Source: Streptomyces sp. NRRL S-118
GTDB lineage: Bacteria; Actinomycetota; Actinomycetes; Streptomycetales; Streptomycetaceae
Direction of reading: 5' to 3'
Length of the DNA: 64,000 nucleotides
Assembly: GCF_000716335.1 (NCBI RefSeq)
Contig: NZ_KL591016.1
Coordinates: 39,222 to 103,221 of the forward strand
Shown: piece after piece, positions 1-64,000 of the stretch
Layout: the number at the start of each line of letters is the position of its first letter
How positions within the stretch are numbered: position 1 is the first letter of the stretch
Made by a program: the position numbers and the translations under genes
Notes under the pieces: generated by a model
Databases searched by the model: none
What the model was told of the DNA's origin: nothing
Seen by the model: only the letters and a program-made list of their open reading frames with translations

Positions 1-642
1 CTGCGGGAAGCCCTGCCAGTCGTCGGGCATCATGATCCGGGTCAGGGCGGGGTGGCCGTCGAAGATCAGGCCGAAGAAGTCGTACGTCTCGCGCTCGTGC
101 CAGTCGTTGGTCGGGTACACCGCGACCAGCGAGGGGACGCGCGGGTCGCTGTCCGGGGCGGAGACCTCCAGGCGGATCAGCCGGCCGTGGGTGAGCGAGC
201 GCAGGTGGTACACGGCGTGCAGCTCGCGGCCCTTGTCGCCGGGGTAGTGGACACCGCTCACGCCCGTGCAGAGCTCGAAGCGGAGGGCGGGGTCGTCGCG
301 CAGGGTGCGGGCGACGCGCACGAGGTGCTCGCGGGCGATGTGGAAGGTGAGCTCGCCGCGGTCGACGACCGTCTTCTCGATCGCGTGGTCGGGCAGGAGC
401 CCCTGCTCCTCCAGGGCGCCCTCCAGCTCGTCGGCGACCTCGTCGAACCAGCCCCCGTAGGGGCGGACGGCCTCGCCGGGCAGGCGGACGGAGCGGACCA
501 GGCCGCCGTAGCCGGAGGTGTCGCCGCCGTTGTTCGCGCCGAACATGCCGCGCTGGACGCGGATCTCCTCGCCCTGGTCGCCGCGCTGCCCGGGCAGGTT
601 CTGCGCGCTGAGGTCCTTCTCGGGGTTCGGCTGCTCGCTCAC
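1..642 (-). CDS. nuoC: NADH-quinone oxidoreductase subunit C, 3' part outside window
   Basis: Peripheral-arm subunit of proton-pumping complex I (NADH to menaquinone). The 214 visible residues start at a GTG and run off the left edge. The stretch [17 protein letters not shown] is the ERExxDxxG signature of the 30-kDa/NuoC family. The N-terminus has a non-conserved extension of roughly 60 residues before the conserved fold, as in other actinobacterial NuoC proteins. Its GTG overlaps the nuoB stop by four bases (GTGA), so the two are translationally coupled within the nuo operon. The assignment is secure; only the C-terminus is missing. Confidence 0.95.
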
Positions 643-1193
643 CGCAGGAGCCCCTTCATCTCGATGGTCGGCAGCGCCTTGAGCGCCGCCTCCTCCGCCT
701 CGCGGGCGGCTTCCCGGGCGTTGACCCCGAGCTTGGAGCTCTGGATCTTCTGGTGGAGCTTGAGGATCGCGTCCATCAGCATCTCCGGACGGGGCGGGCA
801 TCCCGGCAGATAGATGTCGACCGGGACGATGTGGTCCACGCCCTGCACAATCGCGTAATTGTTGAACATTCCGCCCGACGAGGCGCACACGCCCATGGAG
901 ATCACCCACTTCGGGCTGGGCATCTGGTCGTAGACCTGGCGCAGGACGGGCGCCATCTTCTGGCTCACCCGGCCCGCCACGATCATCAGGTCGGCCTGGC
1001 GCGGCGAGCCGCGGAAGACCTCCATGCCGAAGCGCGCCAGGTCGTACCGCCCGGCGCCGGTCGTCATCATCTCGATGGCGCAGCAGGCGAGACCGAAGGT
1101 CGCGGGGAAGACGGACGCCTTGCGCACCCAGCCCGCGGCCTGTTCGACCGTCGTCAGCAGAAAACCGCTCGGCAGCTTCTCTTCGAGTCCCAT
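639..1193 (-). CDS. nuoB: NADH-quinone oxidoreductase subunit B
   Basis: 184-residue NuoB, the complex I subunit that carries the terminal N2 [4Fe-4S] cluster and passes electrons to menaquinone. The cluster ligands are visible: adjacent Cys37-Cys38 in [10 protein letters not shown], Cys103 in GVCASSGG and Cys132 in LPGCPPRPE. The length is normal for the family. It lies 28 bp downstream of nuoA and overlaps nuoC, so it is the second gene of the nuo operon. Confidence 0.97.
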
Positions 1194-1221
1194 GTAGGTG
1201 CCCCTCAGCCCCTTAAGTCCC

Positions 1222-1581
1222 TCAGTCCCAGTCCAGGCCGCCGCGCCGCCACACGTACGCGTAGGCGACGAAGACGGTGAGCACGAAGAGCAGCATCTCC
1301 ACGAGCCCGAACAGCCCGAGCGCGTCGAAGCTGACGGCCCAGGGATAGAGGAAGACGATCTCGATGTCGAAGACGATGAAGAGCATCGCCGTCAGGTAGT
1401 ACTTGATGGGGAAGCGGCCACCACCGGCCGGAGTGGGTGTCGGCTCGATACCGCACTCGTACGCCTCAAGCTTCGCCCTGTTGTACCTCTTTGGGCCGAT
1501 AAGCGTGGCCATGACCACGGAGAAGATCGCAAACCCTGCCCCGAGGGCGCCGAGCACGAGGATGGGCGCGTAGGCATTCAC
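1222..1581 (-). CDS. nuoA: NADH-quinone oxidoreductase subunit A
   Basis: 119-residue membrane subunit of complex I with three hydrophobic helices. The conserved loop YECGIEPTP contains the family cysteine, and [12 protein letters not shown] lies in the second helix region. I start it at GTG 1581 because GGAAGGAG sits about eight bases upstream. An in-frame extension to 1623 has no ribosome-binding site and adds residues unlike the family. It is the first gene of the nuo operon. A Rex-type operator lies 80-95 bp upstream, so expression is expected to follow the NADH/NAD+ ratio. Confidence 0.93.
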
Positions 1582-1660
1582 GCTCCTCGCTCCTTCCAGT
1601 CGTCCTTGACCGTTGGACCGCACCGGGCATCCGTCTCGCCGCCTCGGGAGATCGCGTACA

Positions 1661-1676
1661 TGTGAGGCAGTTCACA
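1661..1676. promoter_or_regulatory. Rex operator (ROP) in the nuoA promoter
   Basis: TGTGAGGCAGTTCACA matches the Rex consensus TGTGAACNNNTTCACA at all but one of the specified positions. On the minus strand a TAGGAT -10-like hexamer lies at 1693-1698, which would place the operator just downstream of the start point, where a bound repressor blocks transcription. nuo operons are known Rex targets in Streptomyces. The -35 match is poor. Confidence 0.85.
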
Positions 1677-2273
1677 AGCCCGACTGCTTCGCATCCTATG
1701 CCCGTCGATCTGTGATCTGCGACACGGGGTACGACAACGTCTTTGTGATCTCCACCACCTGGCGAAGGATCATGAATCCCGATGAGCGCCGATCTTCATA
1801 CGGAGTGTGTCGACGGGGGTGCGGTATGTGACAAGAAGGGGGGTTACCGCTGGTCGGAGGGGGCTTGCCCTATCAAGGGATGTCCACTACAGGCAAATTC
1901 GCCCTGGACTCCTCCGGGTGATATAGGCGCTTCACCTCACTCGCCCGAGGGGTGCGCGGGGACCGATGTGGACGCGTGCGCGGTTTCACGATCTTTCGGG
2001 CGTCCGGGCGGCGACCTCTCCGTGACCTGCGTCACTCGGAATCCATGCCGCCGAAAGCGGGCTTGGCCACGCGGGTGAAGGGATGGTAAGCGCGCGGCAA
2101 TTCGGGCGTTTCGCGGAAACCCCATGATCACGGGCTTGATCACGTGCGTCCGTATTGTCCGTTACGGCGTCAATAAGGTCCACGGGGAAGCGGATTCACA
2201 CATTCCACGCGCAACTGTGGCGCACACCACGTTTCTTGAAGGGAACCGTGGGGCCCTGATAGCGGTTGTACTC
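1677..2273. other. nuoA / NlpC intergenic region, no gene seen
   Basis: The stretch separates divergent nuoA and the NlpC/P60 gene. Open frames here lack Streptomyces codon bias, and I see none worth calling. The octamer TGATCACG occurs twice, 12 bp apart (2125-2132 and 2137-2144). A small hairpin (CCACG/CGTGG arms, 2227-2252) lies just before the NlpC start. I looked for and did not find the conserved blocks of a ydaO c-di-AMP riboswitch. Confidence 0.5.
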
Positions 2274-3113
2274 ATGTCCCACACCGCTCACATACCCAGC
2301 CACCGGAAGCCCCGCCGCAGCGGCTCCAAGCTCGCGCTGCGCGCCGGAGTTGCCGGTGGCGTCCTCAGCACCGTCGCGGTGGCCGGTGCCGCGGGCCCGG
2401 CCCAGGCCGACCCGGTGACCGAGACCATCGAGATGCCCGCGCTCGGCGGTGGCGTCTCCGCGGACCTGTCGAGCGCCGTCGCCGCCTCCGCCGAGGCGAC
2501 GCAGCAGATCGCCCTCGACATGGAGCTCCAGGCCCAGGAGAACGCCGCGGCGGTCAAGGCCGCCAAGGAGGCCAGGACCGCCAAGCAGGAGGCCGAGCGC
2601 AAGGCGGAGGCCGAGCGGAAGGCGGCGGAGAAGGCCCGCGCCGAGGCCCAGGAGCGCGCCAACCGCTCCACCGAGCGCACCACGCTCGCCGCCTCGGCCC
2701 CGGACTCCTCCGACTCCTCCGACGAGGGCGGCTCCTCCTACGACTCCTCGCCGGCGACCGGCTCGGCCGCGGCGATCGTCGCCTTCGCCCGTGCCCAGGT
2801 CGGCGACGCGTACGTCATGGGCGGCACCGGCCCCAACTCGTGGGACTGCTCCGGCCTCGTCCAGGCCGCGTACCGCCAGGCCGGCATCGACCTGCCGCGC
2901 GTCTCGGGCTCCCAGTCGAGCATGGGCACCTCCGTCTCGCTCGACAACCTCCAGCCCGGTGACATCCTCTACTGGGGCAGCCGGAGCAACTCGTACCACG
3001 TGGCGATCTACGTCGGCGGCGGCAACTTCGTCGGCGCGCAGAACCCGGGCACCGGCGTCGTCGAGCGGTCGCTCGACTACGACCCGCCGTCCGGCGCGGT
3101 CCGCGTCCTCTGA
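2274..3113 (+). CDS. secreted NlpC/P60 peptidoglycan hydrolase
   Basis: 279-residue exported protein, probably a D,L-endopeptidase cutting peptide stems of peptidoglycan. An Arg/Lys-rich start followed by a hydrophobic stretch and AQA (residue 45) forms a signal peptide. Residues 66-140 are an Ala/Lys/Glu-rich coiled coil, then a Ser-rich linker (141-160). The C-terminal NlpC/P60 domain has catalytic Cys192 in WDCSGL and His242 in YHVAIY. I chose ATG 2274 because it gives the signal peptide; no strong ribosome-binding site is visible. Convergent with the next gene across a strong terminator. Resembles RipA/RpfB-partner hydrolases of actinobacteria. Confidence 0.9.
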   Translation: MSHTAHIPSHRKPRRSGSKLALRAGVAGGVLSTVAVAGAAGPAQADPVTETIEMPALGGGVSADLSSAVAASAEATQQIALDMELQAQENAAAVKAAKEARTAKQEAERKAEAERKAAEKARAEAQERANRSTERTTLAASAPDSSDSSDEGGSSYDSSPATGSAAAIVAFARAQVGDAYVMGGTGPNSWDCSGLVQAAYRQAGIDLPRVSGSQSSMGTSVSLDNLQPGDILYWGSRSNSYHVAIYVGGGNFVGAQNPGTGVVERSLDYDPPSGAVRVL

Positions 3114-3137
3114 CCGGAGCCGTACGCACACGGCAGA

Positions 3138-3180
3138 AAGGGCCGTCGCTCCCCCGCTCGGGGAGGGAGCGACGGCCCTT
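3138..3180. terminator. bidirectional terminator hairpin
   Basis: A perfect 16-bp stem (3138-3153 with 3165-3180) with an 11-base loop lies between the convergent NlpC/P60 and geranylgeranyl-reductase-type genes. The arms begin AAGGGCC and end GGCCCTT, so A and T tracts flank it on both strands. It can stop transcription from either side. Confidence 0.85.
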
Positions 3181-3209
3181 CGCCGTGTCCGGCCCGGCCG
3201 GCGCCGGGC

Positions 3210-4502
3210 TCAGGCCTTCGGCGCCACCTTCGACAGGCCATTGATGATCCGGTCCATCGCGTCGCCGCCCGTCGGGTCGGTGAGGTTGGCGAGCAGCTTC
3301 AGCGTGAACTTCATCAGCAGCGGATGCGTCAGGCCGCGCTGCGTGGCGATCTTCATGACCTTCGGGTTGCCGATCAGCTTCACGAAGGCGCGGCCGAGCG
3401 TGTAGTAGCCGCCGTAGGTGTCCTTCAGGATCTTCGGGTACGACTGGAGGGCCAGCTCCCGCTGGGCCGGGGTCGCGCGGGCGTGCGCCTGGACGATGAC
3501 GTCCGCGGCGATCTGGCCGGACTCCATGGCGTACGCGATGCCCTCGCCGTTGAACGGGTTGACCAGACCGCCCGCGTCGCCGACCAGCAGCAGGCCGCGC
3601 GTGTAGTGGGGCTGGCGGTTGAAGGCCATGGGCAGCGCGGCACCGCGGATCGGGCCGGTCATGTTCTCGGGGACGTACCCCCAGTCCTCCGGCATCGAGG
3701 CGCACCACGCCTTGAGGACCTCGCGCCAGTCCAGCTCCTTGAAGGAGTCGGAGGTGTTGAGGACGCCGAGGCCGACGTTCGACGTGCCGTCTCCCATGCC
3801 GAAGATCCAGCCGTAGCCGGGCAGCAGCCGGTCCTCGCCCGGGCCGCGCCGGTCCCACAGCTCCAGCCAGGACTCCAGGTAGTCGTCGTCGTGGCGCGGG
3901 GAGGTGAAATACGTGCGGACGGCCACGCCCATCGGCCGGTCCTCGCGCCGGTGCAGCCCCATGGCCAGCGACAGCCGGGTGGAGTTGCCGTCGGCGGCGA
4001 CGACCAGCGGCGCGTGGAAGGTGACCGGCGTCTTGTCCTCGCCGAGCCGGGCCTGCACACCGGTGATCCGGCCGGTGCGGTCGTCGATGACCGGCGCGCC
4101 GACGTTGCAGCGCTCGTACAGCCGCGCGCCGGCCTTCTGCGCCTGGCGGGCGAGCTGCTCGTCGAAGTCGTCGCGCTTGCGCACCAGTCCGTAGTCCGGG
4201 TAGCTGGCGAGTTCCGGCCAGTCGAGCTGGAGACGCACCCCGCCGCCGATGATGCGCAGGCCCTTGTTGCGCAGCCAGCCCGCTTCCTCGGAGATGTCGA
4301 TGCCCATCGCGACGAGCTGCTTGGTGGCGCGCGGGGTCAGACCGTCGCCGCAGACCTTCTCGCGCGGGAACGCCGTCTTCTCCAGGAGCAGGACGTCCAG
4401 ACCCGCCTTGGCCAGGTAGTACGCGGTCGTCGAGCCGGCCGGGCCCGCCCCGACGACGATCACATCCGCGGTGTGTTCGGAGAGGGACTGCTGCTCGGTC
4501 AC
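3210..4502 (-). CDS. menJ: geranylgeranyl reductase family FAD enzyme (MenJ-type menaquinone reductase)
   Basis: 430-residue flavoprotein of the geranylgeranyl reductase family. The N-terminal FAD motif is VIVVGAGPAGS (residues 14-24). CGDGLTPRAT near residue 51 is the family signature, and GDAGGLVNPFNGEGI is the second FAD-binding segment. In actinobacteria this clade (MenJ, characterised in Mycobacterium) saturates one isoprene unit of menaquinone. Its place beside nuo and menG supports that role, although chlorophyll-type reductases share the fold. GTG 4502 has GGGAG eight bases upstream. It is divergent from a GNAT gene. Confidence 0.85.
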   Translation of the reverse strand: MTEQQSLSEHTADVIVVGAGPAGSTTAYYLAKAGLDVLLLEKTAFPREKVCGDGLTPRATKQLVAMGIDISEEAGWLRNKGLRIIGGGVRLQLDWPELASYPDYGLVRKRDDFDEQLARQAQKAGARLYERCNVGAPVIDDRTGRITGVQARLGEDKTPVTFHAPLVVAADGNSTRLSLAMGLHRREDRPMGVAVRTYFTSPRHDDDYLESWLELWDRRGPGEDRLLPGYGWIFGMGDGTSNVGLGVLNTSDSFKELDWREVLKAWCASMPEDWGYVPENMTGPIRGAALPMAFNRQPHYTRGLLLVGDAGGLVNPFNGEGIAYAMESGQIAADVIVQAHARATPAQRELALQSYPKILKDTYGGYYTLGRAFVKLIGNPKVMKIATQRGLTHPLLMKFTLKLLANLTDPTGGDAMDRIINGLSKVAPKA

Positions 4503-4600
4503 GGCGGGGTCTCCCGAATACTCGAAATTGCGTACCGGACGGCACAGGTCATGTGCAGTCTAGGGGGACGTACGGATCACCGACCCGAAGGGCCACCCCG

Positions 4601-5134
4601 ATGACTGAGCTGCTTCCCGGCGCCGTCGAGCCCGTTGTCCGCCTGCGCGTACCGACGGACGAGGACGCGTACGCCTGGCACCGGGTCTTCGACGATCCCG
4701 AGGTCATGGAGTTCTTCCAGGGCGGGCCGGCCGAGCTGTCCGTCTACCACGAGTTCACCGCCCGCCAGCGCCGGCACGACGCCGAGCACGGCTTCTGCCT
4801 GTGGACCCTGCTGGACGAGGGCGGCGAGGTCATCGGCTTCACGGGCGCGCAGCCGTGGCCGCACGCCTGGGGGCCGGCCGGGGAGATAGAGATCGGCTGG
4901 CGGCTGGCACGGTCCGCCTGGGGCAAGGGGTACGCGACGGCCGCCGCCCGCGCCACCCTGGAGCGGCTGCGGGCGGCGGGGGTCGAGCGGGTGGTCGCCA
5001 TGGTGAACACCCGCAACACGCGGTCGATGGCGGTGGCCCGGCGGCTCGGGATGACCCGGGCGGAGACGTACGCCATCCCCGGCAGCGGCGGGCAGGAGGG
5101 GTACTGCTTCCGCCTCCCCCTGACCGCCGCCTGA
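4601..5134 (+). CDS. GNAT acetyltransferase, RimJ/RimL type
   Basis: 177-residue N-acetyltransferase. The acetyl-CoA loop appears as WRLARSAWGKGYATAAAR, followed by VVAMVNTRNTRSMAVARRLGM, the classic RimJ/RimL C-terminal half (neighbouring-residue motif N-x-x-S-x-x-V-x-x-x-L-G). It could acetylate a protein N-terminus or a small amine; the substrate cannot be told. Start ATG 4601 with a weak GAAGGG upstream. Divergent from menJ and convergent with the next gene. Confidence 0.8.
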   Translation: MTELLPGAVEPVVRLRVPTDEDAYAWHRVFDDPEVMEFFQGGPAELSVYHEFTARQRRHDAEHGFCLWTLLDEGGEVIGFTGAQPWPHAWGPAGEIEIGWRLARSAWGKGYATAAARATLERLRAAGVERVVAMVNTRNTRSMAVARRLGMTRAETYAIPGSGGQEGYCFRLPLTAA

Positions 5135-5156
5135 CGCGGCCGGACCTGCCGGCGCG

Positions 5157-7607
5157 TCAGTCCACGTCGTTGAGCGTCCAGGTGTCCAGGGCCACCTGGA
5201 ACGTCTCACGGGCGGTGTCCCAGGCGTCCTCCTGCGCGGTGAAGTAGACGGCGTACTCGGTGCCGTCCGCGGCGATGTACGACTGGTCGACGGCGTGGAT
5301 CGTCCGCCCGCCCTCGTCGGTGTACGTGTACTCCCAGATCGCGCCGGGCCGGCCCTGGAAGGTGTTGGCCTCCAGGCGCAGCCGCTGGTACCCGGCGTTC
5401 CTCTTGCGGGAGTTGGCCTCCAGGGTGGTGAGGTTCTCCAGCGAGGTGTACGGGGCGTCGTGGATCACGCCGACGAGGAAGTGCGCCATACCGGTGGACC
5501 CGGCGTAGGTGATCTGGCCCTTGGGCTCCTCCTTGACGCGGTCCCAGACGGAGGGGACGGCGAAGCTGAACCCGGCGGTGTCGGACACGAGCCGGTAGCC
5601 CTCGGGGACGGCGGGCGGCGTGGCACCGACGGGGTCGTCGACCGGGGTGGCCGTGGCGGAGGGGGCCGGGGAGGGTGTCCGGGAGGGCGCGGGGGCGGGT
5701 TTCGCGTCGCCCGCCGTCGGGCCGGGCGACGCGGTGCCCCCGGCCGTGGCGGAGGGCGCCGCCCCGACGGGTGACGGGGCCCCGCCGTCCCGCAGGAGGA
5801 GCGCCCCGGCGGTGGCGCCGCCCCCGACGACGAACGCCCCCGCGAGCACGGCCACCCACATCCCGACGCGCCGGGTGCCGGGCCGCGGGTCCGCCGGCCC
5901 GGAAACCCCGGCCGGGGCTTGCGGGGCGAGGGGAGCCTGCGGGGCGGGAGGAGCGGCAGGAGCAGCCGGGGCCTGCGGGGCGGCGGGCACCACCGGGGCC
6001 TGCGGGACGGCGGGCACCTCCGAGGCGGCCGGGGCGGCGGGCACCACCGGGGCCTGCGGGACGGCGGGCATCACCGGGACGGCAGGTGCGGCCAGGGCGG
6101 CCGGGGCCTCCGGGGCGGCGGGCATCACCGGGGCCTCCGGGGTCTCCGGGGTCTCCGGGGTCTCCGCGGCGGGGAACGCGGACGGGGCCTGCGGATACGC
6201 GGCCGGGCCGGCCGGGTACGCCGCGGGCGGCGGCGCCGGGGCGGTCACCGCGGACGGGGCGCGGTGCAGCACGCGCAGGAGCGCGGGCGCGGCGAGCGTC
6301 GCGGCGGACGTCCACAGCAGGCCGAACAGCAGCGCGTCCGCGCCGCTCGGGGCGACCTCGTAGGCGCCCTGGCCGCCGAAGCCGTCCACCGCCCCCGACA
6401 CCCGGCCCGACACCCCGCTCACCGCGGTCAGCAGCAGGTACAGGCCCAGGAAGCAGCCGGCCGTGAGCAGGTGCGCGGACCGGTCGGGCGTACGGCGGGC
6501 CGCCCACAGGCCGAGCGTCAGCGCGGCCGCCACCCCGAGGGCGACGAGCCCGGCCACCGCGCCCGCGCCCAGCTCGTCACCGATCTCCGGCAGGCCGACG
6601 CCGCCGTGCCCGACGGTCGGCCCGACCAGGTCGAAGCGGCCCTGGAGGTCGTACTCCACCGGTACGCCCCAGCTCAGGCCGAGCACCGCGAGGCCGATGT
6701 TGGGCAGGACGGGCAGGGTGAGCAGCAGCGCCCGGCCGTCCACGTCGTCGCCGTTCGCGCAGGCGACGAAGCCGACGACCGCGCACACCGCCACCAGCAC
6801 CCCCAGCACCCGCACGGCCGTGCCGAGCGCCCGCAGCGGCGCGTACCGCTCCAGGGTGTCGCGGCCCAGGACCCCGGCGCTCACCGCGGCGGTCAGGACG
6901 AGCGCGCCCAGCGCGGCGAGCGGAGCGGAGGAGGACACCTCCACCCCGGCCACCTCGGGCCGGGCGAACAGCCCGAGCACCAGCACCACGCCGCCGCCGA
7001 GCAACCCGGTGCGCACGGCCACGTCGGCGCCTTCGCCCCGCGACCGAAGCCGCCGCGCCCCCACGTACACCGCGGCGGCCCACAGGGCGGTGACGGTCAG
7101 CGGTACCAGGGAGAGTTCGGCGCCGCCCTGCGCGAAGGCACCGTCCTGCCCGAAGGCGTCACCGTCGCCGTAGCCGTACCCGCCGCCGTGGGGCCGTCCG
7201 CCGGACGCCGCGACCCCGAAGCCGCCGCCGAACGCCTGGAGCAGCAGTGCCAACGCGATCCGCAGCCGGTCGCTCCAGCCGACGACGACCTCGTCCTCCT
7301 GGCCGTACGACGGGACCGCCGCCGCCACGGCGAGCACCAGCAGCAGGGCGACCGGCCAGGCGACGGCCTTCGCCGCGGACGCCCAGTCGCCGCGCAGGGC
7401 CCGGCCGAGGAACAGCCCGACGGCCGTCGGCTGCGCGGGCTCGGGGGCGGGGGCGCCAGGGGCGTACGCGGGCGGCGGGGGGCCGGCCGGAGGCGCCGCG
7501 GGAGGCGGGGCCACCGGCGGCACGGGCAGCCGCTCCCGCCCGCACTTCGTGCAGAAGCGCGCCTCGTCCGCGGACGGGGTCCCGCAGTGCGGGCAGTACG
7601 ACGCCAT
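5157..7607 (-). CDS. large membrane protein with N-terminal zinc ribbon and Pro/Ala-rich linker
   Basis: 816 residues in a distinctive order. A zinc ribbon is formed by Cys5-x2-Cys8 and Cys19-x2-Cys22, followed by a Pro-rich stretch. About ten hydrophobic segments span residues ~75-450. A long Pro/Ala linker (~455-590) of APxAP-type repeats follows, then one more transmembrane helix ([18 protein letters not shown]). The extracellular C-terminal domain of about 120 residues has many aromatic residues and resembles those on actinobacterial sensor kinases. I do not recognise a function. The Pro/Ala section is encoded by degenerate short repeats (5930-6170). It lies between a GNAT gene and menG with no operon partner. 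Confidence 0.75.
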
Positions 7608-7688
7608 GGGTGCTCCGGGTGGAGGAGGGACGGGGAACGACAGCGACCCATCTTGCCGGTTGCCGACTCCCCGTCAACTCGCCGGGCG

Positions 7689-8384
7689 CTATGCCGACTT
7701 CGTACCCCGGTGCAGGGCCACGATCCCGCCCGTCAGGTTCCGCCAGGCCACCTTCGACCAGCCGGCCTTCTGCAGGAGGCCGGCGAGGACGGCCTGGTCG
7801 GGCCAGCTCTGGATGGACTCGGCGAGGTACACGTACGCGTCCGGGCTGGACGAGACGGCGCGGGCCACCGGCGGCAGCGCGCGCATCAGGTACTCCTCGT
7901 ACACCGTCCGGAAGGGTGCCCAGGTGGGGTGCGAGAACTCGCAGATGACGACCCGTCCGCCCGGCTTGGTGACCCGGTACAGCTCGCGCAGCGCCGCGTC
8001 GGTGTCCTGGACGTTGCGCAGCCCGAAGGAGATGGTCACCGCGTCGAACGACTCGTCCCGGAAGGGCAGCCGCGTCGCGTCGCCCGCCGTCAGCGGCAGC
8101 CACGGGTGGCGCCGCTTGCCCTCGCGCAGCATGCCGAGCGAGAAGTCGCACGGCACGACGTACGCCCCGGTGCGCGCGAACGGCAGGGACGAGGTGCCGG
8201 TGCCGGCCGCCAGGTCGAGGACCTTCTGCCCGGGCCGGGCGTCGACCGCCTTGGCGACCTCCTTGCGCCACCGCCGGTCCTGGCCGAGCGAGAGCACGTC
8301 GTTGGTGAGGTCGTAGTTCGCCGCCACGTCGTCGAACATCGAGGCGACTTCGTGCGGCTTCTTGTCCAGGCTGGCTCGGGTCAC
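7689..8384 (-). CDS. menG: demethylmenaquinone methyltransferase
   Basis: 231-residue UbiE/MenG SAM-dependent C-methyltransferase, which makes menaquinone from demethylmenaquinone as the last step. SAM motif I is [16 protein letters not shown]. The family segments [19 protein letters not shown] and [12 protein letters not shown] follow. The start is GTG 8384; an open extension upstream to 8531 has no family similarity. It lies on the same strand downstream of mqnC and an amidohydrolase-like gene, so all three may be cotranscribed. Confidence 0.93.
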
Positions 8385-8482
8385 GCACCCATTCAAGCAG
8401 GCACCCGGGTCCCCGGACCTGGAGGGCCCGGATGTCCTCCGGACCGGGCCGCGGGAGCCCGGCGGGATCCGGAGGACACGCC

Positions 8483-9082
8483 CTACGCCCTCCGGTACAC
8501 CAGCCGCCCGCCGAGCACGGTGGCCACGCACGTGGAGGCGCCGCGCCGCACCAGCTCGGTGCGGTCCGGCACGTCGAAGACGGCGAAGCGGGCGGGGCCG
8601 CCCGCCGCGAGGGCCGGCAGCAGGACGAGCGGCACCGGGGAGAAGGACGGCGGCCCCGGCAGCACCGGCGGGCGTCCGCCCACGGCGAGCCCGGCCCGCC
8701 GCACCGCGTCCAGGGCCGCGCGGGAGCGCAGTTCACCGGCGACGGCGACCGTGCCGTGCGCCAGCATCCGCTGCACCCCGCGCCGTGCGCTGGCGCCCCG
8801 CAGGGACGCGTCGGCGCGGAACAGCGCCTGGGCGCGCTCCCCGGTGAGCGGTTCGGTGCCGAGCCGGTCCGCCTCGCGCGGGTCGGGGTGGTACGCCTGC
8901 TCCAGGAGCTCGGGCCCGTACGGGTTGAGCAGTCCGGGTGTGAGGATGCCGGGCCACCGCCGCACCCGCGCCTGCGGGTGCGCGGCGGCGAGCTCCTCGT
9001 ACGGGCCGACGGCGGCGATGCGCGCGCCGTCGGCCAGGACCGCCGCCCCGGGCGTGGCTTCGGCGACGTGGATCGTCAGCAC
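8483..9082 (-). CDS. imidazolonepropionase-like (amidohydrolase composite domain) protein, lacks the barrel
   Basis: 199 residues. The N-terminus ([29 protein letters not shown]) and C-terminus ([10 protein letters not shown]) resemble the small beta-sandwich composite domain of amidohydrolases such as imidazolonepropionase and aminodeoxyfutalosine deaminase. The middle is far shorter than a TIM barrel, and no HxH metal motif is present. It starts 8 bp after the mqnC stop and precedes menG, so a role linked to menaquinone synthesis is a fair inference. It could be a degenerate deaminase or a binding protein. Confidence 0.65.
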
Positions 9083-9089
9083 GGCCGGC

Positions 9090-10289
9090 TCAGTTCGCGC
9101 TCAGCAGCTTCAGCTCGGGGTGGGCGGTGCCACCCTCGATGGCGGTGGACGAGATGTGCGAGGCGACGCGCTCGTCGACCGGGTCGTTCGCCGGGTCGTC
9201 GTGGACGAGGATGTGCTCGTACGTCGTCGTGCGCTGTGCCGGGACGCGGTCGGCGGTGCGGATCATGTCGATCATCTCGCGCAGGTTGGAGCGGTGCTTC
9301 GCGCCCGCCGACGAGACGACGTTCTCCTCCAGCATGATGGACCCCAGATCGTCCGCGCCGTAGTGCAGGGTCAGTTGCCCGATCTCCTTGCCCGTGGTGA
9401 GCCAGGAGCCCTGGATGTGGGCGATGTTGTCCATGAAGAGCCGCGCGACGGCGATCATGCGCAGGTACTCGAAGAGGGTGGCCTGCGTACGGCCCTTCAG
9501 GTGGTTGTTCTCGGGCTGGTACGTGTACGGGATGAAGGCGCGGAAGCCGCCCGTGCGGTCCTGGACGTCACGGATCATGCGCAGGTGCTCGATCCGCTCG
9601 GCGTTCGTCTCGCCGGTGCCCATGAGCATCGTGGAGGTGGACTCCACCCCCAGGTTGTGGGCGATCTCCATGATCTCCAGCCACCGCTCGCCGGACTCCT
9701 TGAGCGGCGCGATCGCCTTGCGCGGCCGCTCGGGCAGCAGCTCGGCGCCGGCGCCCGCGAAGGAGTCGAGGCCGGCGGCGTGGATGCGGGTGATGGCCTC
9801 CTCGACGGAGACGCCGGAGATCCGGGCCATGTGCTCCACCTCGCTGGCGCCCAGCGAGTGGATGACGAGCTGCGGGAACTCCTTCTTGATGGCCGCGAAG
9901 TGCTTCTCGTAGTACTCGACGCCGTAGTCCGGGTGGTGCCCGCCCTGGAACATGATCTGCGTGCCGCCGAGCTCCACGGTCTCCGCGCAGCGGCGCAGGA
10001 TGTCGTCGAGGTCCCGGGTCCAGCCCTTGGCGGTGTCCTTCGGCGGCGCGTAGAAGGCGCAGAACTTGCACGCGGTGACGCACACGTTCGTGTAGTTGAT
10101 GTTGCGCTCGATGATGTACGTGGCGATGTGCTCCGTACCGGCGTAGCGCCGCCGCCGCACCGCGTCCGCCGCCGCACCGAGCGCGTGGAGGGGAGCCGAC
10201 CGGTAGAGGTCGAGCGCCTCCTCGGGGGTGATCCGCCCACCCTCGGCGGCGCGGTCGAGAACGGACTGGAGGTCGGCCTTCTCGGTCAC
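9090..10289 (-). CDS. mqnC: dehypoxanthine futalosine cyclase (radical SAM)
   Basis: 399-residue radical SAM enzyme of the futalosine menaquinone pathway. It cyclises dehypoxanthine futalosine to cyclic DHFL. The [4Fe-4S]/SAM ligands are Cys70, Cys74 and Cys77 in CVTACKFCAFY. The segments MFQGGHHPDYG and ELLPERPRKAIAPLKES are typical of MqnC. With mqnA and mqnE in the same window it shows that this organism uses the futalosine route rather than the MenFDHCEB route. Confidence 0.95.
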   Translation of the reverse strand: MTEKADLQSVLDRAAEGGRITPEEALDLYRSAPLHALGAAADAVRRRRYAGTEHIATYIIERNINYTNVCVTACKFCAFYAPPKDTAKGWTRDLDDILRRCAETVELGGTQIMFQGGHHPDYGVEYYEKHFAAIKKEFPQLVIHSLGASEVEHMARISGVSVEEAITRIHAAGLDSFAGAGAELLPERPRKAIAPLKESGERWLEIMEIAHNLGVESTSTMLMGTGETNAERIEHLRMIRDVQDRTGGFRAFIPYTYQPENNHLKGRTQATLFEYLRMIAVARLFMDNIAHIQGSWLTTGKEIGQLTLHYGADDLGSIMLEENVVSSAGAKHRSNLREMIDMIRTADRVPAQRTTTYEHILVHDDPANDPVDERVASHISSTAIEGGTAHPELKLLSAN

Positions 10290-10389
10290 CGGGTGTGTCC
10301 CTTTCGGCAGGGTTCTGGACGGACCGAACCAGCCTACGCCAGCGCCTCCGGCGGGTTTCGGGGCGGTGGGGTGCCCGCCGGTCCCCCAA

Positions 10390-12030
10390 TCACCCCGCCT
10401 TGTCCAGCAGGGCCCGCGGGTTGCCGGCCCGCGCCTCGTCCGAGGTGTAGACGAGCTGCTTCCCCTTGAGCGTCAGCTTCACCGTGTGCTTGTCACCCGT
10501 GCACTTGTTGCCGGGCCTGCCGCTGGACGAGCCCTCGGCGACCAGCGCCGTGGGGGTGGCGCTGCGGAGCACCAGCTTGTCCTCGCACACGAAGTTGCCG
10601 ATGGCGTCGAGCTGGTTGACGGTACCGATCCCGGTGCCGGGCCTGCCGCCCTTGACCACCACGGTGAACGAGCCGCCCGGCACCTCGGTGCCGAAGACCT
10701 CCATCGTGAAGGGACCCTTCCACGTGCCGAGGAACTCCTTCGGCACGGCGTTCCCCGCGCCGCCGCCCGGGGAGGTGTCCCCCGGGGCGGTGCTCTGCGC
10801 CGGGGGCCGGGCCGTGTCGTGCGGGCCGTCGCCGCCGCCCGGGAGCAGGTCCAGGAGGAACGCGCCGCTCAGCGTCACCGCCGCCAGCGCGCCCGCGACG
10901 GCGAACGCCACCGTGCAGCTGAGCCGGCGGCCGCGGCCGGCTGCGGCAGGCTCGGAGGTCGTGCTGACCGACAGGGACACGGGCGTCCGGGGCGGGGGCA
11001 CCGCGCCCACCGTCGGCACCCGGTCGAACGGCCCCGGCGGATCGACCGGCGGCCCGAAGACACCGGCGGGCGCCACCGCGGGGCTGCTGAACGGCACCGG
11101 CCCCGAGCCGGCCGCCGACGGGTCGGCCGCTGCCGGCTCCAGGTCGAGGAGCCGCACCGCCTCCCGGCTGAGCTGGGCGACCAGCGGGCCCGGCAGCCAG
11201 CCGCCGGCGACCAGCGCGGCCGCCCCGTCCGGCGCCAGCCGGCGGGCGACCTCGGCGGGCACGGGGCGGGCGGCCGGGTCCTTGGCCAGGCAGGCCGTGA
11301 CCAGCTCCCGCAGCTCGCCGCCGAGGGTGCTGCCCAGCTCCGGCTCCTCGTGGACGACCTTGTACAGCAGCGCCGCCGAGGAGTCGCCGGTGAAGGGCGC
11401 CTCGCCGGTCGCCGCGTACGCCAGGACCGCGCCGAGCGAGAAGACGTCCGCCGCGCCGGTCACGCCCCTGCCGAGGATCTGCTCGGGCGCCATGTAGCCC
11501 GGTGAGCCGACCGAGACGCCGGTGGAGGTGAGGGAGGCGGTGCCGTCGGTGGCGCGGGCGATGCCGAAGTCGATGAGGCGCGGTCCGTCGAGGGCGAGCA
11601 GCACGTTCGACGGCTTCACGTCGCGGTGGACGAGCCCGAGGCCGTGCACGGCGGTCAGCGCCTCCGCGAGTCCGGCGCCCAGTGCCCGGACCGGGGCCGC
11701 GGGCAGGGGCCCGTGCGCGGCGACGGCGCGGGCGAGCGGCGGCCCGCTGACGTACCCGGTCGCCACCCAGGGAACGGGGGCGTCCGGGTCGGCGTCGAGC
11801 ACCGGCGCGGTCCACTGCCCCCCGACCCGCCGCGCCGCGTCCACCTCGCGCCGGAAGCGTGCCCGGAACTCCTCGTCGAGCGCGAAGTGCGGGTGCACGA
11901 CCTTCACCGCCACGGTCCGGCCGCCCTCGCTGCGCGCGAGGTACACCCGGCCCATTCCGCCCGCCCCGAGCCTGCCGAGCAGCCGGTAGGGGCCGATGGC
12001 CCCCGGTTCCCCCGCTTCCAGCGGCTGCAT
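10390..12030 (-). CDS. receptor-type serine/threonine protein kinase
   Basis: 546-residue PknB-type kinase. Cytoplasmic kinase domain ~14-270: Gly-rich loop GRLGAGGMGRVY (19-30), ATP Lys43, catalytic HRDVKPSN (Asp137), DFG 154-156 and APEQ. A Pro/Ala juxtamembrane linker leads to one transmembrane helix (~371-396). The extracellular C-terminus of ~120 residues has two cysteines (FVCEDKLV and NKCTGDKH) that could form a disulphide. ATG 12030 has GGAGG six bases upstream; the longer open frame lacks one. Ligand and substrates are unknown. It sits between mqnC and mqnA with no clear link to them. Confidence 0.92.
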   Translation of the reverse strand: MQPLEAGEPGAIGPYRLLGRLGAGGMGRVYLARSEGGRTVAVKVVHPHFALDEEFRARFRREVDAARRVGGQWTAPVLDADPDAPVPWVATGYVSGPPLARAVAAHGPLPAAPVRALGAGLAEALTAVHGLGLVHRDVKPSNVLLALDGPRLIDFGIARATDGTASLTSTGVSVGSPGYMAPEQILGRGVTGAADVFSLGAVLAYAATGEAPFTGDSSAALLYKVVHEEPELGSTLGGELRELVTACLAKDPAARPVPAEVARRLAPDGAAALVAGGWLPGPLVAQLSREAVRLLDLEPAAADPSAAGSGPVPFSSPAVAPAGVFGPPVDPPGPFDRVPTVGAVPPPRTPVSLSVSTTSEPAAAGRGRRLSCTVAFAVAGALAAVTLSGAFLLDLLPGGGDGPHDTARPPAQSTAPGDTSPGGGAGNAVPKEFLGTWKGPFTMEVFGTEVPGGSFTVVVKGGRPGTGIGTVNQLDAIGNFVCEDKLVLRSATPTALVAEGSSSGRPGNKCTGDKHTVKLTLKGKQLVYTSDEARAGNPRALLDKAG

Positions 12031-12216
12031 GCCGTCCTCCCCCGATTCACCGTGCTGTCCGTCCGGACACATACTGGTCGCGTACGCACCGCGGCACACC
12101 CCGCCCGCGCGGATATCCCGGGACGACGGAAACGGCACCGGACCGACGCGGGCCGTTCTCCCTCCCGTCGCCGGGAATTCCCGAGCACGGCGTACAGGCG
12201 GTACGGAGCGTACGAA

Positions 12217-13355
<1,139 letters not shown>

Positions 13356-13559
13356 ATGGCTACCGGAACCGTCAAGTGGTTCAACGCTGAAAAGGGCTTC
13401 GGCTTCATCGCCCAGGACGGCGGCGGCCCGGATGTCTTCGTCCACTACTCCGCGATCAACGCCTCTGGTTTCCGCTCCCTCGAGGAGAACCAGGTCGTGA
13501 ACTTCGACGTCACCCAGGGCCCGAAGGGTCCGCAGGCGGAGAACGTCACCCCGGCCTAA
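13356..13559 (+). CDS. cold-shock protein (CspA family)
   Basis: 67-residue single-domain nucleic-acid chaperone. RNP1 is KGFGFIAQ and RNP2 is VFVHYSAI, with the opening [10 protein letters not shown] typical of the family. ATG 13356 has GGAGG five bases upstream. The length is standard. It binds single-stranded RNA/DNA and melts RNA structure; it may be cold-induced or constitutive. Preceded by the structured leader and followed by a GC-rich palindromic terminator. Confidence 0.96.
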
Positions 13560-13612
13560 GTTGCCCGGGTCGGCGATCGCGCACGACTTAGCAGTACCCA
13601 AGGAGCCTTTTT

Positions 13613-13642
13613 GTGCGGCCGCCGCGTTCCGGTGCGGCCGCC
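13613..13642. terminator. GC-rich palindromic terminator between csp and CapA-like gene
   Basis: The 11-mer GTGCGGCCGCC occurs at 13613-13623 and 13632-13642. Because GCGGCCGC is its own reverse complement, the two copies can pair as an 8-bp stem (13615-13622 with 13634-13641). A T run precedes it. It lies between convergent genes and probably serves both. Confidence 0.6.
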
Positions 13643-13660
13643 GGCCGCAGGCCCTTCTCC

Positions 13661-14788
13661 TCAGGCGCCGGCCGGCACGAGCGCCCCGTCCGGGGCCAGG
13701 CCGACCCGCACGCCGTACCCCTGGCTGACCCGGTCGAGGGTGGTGCGCAGCCAGGCGCGGTCCGCGTGCGGGGCGGGCCCGAGACGCAGGCGGCTCGACC
13801 GCAGGACCGGCATGCGCAGTCCGGTGAGACGGCCGGTGCCCGGCTCCACCGAGACGAAGTACAGCGGGCGCAGGTCGTCGCGGTACGGCTCGTAACCGGT
13901 GATGCCCTCGTAGTCGTCGACGAAGTCGCCGCAGCCGTAGAGGATCAGTTTGCCCCGGTACAGCTCCAGCGGCCGCGGGTGGTGCGACGAGTGCCCGTGC
14001 ACGACGTCGACGCCGCCGTCGGCCAGGGCGTGCGCGAAGCGGGTGTGCGCCCGCGGGACGCCGTAGCCCCAGTTGGAACCCCAGTGGACGGACGCGACGA
14101 CCACGTCGCCCGGCCGCTTCTCGTCGCGCACGCGGCGGACGACCCCCGCCGCGGCGGCGTCGGACGGCTCGGCGACCCAGGCCACGCCCGGCCGGTCCGG
14201 TCCGGCGGCCCACTCCCCGGGCACGCCGCTGGACGGCATCCCGAACGAGAACACCAGCACCCGCCCGCCGCGCGCCAGCGGGACGGCCGCGGGCCGCCAC
14301 GCCTCCTCGGCGTCCCGCCCTGCGCCGGCCGCGCGCAGCCCGCCGCCCGCGAGCACGTCGAGCGTCTCCCGCAGGCCCCGCCGCCCGAAGTCCAGCACGT
14401 GGTTGTTGGCCAGGACGCACACGTCGGGGCGGGCGGCGGCGAGGCAGGGCAGGTTGCCGGGGTGCATGCGGTACAGGACGGGCTTGTCCTCCGCGTGGTC
14501 GTCGCTGCGCGTGACGGCGGTCTCCAGGTTCAGCACGCGGGCGTCGGGGGCGGCGCCGTCGAGCAGCGCCAGGGCATCACCCCAGGGCCAGGTCCAGTCG
14601 ACCGGCCGGGGGACGGGGCCGTTCACCGCTTCGGCGAGCTCGACGTACGCGCGGGCGTCCCGGATGTACTCCTCCCACAGAGTGGGGTCCCCGGGGTGGG
14701 GCAGGATCTGGTCGATGCCGCGCCCGAGCATCACGTCGCCGCAGAGGAACAGCGTCACCGGCTCCGGCGCGACCGGGTCCCCGCGCAT
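13661..14788 (-). CDS. CapA family (poly-gamma-glutamate synthesis type) metallophosphatase-like protein
   Basis: 375 residues of the PGA_cap/CapA fold. The N-terminal FLCGDVMLGRGIDQIL, the VLANNHVLDFGRRGLRETLDVL block and VVASVHWGSNWG are the conserved metal-site motifs. HGHSSHHPRPLELYRGKLILYGCGDF completes the site. In Bacillus CapA takes part in polyglutamate capsule attachment, but in Streptomyces the role is unknown. No signal peptide is evident. Its start overlaps the upstream phosphatase by 34 bp, so the two are probably cotranscribed. Confidence 0.88.
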   Translation of the reverse strand: MRGDPVAPEPVTLFLCGDVMLGRGIDQILPHPGDPTLWEEYIRDARAYVELAEAVNGPVPRPVDWTWPWGDALALLDGAAPDARVLNLETAVTRSDDHAEDKPVLYRMHPGNLPCLAAARPDVCVLANNHVLDFGRRGLRETLDVLAGGGLRAAGAGRDAEEAWRPAAVPLARGGRVLVFSFGMPSSGVPGEWAAGPDRPGVAWVAEPSDAAAAGVVRRVRDEKRPGDVVVASVHWGSNWGYGVPRAHTRFAHALADGGVDVVHGHSSHHPRPLELYRGKLILYGCGDFVDDYEGITGYEPYRDDLRPLYFVSVEPGTGRLTGLRMPVLRSSRLRLGPAPHADRAWLRTTLDRVSQGYGVRVGLAPDGALVPAGA

Positions 14789-15429
14789 GCCTCCACGCTA
14801 CCGCCGCCGCTCGCTGCCGCCGCTGCGGCGGGCGCCGTTCCGTAGCCGGGCCAGGTCAGCTCGCGGCCCGGGTGGGCTGCCCGCCAGTCGGCGACCAGCC
14901 GTGCGGTGGCGAGCCGTGTGAGGGTGAAGTCCTCGACGATGTCCTCCTCGGGGACCCCCAGCAGCCCCAGGACCAGCGCCGCCAGCAGCCCGGTGCGGTC
15001 CTTGCCGGACGCGCAGTGGAAGACCGCCGGCCGGTCGTGCGCGCCGGCGATCACCTCGAGGGCGCGGCGCAGCTCCTTCACGCCGTCGTGAGCGACCTCC
15101 AGGTACCGCTCGGCCAGGTACGGGCCGGTCTCGACACCGGGACCGAGCGCGGCCTGGTCGTACGGGCGGTGCTCGATGCTCAGGTGGTGGTACGTGAGCG
15201 TGGGGTGCTCGGGTACGCGCCCCTTGGCGGCGATCTCCCAGTCGTACCGCAGGTCGATGACGGTTCCGACGCCGAGCTCCAGGAACCGGTCCCAGTCGTC
15301 ACCGCGGAGTTTGCCGAGCGAGTCGGCGCGGTACAGCCTGCCCCACCGGACGGTGCGGCCGTCCGCGGTGCGGTACCCGCCCACGTCGCGGAAGTTGTGC
15401 AGGAGTTCGAAGCGCAGGTGTCGGTTCAC
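14755..15429 (-). CDS. tyrosine/dual-specificity phosphatase (PtpB-like)
   Basis: 224 residues. The catalytic P-loop HCASGKDRTG gives Cys139 and Arg145 (Cx5R). The HNFRDVGGYRTADG opening and RLYRADSLGKL are typical of the Mycobacterium PtpB / YxjI-type lipid- or protein-tyrosine phosphatases. GTG start at 15429. The last 34 bp overlap the CapA-like gene in another frame, a close coupling. The substrate is unknown. Confidence 0.88.
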   Translation of the reverse strand: MNRHLRFELLHNFRDVGGYRTADGRTVRWGRLYRADSLGKLRGDDWDRFLELGVGTVIDLRYDWEIAAKGRVPEHPTLTYHHLSIEHRPYDQAALGPGVETGPYLAERYLEVAHDGVKELRRALEVIAGAHDRPAVFHCASGKDRTGLLAALVLGLLGVPEEDIVEDFTLTRLATARLVADWRAAHPGRELTWPGYGTAPAAAAAASGGGSVEACAGTRSRRSR

Positions 15430-15505
15430 CCGTGCAGCTTGGGGAGTGCCCGAAAAGGAGCGTTCTCCGCCCGCAGGGCGGACGGGACTGCGCGGACGAC
15501 AGACC

Positions 15506-16687
15506 CTAGGTCCGCCGCAGCAGGTGGCGGGCCAGGCCCAGGCCGGCCAGGACCGCGACCAGCGCGCTCACGCCCGGCCAGCCCACGTGGGTGTACGCGC
15601 GCGTGGCGGCCCACGAGCCGAAGCCGCCGCCGAGGAACGCGCACACCATGTAGGCGGTGTTGAGGCGGCTGCGCGCCTCGGGGCGCAGGGCCCAGATCCG
15701 CACCTGGTTCGCGACCATGCCGGACTGCATCGCGACGTCGAGGAGCAGGGTGCCCAGTGCCAGGGCCGCAAGGCCCACCGCCCCGCCCAGGCCGCCCACG
15801 GCGAGGACGGCGGCGGAGAGGACGACGGCGAGGAAGCAGACGAGGTTGACCGCGTCGGGGCCCCGCCGGTCGACGCGGCGCCCCGCGGCCGGGGTGGCCA
15901 GCATGGTGGCGACGTTGACGAGCGCGAGGACACCGACGGCCTGGGCGCCGAACCCGTACGCCGGCCCCGTCAGCAGCAGCGCCGCACCGGTCCACACGGC
16001 GGTGAACGCGCCGAAGACCGTCGCCTGGTAGAGGCAGGAGCGCCGCAGCTCCGGCTCGTCCCGCAGCAGGCGCAGCGTGGCGGCGAGCAGTTGCGGGTAC
16101 GGCTGCCGTGCCGCGGGCCCGGTCGTCGGCAGGGTGCGGGCCAGTACCGCCGCGACGGTCAGGGAGGCGGCCGCGGCGAGCACGTAGGGCGCCCGCCAGC
16201 CCAGCCACTCGCCGAGCGCCCCGCCGGCGGCCCGGGAGAGCAGCATGCCGCCGATGGAGCCCGCCAGCAGCGTGCCGGTGACGGCCCCGCGTCGCTCCTC
16301 CGGCACCAGCCCGGCGGCCATGGGCGCGACGAGCGGCGCGACGACGGTGGTCACGCCGATCAGCACGCTCAGCCCGGCGAGCGCCCCCAGGCCCGGCGCG
16401 GCGCTCGCCGCGAGCAGGCCCGCGCCGCTGACCCCGAGCAGCGTGGCGATCAGCGGGCGGTGCGGCACGCGGTCGCCGAGCGGTACGAGGAGGAAGATGC
16501 CGGCCGCGTACCCGAACTGCGCCGCCGTCACGACGAGCGCGGCCGTGTCGGCCGGTACGCCCAGACCGGCGGCGACGAGGGGGGTGACGGCCTGCGGGAA
16601 GTAAAGGTTGCCGACCGCCACTCCGCAGGCAACGGCCAGAAGGAGCACCATGGGCCTGCTCAGGGCGGTCTGTTTCCGGGTCGGCAC
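15506..16687 (-). CDS. MFS transporter (12-helix efflux type)
   Basis: About 393 residues with twelve hydrophobic helices. PLGDRVPHRPLIATLLG between helices 2 and 3 matches the MFS GxLaDrxGrr loop, and the second-half equivalent is AGRRVDRRGPDAVN. It resembles drug/sugar efflux proteins of the YgaY type; the substrate is unknown. Start taken at GTG 16687; GTG/ATG codons up to 16723 are open but lack a clear ribosome-binding site. It follows the RibD-like gene on the same strand. Confidence 0.85.
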   Translation of the reverse strand: MPTRKQTALSRPMVLLLAVACGVAVGNLYFPQAVTPLVAAGLGVPADTAALVVTAAQFGYAAGIFLLVPLGDRVPHRPLIATLLGVSGAGLLAASAAPGLGALAGLSVLIGVTTVVAPLVAPMAAGLVPEERRGAVTGTLLAGSIGGMLLSRAAGGALGEWLGWRAPYVLAAAASLTVAAVLARTLPTTGPAARQPYPQLLAATLRLLRDEPELRRSCLYQATVFGAFTAVWTGAALLLTGPAYGFGAQAVGVLALVNVATMLATPAAGRRVDRRGPDAVNLVCFLAVVLSAAVLAVGGLGGAVGLAALALGTLLLDVAMQSGMVANQVRIWALRPEARSRLNTAYMVCAFLGGGFGSWAATRAYTHVGWPGVSALVAVLAGLGLARHLLRRT

Positions 16688-16727
16688 CGCCCAAAGATCA
16701 CCCGGCGCGGTGCCGTCGCACAATCGT

Positions 16728-17330
16728 TTATGCGGGACGCACCCGGTAGCGCAGGTGCGTCACGTCCGTGCCCTCCGCGACGGAGACGGGCCCCTCCAGC
16801 TCGTACGGCGCGCCCTTGAGGTCCGTGAAGAACGGCGTCCCGCCGCCGAGCAGCACCGGCACCAGGTCGATGCCGACCTCGTCCAGGAGTCCCGCGTCGA
16901 GGCACTGCTGGGCGATGGTGCCCGCGTTGACGCCCACGTTCCGGTCCCCGGCGAGCTCGCGCGCCAGCGCGACGGCGGCCTCCACCCCCTCGGTGACGAA
17001 GTGGAACGGCGCCCCTTCGCGGGGCCAGCCGTCCGGCACCGTGTGGGTGACCACGACGACGGGCACGCCCATCGGATGGTTGCCGCCCCACCCGTCGGTC
17101 AGGTCGAACAGCTTCCGCCCCACGACGAGCGCCCCGGTCTCCCGCACGAGCCGCCGCCAGTGCGTGGCGCTCACCTCGGTGAGCCGGAAGGTCAGCTCGG
17201 GGTGGGTGGTCCGGACCGTCACGTCGCCGTTGTCGTACCACTTGAACAGCTTGTCGAAGCCCGTCTCGTCGGGGCCGGAGATGTACCCGTCGAGGGACAT
17301 GCTGGCGCCGGTGTACACCGTGGTGGTCAT
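16728..17330 (-). CDS. dihydrofolate reductase / RibD C-terminal domain family protein
   Basis: 200 residues. TTTVYTGASMSLDGYISGP is the typical opening, VVGRKLFDLTDGW the middle motif, and LLDEVGIDLVPVLLGGGTPFF the C-terminal motif. The fold is shared by RibD reductases, but stand-alone actinobacterial members mostly have no assigned substrate. It would use NADPH. Start ATG 17330. Same strand as the MFS gene that follows after a few bases, perhaps one unit. Confidence 0.88.
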   Translation of the reverse strand: MTTTVYTGASMSLDGYISGPDETGFDKLFKWYDNGDVTVRTTHPELTFRLTEVSATHWRRLVRETGALVVGRKLFDLTDGWGGNHPMGVPVVVVTHTVPDGWPREGAPFHFVTEGVEAAVALARELAGDRNVGVNAGTIAQQCLDAGLLDEVGIDLVPVLLGGGTPFFTDLKGAPYELEGPVSVAEGTDVTHLRYRVRPA

Positions 17331-17413
17331 GGTGCTGCTCCTTCGGTGGGTCGTCGGGAGGGTGGACCGGCGCGGCGGGCGGAACTCATCGGTCCCGCCG
17401 GCTCCCCCGCGCG

Positions 17414-17450
17414 GGAAGGGCCCCCGCGGCCTCGCCGCGAGGGCCCTTCC
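17414..17450 (-). terminator. terminator after the Pro-Asp repeat protein gene
   Basis: GGAAGGGCCC-c-CGCGGC (17414-17430) pairs with GCCGCG-a-GGGCCCTTCC (17434-17450): sixteen base pairs with one mismatch and a three-base loop. It sits 37 bp downstream of the minus-strand secreted protein gene and has no strong T-tract. Confidence 0.7.
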
Positions 17451-17486
17451 GCACGGAGGGCCGGGGCCCGGCCCGGCCGTGCGCCG

Positions 17487-18686
17487 TCACTCCTTGGGAA
17501 CGGTCCCCGTGCACTGGGAGAACGCCTTCTGCTCCAGGCACCGGAACAGCGGGCTCCACGCGCTGCTCGCGTCGGCCGCGCCCGCGGACACCGTGTCGGC
17601 GCAGGACTGGTCCTTCACGCCCCAGAGGGATCCGTCCGTCCAGCCGGCCTCGCGGGTCCGGTTCTCCACCGAGGTGAGGCAGGCGGCCGGCGCCTTGAGA
17701 CGCTTGAGCTCCTCGACGAACTGCCGGTGCTTCGGATCCGTGAGGGAGCCGTGCAGCCGGTTCAGCTTCCCCTTGGCCCGGTTCCGCTGCTTGGAGTCGG
17801 GGCTCTGCAACGACTTCACCGAGGCGAAGTTCTCCTCCAGGACCTTTCTGATCCTCACCTGGTCCTGGGGCTTCTCCGGCCTGGACTGCGGGGACTGAAG
17901 GGCCGTCAGTCCAGCGCTGGCCGACCCCAGGTGTGCGAGGGTGAGAGCGCGCGTCTCCGGCGGCATGTCCGCCGCCTCGAGACCCTTCATCGCGTCGACC
18001 ATCAGCCACCCGATCCTCTTGTACGACTTCTTGTCCTCCTCCGGGGTCTCCGGGTCCAGGGCCCCTCTCAGCGCCTCGGTCATCCCCGCCACGATCGTCG
18101 TGAGCTGGGCCTTCTCCTCCGGTGTCGTGCCGGAGTCCTGAATGGTCCTCAGCGTCGAGGCCATCTGCGTGAGGACCCTGTGGAGACCGGCCTTGTCCTT
18201 CGGCGACGTACCGGGGTCCTTGAGCGCGGCCCGCACCTTCTCCAGCGTGTCGCCGAGTTCGTCCTTCACTTCCCCTTGCACGTCGAGCTCGGCGATCCGG
18301 TTCCGGAGGTCCTTCTCCTCCTCAGGGGTCAGCTGCGGCGGTGACTCCGGGGGGTCCTCGGGTGGTGGCGGCGGATCGGGCGGATCAGGTGGATCCGGCG
18401 GATCCGGCGGCGGGGGAGGTGGATCGGGCGGATCCGGCGGATCCGGCGGATCCGGCGGATCTGGCGGCGGCGGAGGCGGATCGGGTGGATCCGGCGGCGG
18501 CGGAGGCGGATCAGGCGGATCCGGCGGCGGCGGAGAGGGCTGGGCGGGCAAGGAGGTGACGGACCCGGTGACGGCGCCGCCGGGCGCGGCCACGGCAGAG
18601 GTGACGCCTGCCGGCAGTGCCAGCGCGGCGGCCAGGCAGGAGGTACCGACGAAGCGGGAAAGGCGGCGCCGGGCGGTCTTCGGCAT
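17487..18686 (-). CDS. secreted protein with (Pro-Pro-Asp)n repeat and helical repeats
   Basis: 399 residues with a signal peptide (RRRLSRFVGTSCLAAALALPAG... ending AVAAPGG). Residues ~50-110 are almost only Pro and Asp (PPDPPDPP and PPPPPDPP blocks). The helical part that follows has at least two ~33-residue repeats marked by DPGTSPKDKAGL, DSGTTPEEKAQL and DPETPEEDKKSY. The C-terminus holds four spaced cysteines likely to form disulphides. The repeat is a GGATCCGGC-type minisatellite in DNA. I do not recognise a function; a wall-spanning spacer is plausible. ATG 18686 gives the signal peptide. Confidence 0.7.
   Translation of the reverse strand: MPKTARRRLSRFVGTSCLAAALALPAGVTSAVAAPGGAVTGSVTSLPAQPSPPPPDPPDPPPPPPDPPDPPPPPPDPPDPPDPPDPPDPPPPPPDPPDPPDPPDPPPPPEDPPESPPQLTPEEEKDLRNRIAELDVQGEVKDELGDTLEKVRAALKDPGTSPKDKAGLHRVLTQMASTLRTIQDSGTTPEEKAQLTTIVAGMTEALRGALDPETPEEDKKSYKRIGWLMVDAMKGLEAADMPPETRALTLAHLGSASAGLTALQSPQSRPEKPQDQVRIRKVLEENFASVKSLQSPDSKQRNRAKGKLNRLHGSLTDPKHRQFVEELKRLKAPAACLTSVENRTREAGWTDGSLWGVKDQSCADTVSAGAADASSAWSPLFRCLEQKAFSQCTGTVPKE
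18356..18545. repeat. GGATCCGGC-type coding minisatellite
   Basis: About 190 bp of 9-bp and 15-bp units (GGATCCGGC, GGCGGCGGAGGC) lie inside the minus-strand secreted protein gene. They encode the Pro-Asp tract. Units differ by single bases, so it is an older array than the one in resA. Confidence 0.85.
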
Positions 18687-18968
18687 GAGGGTTCCAGGTG
18701 CGCTCTGTGGTGTGCTGCTGTGCCCCGCTGGCCGGCGCGGCCGCGCGGGCCACCCGGGGACACCGGAGTCATGGCTCGACGGTGTGCAGGCTTGCAGCAA
18801 CCACTCTCACCCGGCCGGGTGACTCCCGCAAGCGGGCGCCCCGGCGCGCAGGGCCCTCGCACCGGCCGGGACGACGTCCGCGGGGGGCGGATCCCGCCGG
18901 CGTTGCGGTGCCGGGCGTCCGGCGTAGCGTGGATCGTGTCCCGGGGCGTACCCCCAAGGAGCCGCGCC

Positions 18969-19775
18969 ATGGCCACTCCCACGATCGCGTCCGCCCTCGC
19001 CGTCCCCCGCACGCCGCCCGTGCGGGCGCGGGCGGTGAACGCCGCGGAGGTCCGGGCGATGACGGCCGCGCTGGGCCGGGTGGCTCCCGGCGACTGGTCG
19101 CGCGGGACCGCCTGCGAGGGCTGGACCGTGCGGGACGTCACCGCTCATGTGGTGGCGCAGTACGAGGAGTTGTCGCGGCCGTGGCTGATGGCAGGCCGGG
19201 TGCTCCGGGCCCGGCGGCGGTATCCGCACCTGACACCGCTCCACGGCCACAACCTGTGCCAGGTCGATGCCCGGCGCTCCGTCCCGCCGCACCGGCTGGT
19301 CGCACTGCTGGCCCGCTTCGGCCCGCGCGGCGTAAGCGCGGTGGACCGCGTCCCGCCCTCGGTGCGGCGGCGGATACGGCTGAGCCGGCTGTTCCCCGAG
19401 TCCAGGGAGCTCGCCGAGGACTCCTTCGACTACCTGGCCCGGGTGCTGATCAGCCGCGACACGTGGATGCACCGGGTCGACATCTGCGACGCCACCGGCC
19501 AGGAGTTGGTCCTGCGTGAACACGACGGCGAGGTCGTCGCCCAGGTGGTGCTGGACCTCGCCCTGCGCTGGGACGGCCCTCCGGCACTCCTGGACCTCGC
19601 GGGCCCGGCGGGGGGCCGCTGGCTCCTGGGCCGCGGCGCCCCCGCCGTGACCGTCCACGCGGACGCCGTCACCCTGCTGCGCCATCTCTCCGGTCGTGCC
19701 CCGCGCGGAGGCATCGTGTGCGAGGGGGACGCGGACGCGCAGGCGGCGGTGATGGCGGCGCGAGTGGTGTTCTGA
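18969..19775 (+). CDS. maleylpyruvate isomerase family mycothiol-dependent enzyme
   Basis: 268 residues of the DinB-like MDMPI family. GDWSRGTACEGWTVRDVTAHVVAQYEE is the signature of the mycothiol/metal-binding four-helix domain, with His139-type metal ligands (LISRDTWMHRVDICDATG). The C-terminal half matches the MDMPI C domain. These enzymes use mycothiol for isomerisation or detoxification; the real substrate is unknown. ATG 18969 follows AAGGAG by about eight bases. Divergent from the Pro-Asp repeat gene. Confidence 0.82.
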   Translation: MATPTIASALAVPRTPPVRARAVNAAEVRAMTAALGRVAPGDWSRGTACEGWTVRDVTAHVVAQYEELSRPWLMAGRVLRARRRYPHLTPLHGHNLCQVDARRSVPPHRLVALLARFGPRGVSAVDRVPPSVRRRIRLSRLFPESRELAEDSFDYLARVLISRDTWMHRVDICDATGQELVLREHDGEVVAQVVLDLALRWDGPPALLDLAGPAGGRWLLGRGAPAVTVHADAVTLLRHLSGRAPRGGIVCEGDADAQAAVMAARVVF

Positions 19776-19790
19776 CGCGGTCATGGTGCC

Positions 19791-19815
19791 GGACCGTCCG
19801 CCGGGCGGACGGTCC
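19791..19815. terminator. hairpin between convergent genes
   Basis: GGACCGTCC and GGACGGTCC pair perfectly (longer stem possible, 19791-19802 with 19804-19815). It lies between the MDMPI-family gene and the following minus-strand gene. An 18-base near repeat of this area occurs at 19842-19859, across the stop codon of the next gene. Confidence 0.6.
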
Positions 19816-19851
19816 GTCAGGAGGCGAGGCCTCCGCCGCACGGACGGCCCG

Positions 19852-20469
19852 TCAGGAGGAGGGGCGGCGGACCACCAGCATCGCGACCTCGAACTCCTCC
19901 AGCGACCGCACGGTCGCCCGGGCCTTGGACGTCGCGTCACCGCGCAGGGCCGCCACGGGGGCCCGGGAGGCCGCGAGGCTGTCGCGGTCGGCGTAGAGCG
20001 CACCCACGGCGCCGCGCCCGCCGGCGCGGTCGATGAGCAGCGAACCGCCGAGGAACCCCTGCATGGCCTGGAGCCTGGGCAGGGCGCCGTTCTGGAAGGC
20101 GTCCACCAGGAGGTCCGCGTCGGAGGGAGCGAACTCCATCCGGACCAGCCTGAAGCACGCGCCCTCGCCGGCCGACTCGGGTCGCGAGGCGACCGCCGCC
20201 TCCCAGTTGTCGACCGTCACCGTCGTCGCGAAGGGTGCGAGCATCCGTGAGCGCAGCTCCGCCATGCGCTCGGCGCCGGCCCGCAGCGCCTCCTCGTCCG
20301 CCCACCACGTCCCGGTCATGAGCTTGCCGAGCTCCCGGTCCACGAACAGCCCCGCGCCCCGGAAGCCGGCCTCCTCCTCCAGCCGCTCCCTGCCCTCCGT
20401 GGTCAGCGCCTGCACGGCCTGGTCGAGCGTGGCCGGATCACCTGTCGCGTAAGTCGTCCGTACGAACAT
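19852..20469 (-). CDS. two-domain dimeric alpha/beta-barrel (ABM-like) protein
   Basis: 205 residues that look like two tandem ferredoxin-like halves. The first begins MFVRTTYATGDPATLDQAV, with FRGAGLFVDRELGKLMTGTWWADEEAL. The second begins FRLVRMEFAPSDADLLVDAF, with FLGGSLLIDRAGGRGAVGALYADRDSL. That FxGxxLxxD...W/Y-D/E pattern is typical of antibiotic-biosynthesis-monooxygenase-fold proteins. No catalytic role can be assigned. Minus strand, followed by a duplicated 3' segment. Confidence 0.6.
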   Translation of the reverse strand: MFVRTTYATGDPATLDQAVQALTTEGRERLEEEAGFRGAGLFVDRELGKLMTGTWWADEEALRAGAERMAELRSRMLAPFATTVTVDNWEAAVASRPESAGEGACFRLVRMEFAPSDADLLVDAFQNGALPRLQAMQGFLGGSLLIDRAGGRGAVGALYADRDSLAASRAPVAALRGDATSKARATVRSLEEFEVAMLVVRRPSS

Positions 20470-20645
20470 GACTCCATGCGACGCCCGGTCCGCACGGCGG
20501 GCAAGGCGGCCGGGTTCATTCGGGTGAGGGGCCCCTCACGGCCGCTCCGGGACCGCCCTCACGCCCTGGCCGCCCGCCACCGTCACGTACGCCGCCGTCC
20601 CCACCGAAGGAACGCTCCAGCTGCGCGGCGGCTGGACCTTCCACC
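20470..20645. other. spacer without a supported gene
   Basis: 176 bp between the minus-strand ABM-like gene and the end of the TetR gene. The frames here are short and do not resemble any family. I see no hairpin with a convincing T-tract. Confidence 0.4.
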
Positions 20646-21296
20646 TCACCGGCTCGGTGACCAGCGCTGCCCGTCCATGAGGTTCCCGAGCCCCGTCCAG
20701 GCGAAGTTCATCAGCGTCGCCGCGGCCTCCTTCGCGGCGACCCCCGGGGTCTCGTTCGCCCACCCGGCGAGCGACTCCGCCGCGCCGACCAGCGCCTGGG
20801 CGAGGCCCGCCACGTCGCGGTCGCCGAAGGACGACTCCTGCTGCGCCTCGCGTGCGGCCGCACCGATCAGTTCGGTGACGAACGCCGCGATGTCGTCGCG
20901 CATCGCCGCCACCTCCGCGGCGAACGGCTCGCCATGGGTGCGTGCCTGCCGGTGCAGGATCGCCCAGCCGTCGGGGTTCTCGGCGGTGTGCGTGAAGAAC
21001 GCCGTCAGGCCCGCCCACAGCTGCCGGTCGGCCGGCAGCCCGGGCCGGACCGCGGCGCGGACGGCGGCGACCAAAGCGGCGGCCTCCCGCCGGATGCACG
21101 CCGTGAACAGCTCCTCCTTGGAGTTCAGGTAGAGGTACACCAACGGCTTGGACACGCCCGCCAGTTCGGCGATCTCGTCCATGGACGCCGCCCGGTAGCC
21201 CCGCTGCCCGAAGGTCCGTACCGCCGCGTCCATCATCTGCTGCTCGCGCACGGCCCGCGGCATCCGCTTCGGCTTCGCACCCGCTCCCGTGCTCAT
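20646..21296 (-). CDS. TetR family transcriptional regulator
   Basis: 216 residues. The N-terminal helix-turn-helix is QQMMDAAVRTFGQRGYRAASMDEIAELAGVSKPLVYLYLNSKEELF, a textbook TetR domain (residues ~15-60). The C-terminal ligand domain is variable. Starts GTG 21299 and ATG 21296 are adjacent; AGGAGG lies upstream. A short palindrome CTACC-CTTC-GGTAG (21312-21325) sits just before the start and may be its own operator. The target gene is unclear, as the neighbours are a symporter and an ABM-like gene. Confidence 0.88.
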   Translation of the reverse strand: MSTGAGAKPKRMPRAVREQQMMDAAVRTFGQRGYRAASMDEIAELAGVSKPLVYLYLNSKEELFTACIRREAAALVAAVRAAVRPGLPADRQLWAGLTAFFTHTAENPDGWAILHRQARTHGEPFAAEVAAMRDDIAAFVTELIGAAAREAQQESSFGDRDVAGLAQALVGAAESLAGWANETPGVAAKEAAATLMNFAWTGLGNLMDGQRWSPSR

Positions 21297-21311
21297 CACG
21301 GCCCCTACCTC

Positions 21312-21325
21312 CTACCCTTCGGTAG
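21312..21325. promoter_or_regulatory. possible TetR operator
   Basis: CTACCCTTCGGTAG is a perfect 5-bp dyad with a 4-base centre, 16 bp before the TetR start. Position and size fit autoregulation. There is no experimental basis. Confidence 0.4.
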
Positions 21326-21359
21326 CCACACAGCCTAAGGCGTGCGGGCGCGCACGCCG

Positions 21360-21403
21360 GTGCCCCCGGCCCTCCGCTCGGACGCGAGGGGGGCCGGGGG
21401 CAC
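21360..21403 (-). terminator. terminator of the DAACS symporter gene
   Basis: GTGCCCCCGGCCC (21360-21372) pairs perfectly with GGGCCGGGGGCAC (21391-21403), a 13-bp stem just downstream of the minus-strand symporter stop at 21423. Confidence 0.8.
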
Positions 21404-21422
21404 CGACAGGGGCGGGCGGGCG

Positions 21423-22772
21423 TCAGGCGGTGGCCGGCACGGACACCTTCTGCTCGGCCTCGCGCACGCCGAACGCCTCGTCCTCCTCGTCGACCGGGGA
21501 GGCGGTGGCCGCGTTGTACGCGTCGAGGTCGAGGATCTTCTCGCGGGCGGCGACGACGACCGGGACCAGGGCCTGGCCGGCGACGTTCGTGGCCGTGCGC
21601 ATCATGTCCAGGATCGGGTCGATCGCCATCAGCAGGCCCACGCCCTCCAGCGGCAGCCCCAGCGTGGAGAGGGTCAGCGTCAGCATGACCGTCGCGCCGG
21701 TCAGACCGGCCGTGGCCGCGGAGCCGATGACCGAGACGAAGGCGATGAGCAGGTAGTCGCCGATGCCCAGCTGTACGTCGAAGATCTGCGCGATGAAGAT
21801 CGCGGCGAGCGCCGGGTAGATCGCGGCGCAGCCGTCCATCTTCGTCGTGGCGCCGAACGGGACGGCGAAGGAGGTGTACTCCTTCGGCACGCCGAGACGC
21901 TCGGTGACCTTGACCGTCACCGGCATGGTGCCGACGGACGAGCGGGAGACGAACGCGAGCTGGATGGCCGGCCAGGCGCCCTTGAAGAACTGCAGCGGGT
22001 TGAGCTTGGCGACGGTCGCCAGCAGCAGCGGGTAGACGCCGAACAGCACCAGGGCGCAACCGATGTAGACGTCGGCGGTGAAGGTGGCGTACTTGCCGAT
22101 GAGGTCCCAGCCGTAGTCGGCGATCGCGTAGCCGATGAGGCCGACGGTGCCGAGCGGCGCGAGCCGGATGACCCACCACAGGGCCTTCTGGAGCAGCTCC
22201 AGCACGGACTCGCTGAGCGTGAGCACCGGCTGGGCCCGGTCACCGAGCTTCAGGGCGGCGATGCCGGCGACGGCGGCCATGAAGACGATCTGCAGCACGT
22301 TCAGCTCGGTGAACGGCGTGATGACGTCCGTCGGGACGATGCCGGTGAGGAAGTCCAGCCAGGAACCGGCGTGTTCCGGCTTCTCGCCGTCCTTCGGCGT
22401 CAGACCGGTCCCCGCGCCCGGGTTCGTGAGCAGGCCGATCGTGAGGCCGATGGCCACGGCGATCAGCGATGTGATCATGAACCAGAGCAGGGTGCGGCCC
22501 GCGAGGCGGGCGGCGTTGTTCACCTTCCGCAGGTTGGTGATCGACACCAGGATGGCGAAGAAGACGAGCGGTGCGACGGCCAGCTTCAGCAACTGGACGA
22601 AGATGTGGCCCACCTTGTCGAGCGTGGTGTAAAGCCACTGCACGTCATAGGTGCGGGTGACCCAGCCGAGGACGACGCCGAGCACGAGACCGGCGACGAT
22701 CTGGGCCCAGAAGGGCACCTTGGGGACGGATATGCGGCGGGCGGGCTTCTCGGTGCTCGCGGACGCGGACAC
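21423..22772 (-). CDS. dicarboxylate/amino acid:cation symporter (DAACS/GltP family)
   Basis: 449-residue sodium- or proton-coupled transporter. Family motifs are SRSSVGTMPVT (the serine-rich re-entrant loop HP1), TTKMDGCAAIYPALAAIF and DPILDMMRTATNVAGQ (TM7-TM8 region). It would import glutamate, C4-dicarboxylates or cystine, since TcyP-type cystine carriers share this fold. GTG 22772 has GGAG seven bases upstream; GTG 22778 is too close to it. A 25-residue Cys-rich leader peptide and a palindromic operator lie upstream, which favours a sulphur-linked substrate. Confidence 0.9.
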   Translation of the reverse strand: MSASASTEKPARRISVPKVPFWAQIVAGLVLGVVLGWVTRTYDVQWLYTTLDKVGHIFVQLLKLAVAPLVFFAILVSITNLRKVNNAARLAGRTLLWFMITSLIAVAIGLTIGLLTNPGAGTGLTPKDGEKPEHAGSWLDFLTGIVPTDVITPFTELNVLQIVFMAAVAGIAALKLGDRAQPVLTLSESVLELLQKALWWVIRLAPLGTVGLIGYAIADYGWDLIGKYATFTADVYIGCALVLFGVYPLLLATVAKLNPLQFFKGAWPAIQLAFVSRSSVGTMPVTVKVTERLGVPKEYTSFAVPFGATTKMDGCAAIYPALAAIFIAQIFDVQLGIGDYLLIAFVSVIGSAATAGLTGATVMLTLTLSTLGLPLEGVGLLMAIDPILDMMRTATNVAGQALVPVVVAAREKILDLDAYNAATASPVDEEDEAFGVREAEQKVSVPATA

Positions 22773-22869
22773 GGACACACTCCAGTGAGGGCGTATCGGG
22801 GAATACGGGACAGGATGGGGTGGGTGCGGCGCACGCGCGCTTCAGGCGGCGCCGCTGCATGATGCCGGG

Positions 22870-22947
22870 TCAGACCTCGCGGCAACAGACCGCGGACATA
22901 CAGCGGCACAAATCGACATGCAGGCGCGCCACGAGCGGGAGGCTCAT
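22870..22947 (-). CDS. Cys-rich putative leader peptide upstream of the symporter
   Basis: A 25-residue open frame from ATG 22947 to TGA 22870 reads RLHVDLCRC in its centre and SAVCC near its end, with four cysteines. This is the pattern of the short actinobacterial leader peptides (HVDL...C motif) found before sulphur-related genes. Cys-rich uORFs act as cysteine-responsive attenuators in mycobacteria. It ends 97 bp before the symporter start. A hairpin with GCGGCGC/GCGCCGC arms lies between. No strong ribosome-binding site, so it may be leaderless or weakly translated. Confidence 0.7.
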   Translation of the reverse strand: MSLPLVARLHVDLCRCMSAVCCREV

Positions 22948-22984
22948 GGCTTCACGGGGGCGCACAGCTGTCTTCACGCCGAAC

Positions 22985-23016
22985 ACGTTAACACTTGTAC
23001 TTTGAGACCCTCAAAG
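22985..23016 (-). promoter_or_regulatory. symporter promoter with palindromic operator
   Basis: On the minus strand TTGAGG (23009-23014), an 18-bp spacer and TAACGT (22985-22990) form a plausible promoter. The perfect palindrome CTTTGAG-ACC-CTCAAAG (23000-23016) covers the -35 box, a position where a bound regulator would block polymerase. Confidence 0.55.
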
Positions 23017-23051
23017 CACTTCTTTGGGTCGGCTTGCTCCATGAACGCCAA

Positions 23052-23087
23052 CACCCCCGTGCGAAGCGCGGCTTCGGCACGGGGGTG
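23052..23087 (-). terminator. strong terminator after DUF4229 gene
   Basis: CACCCCCGTGC (23052-23062) pairs perfectly with GCACGGGGGTG (23077-23087). An inner GAAGC/GCTTC pair extends the stem. It lies 33 bp past the minus-strand DUF4229 stop and insulates it from the symporter promoter. Confidence 0.85.
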
Positions 23088-23119
23088 CGGACGGGCTGTG
23101 GGCTACGTCACGGCGCTGC

Positions 23120-23419
23120 TCACTGCGCGGTGGCGTCCTCCTGGGACCTGCTGGCCTCCAGCCGCGCCTTCACGCCGTCGACCTTCGGCGCGATCTGCGC
23201 GGACATCGCGTCCCGCTGCTTGCGCAGCAGGACGAAGCTGAGGGGCGCCGAGATGACGATCGAGAGCAGCAGGACCCACAGGAGGTTGGAGTCACCGAGC
23301 CCCCGCGGCAGGACTCCGGCGTACACCAGGCCCCACAGGGCGAAGAAGCAGCCGGCGAAGATGCCGAAGCGCATGAGGGTGTAGCGGATGGTGGCGCTCG
23401 TCCAGGCGGCAGCGGACAC
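23120..23419 (-). CDS. small membrane protein, DUF4229
   Basis: 99 residues with two hydrophobic helices (YTLMRFGIFAGCFFALWGLVY and NLLWVLLLSIVISAPLSFVLL) and a charged tail (RKQRDAMSAQIAPKVDGVKARLEA). This arrangement is that of the DUF4229 family. I start it at GTG 23419, eight bases after AAGGAAGG; an upstream extension to 23470 is open but less likely. Function unknown; inner membrane. Confidence 0.8.
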   Translation of the reverse strand: MSAAAWTSATIRYTLMRFGIFAGCFFALWGLVYAGVLPRGLGDSNLLWVLLLSIVISAPLSFVLLRKQRDAMSAQIAPKVDGVKARLEASRSQEDATAQ

Positions 23420-23487
23420 GGCGGGGCCTTCCTTCTTCCTGTTCGCTCGGTTGCCCATCCAGTGAAGCACGTGCCGTTTGGATCATT

Positions 23488-24015
23488 TCAGGGGGTGAGC
23501 GGCAGATACATGATGATGTCGTCACGGTCGTCACCCTCGGCGACCCGGATCGCGCCCGGGATGCGCCCGACCTCCTTGTACCCGCAGGAGGCGTAGAACC
23601 GGTCGACGCCGGTGCCGCCGCGGCAGGTGAGCCGTATCGCCTCGATGCCGCCGAAGCCGCGCACGGCCGCCTCCGTCGCGGCCATCAGGTCCCGCCCGTA
23701 CCCCTTGCCCTGGTGGCGGGGGTGCACCATCACCGTGTAGAGCCACACCCAGTGGGTCATCAACCGGTGCGTGTTGTACGTGATGAAGGCGGTGGCGGCG
23801 ACGGCCCCGTCCTCGTCGTACCCGGCCAGCAGGCGCGTGCGGCCCTCCTCGATGGCGACGAGGTGCTTGACCCACTCCGGGCGGACGTCGTCGGGGACCA
23901 CCGGGGGGACGAAGCCGACGGAGCCGCCCGCGTTGGAGACGTCCGTCCACAGGCGGAGGACGCCGTCGCGCAGGGCGGCGTCGATACGCGGGTCGAGGGC
24001 GAAGGTCAGTGGCAT
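23488..24015 (-). CDS. GNAT family acetyltransferase
   Basis: 175 residues. The acetyl-CoA-binding motif is VMVHPRHQGKGYGRDLMAATEAAV, followed by FYASCGYKEVGRIPGAI, the usual C-terminal strand pattern. The substrate is unknown. It starts 19 bp past the stop of the UdgX gene on the same strand and may be cotranscribed with it. Confidence 0.85.
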   Translation of the reverse strand: MPLTFALDPRIDAALRDGVLRLWTDVSNAGGSVGFVPPVVPDDVRPEWVKHLVAIEEGRTRLLAGYDEDGAVAATAFITYNTHRLMTHWVWLYTVMVHPRHQGKGYGRDLMAATEAAVRGFGGIEAIRLTCRGGTGVDRFYASCGYKEVGRIPGAIRVAEGDDRDDIIMYLPLTP

Positions 24016-24034
24016 GCCCTCGACGGTAGACGAC

Positions 24035-24688
24035 TCACCCCAGGGCCCGGGCGGCCATCCGCAGGTCGGACACCAGCCCCGCGTAGACCGCCTCGCGGTC
24101 GTCCGCGCGCAGCACGGCGGACGGGTGGACGGTGGCCAGCAGGGTCTCGCCGCGGTCCTCGTACGGCAGGAGCATGCCGCGCTGCCTGGTCACCCGGAAG
24201 CCGGAGCCGAGCAGCGCTTTCCCGGCGGTCGCGCCGAGCGCGACGATGATCTCCGGGTCGACGAGCCGCACCTCCGCGTCGAGCCACGGCTTGCAGGCGC
24301 TCATCTCCCGCAGGCTGGGCGCCTTGTGGATGCGGCGCTTGCCCCGCTCGGGGACGATCTCGAACTTGAAGTGCTTGACGGCGTTGGTGGTGTACGTGTC
24401 GCCGGGGTCGATCCCCGCCTCGGCCAGCGCCCGCGCCAGCACCTTGCCCGCGGGCCCGACGAACGGCGCCCCCTGCCGGTCCTCCTGGTCGCCCGGCTGC
24501 TCGCCGACGAGCAGCACCCGGGCGTGCGCGTTCCCCGCGCCGAACACGGTCTGCGTGGCGTCGCGGTGCAGCGGGCAGCCCCGGCACCCGGCGGCGGCCT
24601 CGCGCAGCGCCTCGATGCCGCCGCGCCCGGGCACGAAGGGCTCGGCGGTGTACGCGTCCTCCGGGGCGGTCCCCGTACGACCGGCCAT
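24035..24688 (-). CDS. udgX: UdgX-type uracil-DNA glycosylase
   Basis: 217 residues of the family-4-like uracil-DNA glycosylase fold. Motif A is GEQPGDQED (62-70), and TVHPSAVLR is the C-terminal motif. The insertion RGKRRIH (115-121) is the diagnostic UdgX loop. In Mycobacterium UdgX the loop histidine, equivalent to His121 here, bonds covalently to the abasic site after uracil removal, giving a suicide complex. Cys35, Cys38 and Cys132 are likely [4Fe-4S] ligands, and NAVKHFKF replaces the usual cysteine segment. The mqnE gene on the same strand lies downstream across a hairpin. Confidence 0.88.
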   Translation of the reverse strand: MAGRTGTAPEDAYTAEPFVPGRGGIEALREAAAGCRGCPLHRDATQTVFGAGNAHARVLLVGEQPGDQEDRQGAPFVGPAGKVLARALAEAGIDPGDTYTTNAVKHFKFEIVPERGKRRIHKAPSLREMSACKPWLDAEVRLVDPEIIVALGATAGKALLGSGFRVTRQRGMLLPYEDRGETLLATVHPSAVLRADDREAVYAGLVSDLRMAARALG

Positions 24689-24714
24689 GCGCCCCGGGTA
24701 CCCACCCGGGGCGC
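24689..24714 (-). terminator. hairpin between mqnE and udgX
   Basis: GCGCCCCGGGT (24689-24699) pairs perfectly with ACCCGGGGCGC (24704-24714) with a 4-base loop. It lies just after mqnE in the transcript direction and just before udgX. No T-tract, so termination may be partial. Confidence 0.6.
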
Positions 24715-24741
24715 GGACGAACGGGCCGGAGTTGCGGCAGG

Positions 24742-25905
24742 TCAGACGCGCATCGGCTGCGGGGTCTCCCGGCGGCCGGCGTCCGGGCCCGGGTACTCGC
24801 GGATGATCTCGTAGCGGGTGTTGCGCTCCACCGGGCGGAAGCCGGCGTCGCGGATCAGCTCCAGCAGGTCCTCACGGCTGAGCTTGTTCGGGGTGCCGTA
24901 GTTGTCCGCGTCGTGCGTGATCTTGTACTCGACGACCGAACCGTCCATGTCGTCGGCGCCGTGCTGGAGCGCCAGCTGCGCGGTCTGCACGCCGTGCATG
25001 ACCCAGAAGACCTTGACGTGCTGGACGTTGTCGAAGAGGAGCCGCGAGACCGCGAAGGTCTTCAGCGCCTCCGCGCCCGTCGCCATGGTGGTGCGCGCCT
25101 GCAGGCGGTTGCGGATCTTGCCGTCCTGCATGTCGACGAAGTCGTGCTGGTAGCGCAGCGGGATGAAGACCTGGAAGCCGCCGGTCTCGTCCTGGAGCTC
25201 ACGCAGCCGCAGCACGTGGTCCACGCGGTGGCGGGGCTCCTCGATGTGGCCGTACAGCATCGTGCACGGGGTCTTCAGCCCCTTCTCGTGCGCGAGCCGG
25301 TGGATCCGCGACCAATCCTCCCAGTGGGTGCGGTGGTCCACGATGTGCTGGCGCACTTCCCAGTCGAAGATCTCCGCGCCGCCTCCGGTCAGCGACTCCA
25401 GGCCGGCCTCGATCAGCTCGTCGAGGATCTCGGAGGCGGACAGCCCGGAGATGGTCTCGAAGTGGTGGATCTCGGTCGCCGTGAACGCCTTCAGGGAGAC
25501 GTTCGGCAGCGCCTTCTTCAACTCGCTGAGGGAGCGCGGGTAGTAGCGCCACGGCAGGTTCGGGTGGAGCCCGTTGACGATGTGCAGCTCGGTGAGGTTG
25601 TCGTTCTCCATCGCCTTGGCGAGGCGGACGGCCTCCTCGATGCGCATGGTGTACGCGTCCTTCTCGCCCGGCTTGCGCTGGAACGAGCAGTACGCGCACG
25701 ACGCCGTGCACACGTTCGTCATGTTGAGGTGCCGGTTGACGTTGAAGTGCACGACGTCGCCGTTCTTGCGCGTGCGCACCTCGTGGGCGAGACCGCCGAG
25801 CCAGGCCAGGTCGTCCGACTCGTAGAGGGCGATGCCGTCCTCGCGGGTCAGCCGCTCCCCGGACCGGACCTTCTCCTCCAGCTCGCGCTTGAGCCCCGCG
25901 TCCAT
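24742..25905 (-). CDS. mqnE: aminofutalosine synthase (radical SAM)
   Basis: 387-residue radical SAM enzyme that joins 3-enolpyruvylbenzoate (from MqnA) to SAM-derived adenosine to give aminodeoxyfutalosine. Cluster ligands are Cys66, Cys70 and Cys73 in CTASCAYCSFQRKPG. The segments VNGLHPNLPWRYYPRSL and GGGAEIFDWEVRQHIVDHRTHWEDW are typical of MqnE and separate it from MqnC. It acts between MqnA and MqnC; all three are in this window on the same strand. Confidence 0.95.
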   Translation of the reverse strand: MDAGLKRELEEKVRSGERLTREDGIALYESDDLAWLGGLAHEVRTRKNGDVVHFNVNRHLNMTNVCTASCAYCSFQRKPGEKDAYTMRIEEAVRLAKAMENDNLTELHIVNGLHPNLPWRYYPRSLSELKKALPNVSLKAFTATEIHHFETISGLSASEILDELIEAGLESLTGGGAEIFDWEVRQHIVDHRTHWEDWSRIHRLAHEKGLKTPCTMLYGHIEEPRHRVDHVLRLRELQDETGGFQVFIPLRYQHDFVDMQDGKIRNRLQARTTMATGAEALKTFAVSRLLFDNVQHVKVFWVMHGVQTAQLALQHGADDMDGSVVEYKITHDADNYGTPNKLSREDLLELIRDAGFRPVERNTRYEIIREYPGPDAGRRETPQPMRV

Positions 25906-25998
25906 GTCAGGCCGCCTCCCATACGTGTGTCAATCGGGCCTGCCCCACCGTACTCCCCCGCCTTCCGCAGGCGGGCGGAGCCCCGTCGAGGCAGTGCG

Positions 25999-26454
25999 TC
26001 ACGCCTCCTCGGGCAGGTCGCCGACCCGGTTCTCCCACTTCGTGGACAGCACGATGGTGGTGCGCGTGCGGGACACGCCCTTCGTGCCCGACAGCCGCCG
26101 GATCGTCTTCTCCAGGCCGTCCACGTCCGTCGCCCGCACCTTGAGCATGTACGAGTCGTCGCCCGCGATGAACCAGCAGTCCTCGATCTCCGCGAGGTCC
26201 CGCAGCCGGCGCGCCACGTCCTCGTGATCGGCGGCGTCCGAGAGCGAGATGCCAATCAGTGCCGTGACGCCCAGGCCGAGGGAGGCGGAGTCGACGGTGG
26301 CGCGGTAGCCGGTGATGACGCCCGCCGCCTCCAGGCGGTTGATGCGGTCGGTGACGGAGGGCCCGGAGAGCCCGACCAGCCGGCCGAGCTCGGCGTACGA
26401 GGCCCTGCCGTTCTCCCGCAGGGCCTGGATGAGCTGCCTATCCACGGCGTCCAT
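25999..26454 (-). CDS. Lrp/AsnC family regulator
   Basis: 151 residues. The N-terminal helix-turn-helix is DRQLIQALRENGRASYAELGRLVGLSGPSVTDRINRLEAAGVITGY. The C-terminal RAM ligand domain includes DDSYMLKVRATDVDGLEKTIRRL. It would sense an amino acid or related ligand. I prefer ATG 26454; ATG 26472 adds six residues without a ribosome-binding site. It stands between mqnE and the UbiX-like gene, all minus strand, so control of menaquinone genes is possible but unproven. Confidence 0.88.
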   Translation of the reverse strand: MDAVDRQLIQALRENGRASYAELGRLVGLSGPSVTDRINRLEAAGVITGYRATVDSASLGLGVTALIGISLSDAADHEDVARRLRDLAEIEDCWFIAGDDSYMLKVRATDVDGLEKTIRRLSGTKGVSRTRTTIVLSTKWENRVGDLPEEA

Positions 26455-26564
26455 ATGCCTGAAGCCTTCCATCTGGTCAGCGAAACCGCGCGTTTGAGTG
26501 TCAATCTAAGGCATGCGAGGTCGGCACCCCGCACCACATCTTTACGGAACGCCGCGAGGCGCCG

Positions 26565-27230
26565 TCATTCGTTCCGGGAGGCCCCGAGCTCCCCTCTCCA
26601 ACGGCGGTACAGCCCGTGCGGCACGCCCGCCGCGTCCAGCACCCGTCCGGCGACGAAGTCCACCAGGTCCTGGATGTGGGTCGCGCCCGCGTAGAACGCC
26701 GGGGACGCCGGGAGGACCACCGCGCCCGCCTCGTCCAGCGCCACCAGGTGCTTCAGCGTCTGCCCGCTCAGCGGGGTCTCCCGCACCGCCACCACCAGGG
26801 GGCGCCGCTCCTTCAGCGTCACGCTCGCCGCCCGCTGCAGCAGGTCCTTCGACAGGCCCAGCGCCACCCCGGCCACGGCGGCGGTGGACGCGGGCACGAT
26901 CAGCATCCCCTTGACGGGGTACGAACCCGACGACGGCCCCGCGGCCAGGTCGCCCGCCGCCCAGTGCCGCACGTCGTCCACCCGCACCGGGAACGTCCCG
27001 GGCTTGCCGTCGGCGCCCCGCGCCAGCCACTCCCGCAGGTCCTCGCGCCAGTGCGCGTCGCGGAAGGCGATCCCGGTCTCGTCGAGCAGCGTCAGCCGCG
27101 AGGCCCGGGACACCACGAGGTCCACGCTCTCACCCGCCGCGAGCAGGCCGCGCAGCACCGCGGCGGCGTACGGCGTCCCCGACGCCCCGGACACCCCGAC
27201 GACCCAGGGAACGCGCTTGCCGACAGTCAT
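26565..27230 (-). CDS. UbiX-like flavin prenyltransferase (late futalosine pathway)
   Basis: 221 residues. VGVSGASGTPYAAAVLRGLL is the FMN-binding signature of UbiX/Pad1. LIVPASTAAVAGVALGLSKDLLQRAASVTLKERRPLVVAVRETPLS is the conserved core, and MTHIQDLV-type GATHIQDLVDFVAGRVLDAAG ends it. UbiX makes prenylated FMN for UbiD decarboxylases, and a UbiD-like gene lies 2 kb away. It is therefore the probable maturation partner in removing the naphthoate carboxyl group. ATG 27230; divergent from the rhomboid gene. Confidence 0.88.
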   Translation of the reverse strand: MTVGKRVPWVVGVSGASGTPYAAAVLRGLLAAGESVDLVVSRASRLTLLDETGIAFRDAHWREDLREWLARGADGKPGTFPVRVDDVRHWAAGDLAAGPSSGSYPVKGMLIVPASTAAVAGVALGLSKDLLQRAASVTLKERRPLVVAVRETPLSGQTLKHLVALDEAGAVVLPASPAFYAGATHIQDLVDFVAGRVLDAAGVPHGLYRRWRGELGASRNE

Positions 27231-27324
27231 GCGCCCGAGCCTATCCGGCCGGGCAGGCGGGGAACCGGCCAAGGTGCCCGGACGTTTCCCGAGGTGGGAG
27301 CACGCCATACCGCAGGGGGCCGCG

Positions 27325-27945
27325 ATGACGGGGACGACGGGCCGCGAGCCCGGGGCACGGAGCGGCGCCGGCCGGGTCTGGGCGGCCGCGCAGCTGATGC
27401 TGGCCTGGGTGGCGCTGCTGTGGGTGCTGGAGGCCGTGGACCTGGCGACCGGCCACGCCCTGGACGGGTACGGCATCAGCCCGCGGGAGGTCACCGAGCT
27501 GCGCGACCTCGTCCCCGCGGCGTTCCTGCACTTCGGCTTCGGCCACGTCGCGGCGAACACCGTGCCGCTGCTGGTCCTCGGCTTCCTCGCGGCGCTCGGC
27601 GGCATCCGCCGCTTCCTGGCCGTCGCCGCGCTGATCGTGGTCGTCGACGGGCTGGGCGTGTGGCTCGTCTCCCCGTCGTACAGCGTCACGGCGGGCGCGT
27701 CGGGGTTGATCTTCGGCCTCTTCGGCTACCTGGTGTTCCGCGGTTTCGTGGACCGCAAGGCGCTGGACATCGGCGTGGGCCTGCTGATCGGCGCCGTCTG
27801 GGGCAGCACGATCCTGCTCGGCATATCCCCCACCCAGTCCGGCGTGAGCTGGCAGGGCCACCTCTTCGGCCTGGTGGCGGGGGTGGCGGCGGCCTTCGTC
27901 TTCCGCCGCCGCACCCGCGGGGCACCGGCGCTCACACCGGTCTGA
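27325..27945 (+). CDS. rhomboid family intramembrane serine protease
   Basis: 206 residues with six or so transmembrane helices. HFGFGHVAANT (His69, His74, Asn78) is the rhomboid HxxxxHxxxN motif, GASG holds nucleophile Ser126, and His179 in WQGHLFG completes the dyad. All catalytic parts are present, so it should be active against membrane protein substrates, which are unknown. ATG 27325 lies after a GGGGG stretch. Convergent with the UbiA-like gene over a terminator. Confidence 0.9.
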   Translation: MTGTTGREPGARSGAGRVWAAAQLMLAWVALLWVLEAVDLATGHALDGYGISPREVTELRDLVPAAFLHFGFGHVAANTVPLLVLGFLAALGGIRRFLAVAALIVVVDGLGVWLVSPSYSVTAGASGLIFGLFGYLVFRGFVDRKALDIGVGLLIGAVWGSTILLGISPTQSGVSWQGHLFGLVAGVAAAFVFRRRTRGAPALTPV

Positions 27946-27948
27946 CCC

Positions 27949-27973
27949 CGGTCCGGCGCCCTCCGCCGGACCG
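27949..27973. terminator. bidirectional terminator between rhomboid and UbiA-like genes
   Basis: CGGTCCGGC (27949-27957) pairs with GCCGGACCG (27965-27973), a perfect 9-bp stem with a 7-base loop. It fills the gap between the two convergent stops. Confidence 0.7.
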
Positions 27974-28894
27974 TCAGACCGTGAGCCCGCGCACCAGCAG
28001 GTCGATCAGCGCGCACACGAAGAGGCTGATCCCGATGAAGCCGTTCGTCGTGAAGAACGCCCGGTTCAGGCGCGACAGGTCGTGCGGCCGGACGATGGTG
28101 TGCTCGTAGACGAAGGCGACGGCCACGACGGCCAGGCCCGCCCAGAAGAAGGCGCCCGCGTCCGTGACCAGGGCGTACCAGACCAGCAGCGCGGTCGTCA
28201 CGACGTGGCACGCCCGCGCGCCGTACAGCGCCGCCGGGATGCCGAAGCGGGCGGGGACCGACATCACGCCGTGGGCGCGGTCGGCCTGGACGTCCTGGCA
28301 GGCGAAGATCAGGTCGAACCCGCCGATCCAGACGCCGACGGCGAGCCCCAGGACGACCGCGTCCCAGGACCAGGCCCCGGTGACCGCGAGCCAGGCGCCG
28401 ACCGGGCCGATGGCCTGGGCGAGGCCGAGGATGGCGTGCGGGTAGTTGGTGAAGCGCTTGCCGTACGGATAGACCACCATCGGCACGACGGCCAGCGGCG
28501 CGAGCGCCAGGCACAGCGGGTTCAGCAGGGCCGACGCGCCCAGGAAGACCGCCAGCGCCACCAGCGCCCCGGTCCAGGCCGAGCGCACGGACACCGCTCC
28601 GGTCACCAGCTCGCGTCCCGCGGTGCGCGGGTTCCGCGCGTCGATCTCCCGGTCGATGATCCGGTTGCAGGCCATGGCGAAGGTCCGCAGGCCCACCATC
28701 GCGACCGTGACCAGCAGCAGGGTCGGCCAGTCGATCGTCCGGTCGAGCTCGTACATCGCGGTGAGGGAGGCGATGTACGCGAAGGGCAGCGCGAAGACCG
28801 AGTGCTCGATCATCACCAGCCGCAGGAAGGCCTTCACCTTGCCGGTGGAGCGCGGCGCCGGGCCGGAGCCGACGACCCCGTCGGTGGTCGTCAT
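27974..28894 (-). CDS. mqnP: UbiA-family prenyltransferase (MqnP, late futalosine pathway)
   Basis: 306-residue membrane prenyltransferase. The first Asp-rich motif is ACNRIIDREIDARN and the second DLIFACQDVQADRAHG, with about eight hydrophobic helices. It should attach the polyprenyl chain to the naphthoate-type product of the futalosine pathway, before UbiD/UbiX-type decarboxylation and MenG methylation. ATG 28894 overlaps the stop of the upstream gene (TGATG), showing translational coupling; GTG 28897 is the alternative. It could also be read as a 4-hydroxybenzoate transferase, but the context argues against that. Confidence 0.87.
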   Translation of the reverse strand: MTTTDGVVGSGPAPRSTGKVKAFLRLVMIEHSVFALPFAYIASLTAMYELDRTIDWPTLLLVTVAMVGLRTFAMACNRIIDREIDARNPRTAGRELVTGAVSVRSAWTGALVALAVFLGASALLNPLCLALAPLAVVPMVVYPYGKRFTNYPHAILGLAQAIGPVGAWLAVTGAWSWDAVVLGLAVGVWIGGFDLIFACQDVQADRAHGVMSVPARFGIPAALYGARACHVVTTALLVWYALVTDAGAFFWAGLAVVAVAFVYEHTIVRPHDLSRLNRAFFTTNGFIGISLFVCALIDLLVRGLTV

Positions 28895-29364
28895 CACGCG
28901 AGACTCCCGAGGAACGCGTCGAGATCGGCCAGGAGCCCGGCGGTGGGCACGGGGCCCGTCTCCACCGTCAGCGTGGTGCCGGGGTCGTCGGGCGGGGTGA
29001 CGCGCACCGTGAACGCGCAGGCGTTCGCGCCCGCCGGGCGGGCGTCCAGGCGCAGCACGGCCCCGCCGTCGACGGTGAACGGCCCGGAGGCGGCGGCGAG
29101 CTCGGCGCGCAGCGTCCCGGCGAAGCCGGCGGGCTCCACGTCGCGCACACCGGGCAGCTCGAAGCCGTCGCCCTCGCCGCCGGTCTCGACCATGACCATC
29201 CAGACGTCCCCGGGGCCGGCGAACTCCTCGGGCGGGACGCCGGCCTCCGCGGCCGCGGCCCGCACGCCCGGGTCGGCCGGGTCCAGCGCGGGGCGCACCA
29301 GGGCCACGTAGTCGGTGTCGGTGCCGATGAAGAGGGCCGGGCCGCCGGCATCGACGGGGCTCAC
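28894..29364 (-). CDS. conserved hypothetical protein coupled to the menaquinone decarboxylase and prenyltransferase genes
   Basis: 156 residues, acidic, no membrane helix and no motif that I recognise. GTG 29364 overlaps the UbiD-like stop by four bases (GTGA), and its own stop overlaps the prenyltransferase start (TGATG). This tight coupling on both sides implies that it is made with the pair and may work with them. It could be an accessory or regulatory subunit. The region WMVMVETGGEGDGFELPGV is its most ordered-looking part. Confidence 0.7.
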   Translation of the reverse strand: MSPVDAGGPALFIGTDTDYVALVRPALDPADPGVRAAAAEAGVPPEEFAGPGDVWMVMVETGGEGDGFELPGVRDVEPAGFAGTLRAELAAASGPFTVDGGAVLRLDARPAGANACAFTVRVTPPDDPGTTLTVETGPVPTAGLLADLDAFLGSLA

Positions 29365-30812
29365 AGGCCGTACTCCTTCCAGCGGCGGTCCACCAGCGCG
29401 GCCGTCGCCGGGTCGGACTCCACCATGTCCGGCCAGCCGCCGTCGCGGGTGTAGCCCTCCTCGGGCCACTTCCTCGTCGCGTCGATGCCCGCCTTGCCGC
29501 CCCAGAACTGCTGGTAGGAGGCGTGGTCGAGGTGGTCGACCGGGCCTTCGACGACGGTCAGGTCACGGGCGTAGTCGGTGTTGCCGAGTGCTCGCCAGGA
29601 GACCTCGTGCATGTTGCGGACGTCGCAGTCGGCGTCGACGATCACGATCAGCTTGGTCAGCGACATCATGTGCGCGCCCCAGATGGCGTGCATGACCTTC
29701 TGCGCGTGCTTCGGGTACTTCTTCTCGATCGAGACGATCGCGCAGTTGTGGAAACCGCCCGACTCCGGCAGGTGATAGTCCACGATGTCCGGCACGATGA
29801 TCTTCAGCAGCGGCAGGAAGAAGCGTTCCGTCGCACGGCCCAGCGGTCCGTCCTCGGTCGGCGGGCGGCCGACCACGATCGACTGGAGCAGCGGACGCTT
29901 CCGCATCGTCACGCAGTCGATCGTCAGCGCCGGGAACGGCTCCTGCGGGGTGTAGAAGCCGGTGTGGTCGCCGAACGGCCCCTCGGGGAGCATCTCGCCC
30001 GGCTCCAGCCAGCCCTCCAGCACGACCTCGGCCTGCGCGGGCACCTGGAGCGGCACGGTCTTGCAGTCGACCATCTCGATCCGCTTGCCCTGGAGGAATC
30101 CGGCGAACAGGTACTCGTCGATGTCCTCCGGCAGCGGCGCGGTCGAGGCGTACGTCACGGCCGGCGGGGCACCGAAGGCGATGGCCACCGGCAGCCGCTC
30201 CCCGCGCCGCGCGGCGACCTGGTAGTGGTTGCGGCTGTCCTTGTGGATCTGCCAGTGCATGCCGATGGTGCGCTTGTCATGGCGCTGGAGCCGGTACAGA
30301 CCGAGGTTGCGGATGCCGTTCTCGGGGTGCTTGGTGTGGGTCAGGCCCAGGTTGAAGAAGGAGCCGCCGTCCTTGGGCCAGGTGAAGAGCGCCGGGAGCC
30401 GGTCCAGGTCCACGTCGTCACCGCGCAGCACGACCTCCTGCACGGGCGCGTCCTTGACCTTCTTCGGCGGCACGTGCGTCATCGCGCCCAGCTTGCCGAA
30501 GGCCTCCCGTACGCCCACGAAGCCGTGCGGCAGCTCGGGCCTCAGCAGCCCGCCGATCTTCGCGCTGATCTCGTCGTACGACTTCAGGCCCAGCGCCTTC
30601 AGCAGCCTCCGGTCCGTCCCGAAGACGTTCATCGCGAGCGGCATGTCGGAGCCCTTGACGTTCTCGAAGAGCAGCGCCGGGCCACCGGACTTCTGCACCC
30701 GGTCGACGATCTCCCCGACCTCCAGATACGGGTCGACTTCGGCCTTGATGCGCTTGAGGTCGCCTTCGCGGTCCAGGGCCCTGAGCAGCGAGCGGAGATC
30801 GTCGTAAGCCAT
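29361..30812 (-). CDS. UbiD-like prenyl-FMN decarboxylase (menaquinone biosynthesis)
   Basis: 483 residues. GMHWQIHKDSRNHY and the GPFGDHTGFYTP block carry the prenyl-FMN/metal-binding residues of UbiD. The catalytic E-x-x-E region is VVEGPVDHLDH with QFWGGKAGIDATRKWPEEGY near the C-terminus. It removes the aromatic carboxyl group in late menaquinone synthesis, using cofactor from the UbiX-like protein. First of three coupled genes (UbiD-like, hypothetical, UbiA-like). ATG 30812. Confidence 0.9.
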   Translation of the reverse strand: MAYDDLRSLLRALDREGDLKRIKAEVDPYLEVGEIVDRVQKSGGPALLFENVKGSDMPLAMNVFGTDRRLLKALGLKSYDEISAKIGGLLRPELPHGFVGVREAFGKLGAMTHVPPKKVKDAPVQEVVLRGDDVDLDRLPALFTWPKDGGSFFNLGLTHTKHPENGIRNLGLYRLQRHDKRTIGMHWQIHKDSRNHYQVAARRGERLPVAIAFGAPPAVTYASTAPLPEDIDEYLFAGFLQGKRIEMVDCKTVPLQVPAQAEVVLEGWLEPGEMLPEGPFGDHTGFYTPQEPFPALTIDCVTMRKRPLLQSIVVGRPPTEDGPLGRATERFFLPLLKIIVPDIVDYHLPESGGFHNCAIVSIEKKYPKHAQKVMHAIWGAHMMSLTKLIVIVDADCDVRNMHEVSWRALGNTDYARDLTVVEGPVDHLDHASYQQFWGGKAGIDATRKWPEEGYTRDGGWPDMVESDPATAALVDRRWKEYGL

Positions 30813-30901
30813 GGGGTCAAGTATCCGCCACCGGCTACTCTGGCCCTGTCACCGGGGCTGTCGAAACGCGGCCCGCCGAAGCTTCCAGGGGGCTGTCCCA
30901 C

Positions 30902-31297
30902 ATGCTCAGGGCACTGATGTACATCCTGCCGCTGGCGCTGACGATCTACGCGTTCATCGACTGCCTGAACACGCCCGAGGACGAGGCCAAGCACCTGCCG
31001 AAAGTGGCGTGGATCTTCATCATCCTGCTCTTCTGGGTGGTCGGCCCGATCGTCTGGTTCGCCGCCGGCAAGATGCGCCACGCCCCGGCCGGCGGCCGCA
31101 CCCCCTCCGAATGGCATCGCAACCACCGCATGGAGTGGGTCGCCCCGGACGACAACCCCGAGTTCCTGAAGTCGCTGCGCGCGGAGAACGAGAAGGACGA
31201 GGCGCTCCTGAAGGACTGGGAGGCCGACCTGCGCCGCCGCGAGGAGGAGCTGAAGAAGCGCGAGCAGGACGGCGACGACGACCCGAAGAAGTCCTGA
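30902..31297 (+). CDS. membrane protein with phospholipase D nuclease N-terminal (PLDc_N) domain
   Basis: 131 residues. Two hydrophobic helices, RALMYILPLALTIYAFIDCL and AWIFIILLFWVVGPIVWFAAG, form the PLDc_N two-helix module. The C-terminal half is a charged cytoplasmic coiled coil (KDWEADLRRREEELKKREQ). There is no HKD catalytic domain, so it is not a phospholipase. Divergent from the UbiD-like gene. Function unknown. Confidence 0.82.
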   Translation: MLRALMYILPLALTIYAFIDCLNTPEDEAKHLPKVAWIFIILLFWVVGPIVWFAAGKMRHAPAGGRTPSEWHRNHRMEWVAPDDNPEFLKSLRAENEKDEALLKDWEADLRRREEELKKREQDGDDDPKKS

Positions 31298-31623
31298 GCC
31301 GCACCCCGCCGGAGCACGCCCCGGCCCGGGCGGGCGGGGCCGTGGGCCGGACCGTCGCCCGTACCGGTTGCCGTACCGGAACCGATCGCCCCGCGGGAGG
31401 GGGCGCCCCCTGGCCTGTGGAGCCCCGGGGCACCGGGTCCGGAGGCGTGCGGCAGCACCCCGGTCCGCTCGGCCCCCGGTAGCGGCCCGGTGCGAACGGC
31501 TCGATGCGAACGCATCGGAGGGATCGGCGCGAACGGATCGGTGCGATCGGATTCCCGTGATGCTTCTCGCGCCCAGCGGTTCGAAAGTAACCTTGGTCTG
31601 ACACTGAGTCACGGGGGGTGGCG
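31298..31623 (+). promoter_or_regulatory. leader region of the ATPase-receptor unit with imperfect repeats
   Basis: 320 bp without a convincing gene. A 13-mer occurs three times: TGCGAACGGCTCG (31491-31503), TGCGAACGCATCG (31505-31517) and CGCGAACGGATCG (31528-31540), with a shorter partial copy after it. They lie 80-130 bp before the ATPase start and could be regulator sites. No clear -10/-35 pair is visible. Confidence 0.4.
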
Positions 31624-33687
31624 GTGGACAGACAGCTGTACGGCCGCGAGGCGGTTCTCGAAGCGCACGGTCTCGCCGCACGCCTGACCGGGCTCACCCC
31701 GTACAGCTTCGCCAGGACCGAGTACGAGCACGGCGACGACCCACCGGTCACCGTGTTCACCGGCGGCCGCGGCATGGGCAAGACCGCGCTGCTCAAGCAG
31801 CTCCGCAACGCCTACCGCGGCGGCACCCCGCTCGCCCTGCTCGACTGCGCGCACATCGAGCCGCCCCTGGACCACGGCCCCGGCTGGACACCGCTCACCG
31901 GCGCGCTCGCCGAGCTCGCCGTACAGCTGTCGCCGAAGGTGCACGCGGCGAAGGCGGTGCAGTTCCCGCGGTTGTCGCTGGGGCTGGCGGCCGTGGCGGC
32001 CATCAGCTGGTCGCAGGAGGACGACGAGCGGGCCCGGCGCGACCTGCAGCGCCTCGGCCCCGTCCTGGCGACCGTCGACGAGGCGAAGGGCGCGGCCACC
32101 ACCTGGGTGTCCAAGGTGCTGGCCAAGCTCGCCGCGACCGCAGCCGGGACCACCGCGCCGCTCGCCGGACTCCTCGCGGAGGCGACGGTGGAGACCGTCC
32201 TGGAGGAGGTCTTCGGCCGCTACCAGCGCAAGTCCGAGACCTGGTACGGCACGTACCGAAACGCGGGCGGCAACGGCAAGATAGGGCTCCACCAGCTCGC
32301 CGTCGACTTCGAGCAGGGCGGGCGCCGCCGCGCCGAGGCCGAGGGCTTCCTGGTCGGCGCGCTCGTCGAGGACCTCCGGCGCGCGTACACGGGCCTGGCC
32401 CACCGCGGCACCCGGCGCGGCCGCCCGCTCCTGCTCCTCGACAACGCGCACGTGCCGCTCGGCCGCCGGCTCATCGAGCCGGTCCTGCGGGACCGCAACG
32501 ACGGCCGGCGCGACCAGCTCGTGGTCGTCGCCGCCTCCCGCGACCGCGACCACGAGGGGCTGCGCCGCGCCACCCGCCTCAGACTGCCGGAGGTCGCGCA
32601 CCGGGCGCCCTGCCCGCGCGGCACCGACATCACCTCGGGAATCCTCGCCGTGAAGCTCACCCCGCTGAGCGCCGCCCACACCCGGGACGCCTTCGACCGG
32701 TACGACCCGGCCGGCCGCACCCCCGCCGAACTGCCCGGCGCGGTGCACCGGCTGACGGGCGGACGGCCGCTCGGTGTCGTCCTGCTGGGCCGGGCGGCCG
32801 GTGAGGCGCCCGCCCGCGAGCGCGGCCGGCTCACCCCGGCGGCGCTGCTGGACCTGACCGTCGAGCTCCGCGAGGACGCCCCCGCCGCACCCGTCGCCGA
32901 CACTCTCCTGGCCGCGCTCATGCCGGAACTGCGCCCCGACGCGCCCGCGGTGCTCGCCGCCGCCCACGACGAGGAGTCCGCACGGCTGCTGGCCCGCACC
33001 CGGCTGCGCGCCCAGTCCGTGGACGGGGACCCCGCCCTGCTGGTCCGCGACGCGCTGCGGGCGGACGGCTGGTCCACCGGGCCCGAGCGCTTCGTCGCCG
33101 ACCCGCTGCTGCGGGCCCTGCTGCTGCACCGGCTGCGGTTCCACGACGGCGACCGCCCCGCGTACGCCGCCTGGCGCGCCGTGTACGAGACGCTGCACCG
33201 GCACTACGGGCCGGACCCGACCCCGCACCGCCTCCAGCAGGAGCTGGCGCTCGGCCGGACCGAGGAGGCGGTGACCCGGCTGGCGGCCCGGTTCCCGGAA
33301 CCGGACGTGCGGGGCTGGCTGGACCGGCTGCGCTTCATCACCGCGGCGCCGTACCCGCGCGAGCAGCACCGCTCCGGCCCCGACCCGCGCCGCGCCCTGG
33401 CGCTGGGCGAGGACCCGGGCGGGCCGCCGCCGGACGGGCTCGACGCGGACGGGGTGGCGCTGCACCTGTGCGTCCGGCGGCTGCTGCACGCCGTGTGGCT
33501 GCTGACCGATCCGCTGGCCCTGCCCGACGACGGGGTCGTCGACAAGCTGGCGCACGAGCTGCGGCAGCTCTCGGGCCGGCACCTGACCGGCCACAGCGCA
33601 CTCTGGGACGCGGCCACCCGCTGGCCGAGGGACATCCGTGCCTGGCGGGCGCTGTCGGTGCCCCCCGGCCCGGGGGACGGAGCCTGA
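31624..33687 (+). CDS. P-loop ATPase, STAND-like, partner of the downstream receptor
   Basis: About 687 residues. Walker A is GGRGMGKTALL (about residue 47) and a Walker-B-like LLLLDNAH lies at about 269-276. The AAA/STAND-like core is followed by an Arg/Ala-rich helical C-terminal half. Residues ~165-195 are hydrophobic and might touch the membrane. I do not recognise a named family. GTG 31624 has a GGGGGG stretch five bases upstream; GTG 31618 is possible. The next gene, a membrane-anchored binding-protein-like receptor, begins 5 bp after the stop, so the pair is surely one unit. Confidence 0.8.
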   Translation: MDRQLYGREAVLEAHGLAARLTGLTPYSFARTEYEHGDDPPVTVFTGGRGMGKTALLKQLRNAYRGGTPLALLDCAHIEPPLDHGPGWTPLTGALAELAVQLSPKVHAAKAVQFPRLSLGLAAVAAISWSQEDDERARRDLQRLGPVLATVDEAKGAATTWVSKVLAKLAATAAGTTAPLAGLLAEATVETVLEEVFGRYQRKSETWYGTYRNAGGNGKIGLHQLAVDFEQGGRRRAEAEGFLVGALVEDLRRAYTGLAHRGTRRGRPLLLLDNAHVPLGRRLIEPVLRDRNDGRRDQLVVVAASRDRDHEGLRRATRLRLPEVAHRAPCPRGTDITSGILAVKLTPLSAAHTRDAFDRYDPAGRTPAELPGAVHRLTGGRPLGVVLLGRAAGEAPARERGRLTPAALLDLTVELREDAPAAPVADTLLAALMPELRPDAPAVLAAAHDEESARLLARTRLRAQSVDGDPALLVRDALRADGWSTGPERFVADPLLRALLLHRLRFHDGDRPAYAAWRAVYETLHRHYGPDPTPHRLQQELALGRTEEAVTRLAARFPEPDVRGWLDRLRFITAAPYPREQHRSGPDPRRALALGEDPGGPPPDGLDADGVALHLCVRRLLHAVWLLTDPLALPDDGVVDKLAHELRQLSGRHLTGHSALWDAATRWPRDIRAWRALSVPPGPGDGA

Positions 33688-33692
33688 CCGCC

Positions 33693-35243
33693 ATGGCGAA
33701 CCCGCTGCGCTACCGCGTCTTCTACACCACCCGCCAGAAGATCGTCACCAGTGTCGTGGTGCTGGCCCTCCTCGCCTGGGGCGCCTTCACCGTGATCGAC
33801 CGGGCGACGACTCCGGAGGACCGCTCCTGCGCCCCGGGGGTCGCCCGCCCGCAGGGCAGCGAGGAGTGCGTCGGCGTCTCCGGGGACGGCCACGACTTCC
33901 GGGTCCCCGGCCTCACCGCCGTCGCGAAGGCGATCGCCCGCGAGAACGGCCGGCTGAAGGCGGGCGAGTACGCCACGGTGGCGCTGATGCTGCCGCTGAC
34001 GTCCACCAGCGCCGGCATGCGGATCAAGGTGCTGCACGAGGTGCAGGGCGCCTACGCCCAGCAGTACCGCGCCAACCACGCGTCGAACGGCCAGGTCCCG
34101 CGGATCCGGCTGGTCCTCGCCAACACCGGCAACGGCAACGCCCACTGGCGTACCACGGTGGCGCAGCTCAAGGGCATGACCGGTGCCCCGCACCAGCTGC
34201 GCGCGGTCTCCGGCATAGCCACCAGCAGCGCCCCGGTCCGGGATGCCGTGACCGAGCTGACCGGAGCCCGTATCGCCGTCGTCGGCACCACCATCACCGC
34301 CGACGACCTCGCCAACAGCTCCAGCGCCACCCCCTTCCCCGGCCTGGCCCGGGTCTCCCCCACCAACACCGACGAGGCCCGCGCCCTCGCCAACTTCGGG
34401 AAGGTGGACGCGGGGAAGGCGCTCCTGGTCCACGACACGCGCACCGGCGACCACTACACGGACACGCTCAAGCGGGCCTTCACCGCCCTGCTGAAGGACG
34501 CCCCGTACGAGCCGCAGCTGTTCACCTCGCCGGAGAACCAGACCGACGACGGCACCACGGCCAACACCTTCCGCCGGATCACCGACCTCGTGTGCGACAC
34601 CCGGGCGGAGACGCTGTTCTTCGCCGGACGCCACACCCAGCTGCGGCAGTTCATCAACGCGCTCGGCGGGCGCGGCTGCACGCACCGGAAGTTCACGTTG
34701 CTGACCGGTGACGAGGGCTCGTACCTCGGCGCCGACCGGCGGCTCGACCCGACCGCGCTCGACAACGGGGTGACCGTCCGCTACGCCGCCCTCGCGCACC
34801 CCGACGCCTGGCGGGCGGTCGCGGGCCGCCCGCTGCCGTCGACGGGCGGCTCGCCCGGCGCGTACGCGGAGTTCGAGCGGATGATGCGGGCCGTGAGCGG
34901 CACGACGTACGGACCGGTGGGCCCGGTGGAGCTCGCGGACGGGCAGTCGATCATCGCGTACGACGCGATGGCCGCGGCCGTGCTCGCGATCCGGGAGGCG
35001 ACGCCGGAGGGCGCGAAGCTGCCGCTGCTGGGGGACGTGGGGCGGCAGTGGCCGCAGGTGAAGGGGTCGCTGCGGGTGTCCGGGGCGAGCGGCTGGATCT
35101 GCCTGGACAACGCAGGCAACCCGTACAACAAGGCCGTACCGGTGGTGCAGCTGGCCCGGGACGGCACGCCGCGCTTCGTCCAGATCGCCTGGCCGGAGGA
35201 GAAACCGCCGCCGGCCGACTGCCTGCCGCCCCGCCGGCCCTAG
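33693..35243 (+). CDS. membrane-anchored periplasmic-binding-protein-like receptor
   Basis: 516 residues. A short basic cytoplasmic tail (YRVFYTTRQK) is followed by one transmembrane helix (~17-35). The large extracellular part resembles type 1 periplasmic binding proteins (LivK-like): ATVALMLPLTSTSAGMR, RIRLVLANTGNGNAH, ARIAVVGTTITADD, ALLVHDTRTGDHYTDTL and FFAGRHTQLRQFINAL are the alternating lobes. Cys46 and Cys59 plus four later cysteines could form disulphides. There is no lipobox and no ABC permease nearby, so a sensor rather than a transporter part. ATG 33693, with GGAG upstream inside the ATPase stop. Confidence 0.8.
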   Translation: MANPLRYRVFYTTRQKIVTSVVVLALLAWGAFTVIDRATTPEDRSCAPGVARPQGSEECVGVSGDGHDFRVPGLTAVAKAIARENGRLKAGEYATVALMLPLTSTSAGMRIKVLHEVQGAYAQQYRANHASNGQVPRIRLVLANTGNGNAHWRTTVAQLKGMTGAPHQLRAVSGIATSSAPVRDAVTELTGARIAVVGTTITADDLANSSSATPFPGLARVSPTNTDEARALANFGKVDAGKALLVHDTRTGDHYTDTLKRAFTALLKDAPYEPQLFTSPENQTDDGTTANTFRRITDLVCDTRAETLFFAGRHTQLRQFINALGGRGCTHRKFTLLTGDEGSYLGADRRLDPTALDNGVTVRYAALAHPDAWRAVAGRPLPSTGGSPGAYAEFERMMRAVSGTTYGPVGPVELADGQSIIAYDAMAAAVLAIREATPEGAKLPLLGDVGRQWPQVKGSLRVSGASGWICLDNAGNPYNKAVPVVQLARDGTPRFVQIAWPEEKPPPADCLPPRRP

Positions 35244-35372
35244 GTCGGCCACCGGGGGTCGCGGTCCTCGCGCCGGGGCGTCCGCGCCCGCCGTCGCCGA
35301 CGGGCCGCCCGCCCCGGCTGCCCGTAGCGTGGGAGGGCGCCTTCGTATCCCCACGGCTGAGGGAGTCGCCGC

Positions 35373-36263
35373 ATGACAGCGCAAGCGAACCCGCTCCGCG
35401 GCCGCACGGCGGTCGTGACGGGAGCGGCCCGGGGCCTGGGGGAAGCCATCGCCGTGTGCCTGGCCGACCGCGGCGCCAAGGTGGCGCTGCTCGGGCGCGA
35501 GGAGGAGTCCCTCGCCCGGGTCGGGGAACGGCTGCCGACCGAGTCGTCGTGCTGGGAGGTCGACGTCACCGACGATGCGGGCATGGCGCGGGTCGCCGCC
35601 GAGGTCCGGGAACGGCTGGGCCCCCCGTCCGTGGTCGTGGCGAACGCCGGCCTGGCCGAGGGCGGGCCCTTCGCGGAGTCGGACCCGGCCGTCTGGCGCC
35701 GGGTGGTCGAGGTCAATCTGGTGGGCAGCGCCGCCACCGCCCGCGCCCACCTTCCGGCGCTCTTCGAGACGTGCGGATACTTCCTCCAGGTCGCCTCCCT
35801 CGCCTCCATCGGTGCCGCGCCGATGATGAGCGCGTACTGCGCCTCCAAGGCCGGGGTCGAGTCGTTCGCCCACTCCCTGCGCGCGGAGGTCGCCCACCGG
35901 CGGGTCGGGGTGGGCATCGCGTACATCAACTGGACCGACACGGACATGATCCGGGACGTCGACGCCCACGCGGTGCTGCGGGAGCTGCGCGGCCACATGC
36001 CCCCGCCCGCCCGCAGGGTGTATCCGGCGCCGTACGTGGCGGAGCGGCTGGTCCGTGCGGTCGAGCGGCGGCGTCCCGCGGTGTACGTGCCGTCCTGGCT
36101 GCGGGCGACGCAGCTCGTCCGGGCGGCCATGCCGCCCGTGGTCACGCTGCTCTCCCGCCGGGAGCTGCCCCGGCTTGCCGCCGTTCACCCGTTCGAGCCC
36201 ACGGGCCTCCTGGGAGCGGGCGGCCTCGCCGACGCCTCGGCGCCGCGCGCCACGGAACGCTGA
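35373..36263 (+). CDS. SDR family oxidoreductase
   Basis: 296-residue short-chain dehydrogenase. The nucleotide motif is TGAARGLGEAI, NAG is in VVANAGLAEGG, and the active site is YCASKAG (Tyr, Lys) preceded by QVASLAS. The C-terminal extension (RVYPAPYVAERLVRAVERRRPAVYVPSWLR) is typical of actinobacterial members of this subgroup. Substrate unknown. ATG 35373. Confidence 0.88.
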   Translation: MTAQANPLRGRTAVVTGAARGLGEAIAVCLADRGAKVALLGREEESLARVGERLPTESSCWEVDVTDDAGMARVAAEVRERLGPPSVVVANAGLAEGGPFAESDPAVWRRVVEVNLVGSAATARAHLPALFETCGYFLQVASLASIGAAPMMSAYCASKAGVESFAHSLRAEVAHRRVGVGIAYINWTDTDMIRDVDAHAVLRELRGHMPPPARRVYPAPYVAERLVRAVERRRPAVYVPSWLRATQLVRAAMPPVVTLLSRRELPRLAAVHPFEPTGLLGAGGLADASAPRATER

Positions 36264-36312
36264 CCCGGGGAGACCCGGACAGCGGGGGTCCCGCGGGTCG
36301 GCTCGCAGCGGG

Positions 36313-36825
36313 TCAGCTCGCGTCGAAGTCGCGGGCCTCGTACTTGTCGCGCAGCTCCTGCCAGCGCTCCCTGGACCAGGACGACCAGTCGGCCGGCTTG
36401 CCGGCCAGCGCGTCGACGAGGTACGTGAAGTGGTCGTGCCACCCGGCCAGGCTGTCCAGCCGCCGGTCGTCGGTGCCCCGGAACTCGTTGAGGAACCGCA
36501 GCACCGTGCCGTCCCGGCCGCCGCCGGGCTCCAGGTGCATCCGGATGCGGCCGTGCACCTCGACGGTGTACTCGGCGATGCGCTCGACGTCCCAGGCGGT
36601 GACCGTGCCGGACGCCACGGTGCCGCTGTTGAGCCAGCGCAGGGTCACCGGGCCGCCGAGGTGCGGTTCCAGCATCTCGGCCTCGGCCAGCCAGCCGCGC
36701 AGGCCGCCGGGGGTCGACAGGGCGAGCCAGACGCGCTCCACGGGATGCGCCAGGGGCACATCGAACCGCAGGATGTGGGTGTCGCCGCGGGTCTCGGTCG
36801 TACCGGGAGGGATCGGATCGGCCAT
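36313..36825 (-). CDS. SRPBCC (AHSA1/START-like) domain protein
   Basis: 170 residues. HILRFDVPLAHPVERVWLALSTPGGLRGWLAEAEMLEPHLGG is the hallmark of AHSA1-type SRPBCC proteins, with the closing FLNEFRGTD...LAGWHDHFTYLVDALAG. These have a ligand-binding helix-grip fold, often of unknown ligand. ATG 36825. Convergent with the SDR gene. Confidence 0.85.
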   Translation of the reverse strand: MADPIPPGTTETRGDTHILRFDVPLAHPVERVWLALSTPGGLRGWLAEAEMLEPHLGGPVTLRWLNSGTVASGTVTAWDVERIAEYTVEVHGRIRMHLEPGGGRDGTVLRFLNEFRGTDDRRLDSLAGWHDHFTYLVDALAGKPADWSSWSRERWQELRDKYEARDFDAS

Positions 36826-36886
36826 ACCTCCAGCCTGGCCCGGCCTCCCGGCCCGCGCTACCGCAGGGACTCCTCCGCGGCGCCGG

Positions 36887-37972
36887 TCAGACGCCCGCGT
36901 AGGAGTGCTTGCTGCTGACGAAGATGTTGACGCCGTAGTAGTTGAAGAGGAAGCAGGCGAAGGCGATCAGCGCGATGTACGCGGCCTTGCGGCCCTTCCA
37001 GCCGGCCGTGGCGCGGGCGTGCAGGTACGCGGCGTACCCGACCCAGGTGATGAACGACCACACCTCCTTGGCGTCCCATCCCCAGTAGCGGCCCCATGCG
37101 TCGCCGGCCCAGATCGCGCCCGCGATGATCGTGAAGGTCCACAGCGGGAAGATCGCCGCGTTCACGCGGTACGCGAACTTGTCCAGGCTCGCGGCGGCCG
37201 GCAGCCGCTCCAGCACGGAGCGGGCGAAGGCGCTCGGCGTGCCGCCGTCCGCCAGCTTGCCCTCGTAGGAGTCGCGGAAGAGGTAGAGGAGCGTGGCGAC
37301 GGCACCCAGGTAGAAGACCGCCCCGCAGAAGATCGCGGTCGAGACGTGGATCCACAGCCAGTACGAGTGCAGGGCCGGGACGAGCTGGTCGCTCTCGGTG
37401 TAGAGCCAGGTGGTGGCGATGCCGAGGTCGAGGAGGACCGTGGTGACCAGCGGCAGGCCCATCCAGCGGACGTTCTTCCGCGCGACGAGGAAGCCGAGGT
37501 ACGCGCCGACCGCCACCGTGGAGAAGGTGGTGGAGAACTCGTACATGTTGCCCCAGGGGGCCCGCTGCACCGACAGGGCGCGGGTGACGACCCCGGCGGC
37601 CTCGACGAGGAAGGCGAGGGTGGTCAGGGAGACGGCGATCCGCCCGTACAAGTCACCCTTCTCGTCCCCGCCGGCCGCGCCGGGCCCGTCCGGTACGTCA
37701 CGGGCGCCCGCGGAGGCACGGGTGACGACCTGCGGCTTGTCCAGGACCGCGGTGGCCCCGCCCCGCTGCCGCACCTGGACCTGCACCGCCGGCGCGGCGG
37801 CCGCGGGGCGGGCGGTCAGGGCCGCCGCCGTGCGGCCGACCTTGCTGCGGCTGCCGAAGACCCACTCGGCGATGTGGGCGAGGAAGGCCAGCGTGTAGAC
37901 GGCCATGGACGAGTAGATGAGCACGTTGCTCATCTCCGCCAGGCTCTCGTTGGTCGCGGCGGCGAGATTCAC
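36887..37972 (-). CDS. resC: cytochrome c biogenesis protein ResC/CcsA (haem channel)
   Basis: 361 residues, about eight transmembrane helices. WGWDAKEVWSFITW is the tryptophan-rich haem-handling WWD motif of CcsA/CcmC proteins. With ResB it exports haem and ligates it to apocytochrome c (system II). The N-terminal 130 residues include a Pro/Ala/Arg-rich cytoplasmic loop. GTG 37972 overlaps the resB stop (GTGA). Last gene of the hemL-res block in this window. Confidence 0.93.
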   Translation of the reverse strand: MNLAAATNESLAEMSNVLIYSSMAVYTLAFLAHIAEWVFGSRSKVGRTAAALTARPAAAAPAVQVQVRQRGGATAVLDKPQVVTRASAGARDVPDGPGAAGGDEKGDLYGRIAVSLTTLAFLVEAAGVVTRALSVQRAPWGNMYEFSTTFSTVAVGAYLGFLVARKNVRWMGLPLVTTVLLDLGIATTWLYTESDQLVPALHSYWLWIHVSTAIFCGAVFYLGAVATLLYLFRDSYEGKLADGGTPSAFARSVLERLPAAASLDKFAYRVNAAIFPLWTFTIIAGAIWAGDAWGRYWGWDAKEVWSFITWVGYAAYLHARATAGWKGRKAAYIALIAFACFLFNYYGVNIFVSSKHSYAGV

Positions 37973-39768
37973 TTCCCAGCCCCTTCGGCAGGTGCCTCTT
38001 CGGCTTCTTCGGCTTCTTCGGCCTTTTCGGATTCTTCGGATCGACCGGCCTCGCCGGTTCCATCGGCCTCGCCGGTTCCATCCGGTCGGCCGGCGTCTCC
38101 GGCGGCGTCCTCCGCCGCGCCGGGCGCGGTCGGCGCCGCGGCGCTGAGCGTGGCCGCGAGACCGGCCAGTTCCTCGGGGAGCCTCGCGGACTCGCTCCTC
38201 CCCAGCCCCGCCATCTCGACGACGGTCACGCCGTCGTCACCCCGTACGGCCCGGACCCACACGCGGCGGCGCTGGATGAACAGCGAGCCGACCAGCCCGG
38301 CGATCGCGGCGATCGCACCCGCGAGGGCGAGACCGTTGCCGGGCTGCTGCGAGACCTGGAAGCTGGCCCACTCCTTGATCTCCTTCTCGAAGGTGATCGA
38401 GCCCGCCCCGTCCGGCAGCGTCATGCTGTCGCCGGGCAGCAGCGTCTGCTTGAAGATGTCGCCCTTGGCGTCCTTGAACGGCTTCATCTTGCTGGTGTTC
38501 AGCTGGTACACGTTCTGCGGCATGCCGGCGTCGACGCGCAGGTCGCCGTGGTACGCGCTGAGGTTCAGCGCGGGGAAGCCCAGGCCCGGGAACTGACTGA
38601 ACATCTGGCCGTGGCCCTTGCCCGCGTACGTCGGGACGAAGAAGGCGGGGAAGCCGAGCTGCACCTTCTTGCCGGTCTCGTCCCGGTAGCCGTCCATCAC
38701 CTTGATGACGCCGGTGGAGGTGATGTTGTTGTCGATCGGCAGGAGCGGGACGGCGGCCTGGTAGACGATCTCGCCCTTGCGGTCCCGGACGGTGACGACC
38801 GGCGCGTACCCGTGCGAGATCAGGTAGACCTTCGAGCCGTCGATCTCCAGCGGCTCGTTGACCCGGATGACGCTCTTCTTCTCGGGGCCGCCCGCCCGGG
38901 AGTACGTCACGTCCGCCTCGAAGGTGCGGGGGGTGCCGCGCTGCGGGCCGCTGGTCTCGTACGTACCGGTGAACCGGTCCAGGCTGAAGTGGAACGGCGC
39001 GAGGTCGTCCGCACCGGCCAGGGAGCCGAACTTGATGTCGTCGTACTGGGTGAGGGTGTTGGAGAAGCCGTCGCCCTCGACGATCAGCTTGCCGCCCTCG
39101 GTCTTGAACAGCTGGCCGGTGGCGAAGGCCACCAGCATGACGATGAGCGCGACGTGGAACAGCAGGTTGCCGACCTCGCGCAGGTAACCCTTCTCGGCGG
39201 CGACGGCGTCACCGGTCGCGTGGGCGCGGAACCGCCGCTTCTTCAGCAGCGCCAGCGCCGCCTCCCGCACCTCCTCGGGCGCGGCGTCCGTGCGCCAGGT
39301 GGCGTACACCGGCATGCGGGTCAGGCGCTTCGGCGCGGCCGGCGGGCGGCTGCGGAGCTGGCCGGCGAACTGCCAGGTGCGGGGCACGATGCAGCCGATG
39401 AGCGAGACGAACAGGAGGATGTAGATCGCCGAGAACCACACCGAGCTGTAGACGTCGAAGAGCTGCAGCTTGTCGTAGACCGGCGCGAGGACCTCGTGCT
39501 CCTCCTTGAAGGTGCGCACCTTCAGCTCGTCGGCGCTGTTCTGCGGGATCAGCGAGCCGGGGATGGCGCCGAGGGAGAGCAGGAAGAGCAGGATCAGCGC
39601 CACCCGCATGGAGGTCAGCTGGCGCCAGAACCAGCGGATCCACCCGAGGGCGCCGAGCGCCGGACCGCCGGGGCCGCTGAGCTCTTCCGTGGGAGCGGTC
39701 GACAGCTGCGACCCGGCTTCCGTCACGTCCCGCTCGGTGTCCCGCCCGGACGTCTCTGTCTTGCTCAT
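37969..39768 (-). CDS. resB: cytochrome c biogenesis protein ResB/Ccs1
   Basis: 599 residues. WRQLTSMRVALILLFLLSLGAIPGSLIPQ is the family N-terminal helix, with three further helices and a large periplasmic domain. GNLLFHVALIVMLVAFATGQLFKTEGGKLIVEG is another ResB hallmark. The C-terminus is an unusual acidic tail of Glu/Ala/Asp repeats (EEAEEAEEAPAEGAG). It works with ResC as the haem lyase. ATG 39768; the stop overlaps the resC start. Just 5 bp separate it from ccdA. Confidence 0.93.
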   Translation of the reverse strand: MSKTETSGRDTERDVTEAGSQLSTAPTEELSGPGGPALGALGWIRWFWRQLTSMRVALILLFLLSLGAIPGSLIPQNSADELKVRTFKEEHEVLAPVYDKLQLFDVYSSVWFSAIYILLFVSLIGCIVPRTWQFAGQLRSRPPAAPKRLTRMPVYATWRTDAAPEEVREAALALLKKRRFRAHATGDAVAAEKGYLREVGNLLFHVALIVMLVAFATGQLFKTEGGKLIVEGDGFSNTLTQYDDIKFGSLAGADDLAPFHFSLDRFTGTYETSGPQRGTPRTFEADVTYSRAGGPEKKSVIRVNEPLEIDGSKVYLISHGYAPVVTVRDRKGEIVYQAAVPLLPIDNNITSTGVIKVMDGYRDETGKKVQLGFPAFFVPTYAGKGHGQMFSQFPGLGFPALNLSAYHGDLRVDAGMPQNVYQLNTSKMKPFKDAKGDIFKQTLLPGDSMTLPDGAGSITFEKEIKEWASFQVSQQPGNGLALAGAIAAIAGLVGSLFIQRRRVWVRAVRGDDGVTVVEMAGLGRSESARLPEELAGLAATLSAAAPTAPGAAEDAAGDAGRPDGTGEADGTGEAGRSEESEKAEEAEEAEEAPAEGAGK

Positions 39769-39773
39769 GGAAC

Positions 39774-40511
39774 TCAGATCCCCACCTGGAAACCGTTCGA
39801 CCAGACCTGCATCTGCTGCACGAGGAAGTCCCACGCACCGGTGAGCAGCAGCAGCCCGGTCACGATCATCATGCCGCCGCCGATCCGCATCACCCACGCA
39901 TAGTGCCGCTTCACCCACGCGAAGGCGCCCAGCGCCTTGCGGAAGGCGATCGCGGCGAGGACGAACGGCAGCCCGAGGCCGAGGCAGTACGCCACCGTCA
40001 GCAGTGCCCCGCGGCCGGCGCTGGCCTCGTTGGCGGCCAGCGCGTTGACGGACGCGAGCGTCGGGCCGATGCACGGCGTCCAGCCGATGCCGAACAGCGC
40101 GCCCAGCAGGGGCGCGCCGGCCAGGCCCGCCACCGGGCGCTTGTGGAAGCGGAACTCGCGCTGCGTGAACCACGGCATGAGCCCCATGAAGAAGATCCCC
40201 ATCAGGATCATCAGCACGCCGAGGACGGTGGTGAGCGTCTCGCGGTGCTGCTGGAGGGTCCAGCCGAAGTAGCCGAAGAGCGCGCCGCCGGAGACGAAGA
40301 CGGCGGAGAAGCCGACGACGAAGAGGACGGCGCCCGCGGTCATCCGGCCGCGCCGCGCCTCGGCGAGGTCGGTGCCGGTGACGCCGGTCACGTACGAGAG
40401 GTAGCCGGGCACGAGCGGCAGCACGCAGGGCGAGAAGAAGGAGACCAGCCCGCCGAGCACGGCGATGGGGAGGGCCAGCAGGAGGGCCCCGCTGAGTACC
40501 GTCTCGTTCAT
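39774..40511 (-). CDS. ccdA: cytochrome c biogenesis thiol transporter CcdA
   Basis: 245 residues, six hydrophobic helices. Redox cysteines Cys29 (FFSPCVLP) and Cys147 (WTPCIGPT) are the CcdA pair. It carries reducing equivalents across the membrane to ResA, keeping the CxxCH haem sites of apocytochromes reduced. ATG 40511 starts right after the resA stop on the same strand, one base apart. Confidence 0.95.
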   Translation of the reverse strand: MNETVLSGALLLALPIAVLGGLVSFFSPCVLPLVPGYLSYVTGVTGTDLAEARRGRMTAGAVLFVVGFSAVFVSGGALFGYFGWTLQQHRETLTTVLGVLMILMGIFFMGLMPWFTQREFRFHKRPVAGLAGAPLLGALFGIGWTPCIGPTLASVNALAANEASAGRGALLTVAYCLGLGLPFVLAAIAFRKALGAFAWVKRHYAWVMRIGGGMMIVTGLLLLTGAWDFLVQQMQVWSNGFQVGI

Positions 40512-41327
40512 CTACGCGCCCGTGCTCTTCCCGGAGCCCTGCGCGGGCGGCCCGGAACGCGCGGACGACCCGGAGCCCTGCGCGGGCGGCCCGGAACGCG
40601 CGGACGACCCGGAGCCCTGCGCGGGCGGCCCGGAACGCGCGGACGACCCGGAGCCCTGCGCGGGCGGCCCGGAACGCGCGGACGACCCGGAGCCCTGCGC
40701 GGGTGCTCCGGCCGCCTTGCCGGTGGTCTTCTCCGCGACCAGCGGGTCGATCAGCTCGCGCAGCTGCTCCTCGCCCAGTGGGGCGAGCGCACGCACGGCG
40801 ATCTTGCCGTCGCGGTCGAGCACGATGGTGGTGGGGATGGCCTGCGGGTTGAGCGTGCCCTTGGGGAAGCCGTTGAGGATGAGCTTGCCGGCCGGGTCAT
40901 AGAGGCTCGGGTAGCCGATCCCGTAGTCCTTCTCGAAGGCGAGCGCGGGCTGCTTGCTGACGTCGCGGGTGTTGATGCCGACGAACGCCACGCCCTTCGG
41001 TTCCAGGTCCCGGGCGACCTTGGCGAAGTGCTTGGCCTCGGCGCGGCAGGGCGGGCACCACGAGCCCCAGACGTTCAGGACGACGACCTTGCCCTTGAGG
41101 TCGGCGACGTCGAGCTGCTCGCCGTCGAGGGTCTCGCCCGCCAGGGTGTGGGGGGCGGTGCGCTCGCCCTTGGCGACGGTGGCGATGCCGCCGTCGCCGG
41201 CGACGAAGTTGGTGTTGCCGCCACCGCCGGACTTTCCGTTGTCGCCGCTGCACGCGGTCAGCGCGAGCGCGGCCGCCAGGGCACCGGTGGCGAGCAGGAT
41301 CCCTCGGGGGGCGCGGCTGAGGCTCAT
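40512..41327 (-). CDS. resA: thiol-disulphide lipoprotein ResA/TlpA with C-terminal tandem repeat
   Basis: 271 residues. The lipobox LTAC puts the lipid on Cys26. A thioredoxin-like domain (~45-205) follows, with WCPPC (Cys91, Cys94) in VLNVWGSWCPPCRAEAKHF. It reduces apocytochrome cysteines, receiving electrons from CcdA. The C-terminal ~65 residues are a 13-residue unit GPPAQGSGSSARS repeated 4.5 times, absent from ResA elsewhere; they probably form a flexible surface tail. ATG 41327 gives the lipoprotein signal, but no ribosome-binding site is visible, and a Rex-like sequence overlaps the start. Confidence 0.93.
   Translation of the reverse strand: MSLSRAPRGILLATGALAAALALTACSGDNGKSGGGGNTNFVAGDGGIATVAKGERTAPHTLAGETLDGEQLDVADLKGKVVVLNVWGSWCPPCRAEAKHFAKVARDLEPKGVAFVGINTRDVSKQPALAFEKDYGIGYPSLYDPAGKLILNGFPKGTLNPQAIPTTIVLDRDGKIAVRALAPLGEEQLRELIDPLVAEKTTGKAAGAPAQGSGSSARSGPPAQGSGSSARSGPPAQGSGSSARSGPPAQGSGSSARSGPPAQGSGKSTGA
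40530..40703. repeat. 39-bp tandem repeat (4.5 copies) in resA
   Basis: Units at 40530-40568, 40569-40607, 40608-40646 and 40647-40685 are identical in sequence; a partial fifth begins at 40686 and diverges at the reading CTGCGCGGGTG. The unit is 13 codons and keeps frame. Perfect copies point to a recent or maintained slippage array. Confidence 0.95.
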
Positions 41328-41342
41328 GTGAAAAGTTTCGCA
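41327..41342. promoter_or_regulatory. Rex-like operator over the resA start
   Basis: TGTGAAAAGTTTCGCA matches TGTGAACNNNTTCACA in 11 of 13 specified positions (C7 and A14 differ). It begins on the first base of the resA start codon. As nuoA has a near-perfect site in the same window, redox control of cytochrome maturation by Rex is plausible. It is not proven. Confidence 0.55.
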
Positions 41343-41395
41343 TGGGCGTTTTCGGGGATCTTCCGCACCCCCCTCGGTGACCGTGAAGCCCGGTG

Positions 41396-42643
41396 TCAGG
41401 CGGTCTTGAGGAAGGTGTTCCAGCCGCCCGCGGGCGATTGCCCGACCTCCAGGGTGCGGAGCTTGTCGAGGATCTTCGGATCCTGGACGTCGAGCCAGTC
41501 GGTGAACTGCTTGAAGGAGACCAGGCGCACGTCCTTCTTCCCGGCCATGCCCTTGAGCGCGTCCTCGACGGCGTCCATGTAGATTCCGCCGTTCCACTGC
41601 TCGAAGTGGTTGCCGATGAAGAAGGGCGCGCGATTCGTCTCGTAGGCGCGCTTGAATCCGGCGAGATACGCCTCGGTGGCCTGCTTCTTCCAGCCGGGAT
41701 AACGCGACGGCATGCCCTTGGTCGTGTTCTGCGACTGGTTCGCGAGGATGTTGTAGTCCATGGAGAGGACCTCGAAGGAGTGGCCCGGGAACGGCATGGC
41801 CTGCAGCGGCAGGTCCCAGATCCCCTGGCGCTTGTCTGGCCACCGCTGGCGGCCGCCGGGCGAGCTGGCGTCGTAGCGCCAGCCGAGCTTCCTGGCGGTC
41901 GGCAGCAGGTTGTCCTGGCCGAGGAGGCAGGGCGTGCGGCCGCCGACGAGTTCCTTGCGGTAGTCGAAGGGCAGCGGGTCCAGGTCGGTCCAGCCGCTGT
42001 TCGTCTTCCATTCGGTGACGAACTTCACGGCCTGGTCGATCTCGCTTTGCCACTGCGCGGAGGTCCAATTCCCGACCGAGCCGGAGCCGGCGCAGAAATG
42101 CCCGTTGAAGTGGGTGCCTATCTCGTGTCCGTCGAGCCACGCCTGACGCACGTACTTCAGCGTGTCCTTGATGTGCTCGTCGGTGAGGTATCCGATGTCG
42201 GAGGCACCGATGCGGTTGTTCGGCGGGCGGTAGAGGGTCTTCTTCGATTCGGGCAGCAGGTAGATCCCGGAGAGGAAGAAGGTCATGGCCGCGCCGTGGT
42301 CCTTGGCCAGCTCCAGGAAGCGGGGGAAAAGACCGTTGCCGACCTCCCCCGCGCCGTCCCAGGAGAAGATCACGAACTGGGGCGGGGTCTGGCCGGGCTC
42401 CAGGGGGACGGGCTTGTCGGGCTGGTGGGGCTGCTTTCCCGTGTCGGAGGTGGAGCCGTCACCTATCGGGCGGCCCTGCGGCGTGCCGGGCGCGGGGTTT
42501 CCCTGCCCGTCCTTGCCGGGCTGCCGGGCACCGCCCTTGCCCCCGTCACCCTTGCCGCCCTCAGGACCGCAACCGGCGATTCCGATCGCGGCTGCGGCCC
42601 CGACTCCGGCTCCCAGCAATCCCCTTCGGCTGATCCCGCGCAT
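41396..42643 (-). CDS. secreted polysaccharide-deacetylase-like lipoprotein
   Basis: 415 residues. RRGLLGAGVGAAAAIGIAGC is a twin-arginine-type signal with a lipobox at about residue 25. The Gly/Lys-rich linker is followed by a NodB-like fold: FVIFSWDGAGEVG holds the first Asp, GHEIGTHFNGH the HxxxH metal site and FFIGNHFEQWNGGIY the end. It may deacetylate peptidoglycan or another polymer. It lies in the hemL-res block and is not part of the cytochrome pathway, so its presence there may reflect Streptomyces-specific insertion. Confidence 0.82.
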   Translation of the reverse strand: MRGISRRGLLGAGVGAAAAIGIAGCGPEGGKGDGGKGGARQPGKDGQGNPAPGTPQGRPIGDGSTSDTGKQPHQPDKPVPLEPGQTPPQFVIFSWDGAGEVGNGLFPRFLELAKDHGAAMTFFLSGIYLLPESKKTLYRPPNNRIGASDIGYLTDEHIKDTLKYVRQAWLDGHEIGTHFNGHFCAGSGSVGNWTSAQWQSEIDQAVKFVTEWKTNSGWTDLDPLPFDYRKELVGGRTPCLLGQDNLLPTARKLGWRYDASSPGGRQRWPDKRQGIWDLPLQAMPFPGHSFEVLSMDYNILANQSQNTTKGMPSRYPGWKKQATEAYLAGFKRAYETNRAPFFIGNHFEQWNGGIYMDAVEDALKGMAGKKDVRLVSFKQFTDWLDVQDPKILDKLRTLEVGQSPAGGWNTFLKTA

Positions 42644-42764
42644 ATCGTCCCCATCCGCGCTCGCTTTTTGCCGGAAAAGTCATCCGGACCGGCAGTGGGA
42701 GAGATGCGGACGGGAACACACGGGTTCCAGGATTAATGCGATTATCTGCTCTGTGACATGACGG

Positions 42765-43475
42765 TTACGCGCCGAAGGCCTTCGACGAGTCGGCACCCTT
42801 CACCGGCTTGGCCCCGGCCAGCAGATGCGCCGGCACGAGGTCGCGGGCCGGCTCGCTGTACCCCACCGAAACGATCTTGTCGCCGCGGTACGTGAACGTC
42901 GTCAGCGACGCGAGCGTGCACTGCCGGCGCCGCGGGTCGTGCCACAGCCGGCGGCGCTCGACGAAGCTGCGCACGATCCAGATCGGCAGCTGGTGGCTGA
43001 CGCACACGGCCTCGTGGCCACGAGCCGCGTCCCGCGCCGCGTTCAGCGCGCCCATCATCCGTACGACCTGGTCGATGTAGGGCTCGCCCCACGAGGGCCG
43101 GAACGGGTTCGTCAGGTGCTTCCAGTTGGAGGGCCTGCGCAGCGCGCCGTCGCCCACCCCGAAGGTCTTGCCCTCGAAGACGTTCCCCGCCTCGATCAGC
43201 CGCTCGTCGGTGGCCAGCTCCAGGCTGTGCGACGTGGCGATCGGCTGGGCGGTCTCCTGGGCGCGCTCCAGCGGCGAGGCCACGACGTGGGTGATGTCGC
43301 GCCCCGCCAGATGCTCGGCCACCCGGTCGGCCATCTGCCGGCCCAGCTCGGAGAGGTGGTAGCCGGCGCGGCGCCCGTACAGCACCCCGTCCGGGTTGTG
43401 CACCTCGCCGTGCCGCACCAGGTGGACGACGGTGATCTCGTCGCCGCCCTGCCCCTGCCCCTGCCCCGCGGTCAT
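42765..43475 (-). CDS. histidine phosphatase family protein (phosphoglycerate-mutase-like)
   Basis: 236 residues. [13 protein letters not shown] contains catalytic His22 (RHG), and [15 protein letters not shown] and VCVSHQLP complete the active site. Actinobacteria keep this gene between hemL and resA. The substrate is unknown; it is not a glycolytic mutase. ATG 43475 overlaps the hemL stop (ATGA), so both are made together. Confidence 0.9.
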
Positions 43476-44779
43476 GCCGTCGCCTCCGCGGCGGCGCGGG
43501 CGGCGGCCGGCAGCGCGGCGGCGATCCGCTCGACCGCGCGCTCGTCGTGCGCCGTCGACACGAACCACGACTCGAAGGCCGAGGGCGGCAGGTACACGCC
43601 CTCCGCCAGCATCGCGTGGAAGAAGGCGGTGAAGCGGAACGCCTCCTGCTTCTTGGCGTCGTCGTAGTTCACGACCTCGGCGTCGGTGAAGAAGACGGAG
43701 AACATGTTGCTCGCCGTCTGCAGCCGGTGCGCCACGCCCTCCTTGGCCAGCGCCCCGGTCACCAGGCCCTGGATCTCCCGCGAGACGGCGTCGACCTTCG
43801 CGTACGCCGCGTCGTCGAGCAGCCGCAGCTGCGCGAGCCCGGCGGCGGTGGCGATCGGGTTCCCGGAGAGGGTTCCCGCCTGGTAGACGGGCCCGGCCGG
43901 CGCCAGGTGCGCCATGACGTCGGCACGCCCGCCGAACGCGGCGGCCGGGAAGCCACCGCCCATGACCTTGCCGAACGTCATGAGGTCGGGCACCACGCCG
44001 TCGACCCCGTACCAGCCGGCCTTCGACGTGCGGAAGCCGGTCATGACCTCGTCGGAGATGTACAGCGCGCCGTGGGCGGCGCACAGCTCCTTCAGCCCGG
44101 CGTTGAACCCGTCACGGGGCGGGACCACGCCCATGTTGCCCGGCGACGCCTCCGTGATCACACAGGCGATCTCCCCCGGGTGCGCGGCGAACGCCTCGCG
44201 CACCGCCTCGAGGTCGTTGTACGGCAGGACGATGGTGTCGCCCGCCTGCGCCCCGGTCACGCCCGGTGTGTCGGGCAGCCCGAAGGTCGCGACACCGGAG
44301 CCGGCCGCGGCCAGCAGCGCGTCCACGTGCCCGTGGTAGCAGCCGGCGAACTTGACCACCTTGGCGCGGCCCGTGAAGCCGCGGGCCAGCCGGATCGCCG
44401 ACATCGTCGCCTCGGTGCCGGACGACACCAGACGCACCTGCTCCACCGGCGCGACGCGGGCCACGATCTCCTCGGCGAGCGCGACCTCGCCCTCACCGGG
44501 CGTACCGAAGGACGTGCCGCGCGCCACCGCCTCCTGCACGGCAGCGATCACCTCGGGGTGGGCGTGCCCCAGGATCATCGGCCCCCACGAGCAGACGAGG
44601 TCGACGTACTCACGGCCGTCCGCGTCCGTGAGGTACGGGCCCGTACCGGACACCATGAACCGGGGCGTTCCGCCCACCGCTCGGAAGGCGCGCACGGGAG
44701 AGTTCACGCCGCCGGGCGTCACGAGGGACGCGCGGTCGAAAAGCGTCTGTGAGACTGGGGCTTCGTATGAATACGGCAC
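43472..44779 (-). CDS. hemL: glutamate-1-semialdehyde 2,1-aminomutase
   Basis: 435 residues, the usual length. [14 protein letters not shown] opens the fold, [19 protein letters not shown] binds the substrate and [11 protein letters not shown] holds the PLP lysine. It makes 5-aminolevulinate in the C5 haem route. GTG 44779 follows AGGA at a good distance; an extension to 44914 is unlike the family. First gene of the hemL - phosphatase - deacetylase - res block, and divergent from a conserved hypothetical gene. Confidence 0.95.
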
Positions 44780-45062
44780 TTTGGTCCTGACCTGCGAGAA
44801 CGAGTGGACGGGCGGCAATGCACGAGCACGGCCGGCGGACGGCGACGATCTTGCTGACGACCTTGTTTTACGACGGGGCGCCAGCCCTCCGCGTCTGCGA
44901 AACTGGGACGTCATTGGGAAAGCTCACGGAAACCATGGTGTCAGAGGCCCGGACGTTCTTGCGGACAGGTGTTTCACCGCACGCGCGTGGGGGAGGTCAC
45001 TGTCACGATGATCGGGTTGCGCGGCGGGGGCCGCGTTGCCTAAAAAGCAGTCGGGTGGAGAT

Positions 45063-45707
45063 ATGCATCGCGGTGGCGGACTGGGTGAAGGGACCGGCGA
45101 TCTGGGCCCTGAGCCCGCCCGGCGGGGGAAGCACCGGCGAGAGCGGGACGATCCCTCGGGGGACAAGTCCCCCCGGAACACGCCCTCGGGGAACAGGTCC
45201 CTGGGCGACGAGCACATGGGGAGCGCCCCCTTGGGAAGCGGCGCCCTCGGGAGCGGGGGTGGCCGGGGCATGGGGGTGACCTACAAGTACTTCGGCGCGC
45301 CCAACGGCGCCACGGCCGCGCGCGTCCCGATCTCGATGCGCCCGGAGGAGCTCGGCGGCGACGAGCTCGGCATGGGCGGCATGTTCACCAAGATCAAGCC
45401 CGAGACGATAGCCGCGATGGTGCTCACCGGCATCCAGGGCATGCCCCTGCACAAGGTCCCGCCCCTGGAGCTGGTGGTCCTCCACCCGGACTACGCCGTG
45501 GTGAAGCTCCCGATGACGGTCGTCGACCCGCTGCGCGGCGTCGGCGAGGAGTCGGTGGGCGCGGCCGCCTTCATATGGTCGACGGTCCCGGACCGCGGAG
45601 GGCCGCGGGACGCGTTCGACGTGTACCAGCTCCTGCACGAGTGGCAGGACTTCTCGGTACGGCTGCACGAGGCGGGCCACCAGCCGTACTGCCTGGTGTG
45701 GCCCTGA
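45063..45707 (+). CDS. conserved hypothetical protein divergent from hemL
   Basis: 214 residues. The first ~75 are Gly/Ser/Arg-rich and low in complexity (DDPSGDKSPRN, PLGSGALGSGG). The last ~135 form a compact unit starting VTYKYFGAPNGATAARVPISM and holding GMGGMFTKIKPETIAAMVLTG and PLELVVLHPDYAVVKLPMTVVD. I do not recognise the family. ATG 45063 is preceded by GGTGGAG. The ordered C-terminus and divergence from hemL are the only clues to its job. Confidence 0.75.
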   Translation: MHRGGGLGEGTGDLGPEPARRGKHRRERDDPSGDKSPRNTPSGNRSLGDEHMGSAPLGSGALGSGGGRGMGVTYKYFGAPNGATAARVPISMRPEELGGDELGMGGMFTKIKPETIAAMVLTGIQGMPLHKVPPLELVVLHPDYAVVKLPMTVVDPLRGVGEESVGAAAFIWSTVPDRGGPRDAFDVYQLLHEWQDFSVRLHEAGHQPYCLVWP

Positions 45708-45995
45708 GCAGGGGTGGCCCCTGCCTGCCGGAAACCGGCGGCGGGGCGGCCGCGGGACGCCGGCGTCAGGCCGGTCGCGCGGCGATGCCCTCGGCGACCG
45801 CGGTGAAGAAGCGCGCGTAGGCGGCCGGGCTCGGTGGGCCTCGGGGTTCCAGGGCACGGTGACCGCCCCGGTCACGGTGTGGGGACGGCTCGCGTGGGCG
45901 CGGCTGCGGGGCCGTGCGGGGCGGCGGAGGCGGGCGGAGCCGGGGCGCGGCCGGTGGGCGGGCCGCTGTCGGTCACCCGTCCTAAGGTGACGCAC
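45708..45995. other. gene-free gap with a degraded gene fragment
   Basis: No intact gene. On the minus strand two frames look coding when joined: VTGAVTVPWNPEA (near 45890-45850) and PSPAAYARFFTAVAEGI, ending at stop 45766-45768. A one- or two-base shift near 45845 separates them. This is probably the frayed 3' end of a lost gene. The rest shows nothing. Confidence 0.45.
45766..45890 (-). pseudogene. frameshifted 3' remnant of an unknown gene
   Basis: Two open segments in different frames, joined near 45845, read like the C-terminus of a single protein ending RFFTAVAEGIAARPA. Codon choice is Streptomyces-like in both. No start and no upstream body remain. Family not recognised. Confidence 0.4.
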
Positions 45996-46511
45996 ATGAC
46001 CGTACGCATCGAGGCCTGGTCCGAGCGGGACTTCGACCTGCTCCTGGCGGCGAACGCACCGGAGCTGATGGTCCACCTCGGCGGGCCCGAGACGGAGGAA
46101 CAGCTGGTCAAGCGGCATCAGCGGTACGTCGACCTCAGCGCGGACCGCACGGACGCGGGGCGGATGTTCCGGATCGTGCTGCTGCCGGAGGAGGTGCCCG
46201 TGGGGACGATCGGCTTCTGGGAGCAGACGTGGAACGGGGCGCGGGTGTACGAGACGGGGTGGGTGGTGCTGGCCGGTTTCCAGGGGCGCGGCATCGCCAC
46301 GTCCGCGACCGCCGCGGTCGTCCGGGAGGCGCGGGCCGCACGCAAGCACCGCCACCTGCACGCCTTCCCGTCCGTGGACAACGCCGCCTCGAACGCGGTG
46401 TGCCGGAAGGCGGGGTTCGCGCTGCGCGGTGCGTGCGAGGTCGAGTACCCGCCGGGGCGGCTGATGCGGAGCAACGACTGGCGGCTCGACCTCACGCGGC
46501 CGGCCTCCTGA
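45996..46511 (+). CDS. GNAT acetyltransferase
   Basis: 171 residues. WVVLAGFQGRGIATSATAAVV is the acetyl-CoA loop and HLHAFPSVDNAASNAVCRKAGF the C-terminal motif of RimJ/RimL-type members. ATG 45996 begins the conserved region; the longer open frame upstream overlaps the remnant and has no family similarity. Substrate unknown. Confidence 0.85.
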   Translation: MTVRIEAWSERDFDLLLAANAPELMVHLGGPETEEQLVKRHQRYVDLSADRTDAGRMFRIVLLPEEVPVGTIGFWEQTWNGARVYETGWVVLAGFQGRGIATSATAAVVREARAARKHRHLHAFPSVDNAASNAVCRKAGFALRGACEVEYPPGRLMRSNDWRLDLTRPAS

Positions 46512-46563
46512 GGGGCGAGGCTGCTGACGTCCGGGAGCGGCTGACGTCGGGGCGGTAAAGCGG

Positions 46564-46622
46564 TTGACGGACGACCCTCACTCCTGGACATTTATCTGCG
46601 TCACGCAGATATTGCGTGACGC
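46564..46622 (+). promoter_or_regulatory. promoter with 25-bp dyad before the NmrA-like gene
   Basis: TTGACG (46564-46569) may be the -35 box. GCGTCACGCA-GATAT-TGCGTGACGC (46598-46622) is a perfect 10-bp inverted repeat with a 5-base centre, 84 bp before the start codon. It overlaps a second dyad ATCTGCG-TCA-CGCAGAT (46594-46610). The -10 box is weak (GACATT). The site fits a dimeric repressor placed over the start point. Confidence 0.6.
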
Positions 46623-46705
46623 CGATACCCAGCCCCCGGGCTCACGTGCGGACGTCTCACGTCCGCGCCGTGCCGCCCCGGGGAACGCACACGAAAGGCA
46701 TCGCC

Positions 46706-47620
46706 ATGACCAGCGCCGCCATGACCAGCACGGTCCTCGTCACCGGAAGCCGCGGCCGCGTCGGCTCCGCACTCGTCGACCGGCTCCACCGCCGGAACAT
46801 CCCCGTGCGGGCCGCCTCGGCGAGCCCGGCGGACCTCACCCCGCCCGCCGGGGTGGAGGTCGTCCGCTGCGACCTCCGCGATCCGGCCACCTTCCCCGCG
46901 GCCCTCGACGGCGTCGGTGACGTCTTCCTGTACGCCGACCCCACGCACATCGACGCGTTCATCGCGCGGGCCCGTGCGGCGGGCGTCCGGCACATCGTGC
47001 TGCTCTCGTCCAGCGCCGTCCTGTTCCCCGACGCCGGGGCGAATCCGATCGCGGCGCACCACCTCGCGGTCGAGCGCGCGCTGGCGGCCGCAGCGGCGGA
47101 GGGCGCGTTCGACGTGACGTACCTCCAGCCCGGTGCCTTCGCGACCAACGCCTTGCAGTGGGCGCCCGCGGTGCGGGCGGCCGGCGCCGTGGACCTTCCG
47201 TACCCGGAGGCGGTCGGCGACCCACTCCACGAGGAGGACCTCGCCGACGCGGCGTACGCCGTCCTCACCGACGAGCGGCTGCGGGGCGCGTCGTACGCGC
47301 TGTCCGGACCGGAGGTGCTGACCTTCGCCGAGCAGCTCGCGACGATCGCGCGCGTCACCGGGCGCGAGATCCGGGTGGGCACCGTGACACCCGAGGCGTG
47401 GAAGGCGTCGGTCGAGCCGTACATACCGGCGGAGTTCGCGGACGCACTGCTCGACCACTGGCGGGCCGGCGCGCCGGAGTCCCTGCCGCAAACCCGTACC
47501 GTCGAGGAGCTGACCGGCCGCCCGGCCCGGACCTTCGCGCAGTGGGCGGCCGACCACGCGGCGGCGTTCGGTGGCGCCGGGCAGGCGGTCGCGCAGGAGG
47601 CGGCGGCCACGCGGCGGTGA
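46706..47620 (+). CDS. NAD(P)H-binding NmrA-type oxidoreductase-like protein
   Basis: 304 residues. TVLVTGSRGRVGSALVDRLHRR is the Rossmann motif. HIVLLSSSAVLFPDAGANPIAAHHLAVERAL and FDVTYLQPGAFATNALQW follow the NmrA / NAD(P)-dependent epimerase-like pattern. Without a YxxxK site, it may sense NADPH or act as a quinone reductase-like enzyme. ATG 46706, with AAAGG upstream. It stands behind the strong dyad. Confidence 0.82.
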   Translation: MTSAAMTSTVLVTGSRGRVGSALVDRLHRRNIPVRAASASPADLTPPAGVEVVRCDLRDPATFPAALDGVGDVFLYADPTHIDAFIARARAAGVRHIVLLSSSAVLFPDAGANPIAAHHLAVERALAAAAAEGAFDVTYLQPGAFATNALQWAPAVRAAGAVDLPYPEAVGDPLHEEDLADAAYAVLTDERLRGASYALSGPEVLTFAEQLATIARVTGREIRVGTVTPEAWKASVEPYIPAEFADALLDHWRAGAPESLPQTRTVEELTGRPARTFAQWAADHAAAFGGAGQAVAQEAAATRR

Positions 47621-47920
47621 CGCCGGTGGCGAGCACCCTCCGGGAGGCACCGGACAGGAGGCACCGGACAGGAGGCGCCTGTCGGAAGGCACCGGACGGG
47701 CAGCGGTCGCCGGGGGGGCTTCCGGGGGCAGGGACCTCCGGGATCAGGAGCCTCCGGGGGCAGGGACCTCCGGAGGCAGCGGCCGGCCCCAGCAGGTGGG
47801 GGGCCGGGAATCGGCGCCCCCCGCGCGGCCGCCGCCGGGGGACGGGAGCCGTCCCAGCAGGTGCGGGCGGCCGGGGAAATGACCTGGCCGGGCCCGGAGC
47901 CCCGGTGGCATGCTGGCGAC
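47621..47920. repeat. repeat-rich intergenic stretch
   Basis: GGAGGCACCGGACA occurs in tandem at 47643-47656 and 47657-47670. A 21-mer beginning TCCGGGGGCAGGGACC occurs at 47721-47741 and 47753-47773, 32 bp apart. No gene or clear hairpin terminator is visible; weak palindromes of GGAGG/CCTCC are many. Confidence 0.7.
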
Positions 47921-48655
47921 GTGAACCGACCGGAGATCCACATCAGTTTCGCCCCCGAGCTCGGCCTCTTCGTCGCGGCGCCCCGCCGCACGGGCCGTAC
48001 GGCCGTGATCACGGACGGCGCCTCGACACTCGGGCACGTCGTCGAGTCGCTCGGGGTCCCGCTGACCGAGGCGGGCACGCTGGTGGTGGACGGCCGGGCG
48101 GTCGGCACGTCCCACATCCCGGCGCACGGCGAGCACGTCGAGGTACTGGGCCACGAGCGTCCGCAGCCGGTGCCGGGCGCCCCGCTCCGGTTCCTGCTCG
48201 ACGTCCATCTCGGCACGCTGGCACGCCGGTTGCGGCTGCTCGGTGTCGACGCGGCGTACGAGAGCGAGGACATCGGCGACCCGGCACTGGCCGCGTGGTC
48301 GGCGAAGGAGCGGCGCGTGATGCTCTCGCGCGACCGCGGGCTGCTGCGCCGCCGGGAGCTGTGGGCCGGGGCGTACGTGTACAGCGACCGGCCGGACGAC
48401 CAACTGCGTGACGTCCTGGAGCGGTTCGCCCCGGCCCTCGCGCCCTGGACGCGCTGCACGGCCTGCAACGGAACGCTGACCGACACCGACAAGGACGAGG
48501 TGCGCGAGCACCTGGAGCAGGGCACGCAGCGCACCTACGACGTGTTCGCCCAGTGCACGGCCTGCCGCCGGGTGTACTGGCGCGGCGCACACCACGCCCG
48601 CCTGGAGGCGATCGTCGAGGACGCGCTGCGGGAGTTCGGCGACGCCGCGGTCTGA
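47921..48655 (+). CDS. Mut7-C RNase / ubiquitin-like domain protein
   Basis: 244 residues. The N-terminal ~75 residues (EIHISFAPELGLFVAAPRR ... GTSHIPAHGEHVEVLG) form the Mut7-C ubiquitin-like domain. The following PIN-like RNase domain includes RFLLDVHLGTLARRLRLLGVDAAYES and MLSRDRGLLRRREL. A zinc ribbon ends it: CTACNG and CTACRRVYWRG. GTG 47921 begins the domain; no good ribosome-binding site is seen. Likely RNA-processing nuclease; targets unknown. Confidence 0.87.
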   Translation: MNRPEIHISFAPELGLFVAAPRRTGRTAVITDGASTLGHVVESLGVPLTEAGTLVVDGRAVGTSHIPAHGEHVEVLGHERPQPVPGAPLRFLLDVHLGTLARRLRLLGVDAAYESEDIGDPALAAWSAKERRVMLSRDRGLLRRRELWAGAYVYSDRPDDQLRDVLERFAPALAPWTRCTACNGTLTDTDKDEVREHLEQGTQRTYDVFAQCTACRRVYWRGAHHARLEAIVEDALREFGDAAV

Positions 48656-48689
48656 GGGGTGACCCGGGAAGGGCCGGGCTCGGAGGGGG

Positions 48690-49175
48690 TCAGTCCGGGG
48701 CGTGCGTGCGGAGGCGCTCGACCTGGGCGGCGCTGACGTCGACGGTGCGCCGCATGTGAGCGGTGAGAAACGCCACCTCCTCATCGGTGTACGCGTCGAA
48801 CATCTCGGCCCAGGGGCCGCCCACCCGCTCCCAGACCGCGGCGAACTCGGCCATCCGCTCGGGCACGGTGCTCACCAGCACCCGCCGCCGGTCGTGGACG
48901 TCGCGCTCGCGGGTGACGTACCCGGCCCGCTCCAGCCGGTCGACGAGTCGGGTGGCGGAGCCCGTGGTGAGCCCGGTCAGTTCGGCGATGCGCCCGGTGG
49001 TGACGGGCCCCTGCTCCAGGTCGAGCAGGTTCAGGCACTGCACGTCGGTGGGGTGCAGCCGCAGCCGGTCGGCGAGGGCCTGGTTGAAGAGGGCGTACGA
49101 GGCCATGTAGCGGCGGGACGCGCCGAACAGGTCGGCCATCAGCCCCGGACGTCGCCCCCGGTTCTCCTGCGGCAT
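48690..49175 (-). CDS. MarR family transcriptional regulator
   Basis: 161 residues. The winged helix reads PVTTGRIAELTGLTTGSATRLVDRLERAGYVTRERDVHDRRRVLVSTV, the typical MarR DNA-binding core with the DxRxxxxxxT wing. No catalytic or metal site. It is convergent with the Mut7-C gene. Targets are unknown; the small repeats upstream are not an obvious operator. Confidence 0.88.
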   Translation of the reverse strand: MPQENRGRRPGLMADLFGASRRYMASYALFNQALADRLRLHPTDVQCLNLLDLEQGPVTTGRIAELTGLTTGSATRLVDRLERAGYVTRERDVHDRRRVLVSTVPERMAEFAAVWERVGGPWAEMFDAYTDEEVAFLTAHMRRTVDVSAAQVERLRTHAPD

Positions 49176-49207
49176 GCAGGGAGTCTACGCAGCGCCGAGG
49201 CGCGGCC

Positions 49208-49287
49208 GGCCGGCACTCCGGGCGGCGCGGGCGAACCCCCGGCCGGCACTTCGGGCGGCGCGGGCGAACCCCCGGCCGGCGCGGGCC
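49208..49287. repeat. 33-bp tandem repeat upstream of the MarR gene
   Basis: A 33-bp unit beginning GGCCGGCACT occurs at 49208-49240 and 49241-49273 (one base differs), with a partial copy from 49274. It lies in the gap between the MarR and TetR genes. It may be slippage, not regulation. Confidence 0.75.
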
Positions 49288-49324
49288 GAGTGCCTGACGC
49301 TCCCGTCGGGGCCTCCGCCGGCGC

Positions 49325-49912
49325 TCAAGGCCGCTCCGCCGTGAGGTAGCGCTGCACGGTCGGCGCCAGCCAGGCGACGACCTCCTCACGGGACATCTCC
49401 ACCGCGGGCGGGAGCCTCAGCACATAGCGGGCCAGCGCCATGCCGAGTATCTGCGAGGCGACCAGGGCGGCGCGGCGGGGCGCGTCGGCCGGATCGGGGC
49501 AGACACCGGCCGCGATGGGCCCGAGCTGCGCCCTGAACACCCCGCGCATCCGCTCGGCCCCCGCGCTGTTGGTCACGCCGACCCGCAGCACGGCCGTCAG
49601 GACGTCGTCCTGCTCCCAGCGGTCGAGGAAGTGCGAGACGAGGACGGCGCCGATGTGCCGGGCGGGCAGCGCGCCGACCTCGGGGAGGCGCAGGTCGATG
49701 TCGGAGGCGGCGGCGAAGAGGCCCTCCTTGTTGCCGTAGTAGCGCATCACCATCGACGGGTCGATGCCGGCGTCGCGGGCGATGGCCCGGATCGTGGCCC
49801 GCTCGTATCCGTCCGCGGCGAACCGCTCGCGGGCGGCCTCGAGGATCGCGGCGCGGGTGGTGTCCGAGCGGCGCGGGGCACTCGGGGCGTCTGCGGCGGC
49901 TTCCGACATCAT
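49325..49912 (-). CDS. TetR family repressor of the divergent monooxygenase
   Basis: 195 residues. RAAILEAARERFAADGYERATIRAIARDAGIDPSMVMRYYGNKEGLF is the TetR helix-turn-helix. The C-terminal region (TNSAGAERMRGVFRAQLGPIAAG and SQILGMALARYVLRLPP) matches TetR_C-type ligand domains. ATG 49912 has no ribosome-binding site and lies seven bases after a TACAGT -10-like box, so the mRNA may be leaderless. Palindromic 14-bp repeats cover this promoter and that of the divergent monooxygenase, which is the likely target. Confidence 0.9.
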   Translation of the reverse strand: MMSEAAADAPSAPRRSDTTRAAILEAARERFAADGYERATIRAIARDAGIDPSMVMRYYGNKEGLFAAASDIDLRLPEVGALPARHIGAVLVSHFLDRWEQDDVLTAVLRVGVTNSAGAERMRGVFRAQLGPIAAGVCPDPADAPRRAALVASQILGMALARYVLRLPPAVEMSREEVVAWLAPTVQRYLTAERP

Positions 49913-49913
49913 G

Positions 49914-50011
49914 CCAACAACTGTAGGCCAACAAGCGTTGACAGGCCAGCGGCGCCGGGTCTACCTTTACCAACAAGCGTTGGCCAACAAGCGTTGACCA
50001 ACGGCTGTTGA
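49914..50011. promoter_or_regulatory. in-phase array of 14-bp palindromic repeats (TetR operators)
   Basis: CCAACAACTGTAGG (49914), CCAACAAGCGTTGA (49928), CCAACAAGCGTTGG (49970), CCAACAAGCGTTGA (49984) and CCAACGGCTGTTGA (49998) follow each other with a strict 14-bp step. The 28-bp gap between the second and third is two empty steps and holds the spacer and -10 box of the plus-strand promoter. CCAAC-N4-GTTGG is itself a dyad. Five copies would bind several dimers. Confidence 0.85.
49938..49967 (+). promoter_or_regulatory. promoter of the flavin monooxygenase
   Basis: TTGACA (49938-49943), 18 bp spacer, TACCTT (49962-49967): a good HrdB-type promoter. The -35 box overlaps the second 14-bp repeat, and the start point would fall in the third one, so binding of the repressor would block it. 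Confidence 0.75.
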
Positions 50012-50123
50012 CGCCGGCGGAGGACGACCGGCGGACGACGACCGACGGCCGGCACCCGGCCGTCGGCGTCCACCGCCGGTCGTCCCACCGCTGTCCACCT
50101 GCACGAACACCACAGGAGCAGCC

Positions 50124-51539
50124 ATGAATGGCAAGCCGGGTACGGAGTTCGATGTCGTCGTCGTGGGCGCGGGCCCCACGGGAATGCTGCTCGCCGGCGA
50201 CCTCGCCGCCGCGGGCCTGAACGTCACGGTCGTGGAGCGCCGTCCGCGGGAGACGAGCAACCTGACGCGCGCCTTCGCCGTGCACGCCCGCACCCTGGAA
50301 CTGCTCGACGCCCGCGGCCTCGCGGACGAGCTGGTGGGGAGGGGCACGCCCGTCACCCGGCTGCGCCTGTTCGCCCGGCTGTCGCTCGACCTGTCACGGC
50401 TCCGCTCCCGCTTCCCGTTCCTGCTGATCACCCCGCAGTACGAAGTGGAGCGGCTGCTGGAGCGCCGCGCCGCCGAGGCCGGCGTGACCTTCCGGTACGG
50501 CACGGAAGTGCGCGGCCTCCACCAGGACGCCGCGACGGTCACCGCCGAGGTCACCGGCCCGGACGGCGCCCCCGCCGAGCTCCGCGCCCGCTACCTCGTG
50601 GGGGCGGACGGCGTACGGAGCACCGTCCGCCGCAGCCTGGGTCTGCCCTTTCCCGGTCGGGCGGTCATCCGTTCCATCGTCCTCGCCGACGTCCGTCTCG
50701 CGGAGGAACCGGAGAACCTGCTCACGGTGGACGGCCGGGGCGGCGCCTTCTCCTTCATCGCCCCCTTCGGCGACGGCTGGTTCCGCGTCATGGGCTGGGA
50801 CCGCGACCGCCAGGCCGCCGACAGCGAACCCGTCGGCCTCGACGAGATCCGCGGCATCGCCCGCCGCGCCCTCGGCTCCGACTACGGCATGCACGACGCC
50901 CGCTGGATCTCCCGGTTCCACAGCGACGAGCGCCAGGTCCCCGCCTACCGCACGGGCCGCGTCTTCCTCGCCGGGGACGCCGCGCACGTCCACTCGCCCG
51001 CGGGCGGCCAGGGCATGAACACCGGTCTGCAGGACGCCGCCAACCTCTCCTGGAAGCTCGCCGCCGTCCTGCGCGGCCGGGCCTCCGACCCGGAGGCGCT
51101 GCTCGACAGCTACCACTCCGAGCGCCACCCCGTCGGCGCGATGGTGCTGCGCAGCAGCGGCGCGATCATCCGCATCGCCATGGCGCACCACCCGCTCCTG
51201 CGGGCCGCCCGCGCCCTGGGGGCCGCGATTTTCGACGCGACACCCCCGGCGACCACCAGGGCGGTGGGCCTGATCAGCGGCATCGGCATCTCCTACGGCG
51301 CCGGGCGCGGCTCCCACCGCCTCACCGGCCGGCGCGCACCCGATCTGGCACTGTCCGAGGGCCGGCTGTACGAACTGCTGCGCCGGCAGGCCTTCGTACT
51401 CGTCGGTCCCCGGTCCGGCGCCGCTGCGGACACCCCCGCCACGCCCGGCACGGTCATACGGGCGACCTGGGCCGACCCGGCCCGCCGCGGCACCCTCCTG
51501 GTGCGCCCCGACGGATACATCGCCTGGGCCCGGGACTGA
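50124..51539 (+). CDS. FAD-dependent aromatic monooxygenase (group A)
   Basis: 471 residues. The GxGxxG motif is [17 protein letters not shown]; the DG motif is [18 protein letters not shown]; the GD motif is [36 protein letters not shown]. This is the UbiH/PHBH superfamily as in polyketide hydroxylases and rifampicin or tetracycline monooxygenases, with a shortened thioredoxin-like C-terminus. It probably hydroxylates or inactivates an aromatic antibiotic or xenobiotic that relieves the TetR repressor. ATG 50124 follows AGGAG by about six bases. Confidence 0.9.
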
Positions 51540-51570
51540 GCGGCCGGGCACAGCACCGGCAGACATGACG

Positions 51571-52167
51571 TCAGAAGACGTACGGGTCCCCGGTCGCGGG
51601 GACCAGCACGTGGTGCTGGTTGTTCTCCGGGTTCCGGTCGCTCGCGCCGCCGTTCCACTCGGTCGCCACCCGGATCGTCACCTCGTGCGGCACGCCGGTC
51701 GTACGCAGGCCGAACACGGTCTCGCGGGCCGGGCCGTCCGCCCGCAGCGATCCCGTCGAGCACAGCACCTCCCGGTCGCTGTCCCACAGGCAGTGGGCAG
51801 GCAGGGGCGGTCCGCCCGCCACAGGAACCGAGAAGGACAGCCGCACGGTCGCGGTGCCGAGACTCGACGGACCGTGGTTCCGGCTCGCCAGCAACAGGTC
51901 CAGCCGGTCGCCGTCGAGGGAGGCGTGGCCGTGGTGCGCGACATCCGCCTCGGGAGCGACGCCTCCGGCCTCCGGCGCCTCGCCACCGCGCACCTCGCCA
52001 CCCTGCACTGCGGAACCGCGCACTGCGGGACCGCCCGTGCCGGTGACCGGCACCCGGTCACCCACACCCACCCCCGCACCCGCACCCGCGCCTGCGTTCA
52101 CCACCGTCAGGGCCACCGCGGCGGACACCACGGACACCACCAGCACAGCCCTGCGCATCGCAACCAT
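51571..52167 (-). CDS. secreted protein of unknown function
   Basis: 198 residues with a signal peptide ([23 protein letters not shown]). A Gly/Val-rich stretch ([18 protein letters not shown]) follows. The C-terminal ~110 residues ([33 protein letters not shown] ... [15 protein letters not shown]) look like a beta-rich, DUF11/CARDB-like domain with paired cysteines. ATG 52167; a ribosome-binding site is weak. Divergent from the YnfA-like gene. Confidence 0.65.
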
Positions 52168-52209
52168 GCCCAGAAGGTACTGATTTCGGCGCCCCCTTAC
52201 GCTGACGCC

Positions 52210-52545
52210 ATGCTCATCGCCCGCTCCGCCGCCCTTTTCGTCCTGGCCGCCCTGTGCGAGATCGGCGGCGCCTGGCTCGTCTGGCAAGGCGTCCGGGAGC
52301 ACCGGGGCTGGATCTGGATCGGCACCGGCGTGCTCGCCCTGGGCGTGTACGGCTTCGTGGCCACCCTCCAGCCGCAGGGCGACTTCGGCCGCATCCTCGC
52401 CGCGTACGGCGGGGTCTTCGTGGCCGGCTCGCTGGCCTGGGGCATGGTCGCCGACGGCTACCGCCCGGACCGCTGGGACGTGATCGGCGCCCTGATCTGC
52501 CTCGCCGGCATGGCCGTGATCATGTACGCCCCACGCGGCCGCTGA
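52210..52545 (+). CDS. YnfA family membrane protein (UPF0060)
   Basis: 111 residues, four hydrophobic helices: [65 protein letters not shown] and [37 protein letters not shown] and the YGFVATLQ and [12 protein letters not shown] segments match YnfA, an EamA/SMR-like small transporter family. ATG 52210. Confidence 0.92.
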
Positions 52546-52615
52546 CCGGGCGGGACCCGCGCCTATCCTGGCGGCGTATCGACCGTCCCTTCGATCACCC
52601 GTGCGAGGAGCCCCC

Positions 52616-53398
52616 ATGACCGCCGCCGATCCCGCCGCCCCACCCGTCGCCGTCGTCACCGGAGCGAGCAGCGGTATCGGTGCCGCCACGGCGCGGCAGC
52701 TCGCCGCGGCAGGCCACCACGTGGTGCTCACCGCCCGCCGCAAGGACCGCATCGAGGCCCTCGCCGCCGAGCTCAACGCCGCGGGCCGGCAGGCCACGGC
52801 GTACGCCCTCGACGTCACCGACCGCGCGGCCGTCGACGCCTTCGCGCGGACGCTCGACCGCTTCCCCTCCGTGAACGTCCTCGTCAACAACGCGGGCGGT
52901 GCGCTCGGCGCCGACCCCGTCGCCACCGGTGACCCGGCCGACTGGCGCGAGATGTACGAGGTCAACGTCATCGGCACCCTCAACATGACCCAGGCCCTGC
53001 TCCCCGCCCTCACGGCGAGCGGCGCCGGCACGGTGGTCGTGGTCACCTCCACCGCCGGCCACGCCACCTACGAGGGCGGGGCGGGCTACGTCGCCGCCAA
53101 GAACGGCGCCCGCGTCCTCACCGAGACCCTCCGCCTCGAAATCGTCGGCACTCCTGTCCGGGTGATCGAGGTGGCCCCCGGCATGGTGAAGACCGACGAG
53201 TTCGCCACGACGCGCTTCCGCGGCGACACCGAGAAGGCGGCCAAGGTCTACGCGGGCGTCCCCGACCCGCTCTCCGCGGACGACGTCGCCGACACCATCA
53301 CCTGGGCGGTCACCCGCCCCGCCCACGTCAACATCGACCTCCTGGTGGTCCGGCCCCGCGCCCAGGCCTCCAACACGAAGGTCCACCGCGAGTCGTAG
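52616..53398 (+). CDS. SDR family oxidoreductase
   Basis: 260 residues. TGASSGIGAATARQLA is the NADPH site, NNAG in VLVNNAGGALGADP, and STAGH...YVAAKNG gives Ser, Tyr and Lys of the active site. It resembles the YdfG / serine 3-dehydrogenase type of SDR. ATG 52616 with GAGGAG upstream. The gene starts 70 bp after the YnfA-like gene, maybe read from the same transcript. Confidence 0.9.
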   Translation: MTAADPAAPPVAVVTGASSGIGAATARQLAAAGHHVVLTARRKDRIEALAAELNAAGRQATAYALDVTDRAAVDAFARTLDRFPSVNVLVNNAGGALGADPVATGDPADWREMYEVNVIGTLNMTQALLPALTASGAGTVVVVTSTAGHATYEGGAGYVAAKNGARVLTETLRLEIVGTPVRVIEVAPGMVKTDEFATTRFRGDTEKAAKVYAGVPDPLSADDVADTITWAVTRPAHVNIDLLVVRPRAQASNTKVHRES

Positions 53399-53454
53399 AC
53401 CGGACGGCACGCACCGCCCCGCCGGCCCTGGCAGACCGAGCGGCCCCACCGGCC

Positions 53455-53508
53455 CAGGCAACTCAGGCAGCCCCACCCGCCCAGGCAACTCAGGCAGCCC
53501 CACCCGCC
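53455..53508. repeat. 27-bp tandem duplication
   Basis: CAGGCAACTCAGGCAGCCCC plus seven more bases (27 bp in total) occurs at 53455-53481 and again, unchanged, at 53482-53508. It lies between the SDR and rtcB genes, in a stretch that otherwise holds no gene (53399-53647). Confidence 0.8.
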
Positions 53509-53647
53509 CACCGGCCCAGGCAGCCCAAGCGGCCCAGGTGCGGGCGGAAAAAGGGCCAGGGCGGGCCGGCGGACGCGACAGGACCCCGGCGCCAACCCGC
53601 CGGGGCCCTGACCGTCCGTACGCGCGTGGTGCGCCGAGCCGCGGGGC

Positions 53648-54841
53648 TCAGCCCTTCACGCACACCACCTGCTTGAGCTTCGCCACGACGTCGACCAGGT
53701 CCCGCTGCTGGTCGATGACCTTCTCGATCGGCTTGTACGCGCCCGGGATCTCGTCCACGACACCCGAGTCCTTGCGGCACTCCACCCCCCGCGTCTGTTC
53801 CTCCAGGTCCCGCGTCGAGAAGCGCTTCTTCGCGGCGTTCCGGCTCATCCTGCGACCGGCGCCGTGCGAGGCCGAGTTGAAGGAGGCCGCGTTCCCGAGG
53901 CCCTTGACGATGTACGAGCCGGTGCCCATGGAACCGGGGATGATCCCGTAGTCGCCCGAACCCGCCCGGATCGCGCCCTTCCGCGTGACCAGCAGGTCCA
54001 TCCCGTCGTACCGCTCCTCCGCCACGTAGTTGTGGTGGCAGGAGATGACCGGGTCGAAGGTGGGCCTGGCCTTCTTGAACTCCTTGCGGACGACGTCCTT
54101 GAAGAGCTCCATCATGATCGCGCGGTTGTACTTCGCGTACTCCTGCGCCCAGAAGAGGTCGTTGCGGTACGCCGCCATCTGCGGGGTGTCCGCGATGAAG
54201 ACGGCGAGGTCGCGGTCGACGAGCCCCTGGTTGTGCGGCAGCTTCTGCGCCTGGCCGATGTGGTGTTCGGCGAGTTCCTTGCCGATGTTCCGGGAGCCGG
54301 AGTGGAGCATCAGCCACACCGTTCCCGACTCGTCGAGGCAGAACTCCACGAAGTGGTTACCGCTCCCGAGGGTTCCCATCTGCTTCACGGCCCGCTCCTG
54401 ACGGAACTTGACCGCGTCCGCCACCCCGTCGAACCGGGACCAGAAGTCGTCCCAGCCCGCCGTCGGGAACCCGTGGAGCCGCCCGGGGTCGACCGCCTCG
54501 TCGTGCATGCCCCGGCCCACCGGAATGGCCTGCTCGATCCTCGAGCGCAGCCGCGACAGGTCCCCCGGCAGGTCGTTCGCGGTGAGCGAGGTCTTCACCG
54601 CCGACATACCGCAGCCGATGTCCACACCCACCGCGGCCGGGCAGACCGCGCCCTGCATCGCGATGACCGAGCCGACCGTCGCGCCCTTGCCGAAATGCAC
54701 GTCCGGCATCACGGCCAGGCCCTTGATCCACGGCAGCGTCGCCACGTTCCGCAGCTGCTGCATCGCGACGTCCTCGACCGTCGACGGGTCCGTCCACATC
54801 CGGATCGGAACGTTCGCCCCCGGCACCTCTACATACGACAT
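53648..54841 (-). CDS. rtcB: RNA-splicing ligase RtcB
   Basis: 397 residues. VGVDIGCGM contains the metal-binding aspartate and cysteine, GSGNHF and HSGSRNIG further metal and GTP ligands, and SHGAGRRMSR the guanylylated histidine. It joins 2',3'-cyclic phosphate and 5'-OH RNA ends with GTP. ATG 54841 is preceded by GAGGA. No archease gene or RtcA is next to it. Divergent from a lipoprotein gene. Confidence 0.95.
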   Translation of the reverse strand: MSYVEVPGANVPIRMWTDPSTVEDVAMQQLRNVATLPWIKGLAVMPDVHFGKGATVGSVIAMQGAVCPAAVGVDIGCGMSAVKTSLTANDLPGDLSRLRSRIEQAIPVGRGMHDEAVDPGRLHGFPTAGWDDFWSRFDGVADAVKFRQERAVKQMGTLGSGNHFVEFCLDESGTVWLMLHSGSRNIGKELAEHHIGQAQKLPHNQGLVDRDLAVFIADTPQMAAYRNDLFWAQEYAKYNRAIMMELFKDVVRKEFKKARPTFDPVISCHHNYVAEERYDGMDLLVTRKGAIRAGSGDYGIIPGSMGTGSYIVKGLGNAASFNSASHGAGRRMSRNAAKKRFSTRDLEEQTRGVECRKDSGVVDEIPGAYKPIEKVIDQQRDLVDVVAKLKQVVCVKG

Positions 54842-55017
54842 GATTCCTCGATCCCCCGAAAAGTCTGAAAACGCAAAAACCGGAGCCAACGTCCACATAA
54901 GCGACAACGGACCGGCATCGACGGCTGCGCGTGCGATACACATTGTGTCCACCCGCCGGCGTCGGACGGCAACATGTTTTCGGTGGGCAGGCACCCGAGC
55001 GAAAGGAGCCCCGGACC

Positions 55018-55866
55018 GTGCAGCGAAGGGCGTACGCACCCGGCCTGGCCGCACTCCTCGCGGCGGTCACCGCCGGCGTCACCGGGCTCACCGGCTGCAC
55101 CGCCGGCTCCGGCGGCGACGGCTCCCCCACCGACTCGAAGGCCGGCAGCCCGGCCGAGGCCGCCGCGCCCCCCGGCAAGTACCGCACGCTCCTCGAACCC
55201 TGCGGTTCCGTCCAGCGCTCCACGCTCAGGGACCTGCTCCCCGGCATCGACTACCTCCCCGAGGAACAGCGCGAGCACGTCTACCGCGGCACCGCCGCCG
55301 TCACGTACGACACCGACCGCCGCGCCGGCTGCAGCTGGAAGGCGGACGGGCCCGACGCCTCGCACCAGCTCACCCTCGACTTCGAGCGGGTCGTCTCGTA
55401 CGACCCCGCCGTCAGCGACGACGACCGCGCCCAGCAGGTCTACACGGGCAAGGAGAGCGCCGCCGGGCTGTCCGCCGGCCCGACCGCCCCGCTGCCCTCC
55501 GGCTCCCCCGCCGACCCCCCGGCCGGCGCCTCCCCCGCCGGCGCCGCCGCTGCGGGCACCACGCCGCAGACCGCCGGCCCGGGGACGCCCACCTCCACCG
55601 GCACCACCACGTCGGCCCCCGAGGGCCTCGAGCCCCGCCTGCTCGCCGGCCTCGGCGACGCCGCGTTCCTCGACGACGTCCTCACCCGCGCCGGTTCGAC
55701 CGCCCAGCGGCGCACGGTCAGCGTGGTGTTCCGCACATCCAACGTGATCGTCACCGTCCGGTACGGCGAGCAGCCCGGCCGCATCACCGAGGTCCCCGAC
55801 AGCAAGGAACTGCAGGAAAAGGCGCAGGGACTGGCCCGCACGCTCGCCGAGAAGTTCGACGAGTAG
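55018..55866 (+). CDS. lipoprotein, DUF3558-like
   Basis: 282 residues. GTG 55018 lies after AAAGGAG; the signal ends in LTGC (Cys at about residue 27). The mature part has two cysteines (EPCGSV and AGCSWK) and a Pro/Ala/Gly/Thr-rich loop of ~70 residues in the middle. The layout (C, then CxW motif, then VTVRYGEQPG) matches DUF3558-type actinobacterial lipoproteins, as does the next gene. Function unknown. Confidence 0.75.
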   Translation: MQRRAYAPGLAALLAAVTAGVTGLTGCTAGSGGDGSPTDSKAGSPAEAAAPPGKYRTLLEPCGSVQRSTLRDLLPGIDYLPEEQREHVYRGTAAVTYDTDRRAGCSWKADGPDASHQLTLDFERVVSYDPAVSDDDRAQQVYTGKESAAGLSAGPTAPLPSGSPADPPAGASPAGAAAAGTTPQTAGPGTPTSTGTTTSAPEGLEPRLLAGLGDAAFLDDVLTRAGSTAQRRTVSVVFRTSNVIVTVRYGEQPGRITEVPDSKELQEKAQGLARTLAEKFDE

Positions 55867-55977
55867 CCACGCCCGCCCCGCACGCCGCGCACCGGCAGCC
55901 CGCCCCCGGGCCCGTACCGACTCGGGCTACCGTGTCCGGACTGCCGGACGCCCGTACGACAAGCGACTGAAGGAACC

Positions 55978-56703
55978 ATGTACCGATCAGCCCCGCGACT
56001 CACCCGCATACTCGCCTGCGCAGCCGTCCCGGTGATGCTCGTCGTCGCCGGCTGCTCGTCGGACTCCGACAGCAAGAGCACCCCGGCCAAGGAGAACTCC
56101 CCGGCCGCCGCCTCGCCCGACGCCGCCAAGGCGACACCGAAGAAGGTCGAGCCGGCCACGTACGCCAAGCTCCCCGACGCGTGCAAGGCGATCGCCGCGA
56201 AGACCATCGAGGACATGGTCCCGGACGTGAAGACCAAGTCCGGTACGCCCGGGAAGTCCAGCGACATCGCCAGCCGCAGCAGCTGTTCCTGGAACGGCCT
56301 GGAGGACAAGGGCATCAAGGGCTCGAACTACCGCTGGCTCGACGTCTCCCTCCTGCGCTACGACTCCGACCCGTCGCTCGGCAGCGGCGAGGAGCGCGCC
56401 AAGGAGAGCTTCGACAAGGAGGTCGCCAAGGTCCAGGCGACCCAGGGCGCCACCGCCGTGCGCACCTCGGTCGCCACGGGCGTCGGCGACCAGGCGACGG
56501 CCGTCAGCTACGGCCTGAAGAAGACCGGTGAGGACTTCAAGTACGCGGCGATCGTGACCCGCACCGAGAACGCCGTCATCACCCTCTCGTACAACGGCGC
56601 CGGGTACGCGGGCGCCAAGACGCCCGACCCGAACGACCTGATGGAGGACGCCGTCAAGGCCGCCAAGGAGGCCGTGGCCGCCGTCGCCACCGCCAACAAG
56701 TAG
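55978..56703 (+). CDS. lipoprotein, DUF3558
   Basis: 241 residues. The signal peptide is followed by VVAGC (Cys25). The mature domain starts with LPDACKAIAAKTIEDMVPD, with SSCSWNGLEDKG as the second-cysteine motif and TRTENAVITLSYNGAGY at the end. This is a DUF3558 protein. ATG 55978 with GAAGGAACC before it. It follows a related lipoprotein gene by 111 bp; the two may be ancient duplicates. Confidence 0.87.
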   Translation: MYRSAPRLTRILACAAVPVMLVVAGCSSDSDSKSTPAKENSPAAASPDAAKATPKKVEPATYAKLPDACKAIAAKTIEDMVPDVKTKSGTPGKSSDIASRSSCSWNGLEDKGIKGSNYRWLDVSLLRYDSDPSLGSGEERAKESFDKEVAKVQATQGATAVRTSVATGVGDQATAVSYGLKKTGEDFKYAAIVTRTENAVITLSYNGAGYAGAKTPDPNDLMEDAVKAAKEAVAAVATANK

Positions 56704-56833
56704 CCCGCGTACGGCGCACGGGCGGCAGCCGCCACCGGCTCGTTGCGGAGTCCGGCCCTCCCCCTGAGGGCCGGGCTCCGTACGTATGTGCCAGGCTGTG
56801 CCCGCCAGACTCGACAACGGGAGGGGATCGCGG

Positions 56834-58273
56834 GTGGCCGCGATGCAGCTGACTCGGACGCACCGCCTGCTCATAGGTGTCGTCATCACCGGTGCGGTGA
56901 TCATCGCCGGTATCGGCTTCGCGGGCTCCTACGCGGCGGTGCGCGAGCTCGCCGTGCAGAAGGGCTTCGGCGACTTCTCGTACTTCTTCCCGATCGGCAT
57001 CGACGCGGGCATCTGTGTGCTGCTCGCGCTGGACCTGCTGCTGACCTGGATCCGCATCCCCTTCCCGCTGCTGCGCCAGACGGCGTGGCTGCTGACCGCC
57101 GCCACCATCGCCTTCAACGGCGCGGCCGCCTGGCCCGACCCGCTCGGCGTCGGCATGCACGCCGTGATCCCGGTGCTGTTCGTGGTCGCCGTCGAAGCGG
57201 CGCGGCACGCGGTCGGCCGGATCGCCGACATCACGGCCGACAAGCACATGGAGGGCGTACGCCTCACCCGCTGGCTGCTGTCGCCGGTGCCCACCTTCCG
57301 GCTGTGGCGCCGGATGAAGCTGTGGGAGCTGCGCTCGTACGAGCAGGTCATCAAGCTCGAGCAGGACCGGCTGATCTACCAGGCGCGGCTGCAGGCCCGG
57401 TTCGGCCGGGCGTGGCGCCGCAAGGCCCCGGTCGAGGCGCTGATGCCGCTGCGGCTGGCGAGGTACGGCGTGCCGCTCGCCGAGACGGCTCCGGCGGGCC
57501 TGGCTGCGGCGGGCATCGAGCCGGTGCTCCTGCCGCCGAACCCGACTCCGAACCCGGCCCCGGTTCCGGCCGGCGCCGCAACGACCGCGGCTGCCGCCGA
57601 GCAGAGCCTCCCTTCCGGCCCGCGCCCGGCCGCCGCCGCGCTGCCGCAGGCGGCCACCCCCGCACAGCCGCAGGCCCACCCCGGTCCGCGGCCCGAGGAG
57701 CAGGCCCCGCCGCCCCGGCAAGCCCAGCAGCCCCAGCAGCCGGGCCCGGCGCGTGCCCCGCAGGACGAGCTCGCCGAGGAGTTCCCGGCCCCGCACCCCG
57801 AGGACGGCGCTCCGCAGCCGCAGCTGCCCGGCAACCACGTGAGCCCGTGGTTCGCCGCGCCCCAGCTCCCGCCGACCACCTACGACGGCACCTACGACCC
57901 CGCCTTCGACCCGGACCCCGCCGGGGTTGCGCAGCCCGCCGGCCCCGCCGACCAGCTCCCGCCGGAGGACGGCACCGCACCCGGCACGTCTCCCGGCACC
58001 GCACCCGGCGCGGCCCCGGACGAGGCCCCGGACGACGAGCTGCACGCCGAGCTCGACGGCGCGGACGCCCAGGGGTTCGCCGGCCTGGCGTACCCGGTGT
58101 TCAAGCAGTACGTCGACGAGAACAACGTCTGGCCGAGCGTGGAGGTCCTCGACATACACCTCGGCGACCGCCACGGCATCCGCCACCCGCTCAGCGCGGT
58201 GCTGCTGCGGCGCATGCTGGACGACTTCAAGCAGCGCTACAACACGGAGCTCGAAGCGGAGCACATCGCGTAG
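56834..58273 (+). CDS. DUF2637 membrane protein (SpdB-like)
   Basis: 479 residues. Four hydrophobic helices in the first ~140 residues (RLLIGVVITGAVIIAGIGFAGSY onward) give the DUF2637 domain, then a cytoplasmic Arg/Leu-rich part (EQVIKLEQDRLIYQARLQARFGRAW), a ~200-residue Pro/Ala/Gln linker and a last domain (FAGLAYPVFKQYVDENNVWPSVEVLDIHLG) that resembles a winged helix. Such proteins occur on plasmids and in chromosomes of Streptomyces and are linked to conjugative spread in some cases. GTG 56834 follows GGGAGGGG. Confidence 0.85.
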   Translation: MAAMQLTRTHRLLIGVVITGAVIIAGIGFAGSYAAVRELAVQKGFGDFSYFFPIGIDAGICVLLALDLLLTWIRIPFPLLRQTAWLLTAATIAFNGAAAWPDPLGVGMHAVIPVLFVVAVEAARHAVGRIADITADKHMEGVRLTRWLLSPVPTFRLWRRMKLWELRSYEQVIKLEQDRLIYQARLQARFGRAWRRKAPVEALMPLRLARYGVPLAETAPAGLAAAGIEPVLLPPNPTPNPAPVPAGAATTAAAAEQSLPSGPRPAAAALPQAATPAQPQAHPGPRPEEQAPPPRQAQQPQQPGPARAPQDELAEEFPAPHPEDGAPQPQLPGNHVSPWFAAPQLPPTTYDGTYDPAFDPDPAGVAQPAGPADQLPPEDGTAPGTSPGTAPGAAPDEAPDDELHAELDGADAQGFAGLAYPVFKQYVDENNVWPSVEVLDIHLGDRHGIRHPLSAVLLRRMLDDFKQRYNTELEAEHIA

Positions 58274-58282
58274 CGGGCCGTA

Positions 58283-58306
58283 CGGGCCCGGCCGTGTCCG
58301 GGCCCG
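58283..58306. terminator. bidirectional terminator
   Basis: CGGGCCCGG (58283-58291) pairs with CCGGGCCCG (58298-58306), a perfect 9-bp stem with a 6-base loop, between the convergent DUF2637 and small membrane protein genes. Confidence 0.65.
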
Positions 58307-58310
58307 CGGC

Positions 58311-58514
58311 TCAGCGGGCCGCGCGCTTCTTCGCCGTCTCCCCGTACACGGCGAGAGCCGCGCCGACGACGGCGATCACCGCGTATCCCGCCGTGGGGAT
58401 CTCCCACCACTTGTGCAGCAGGCCCCACGGCCCGTCGCCGAACGTCCGCCCGGCGACCCCGAGGGCGCCCTGGATACCGGTGACCCAGCCGATGACTGCC
58501 ACGATCTCTTTCAT
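58311..58514 (-). CDS. small membrane protein of unknown function
   Basis: 67 residues. MKEIVAVIGWVTGIQGALGVAG and IPTAGYAVIAVVGAALAVYG are two hydrophobic helices, with a basic end (ETAKKRAAR). ATG 58514, with GGAG seven bases upstream. No family recognised. It lies between convergent DUF2637 and lysS, on the lysS strand, after a strong terminator. Confidence 0.65.
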   Translation of the reverse strand: MKEIVAVIGWVTGIQGALGVAGRTFGDGPWGLLHKWWEIPTAGYAVIAVVGAALAVYGETAKKRAAR

Positions 58515-58596
58515 GGCTCCACGCTCCCGCGGGCGACGCCCGGTTACGTCCTGCGCGGGGCGGAACCCGAGGTCGTCCGAAGGATGCAGTACAGGC

Positions 58597-58630
58597 CGGA
58601 GGGCCCTCACCCGCAGGTGGGGGCCCTCCG
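58597..58630 (-). terminator. lysS terminator
   Basis: CGGAGGGCCC (58597-58606) pairs perfectly with GGGCCCTCCG (58621-58630); TCACC/GGTGG extends the stem with one G-U pair and a CGCA loop. It lies 40 bp after the lysS stop. Confidence 0.85.
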
Positions 58631-58669
58631 CCGAACCGACGGGAACCGGCCGTGGCCGGCCCCGGACGC

Positions 58670-60412
58670 CTACGCGGCGAGCAGCTTGCGCACCCGGTCC
58701 GCACCGACGGCCAGCAGCAGCGTGGGCAGTCGCGGCCCGGTGTCCCGGCTCACCAGCAGCCGGTACAGCAGCGCGAAGAAGTTCCGCTGGGCGACCTTCA
58801 GCTCGGGCGTCGGCTTCGCCTCCGGGTCGAGCCCCGCCATCACCTTCGGCACGCCGTAGACGAGCGTGGTCAGCCCGTCCAGCGACCAGTGGCTGTCGAG
58901 GCCCTCCAGCAGCAGCCGGAGCGACTCGCGGCCCTCGTCGTCCAGGGAGCCGAGCAGCTCGGTGTCGGGCTCGGTGCGGACGACGGTGCGCTGGTCGGCC
59001 GGGACCTGGGTGGAGATCCAGTTCTCGGCGCGGTCCAGCCGCGGCCGGACCTCGTCGAGCGAGGCCAGCGGCCGCGCCGGGTCCAGCTCGCTGAGGATGC
59101 GCAGCGTCTGCTCGTCGTGCCCGGCGGTGATGTCGGCCACCGAGGCGAGCGTCCGGTACGGCAGGGGGCGCGGGGTGCGCGGCAGCTCACCGGCCGCGGT
59201 GCGCACCGCCCGCGAGTGGGCGGCGGCGTCCGCGGGCAGCACGGAGCCGTCGGCGACCTTGGCCTCCAGCTTGTCCCACTCGTCGTAGAGCCGCTGGATC
59301 TCCTGGTCGAACGCGATCTTGAAGGACTGGTTGGGCTTGCGGCGCGCGTACAGCCAGCGCAGCAGCGGCGCCTCCATGATCTTCAGGGCGTCGGCCGGGG
59401 TCGGCACGCCGCCCTTGGAGGAGGACATCTTCGCCATGCCGGAGATGCCGACGAACGCGTACATCGGCCCAATGGGCTGGACGCCGTCGAAGACCTCGCG
59501 GACGATCTGCCCGCCGACCACGAAGGACGAGCCGGGCGAGGAGTGGTCGACACCGCTGGGCTCGAAGATCACGCCTTCGTACGCCCACCGCATCGGCCAG
59601 TCGACCTTCCAGACCAGCTTGCCGCGGTTGAACTCGCTGAGCTTCACCGTCTCCGAGAAACCGCACACGCACGTGTACGCGAGCTCGGTCGACTCGTCGT
59701 CGTACGCCGTGACCGTGGTCAGGTCGCGCTCGCACCGCGCGCAGTACGGCTTGTACGGGAAGTAGCCGCCGGCGCCGCCGGAGCCGTCGTCCTCGCTCGC
59801 CGCGCCCGATCCCTCGGCGGCCTCCAGCTCCGCCTCGTCGACCGGCTTCTGCTGCTGCTTGACCTGCTTCTTCGGCTGGCCGGTCGCCTTGTCCTTGGTC
59901 CGGTAGCGGTCCAGGATCGCGTCGATCGTGCCGCGGTGCTTCATCGCGTGCAGGATCTGCTCGCGGTACGCGCCCGCCGTGTACTGCTCGGTCTGGCTGA
60001 TGCCGTCGAACTCGACGCCGAGCTCGGCGAGCGACTCGACCATCGCGGCCTTGAAGTGCTCGGCCCAGTTCGGGTGCGGGGACCCGGCCGGCGCGGGCAC
60101 CGACGTCAGCGGCTTGCCGATGTGCTCGGCCCAGGTGTCGTCGACGCCCGGGACACCGGCCGGCACCTTGCGGTACCGGTCGTAGTCGTCCCAGGAGATC
60201 AGGTGGCGGACCTCGTGGCCCCGTCGGCGGATCTCGTCGGCGACCAGGTGCGGGGTCATGACCTCGCGGAGGTTGCCCAGGTGGATGGGGCCGGACGGCG
60301 ACAGGCCCGAGGCGACCACGACCGGTTTGCCAGGCGCACGTCGCTCCGACTCGGCGATGACCTCGTCCGCGAAACGGGAGACCCAGTCGGTCTCGGTGCT
60401 GCTCTGAGCCAC
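58670..60412 (-). CDS. lysS: lysyl-tRNA synthetase, class I
   Basis: 580 residues. The class I HIGH-like motif is GPIHLGN (41-47) and the KMSKS-like motif MAKMSSSKGG. A Cys-x2-Cys (YCARCERD) and CVCGF form the zinc site. It is not the usual class II LysRS; the class I form is archaeal-type and occurs in some bacteria including Streptomyces. GTG 60412; upstream is AAGGA. Divergent from argS over a region with two DnaA boxes. Confidence 0.93.
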   Translation of the reverse strand: MAQSSTETDWVSRFADEVIAESERRAPGKPVVVASGLSPSGPIHLGNLREVMTPHLVADEIRRRGHEVRHLISWDDYDRYRKVPAGVPGVDDTWAEHIGKPLTSVPAPAGSPHPNWAEHFKAAMVESLAELGVEFDGISQTEQYTAGAYREQILHAMKHRGTIDAILDRYRTKDKATGQPKKQVKQQQKPVDEAELEAAEGSGAASEDDGSGGAGGYFPYKPYCARCERDLTTVTAYDDESTELAYTCVCGFSETVKLSEFNRGKLVWKVDWPMRWAYEGVIFEPSGVDHSSPGSSFVVGGQIVREVFDGVQPIGPMYAFVGISGMAKMSSSKGGVPTPADALKIMEAPLLRWLYARRKPNQSFKIAFDQEIQRLYDEWDKLEAKVADGSVLPADAAAHSRAVRTAAGELPRTPRPLPYRTLASVADITAGHDEQTLRILSELDPARPLASLDEVRPRLDRAENWISTQVPADQRTVVRTEPDTELLGSLDDEGRESLRLLLEGLDSHWSLDGLTTLVYGVPKVMAGLDPEAKPTPELKVAQRNFFALLYRLLVSRDTGPRLPTLLLAVGADRVRKLLAA

Positions 60413-60493
60413 GATCGGCACGTCCTTGATTGCTCGGGGTTCTCGAAGGCTTGGCGTAAGCCATTCTCCCAGACGGATCCACCCGGTCCGAGG

Positions 60494-60536
60494 TTGTCCA
60501 CAGGTCCGCGGTTCACGGGTCCGCGGGTTGTCCACA
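60494..60536 (+). promoter_or_regulatory. pair of DnaA boxes between lysS and argS
   Basis: TTGTCCACA occurs at 60494-60502 and 60528-60536 in the same direction, 34 bp apart. It is the preferred Streptomyces DnaA box. A GGTCCGCGG repeat (60503, 60518) lies between them. It may be a DnaA-titration or DnaA-regulated promoter site. Confidence 0.75.
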
Positions 60537-60627
60537 GGCCACGCCTCACGCGACAAAGAGCTTGCGGACCCGTGGGACACTTGACAACCGGAATACGCAT
60601 TCACCACCACGACAGGAACGGAAGCTC

Positions 60628-62394
60628 ATGGCCTCGGTCCCTTCCCTCGCTTCGACCGTGCAGCAGCGCCTCGCGGACGCCCTCTCGGCAGCCCTGCCGG
60701 AGGCCGGCTCCGCCGACCCGCTGCTGCGACGAAGCGACCGGGCGGACTTCCAGGCCAACGGCATCCTCGCCCTGGCCAAGCGGCTCAAGGGCAACCCGCG
60801 CGAGCTCGCCGGCAAGGTCGTCGACGCCCTCCCGGCGAACGACCTCATCGGCGACATCGAGGTCTCCGGCCCCGGCTTCCTCAACATCACCGTCACGGAC
60901 GAGGCGATCACCGCGACGCTGGCGGCCCGCGCCGCCGACGAGCGCCTCGGCGTCCCGCGCAAGGACCGGCCCGGCACGACGGTCGTCGACTACGCCCAGC
61001 CGAACGTGGCGAAGGAGATGCACGTCGGCCACCTGCGCTCCGCCGTCATCGGTGACGCCGTGGTCAAGATCCTCGAGTTCGCGGGCGAGAAGGTCGTGCG
61101 CCGCCACCACATCGGCGACTGGGGCACCCAGTTCGGCATGCTCATCCAGTACCTGATCGAGCACCCGCACGAGCTGGACCACAAGGACGCGGACGTCTCC
61201 GGCGAGGAGGCGATGTCCAACCTCAACCGGCTGTACAAGGCGGCCCGCGCCCTGTTCGACTCCGACGAGGAGTTCAAGGCCCGCTCCCGCGACCGCGTGG
61301 TGGCCCTCCAGTCCGGTGACGAGGAGACCCTCGCGCTGTGGCAGCGGTTCGTCGACGAGTCGAAGATCTACTTCTACTCGGTCTTCGACAAGCTGGACAT
61401 GGAGATCGCCGACCCGGACGTGGTGGGCGAGTCGGGCTACAACGACATGCTCGACGAGACGTGCCGCCTGCTGGAGGAGTCCGGCGTCGCCGTGCGCTCC
61501 GAGGGCGCCCTGTGCGTGTTCTTCGACGACGTGAAGGGCCCGGACGGCAACCCCGTCCCGCTGATCGTGAAGAAGTCCAACGGCGGGTACGGGTACGCAG
61601 CCACCGACCTCTCCGCGATCCGTGACCGGGTGCAGAAGCTGGGCGCCGACTCCCTGGTGTACGTCGTGGACGCGCGCCAGTCGCTGCACTTCAAGATGGT
61701 CTTCGAGACGGCCCGCCGCGCCGGCTGGCTGAACGACCAGGTGCACGCGTACCAGCTGGCCTTCGGCACGGTCCTGGGCAAGGACGGCAAGCCGTTCAAG
61801 ACCCGTGAGGGCGAGACGGTCCGACTGGTCGACCTGCTGGACGAGGCGATCGACCGGGCCACCGCCGTGGTCCGCGAGAAGGCCGGGAAGGTCGGCCTGA
61901 GCGAGCAGGAGATCGTCGAGAACGGCCGGTACGTCGGCATCGGCGCCGTGAAGTACGCCGACCTGTCCACCTCCGCGTCCCGGGACTACAAGTTCGACCT
62001 GGACCAGATGGTGTCGCTCAACGGCGACACCTCCGTGTACCTCCAGTACGCGTACGCCCGTATCCAGTCGATCCTGCGCAAGGCGGGCGACGCCAAGCCG
62101 GCCGCGCACCCGGAGCTGCCGCTGGCCCCGGCCGAGCGTGCGCTGGGCCTGCACCTGGACCAGTTCGGCGAGGTCCTCGCCGAGGTCGCCTCCTCGTACG
62201 AGCCGCACAAGCTGGCCGCGTACCTGTACCAGCTGGCGTCGCACCTGACGACGTTCTACGACCAGTGCCAGGTGATCAGCGACGAGAACGCGCCGGAGGT
62301 CGTGGAGAACCGGCTCTTCCTCGTCGACCTGACCGCCCGCACCCTGCACCAGGGCATGGCGCTGCTCGGCATCCGCACGCCCGAGCGCCTCTGA
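60628..62394 (+). CDS. argS: arginyl-tRNA synthetase
   Basis: 588 residues, class I. The ArgRS HIGH motif is [16 protein letters not shown], and the N-terminal additional domain ([22 protein letters not shown]) is present. The C-terminal DALR anticodon-binding part ends [14 protein letters not shown] 60628 follows GGAACGGAA. Charges tRNA-Arg with arginine. Divergent from lysS. Confidence 0.97.
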
Positions 62395-62631
62395 CCCCGC
62401 GTCACCCCGAGTCCGGGCCCCCGCCGCACCCGCCGTGCGACGGGGGCCCGTCCGTTCCCGTGGGGCGCGCCGCACCGCACGGCCAGCCGCCCCGACTGCC
62501 GCCCCAACTGCCGTTCCACCGGCCGGGAATCGGCCGGGGACCGGCCGGTGGACCGGCCGGGAAAGGAGCCGGGAAGGGCCCGGAGCTGCGGCGTGAGCGC
62601 GTTGTCAGTGGCGCGCCCTATGGTCGGTCGC

Positions 62632-63381
62632 ATGGTCATCAACCCGAACGCCCTGGGCCTGGAACTGCCGGCCGGCACCGTACGCGTGCAGCCGTCCTAC
62701 TGGTACGCGGACGAGCACGCCACGTCCGGCACGTGGAGCCGTCTGATGTCCGCGCGCGAGGCGGCCGGGCTGCAGCCGCTGTTGCTCGCCGAGCCCCAGT
62801 ACCTCCACCCGAGCCAGGTGGACGACCCGGACGACCACGACGCCGCCTCGATACTGGCCGAGCTGTGGCGGGAGATCCAGCAGGAGGCGGACGACGACGA
62901 GGACGGCGAGGCCGCCGACGCGCTGATCGAGCCCTTCACGCGCGCGTGGCCCGGCCTCGCACCGGCCGGTGCGCCCGGCGCTGACCCGGACGCCGTGGCC
63001 GCCCGCGTGGCCGCCGGACTGGCCGAGGGGGACGAGTGGCTGAAGGACGCCCGCGGCGCGCTCGTCCCGGCCCGCCGCAGCGCCGACATCCTGGCCGCCC
63101 TCGGCTGGGGCGGCGCCGCCCAGCACACCGAGGCGGTCCGGCTGTCGGCCGTCCTGCGCTCCTGGGAGGAGCGGTTCGGCATTCGGCTGGTGGGCCTCGG
63201 CTCGGACCTGCTCGTCGTCTCCGTCGCGGCACCGCCGAGCACCCCGGACGACGCGCTCGCGCTGGCCGCCGAGCACTACGCGTTCTGCCCCGACGCCGTG
63301 TGGCAGGACTACGACTCCCTGCGCGAGTACGCCGCCGAGGAGGTGCTCAACCGTCACCAGTGGACATTCTGGTGGGACTGA
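62632..63381 (+). CDS. DUF4253 domain protein
   Basis: 249 residues. WYADEHATSGTWSRLMSAREAAGLQPLLL and the final HYAFCPDAVWQDYDSLREYAAEEVLNRHQWTFWWD match DUF4253. The middle (ASILAELWREIQQEADDDEDGEAADALIEPF) is acidic. No enzymatic motif. ATG 62632 is most likely; ATG 62620 is possible and neither has a strong ribosome-binding site. It may be read through from argS, 240 bp upstream. Confidence 0.8.
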   Translation: MVINPNALGLELPAGTVRVQPSYWYADEHATSGTWSRLMSAREAAGLQPLLLAEPQYLHPSQVDDPDDHDAASILAELWREIQQEADDDEDGEAADALIEPFTRAWPGLAPAGAPGADPDAVAARVAAGLAEGDEWLKDARGALVPARRSADILAALGWGGAAQHTEAVRLSAVLRSWEERFGIRLVGLGSDLLVVSVAAPPSTPDDALALAAEHYAFCPDAVWQDYDSLREYAAEEVLNRHQWTFWWD

Positions 63382-63486
63382 TCCCGACGGGGTGTCATCC
63401 GGCCGCGGGGCAGCGGGAGTTCTAGGGAGTGGAGAGGCGCCGCTCCGTCATGTCCGCCCTGCTGATCCGCAAGGAGATCCGCATCC

Positions 63487-64000
63487 ATGACCAGGATGAA
63501 GAAGTACGCGCTGGCCGTGTCCGTGACCGCCGCGCTGGTGGCGGTCCCCGCCACCCTGCCGACCACGGCGTTCGCGACCGCGTCCCCGGAGCCGGTACCC
63601 GCGCCGGGTGCGACCGTCGCGGCCGCACCGGCGCAGCCGGCCCCCGCGAAGGCCCCTGCGGACGCCCCCTCCGGGATCACCGCGAAGACCATCGGGAAGG
63701 CCGCCGGGAAGACCCATGCGTCTCCCGTGCGGGTGGTGGCCCCGGGCGAGCGTGTGAAGGCCGCCCCCGGCGTGGAGCTGTGGCTCACCCCCGAGGGCAA
63801 GCACTGGTCCACCGGCGACGGCGGCGAGAACTTCCGCAGCGTCGTCGACGGCAACCTGGACATGTCCGCGCCGGGCGTCAGCCACCAGACCGAGGGCACG
63901 GCCAAGCGCCTGTTCCACTCCGGCGTCTACTACGGAACCAAGGCCGCCGCTCGCGTCGTACTCACCGACGCGACGGGCGGGACCACCACCGCCAAGCTCG
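63487..64000 (+). CDS. secreted protein, 3' end beyond the window
   Basis: 171 residues seen. MTRMKKYALAVSVTAALVAV is a signal peptide, with cleavage near TAFATASPE. An Ala/Pro-rich linker follows (VPAPGATVAAAPAQPAPAK), then an ordered domain: ELWLTPEGKHWSTGDGGENFRSVVDG and LFHSGVYYGTKAAARVVLTD. Unknown family; resembles Streptomyces exported proteins of the cell surface. AAGGAG lies 11 bases before ATG 63487; ATG 63496 is possible. Confidence 0.7.
   Translation, partial: MTRMKKYALAVSVTAALVAVPATLPTTAFATASPEPVPAPGATVAAAPAQPAPAKAPADAPSGITAKTIGKAAGKTHASPVRVVAPGERVKAAPGVELWLTPEGKHWSTGDGGENFRSVVDGNLDMSAPGVSHQTEGTAKRLFHSGVYYGTKAAARVVLTDATGGTTTAKL

What the first reader, a model, noticed from the sequence alone, without database searches (positions are those of the whole stretch)
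49914..50011. Seven-step, 14-bp in-phase operator array in a divergent TetR / flavin monooxygenase promoter
Five copies of CCAACNNNNGTTGR-type sites sit on an exact 14-bp grid. Two steps in the middle (49942-49969) are free of the motif and carry the spacer and -10 box of the monooxygenase promoter. The left copies cover the putative leaderless tetR start, and the right three cover the monooxygenase start point. TetR operators normally come as one or two sites; a periodic array suggests cooperative multi-dimer coating and a sharp switch.
Basis: seen in the sequence. Interest (0 to 1): 0.75.

Follow-up and report, generated by a model that had tools for sequence, protein, structure and literature searches.

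The report
Tandem repressor sites at monooxygenase promoter
In Streptomyces, a repressor gene and a neighbouring oxygenase gene share a control region tiled with five copies of one 14-letter palindrome, and the tiling recurs in related bacteria, which makes it a good test case for how several repressor molecules together switch genes.

Summary
Five CCAACNNNNGTTGR-type palindromes start at 49914, 49928, 49970, 49984 and 49998; they are the window's only sites with at least 9 of 10 letters.

The tiling is conserved. In 80 regions (window plus 79 TetR-relative loci), 196 of 197 within-cluster steps are exactly 14 bp. A protein-blind search for the tandem pair led to a homologue of this TetR at 51 of 53 places inspected, in four actinobacterial families. 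The sites are very probably this TetR's operators.

The "seven-step grid" needs correcting: two tiled clusters are anchored to promoter hexamers. The distance across the gap is 41-45 bp and mostly follows the -35/-10 spacer. Op2's GTTGA supplies the monooxygenase -35 (73 of 73); op1's GTAGG (66 of 70) supplies a tetR -10, with the start codon 1 nt away in 72 of 79. Six loci without the monooxygenase keep only op1 and op2.

Best explanation: repression of both genes by several TetR dimers. Binding and cooperativity are inferred, not tested. New variant of a known kind.

The parts
49325..49912 (-). tetR: TetR-family regulator, 195 aa, the probable binder and autorepressor
   Evidence: ORF; Pfam TetR_N and TetR_C_16 over cut-off; TetR fold in the AlphaFold model
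50124..51539 (+). FAD monooxygenase, 471 aa, the probable target
   Evidence: ORF; Pfam FAD_binding_3 and Rng_hyd_C; nearest solved chain by sequence is 5kow, rifampin monooxygenase
49914..49927 (.). op1 CCAACAACTGTAGG; its right half carries the tetR -10
   Evidence: GTAGG in 66 of 70 op1 copies
49928..49941 (.). op2 CCAACAAGCGTTGA; its right half carries TTGA of the monooxygenase -35
   Evidence: GTTGA in 73 of 73 op2 copies
49970..49983 (.). op3 CCAACAAGCGTTGG, perfect palindrome, over the predicted monooxygenase start point
49984..49997 (.). op4 CCAACAAGCGTTGA
49998..50011 (.). op5 CCAACGGCTGTTGA
   Evidence: an op5 in 42 of 73 regions
49937..49942 (+). monooxygenase -35 TTGACA
   Evidence: sequence; conserved in orthologues
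49961..49966 (+). monooxygenase -10 TACCTT, spacer 18
49973..49973 (+). predicted monooxygenase transcription start (about plus or minus 2)
   Evidence: inference from the -10 position; not mapped
49920..49925 (-). tetR -10 TACAGT, written inside op1
   Evidence: TANNNT at this place in 74 of 79 regions
49912..49912 (-). predicted leaderless tetR transcription start at the A of its ATG (about plus or minus 1)
   Evidence: inference from the -10; start codon 1 nt beyond op1 in 72 of 79
49943..49948 (-). weak candidate tetR -35 (CTGGCC); a CCAG/CCAT element is frequent here in orthologues
   Evidence: inference from sequences printed

Best explanation
The array is the operator region of the adjacent TetR-family protein, which represses its own gene and the divergent FAD monooxygenase. 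Each 14-bp palindrome most likely takes one dimer. Units abut without spacer, so neighbouring dimers sit about 120 degrees apart and wind round the DNA, probably helping each other to bind. Op1 covers the tetR -10 and abuts its start codon; op2 covers the monooxygenase -35; op3 covers its start point; op4 and op5 lie in the early transcribed region and extend the block. A small molecule, probably a substrate of the monooxygenase, would release the dimers and switch both genes on. Shown here: the sites, their conservation, their fusion with promoter hexamers, their tie to this TetR clade. Inferred: binding, one dimer per unit, cooperativity, repression, inducer.
For: 196 of 197 within-cluster steps are 14 bp in protein-selected regions, and 350 sites were seen against a shuffled mean of 17.2. 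Blind tandem-pair hits lie beside a homologue of this TetR at 51 of 53 places inspected, reversed control 0. Recognition-helix stretch IDPSMVMRY nearly invariant in 137 homologues. Operators fused with hexamers: GTTGA in 73 of 73 op2, GTAGG in 66 of 70 op1; gap tracks spacer. Six loci without the monooxygenase keep op1 and op2 only. Half-sites 9 bp apart (about 31 A) fit the 31-32.2 A of TetR and SimR (PMC4150764, passages).
Against: No binding data. L086 has an eight-site array without a TetR homologue in its 3-kb locus, and L090 has one beside a monooxygenase without tetR. Homologues near 50% identity differ: L092, L109, L132, L140 have arrays, L153 and L157 do not, though L153 shares the recognition helix. 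Slippage duplication could also yield contiguous units. DarR, with a 5-N4-5 palindrome, binds as a dimer of dimers (PMC10636190, passages).
Confidence: 0.68

Rival explanations
1. Independent operators: the same TetR binds each site on its own. The tiling arose by 14-bp slippage duplication and only raises occupancy; there is no special cooperativity.
For: Copy number varies (2 to 8 sites per region) and right-hand units are added or lost between relatives.
Against: Of 197 within-cluster steps one is not 14 bp; in 57 further loci, partly selected by a 14-bp pair, 174 of 176 steps near 14 are 14, while the gap varies from 41 to 45 bp. Unconstrained junctions should drift.
Confidence: 0.17
2. 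Dimer of dimers: pairs of dimers share overlapping sites, as in QacR, CprB or DarR, so five palindromes would carry more than five dimers or dimers centred on the GTTGR|CCAAC junctions.
For: DarR binds ATACT-N4-AGTAT, also 5-N4-5, with two touching dimers (PMC10636190, passages). CprB and QacR bind as dimers of dimers (PMC4150764, passages).
Against: Outer half-sites are conserved (op1 CCAAC 90-100% per letter, op3 CCAAC 93-100%), so the unit is the whole palindrome and not the junction. Half-site distance of 9 bp fits the single-dimer class better.
Confidence: 0.12
3. RNA element: CCAAC...GTTGG repeats form tandem hairpins in the monooxygenase leader and act after transcription.
For: Op4 and op5 are transcribed if the predicted start is right, and the window's leader is strongly structured further down.
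Against: Op1 and op2 lie outside both predicted transcripts yet are the sites kept when the monooxygenase is lost.
Confidence: 0.02
4. Another regulator binds the array, for example the MarR-family protein encoded next to tetR.
For: It is encoded at 48690-49175, just downstream of tetR.
Against: Blind site hits track this TetR's homologues in four families. MarR presence was not tested there.
Confidence: 0.02

Closest known systems
SCO7222/SCO7223 of S. coelicolor (PMC3511530, passages)
   Same: TetR-family gene divergent from a monooxygenase gene; three operators bound by the protein in the shared region, two nearer the regulator gene and one nearer the target.
   Different: Operator TGGAACGNCGTTCCA, three sites in three discrete protected regions; not reported there as an abutting array.
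ActR of S. coelicolor (PMC3511530, passages)
   Same: Divergent regulator with three putative operators and three shifted complexes.
   Different: Target is an MFS transporter; the palindromes are weaker and unlike this motif.
TetR/tetO
   Same: Divergent repressor with palindromic operators between its own gene and its target.
   Different: Two separate 15-bp operators (PMC3511530, passages), against clusters of two and three abutting units here.
DarR (PMC10636190, passages)
   Same: TetR-family repressor with a 5-N4-5 palindrome, ATACT-N4-AGTAT.
   Different: Other half-site; a 20-bp operator bound by a dimer of dimers with direct contacts; no tiled array in the passages seen.
QacR, CprB, CgmR, SlmA (PMC4150764, passages)
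   Same: TetR-family proteins that put more than one dimer on one stretch of DNA.
   Different: Two dimers on one operator of 22-32 bp (QacR, CgmR, CprB), not whole palindromes repeated at 14 bp.

Membership tests
TetR-family transcriptional regulator | TetR_N DNA-binding domain and all-helical TetR fold | tested here: met
TetR-family transcriptional regulator | palindromic operators beside its own gene | tested here: met
   five palindromes next to tetR, tied to its homologues
TetR-family transcriptional regulator | binds these operators and is released by a ligand | not testable with these tools
   needs EMSA, footprint and ligand assays
TetR/tetO two-operator arrangement | two operators between the divergent genes | tested here: not met
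   five sites, 2+3; in 73 of the 80 regions 3 or more sites at 8 or more of 10 letters
SCO7222-type operators | TGGAACGNCGTTCCA repeats | tested here: not met
   the units here read CCAAC-N4-GTTGR; motif of SCO7222 from PMC3511530
Dimer-of-dimers binders (QacR, CprB, DarR) | two dimers per operator | not testable with these tools
   stoichiometry cannot be read from sequence
Rifampin monooxygenase (NCBIfam NF033145) | score over the curated cut-off | tested here: not met
   357.4 bits against a cut-off of 800; a related enzyme, not shown to be a member

The most novel reading that the evidence does not exclude
A TetR-family protein that builds an ordered helical coat on DNA: dimers tile 14-bp units with no gap, three dimers per 42 bp (four turns). 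The number of units, 4 or 5 in most of the orthologous regions and up to 8, would be an evolvable dial for the steepness of induction, and the coat is interrupted only where RNA polymerase needs the promoter spacer and -10.
Probability: 0.33. Interest if true: 0.78.

Novelty: new variant of a known kind. Interest (0 to 1): 0.57.

Why it matters
A TetR-family operator made of abutting whole palindromes, kept at 14 bp in four actinobacterial families while the target enzyme, gap and leader change, is a natural series for asking how the number of repressors sets the sharpness of a switch. Operator letters double as -35 and -10 boxes, so repression is built into the promoter. The motif also lets the clade's targets be found by DNA pattern alone. 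If dimers do tile cooperatively, it would be a compact, tunable repressor part for Streptomyces.

Tried and rejected
Chance: rejected. Continuous grid through the promoter: rejected, the gap mostly follows the promoter spacer. Helical in-phase stacking of neighbouring sites: rejected on arithmetic, 120 degrees per step. Large regulon: no support; outside the array the genome has two single strict sites, at control level; both stretches were fetched and looked at, no gene assignment pursued. General property of TetR_C_16 proteins: not supported; the one other such protein found in this genome has no site of 8 or more letters in its locus. Junction-centred unit: disfavoured by conserved outer half-sites. 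RNA element: disfavoured (rivals).

Literature: ten searches of an open-licence library showed no report of this array, motif or locus in their listings. One search was swamped by words that begin with 'tetr', one search gave mostly unrelated papers, searches gave none. Most subscription papers are not held, so absence from print is not shown. Passages only were seen of PMC3511530, PMC10636190 and PMC4150764; all other papers as listings.

Limits: orthologues are related, so counts are not independent events. Only the best 80 of 359 relatives were kept. Of the places listed, 30 were fetched. From I counted 23 new places, leaving out L129 (the window), L138 and L139 (same arrays as L120 and L104) and L092, L104, L108 (already counted). 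One search includes loci selected by a 14-bp pair, so its 14-bp count is biased; one search is protein-selected. L063 has no upstream DNA and was left out; L075 has no site upstream of tetR and was thus left out. Start codons of L044 and L054 could not be assigned. The names YnfA and cold-shock protein are recalled, from no call.

Full report
WHAT IS THERE. Between tetR (49325-49912, minus) and a FAD monooxygenase gene (50124-51539, plus) lie five 14-bp palindromes of the form CCAAC-N4-GTTGR: op1 49914, op2 49928, op3 49970, op4 49984, op5 49998. Within each of the two clusters the units abut with no spacer. They are the only five sites in the window with at least 9 of 10 defined letters; 20 Markov-1 simulations of the window gave 0-3 such sites each and no 14-bp pair. 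The 7.9-Mb genome has six strictly matching sites, four of them here; the reversed control pattern gives four hits. Looser matches are below control level, so strict matches and their clustering are the signal.

CONSERVATION IN ORTHOLOGUES. A protein-based search kept the best 80 of 359 loci with TetR relatives, 79 titled Streptomyces and one Actinacidiphila. For the window plus 79 of them (L063 has no upstream DNA), 350 sites of at least 8 of 10 letters were found, against 17.2 on average in base-shuffled sequence. Consecutive spacings were 14 bp (196), 15 (1), 41 (7), 42 (63), 43 (2), 45 (1) and 69 (1). Sites per region were 0 (1 region), 2 (6), 3 (2), 4 (29), 5 (38), 6 (3) and 8 (1). In the 73 regions with a gap the left cluster has 2 units in 67, 1 in 3 and 3 in 3; the right cluster has 3 in 40, 2 in 30, and 1, 4 and 5 in one each. 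The eight-site array is L082.

OPERATORS FUSED TO PROMOTERS. Op2 ends in GTTGA in 73 of 73 regions and supplies TTGA of a TTGAC -35. A TANNNT hexamer follows at 17-19 bp in 68 of 73. Spacer and op2-op3 distance move together: 42 bp with spacer 18 in 58 and 41 with 17 in 6; the rest are one each of 45/18, 42/17, 43/19 and 43/17, and five without TANNNT. Op3 therefore mostly starts 2 bp after the -10. In 17 loci of three other families the distance is 43 or 44 bp in 16 and 41 in 1. There 43/17 occurs in 6 and 44/18 in 5 (op3 4 bp after the -10), with one 44/17 and one 41/17; the four f17 loci show no TANNNT. Six paralogous loci of the window's genus were also looked at: five have 41 bp, one has no pair, and only one of the five has TANNNT at 17-18 bp. 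So the clusters are anchored to the promoter, and the window's clean seven-step grid follows from an 18-bp spacer. On the other side op1 reads GTAGG instead of GTTGG in 66 of 70 copies. That letter makes a -10 on the minus strand (TANNNT in 74 of 79), and tetR's start codon lies 1 nt beyond op1 in 72 of 79, which predicts a leaderless tetR mRNA. In f19 loci the start codon is not placed like this.

THE SITES BELONG TO THIS TETR. The tandem pair CCAACNNNNGTTGRCCAACNNNNGTTGR, searched without reference to any protein, occurs in 106 of 295 genomes of the window's genus and in 26 of 394 genomes across the class, in 7 of 137 genera and four families, 13 of the 26 outside the genus; the reversed control shows 0 in the listed rows of both. 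Of 53 distinct places that I inspected (30, 23 more), 51 have a homologue of this TetR beside the array, at about 49-90% identity. The exceptions are L086, an eight-site array between two convergent predicted ORFs, and L090, an array beside a monooxygenase with a cold-shock-like gene where tetR is expected; both genomes have a close homologue elsewhere, for L090 apparently at a contig end. Conversely, in family f19, 11 of 22 genomes have a TetR homologue at E 1e-40 or better by protein search, and 10 of the 11 loci have three or more sites; six of the ten are arrays already met in the blind search. Among 137 aligned homologues the stretch IDPSMVMRY of the recognition helix is nearly invariant; the genome's other TetR_C_16 protein reads VDAALVHHY and has no site in its locus. 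Against a simple rule: near 50% identity some homologues have arrays (L092, L109, L132, L140) and some do not (L153, L157), and three at 40-41% do not (L158-L160); L153 has the same helix.

NATURAL LOSS OF THE TARGET. The monooxygenase is the divergent neighbour in 72 of 80 loci. In L075 a different one (40% identity) lies co-directionally, with the array between it and tetR; L063 is cut; six loci have none. Those six (L011, L034, L039, L043, L044, L051) have just two sites, op1 and op2, and a YnfA-like gene, which in the window lies beyond the monooxygenase, stands within about 0.7 kb of tetR. This looks like loss of the target with its -10 and op3-op5, leaving tetR's own control. The six may descend from one event, so I count them as one line of evidence. 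Outside the genus the array is kept while the FAD monooxygenase beside most of the blind-hit arrays is a different one (37-41% identity).

KNOWN OR NEW. Divergent TetR-family autorepressors are a known kind, and ActR and SCO7222, the latter beside a monooxygenase, have three operators (PMC3511530, passages). I found no description of whole palindromes abutting in clusters of two to five, in an open-licence library only (searches listed under tried and rejected). I call it a new variant of a known kind. Inducer and substrate are unknown; the enzyme is related to rifampin monooxygenases but far below that family's cut-off.

Noticed in passing
window 50012-50123: The monooxygenase leader holds a very GC-rich hairpin (-75 kcal/mol for 112 nt; arms 50022-50040 and 50067-50085). 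Of the six nearest relatives printed, L005 and L008 have other long GC-rich leaders, the others shorter ones.
   Followed up: partly
L086:1487-1626: Eight sites on the 14-bp grid between two convergent predicted ORFs, with no homologue of this TetR in the 3-kb locus; a relic, a decoy or an independent repeat.
   Followed up: partly
L090:1501-1571: Array and monooxygenase without adjacent tetR; a cold-shock-like gene follows, and tetR lies elsewhere in the genome, apparently at a contig end. Possible rearrangement or assembly fault.
   Followed up: partly
L097:1743-2069 and L111:1641-1724: Second sets of sites at 14-bp steps between the promoter array and tetR, with a few missing steps.
   Followed up: no
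L075:3581-3663: tetR is co-directional with a different monooxygenase; the 2+2 array stays at the monooxygenase promoter.
   Followed up: partly
window 48690-49175: A MarR-family regulator gene lies just downstream of tetR on the same strand.
   Followed up: no
window 50014-50041: Two near-identical 14-bp repeats (CCGGCGGAGGACGA) follow op5 but 2 bp off the grid and unlike the operator.
   Followed up: no
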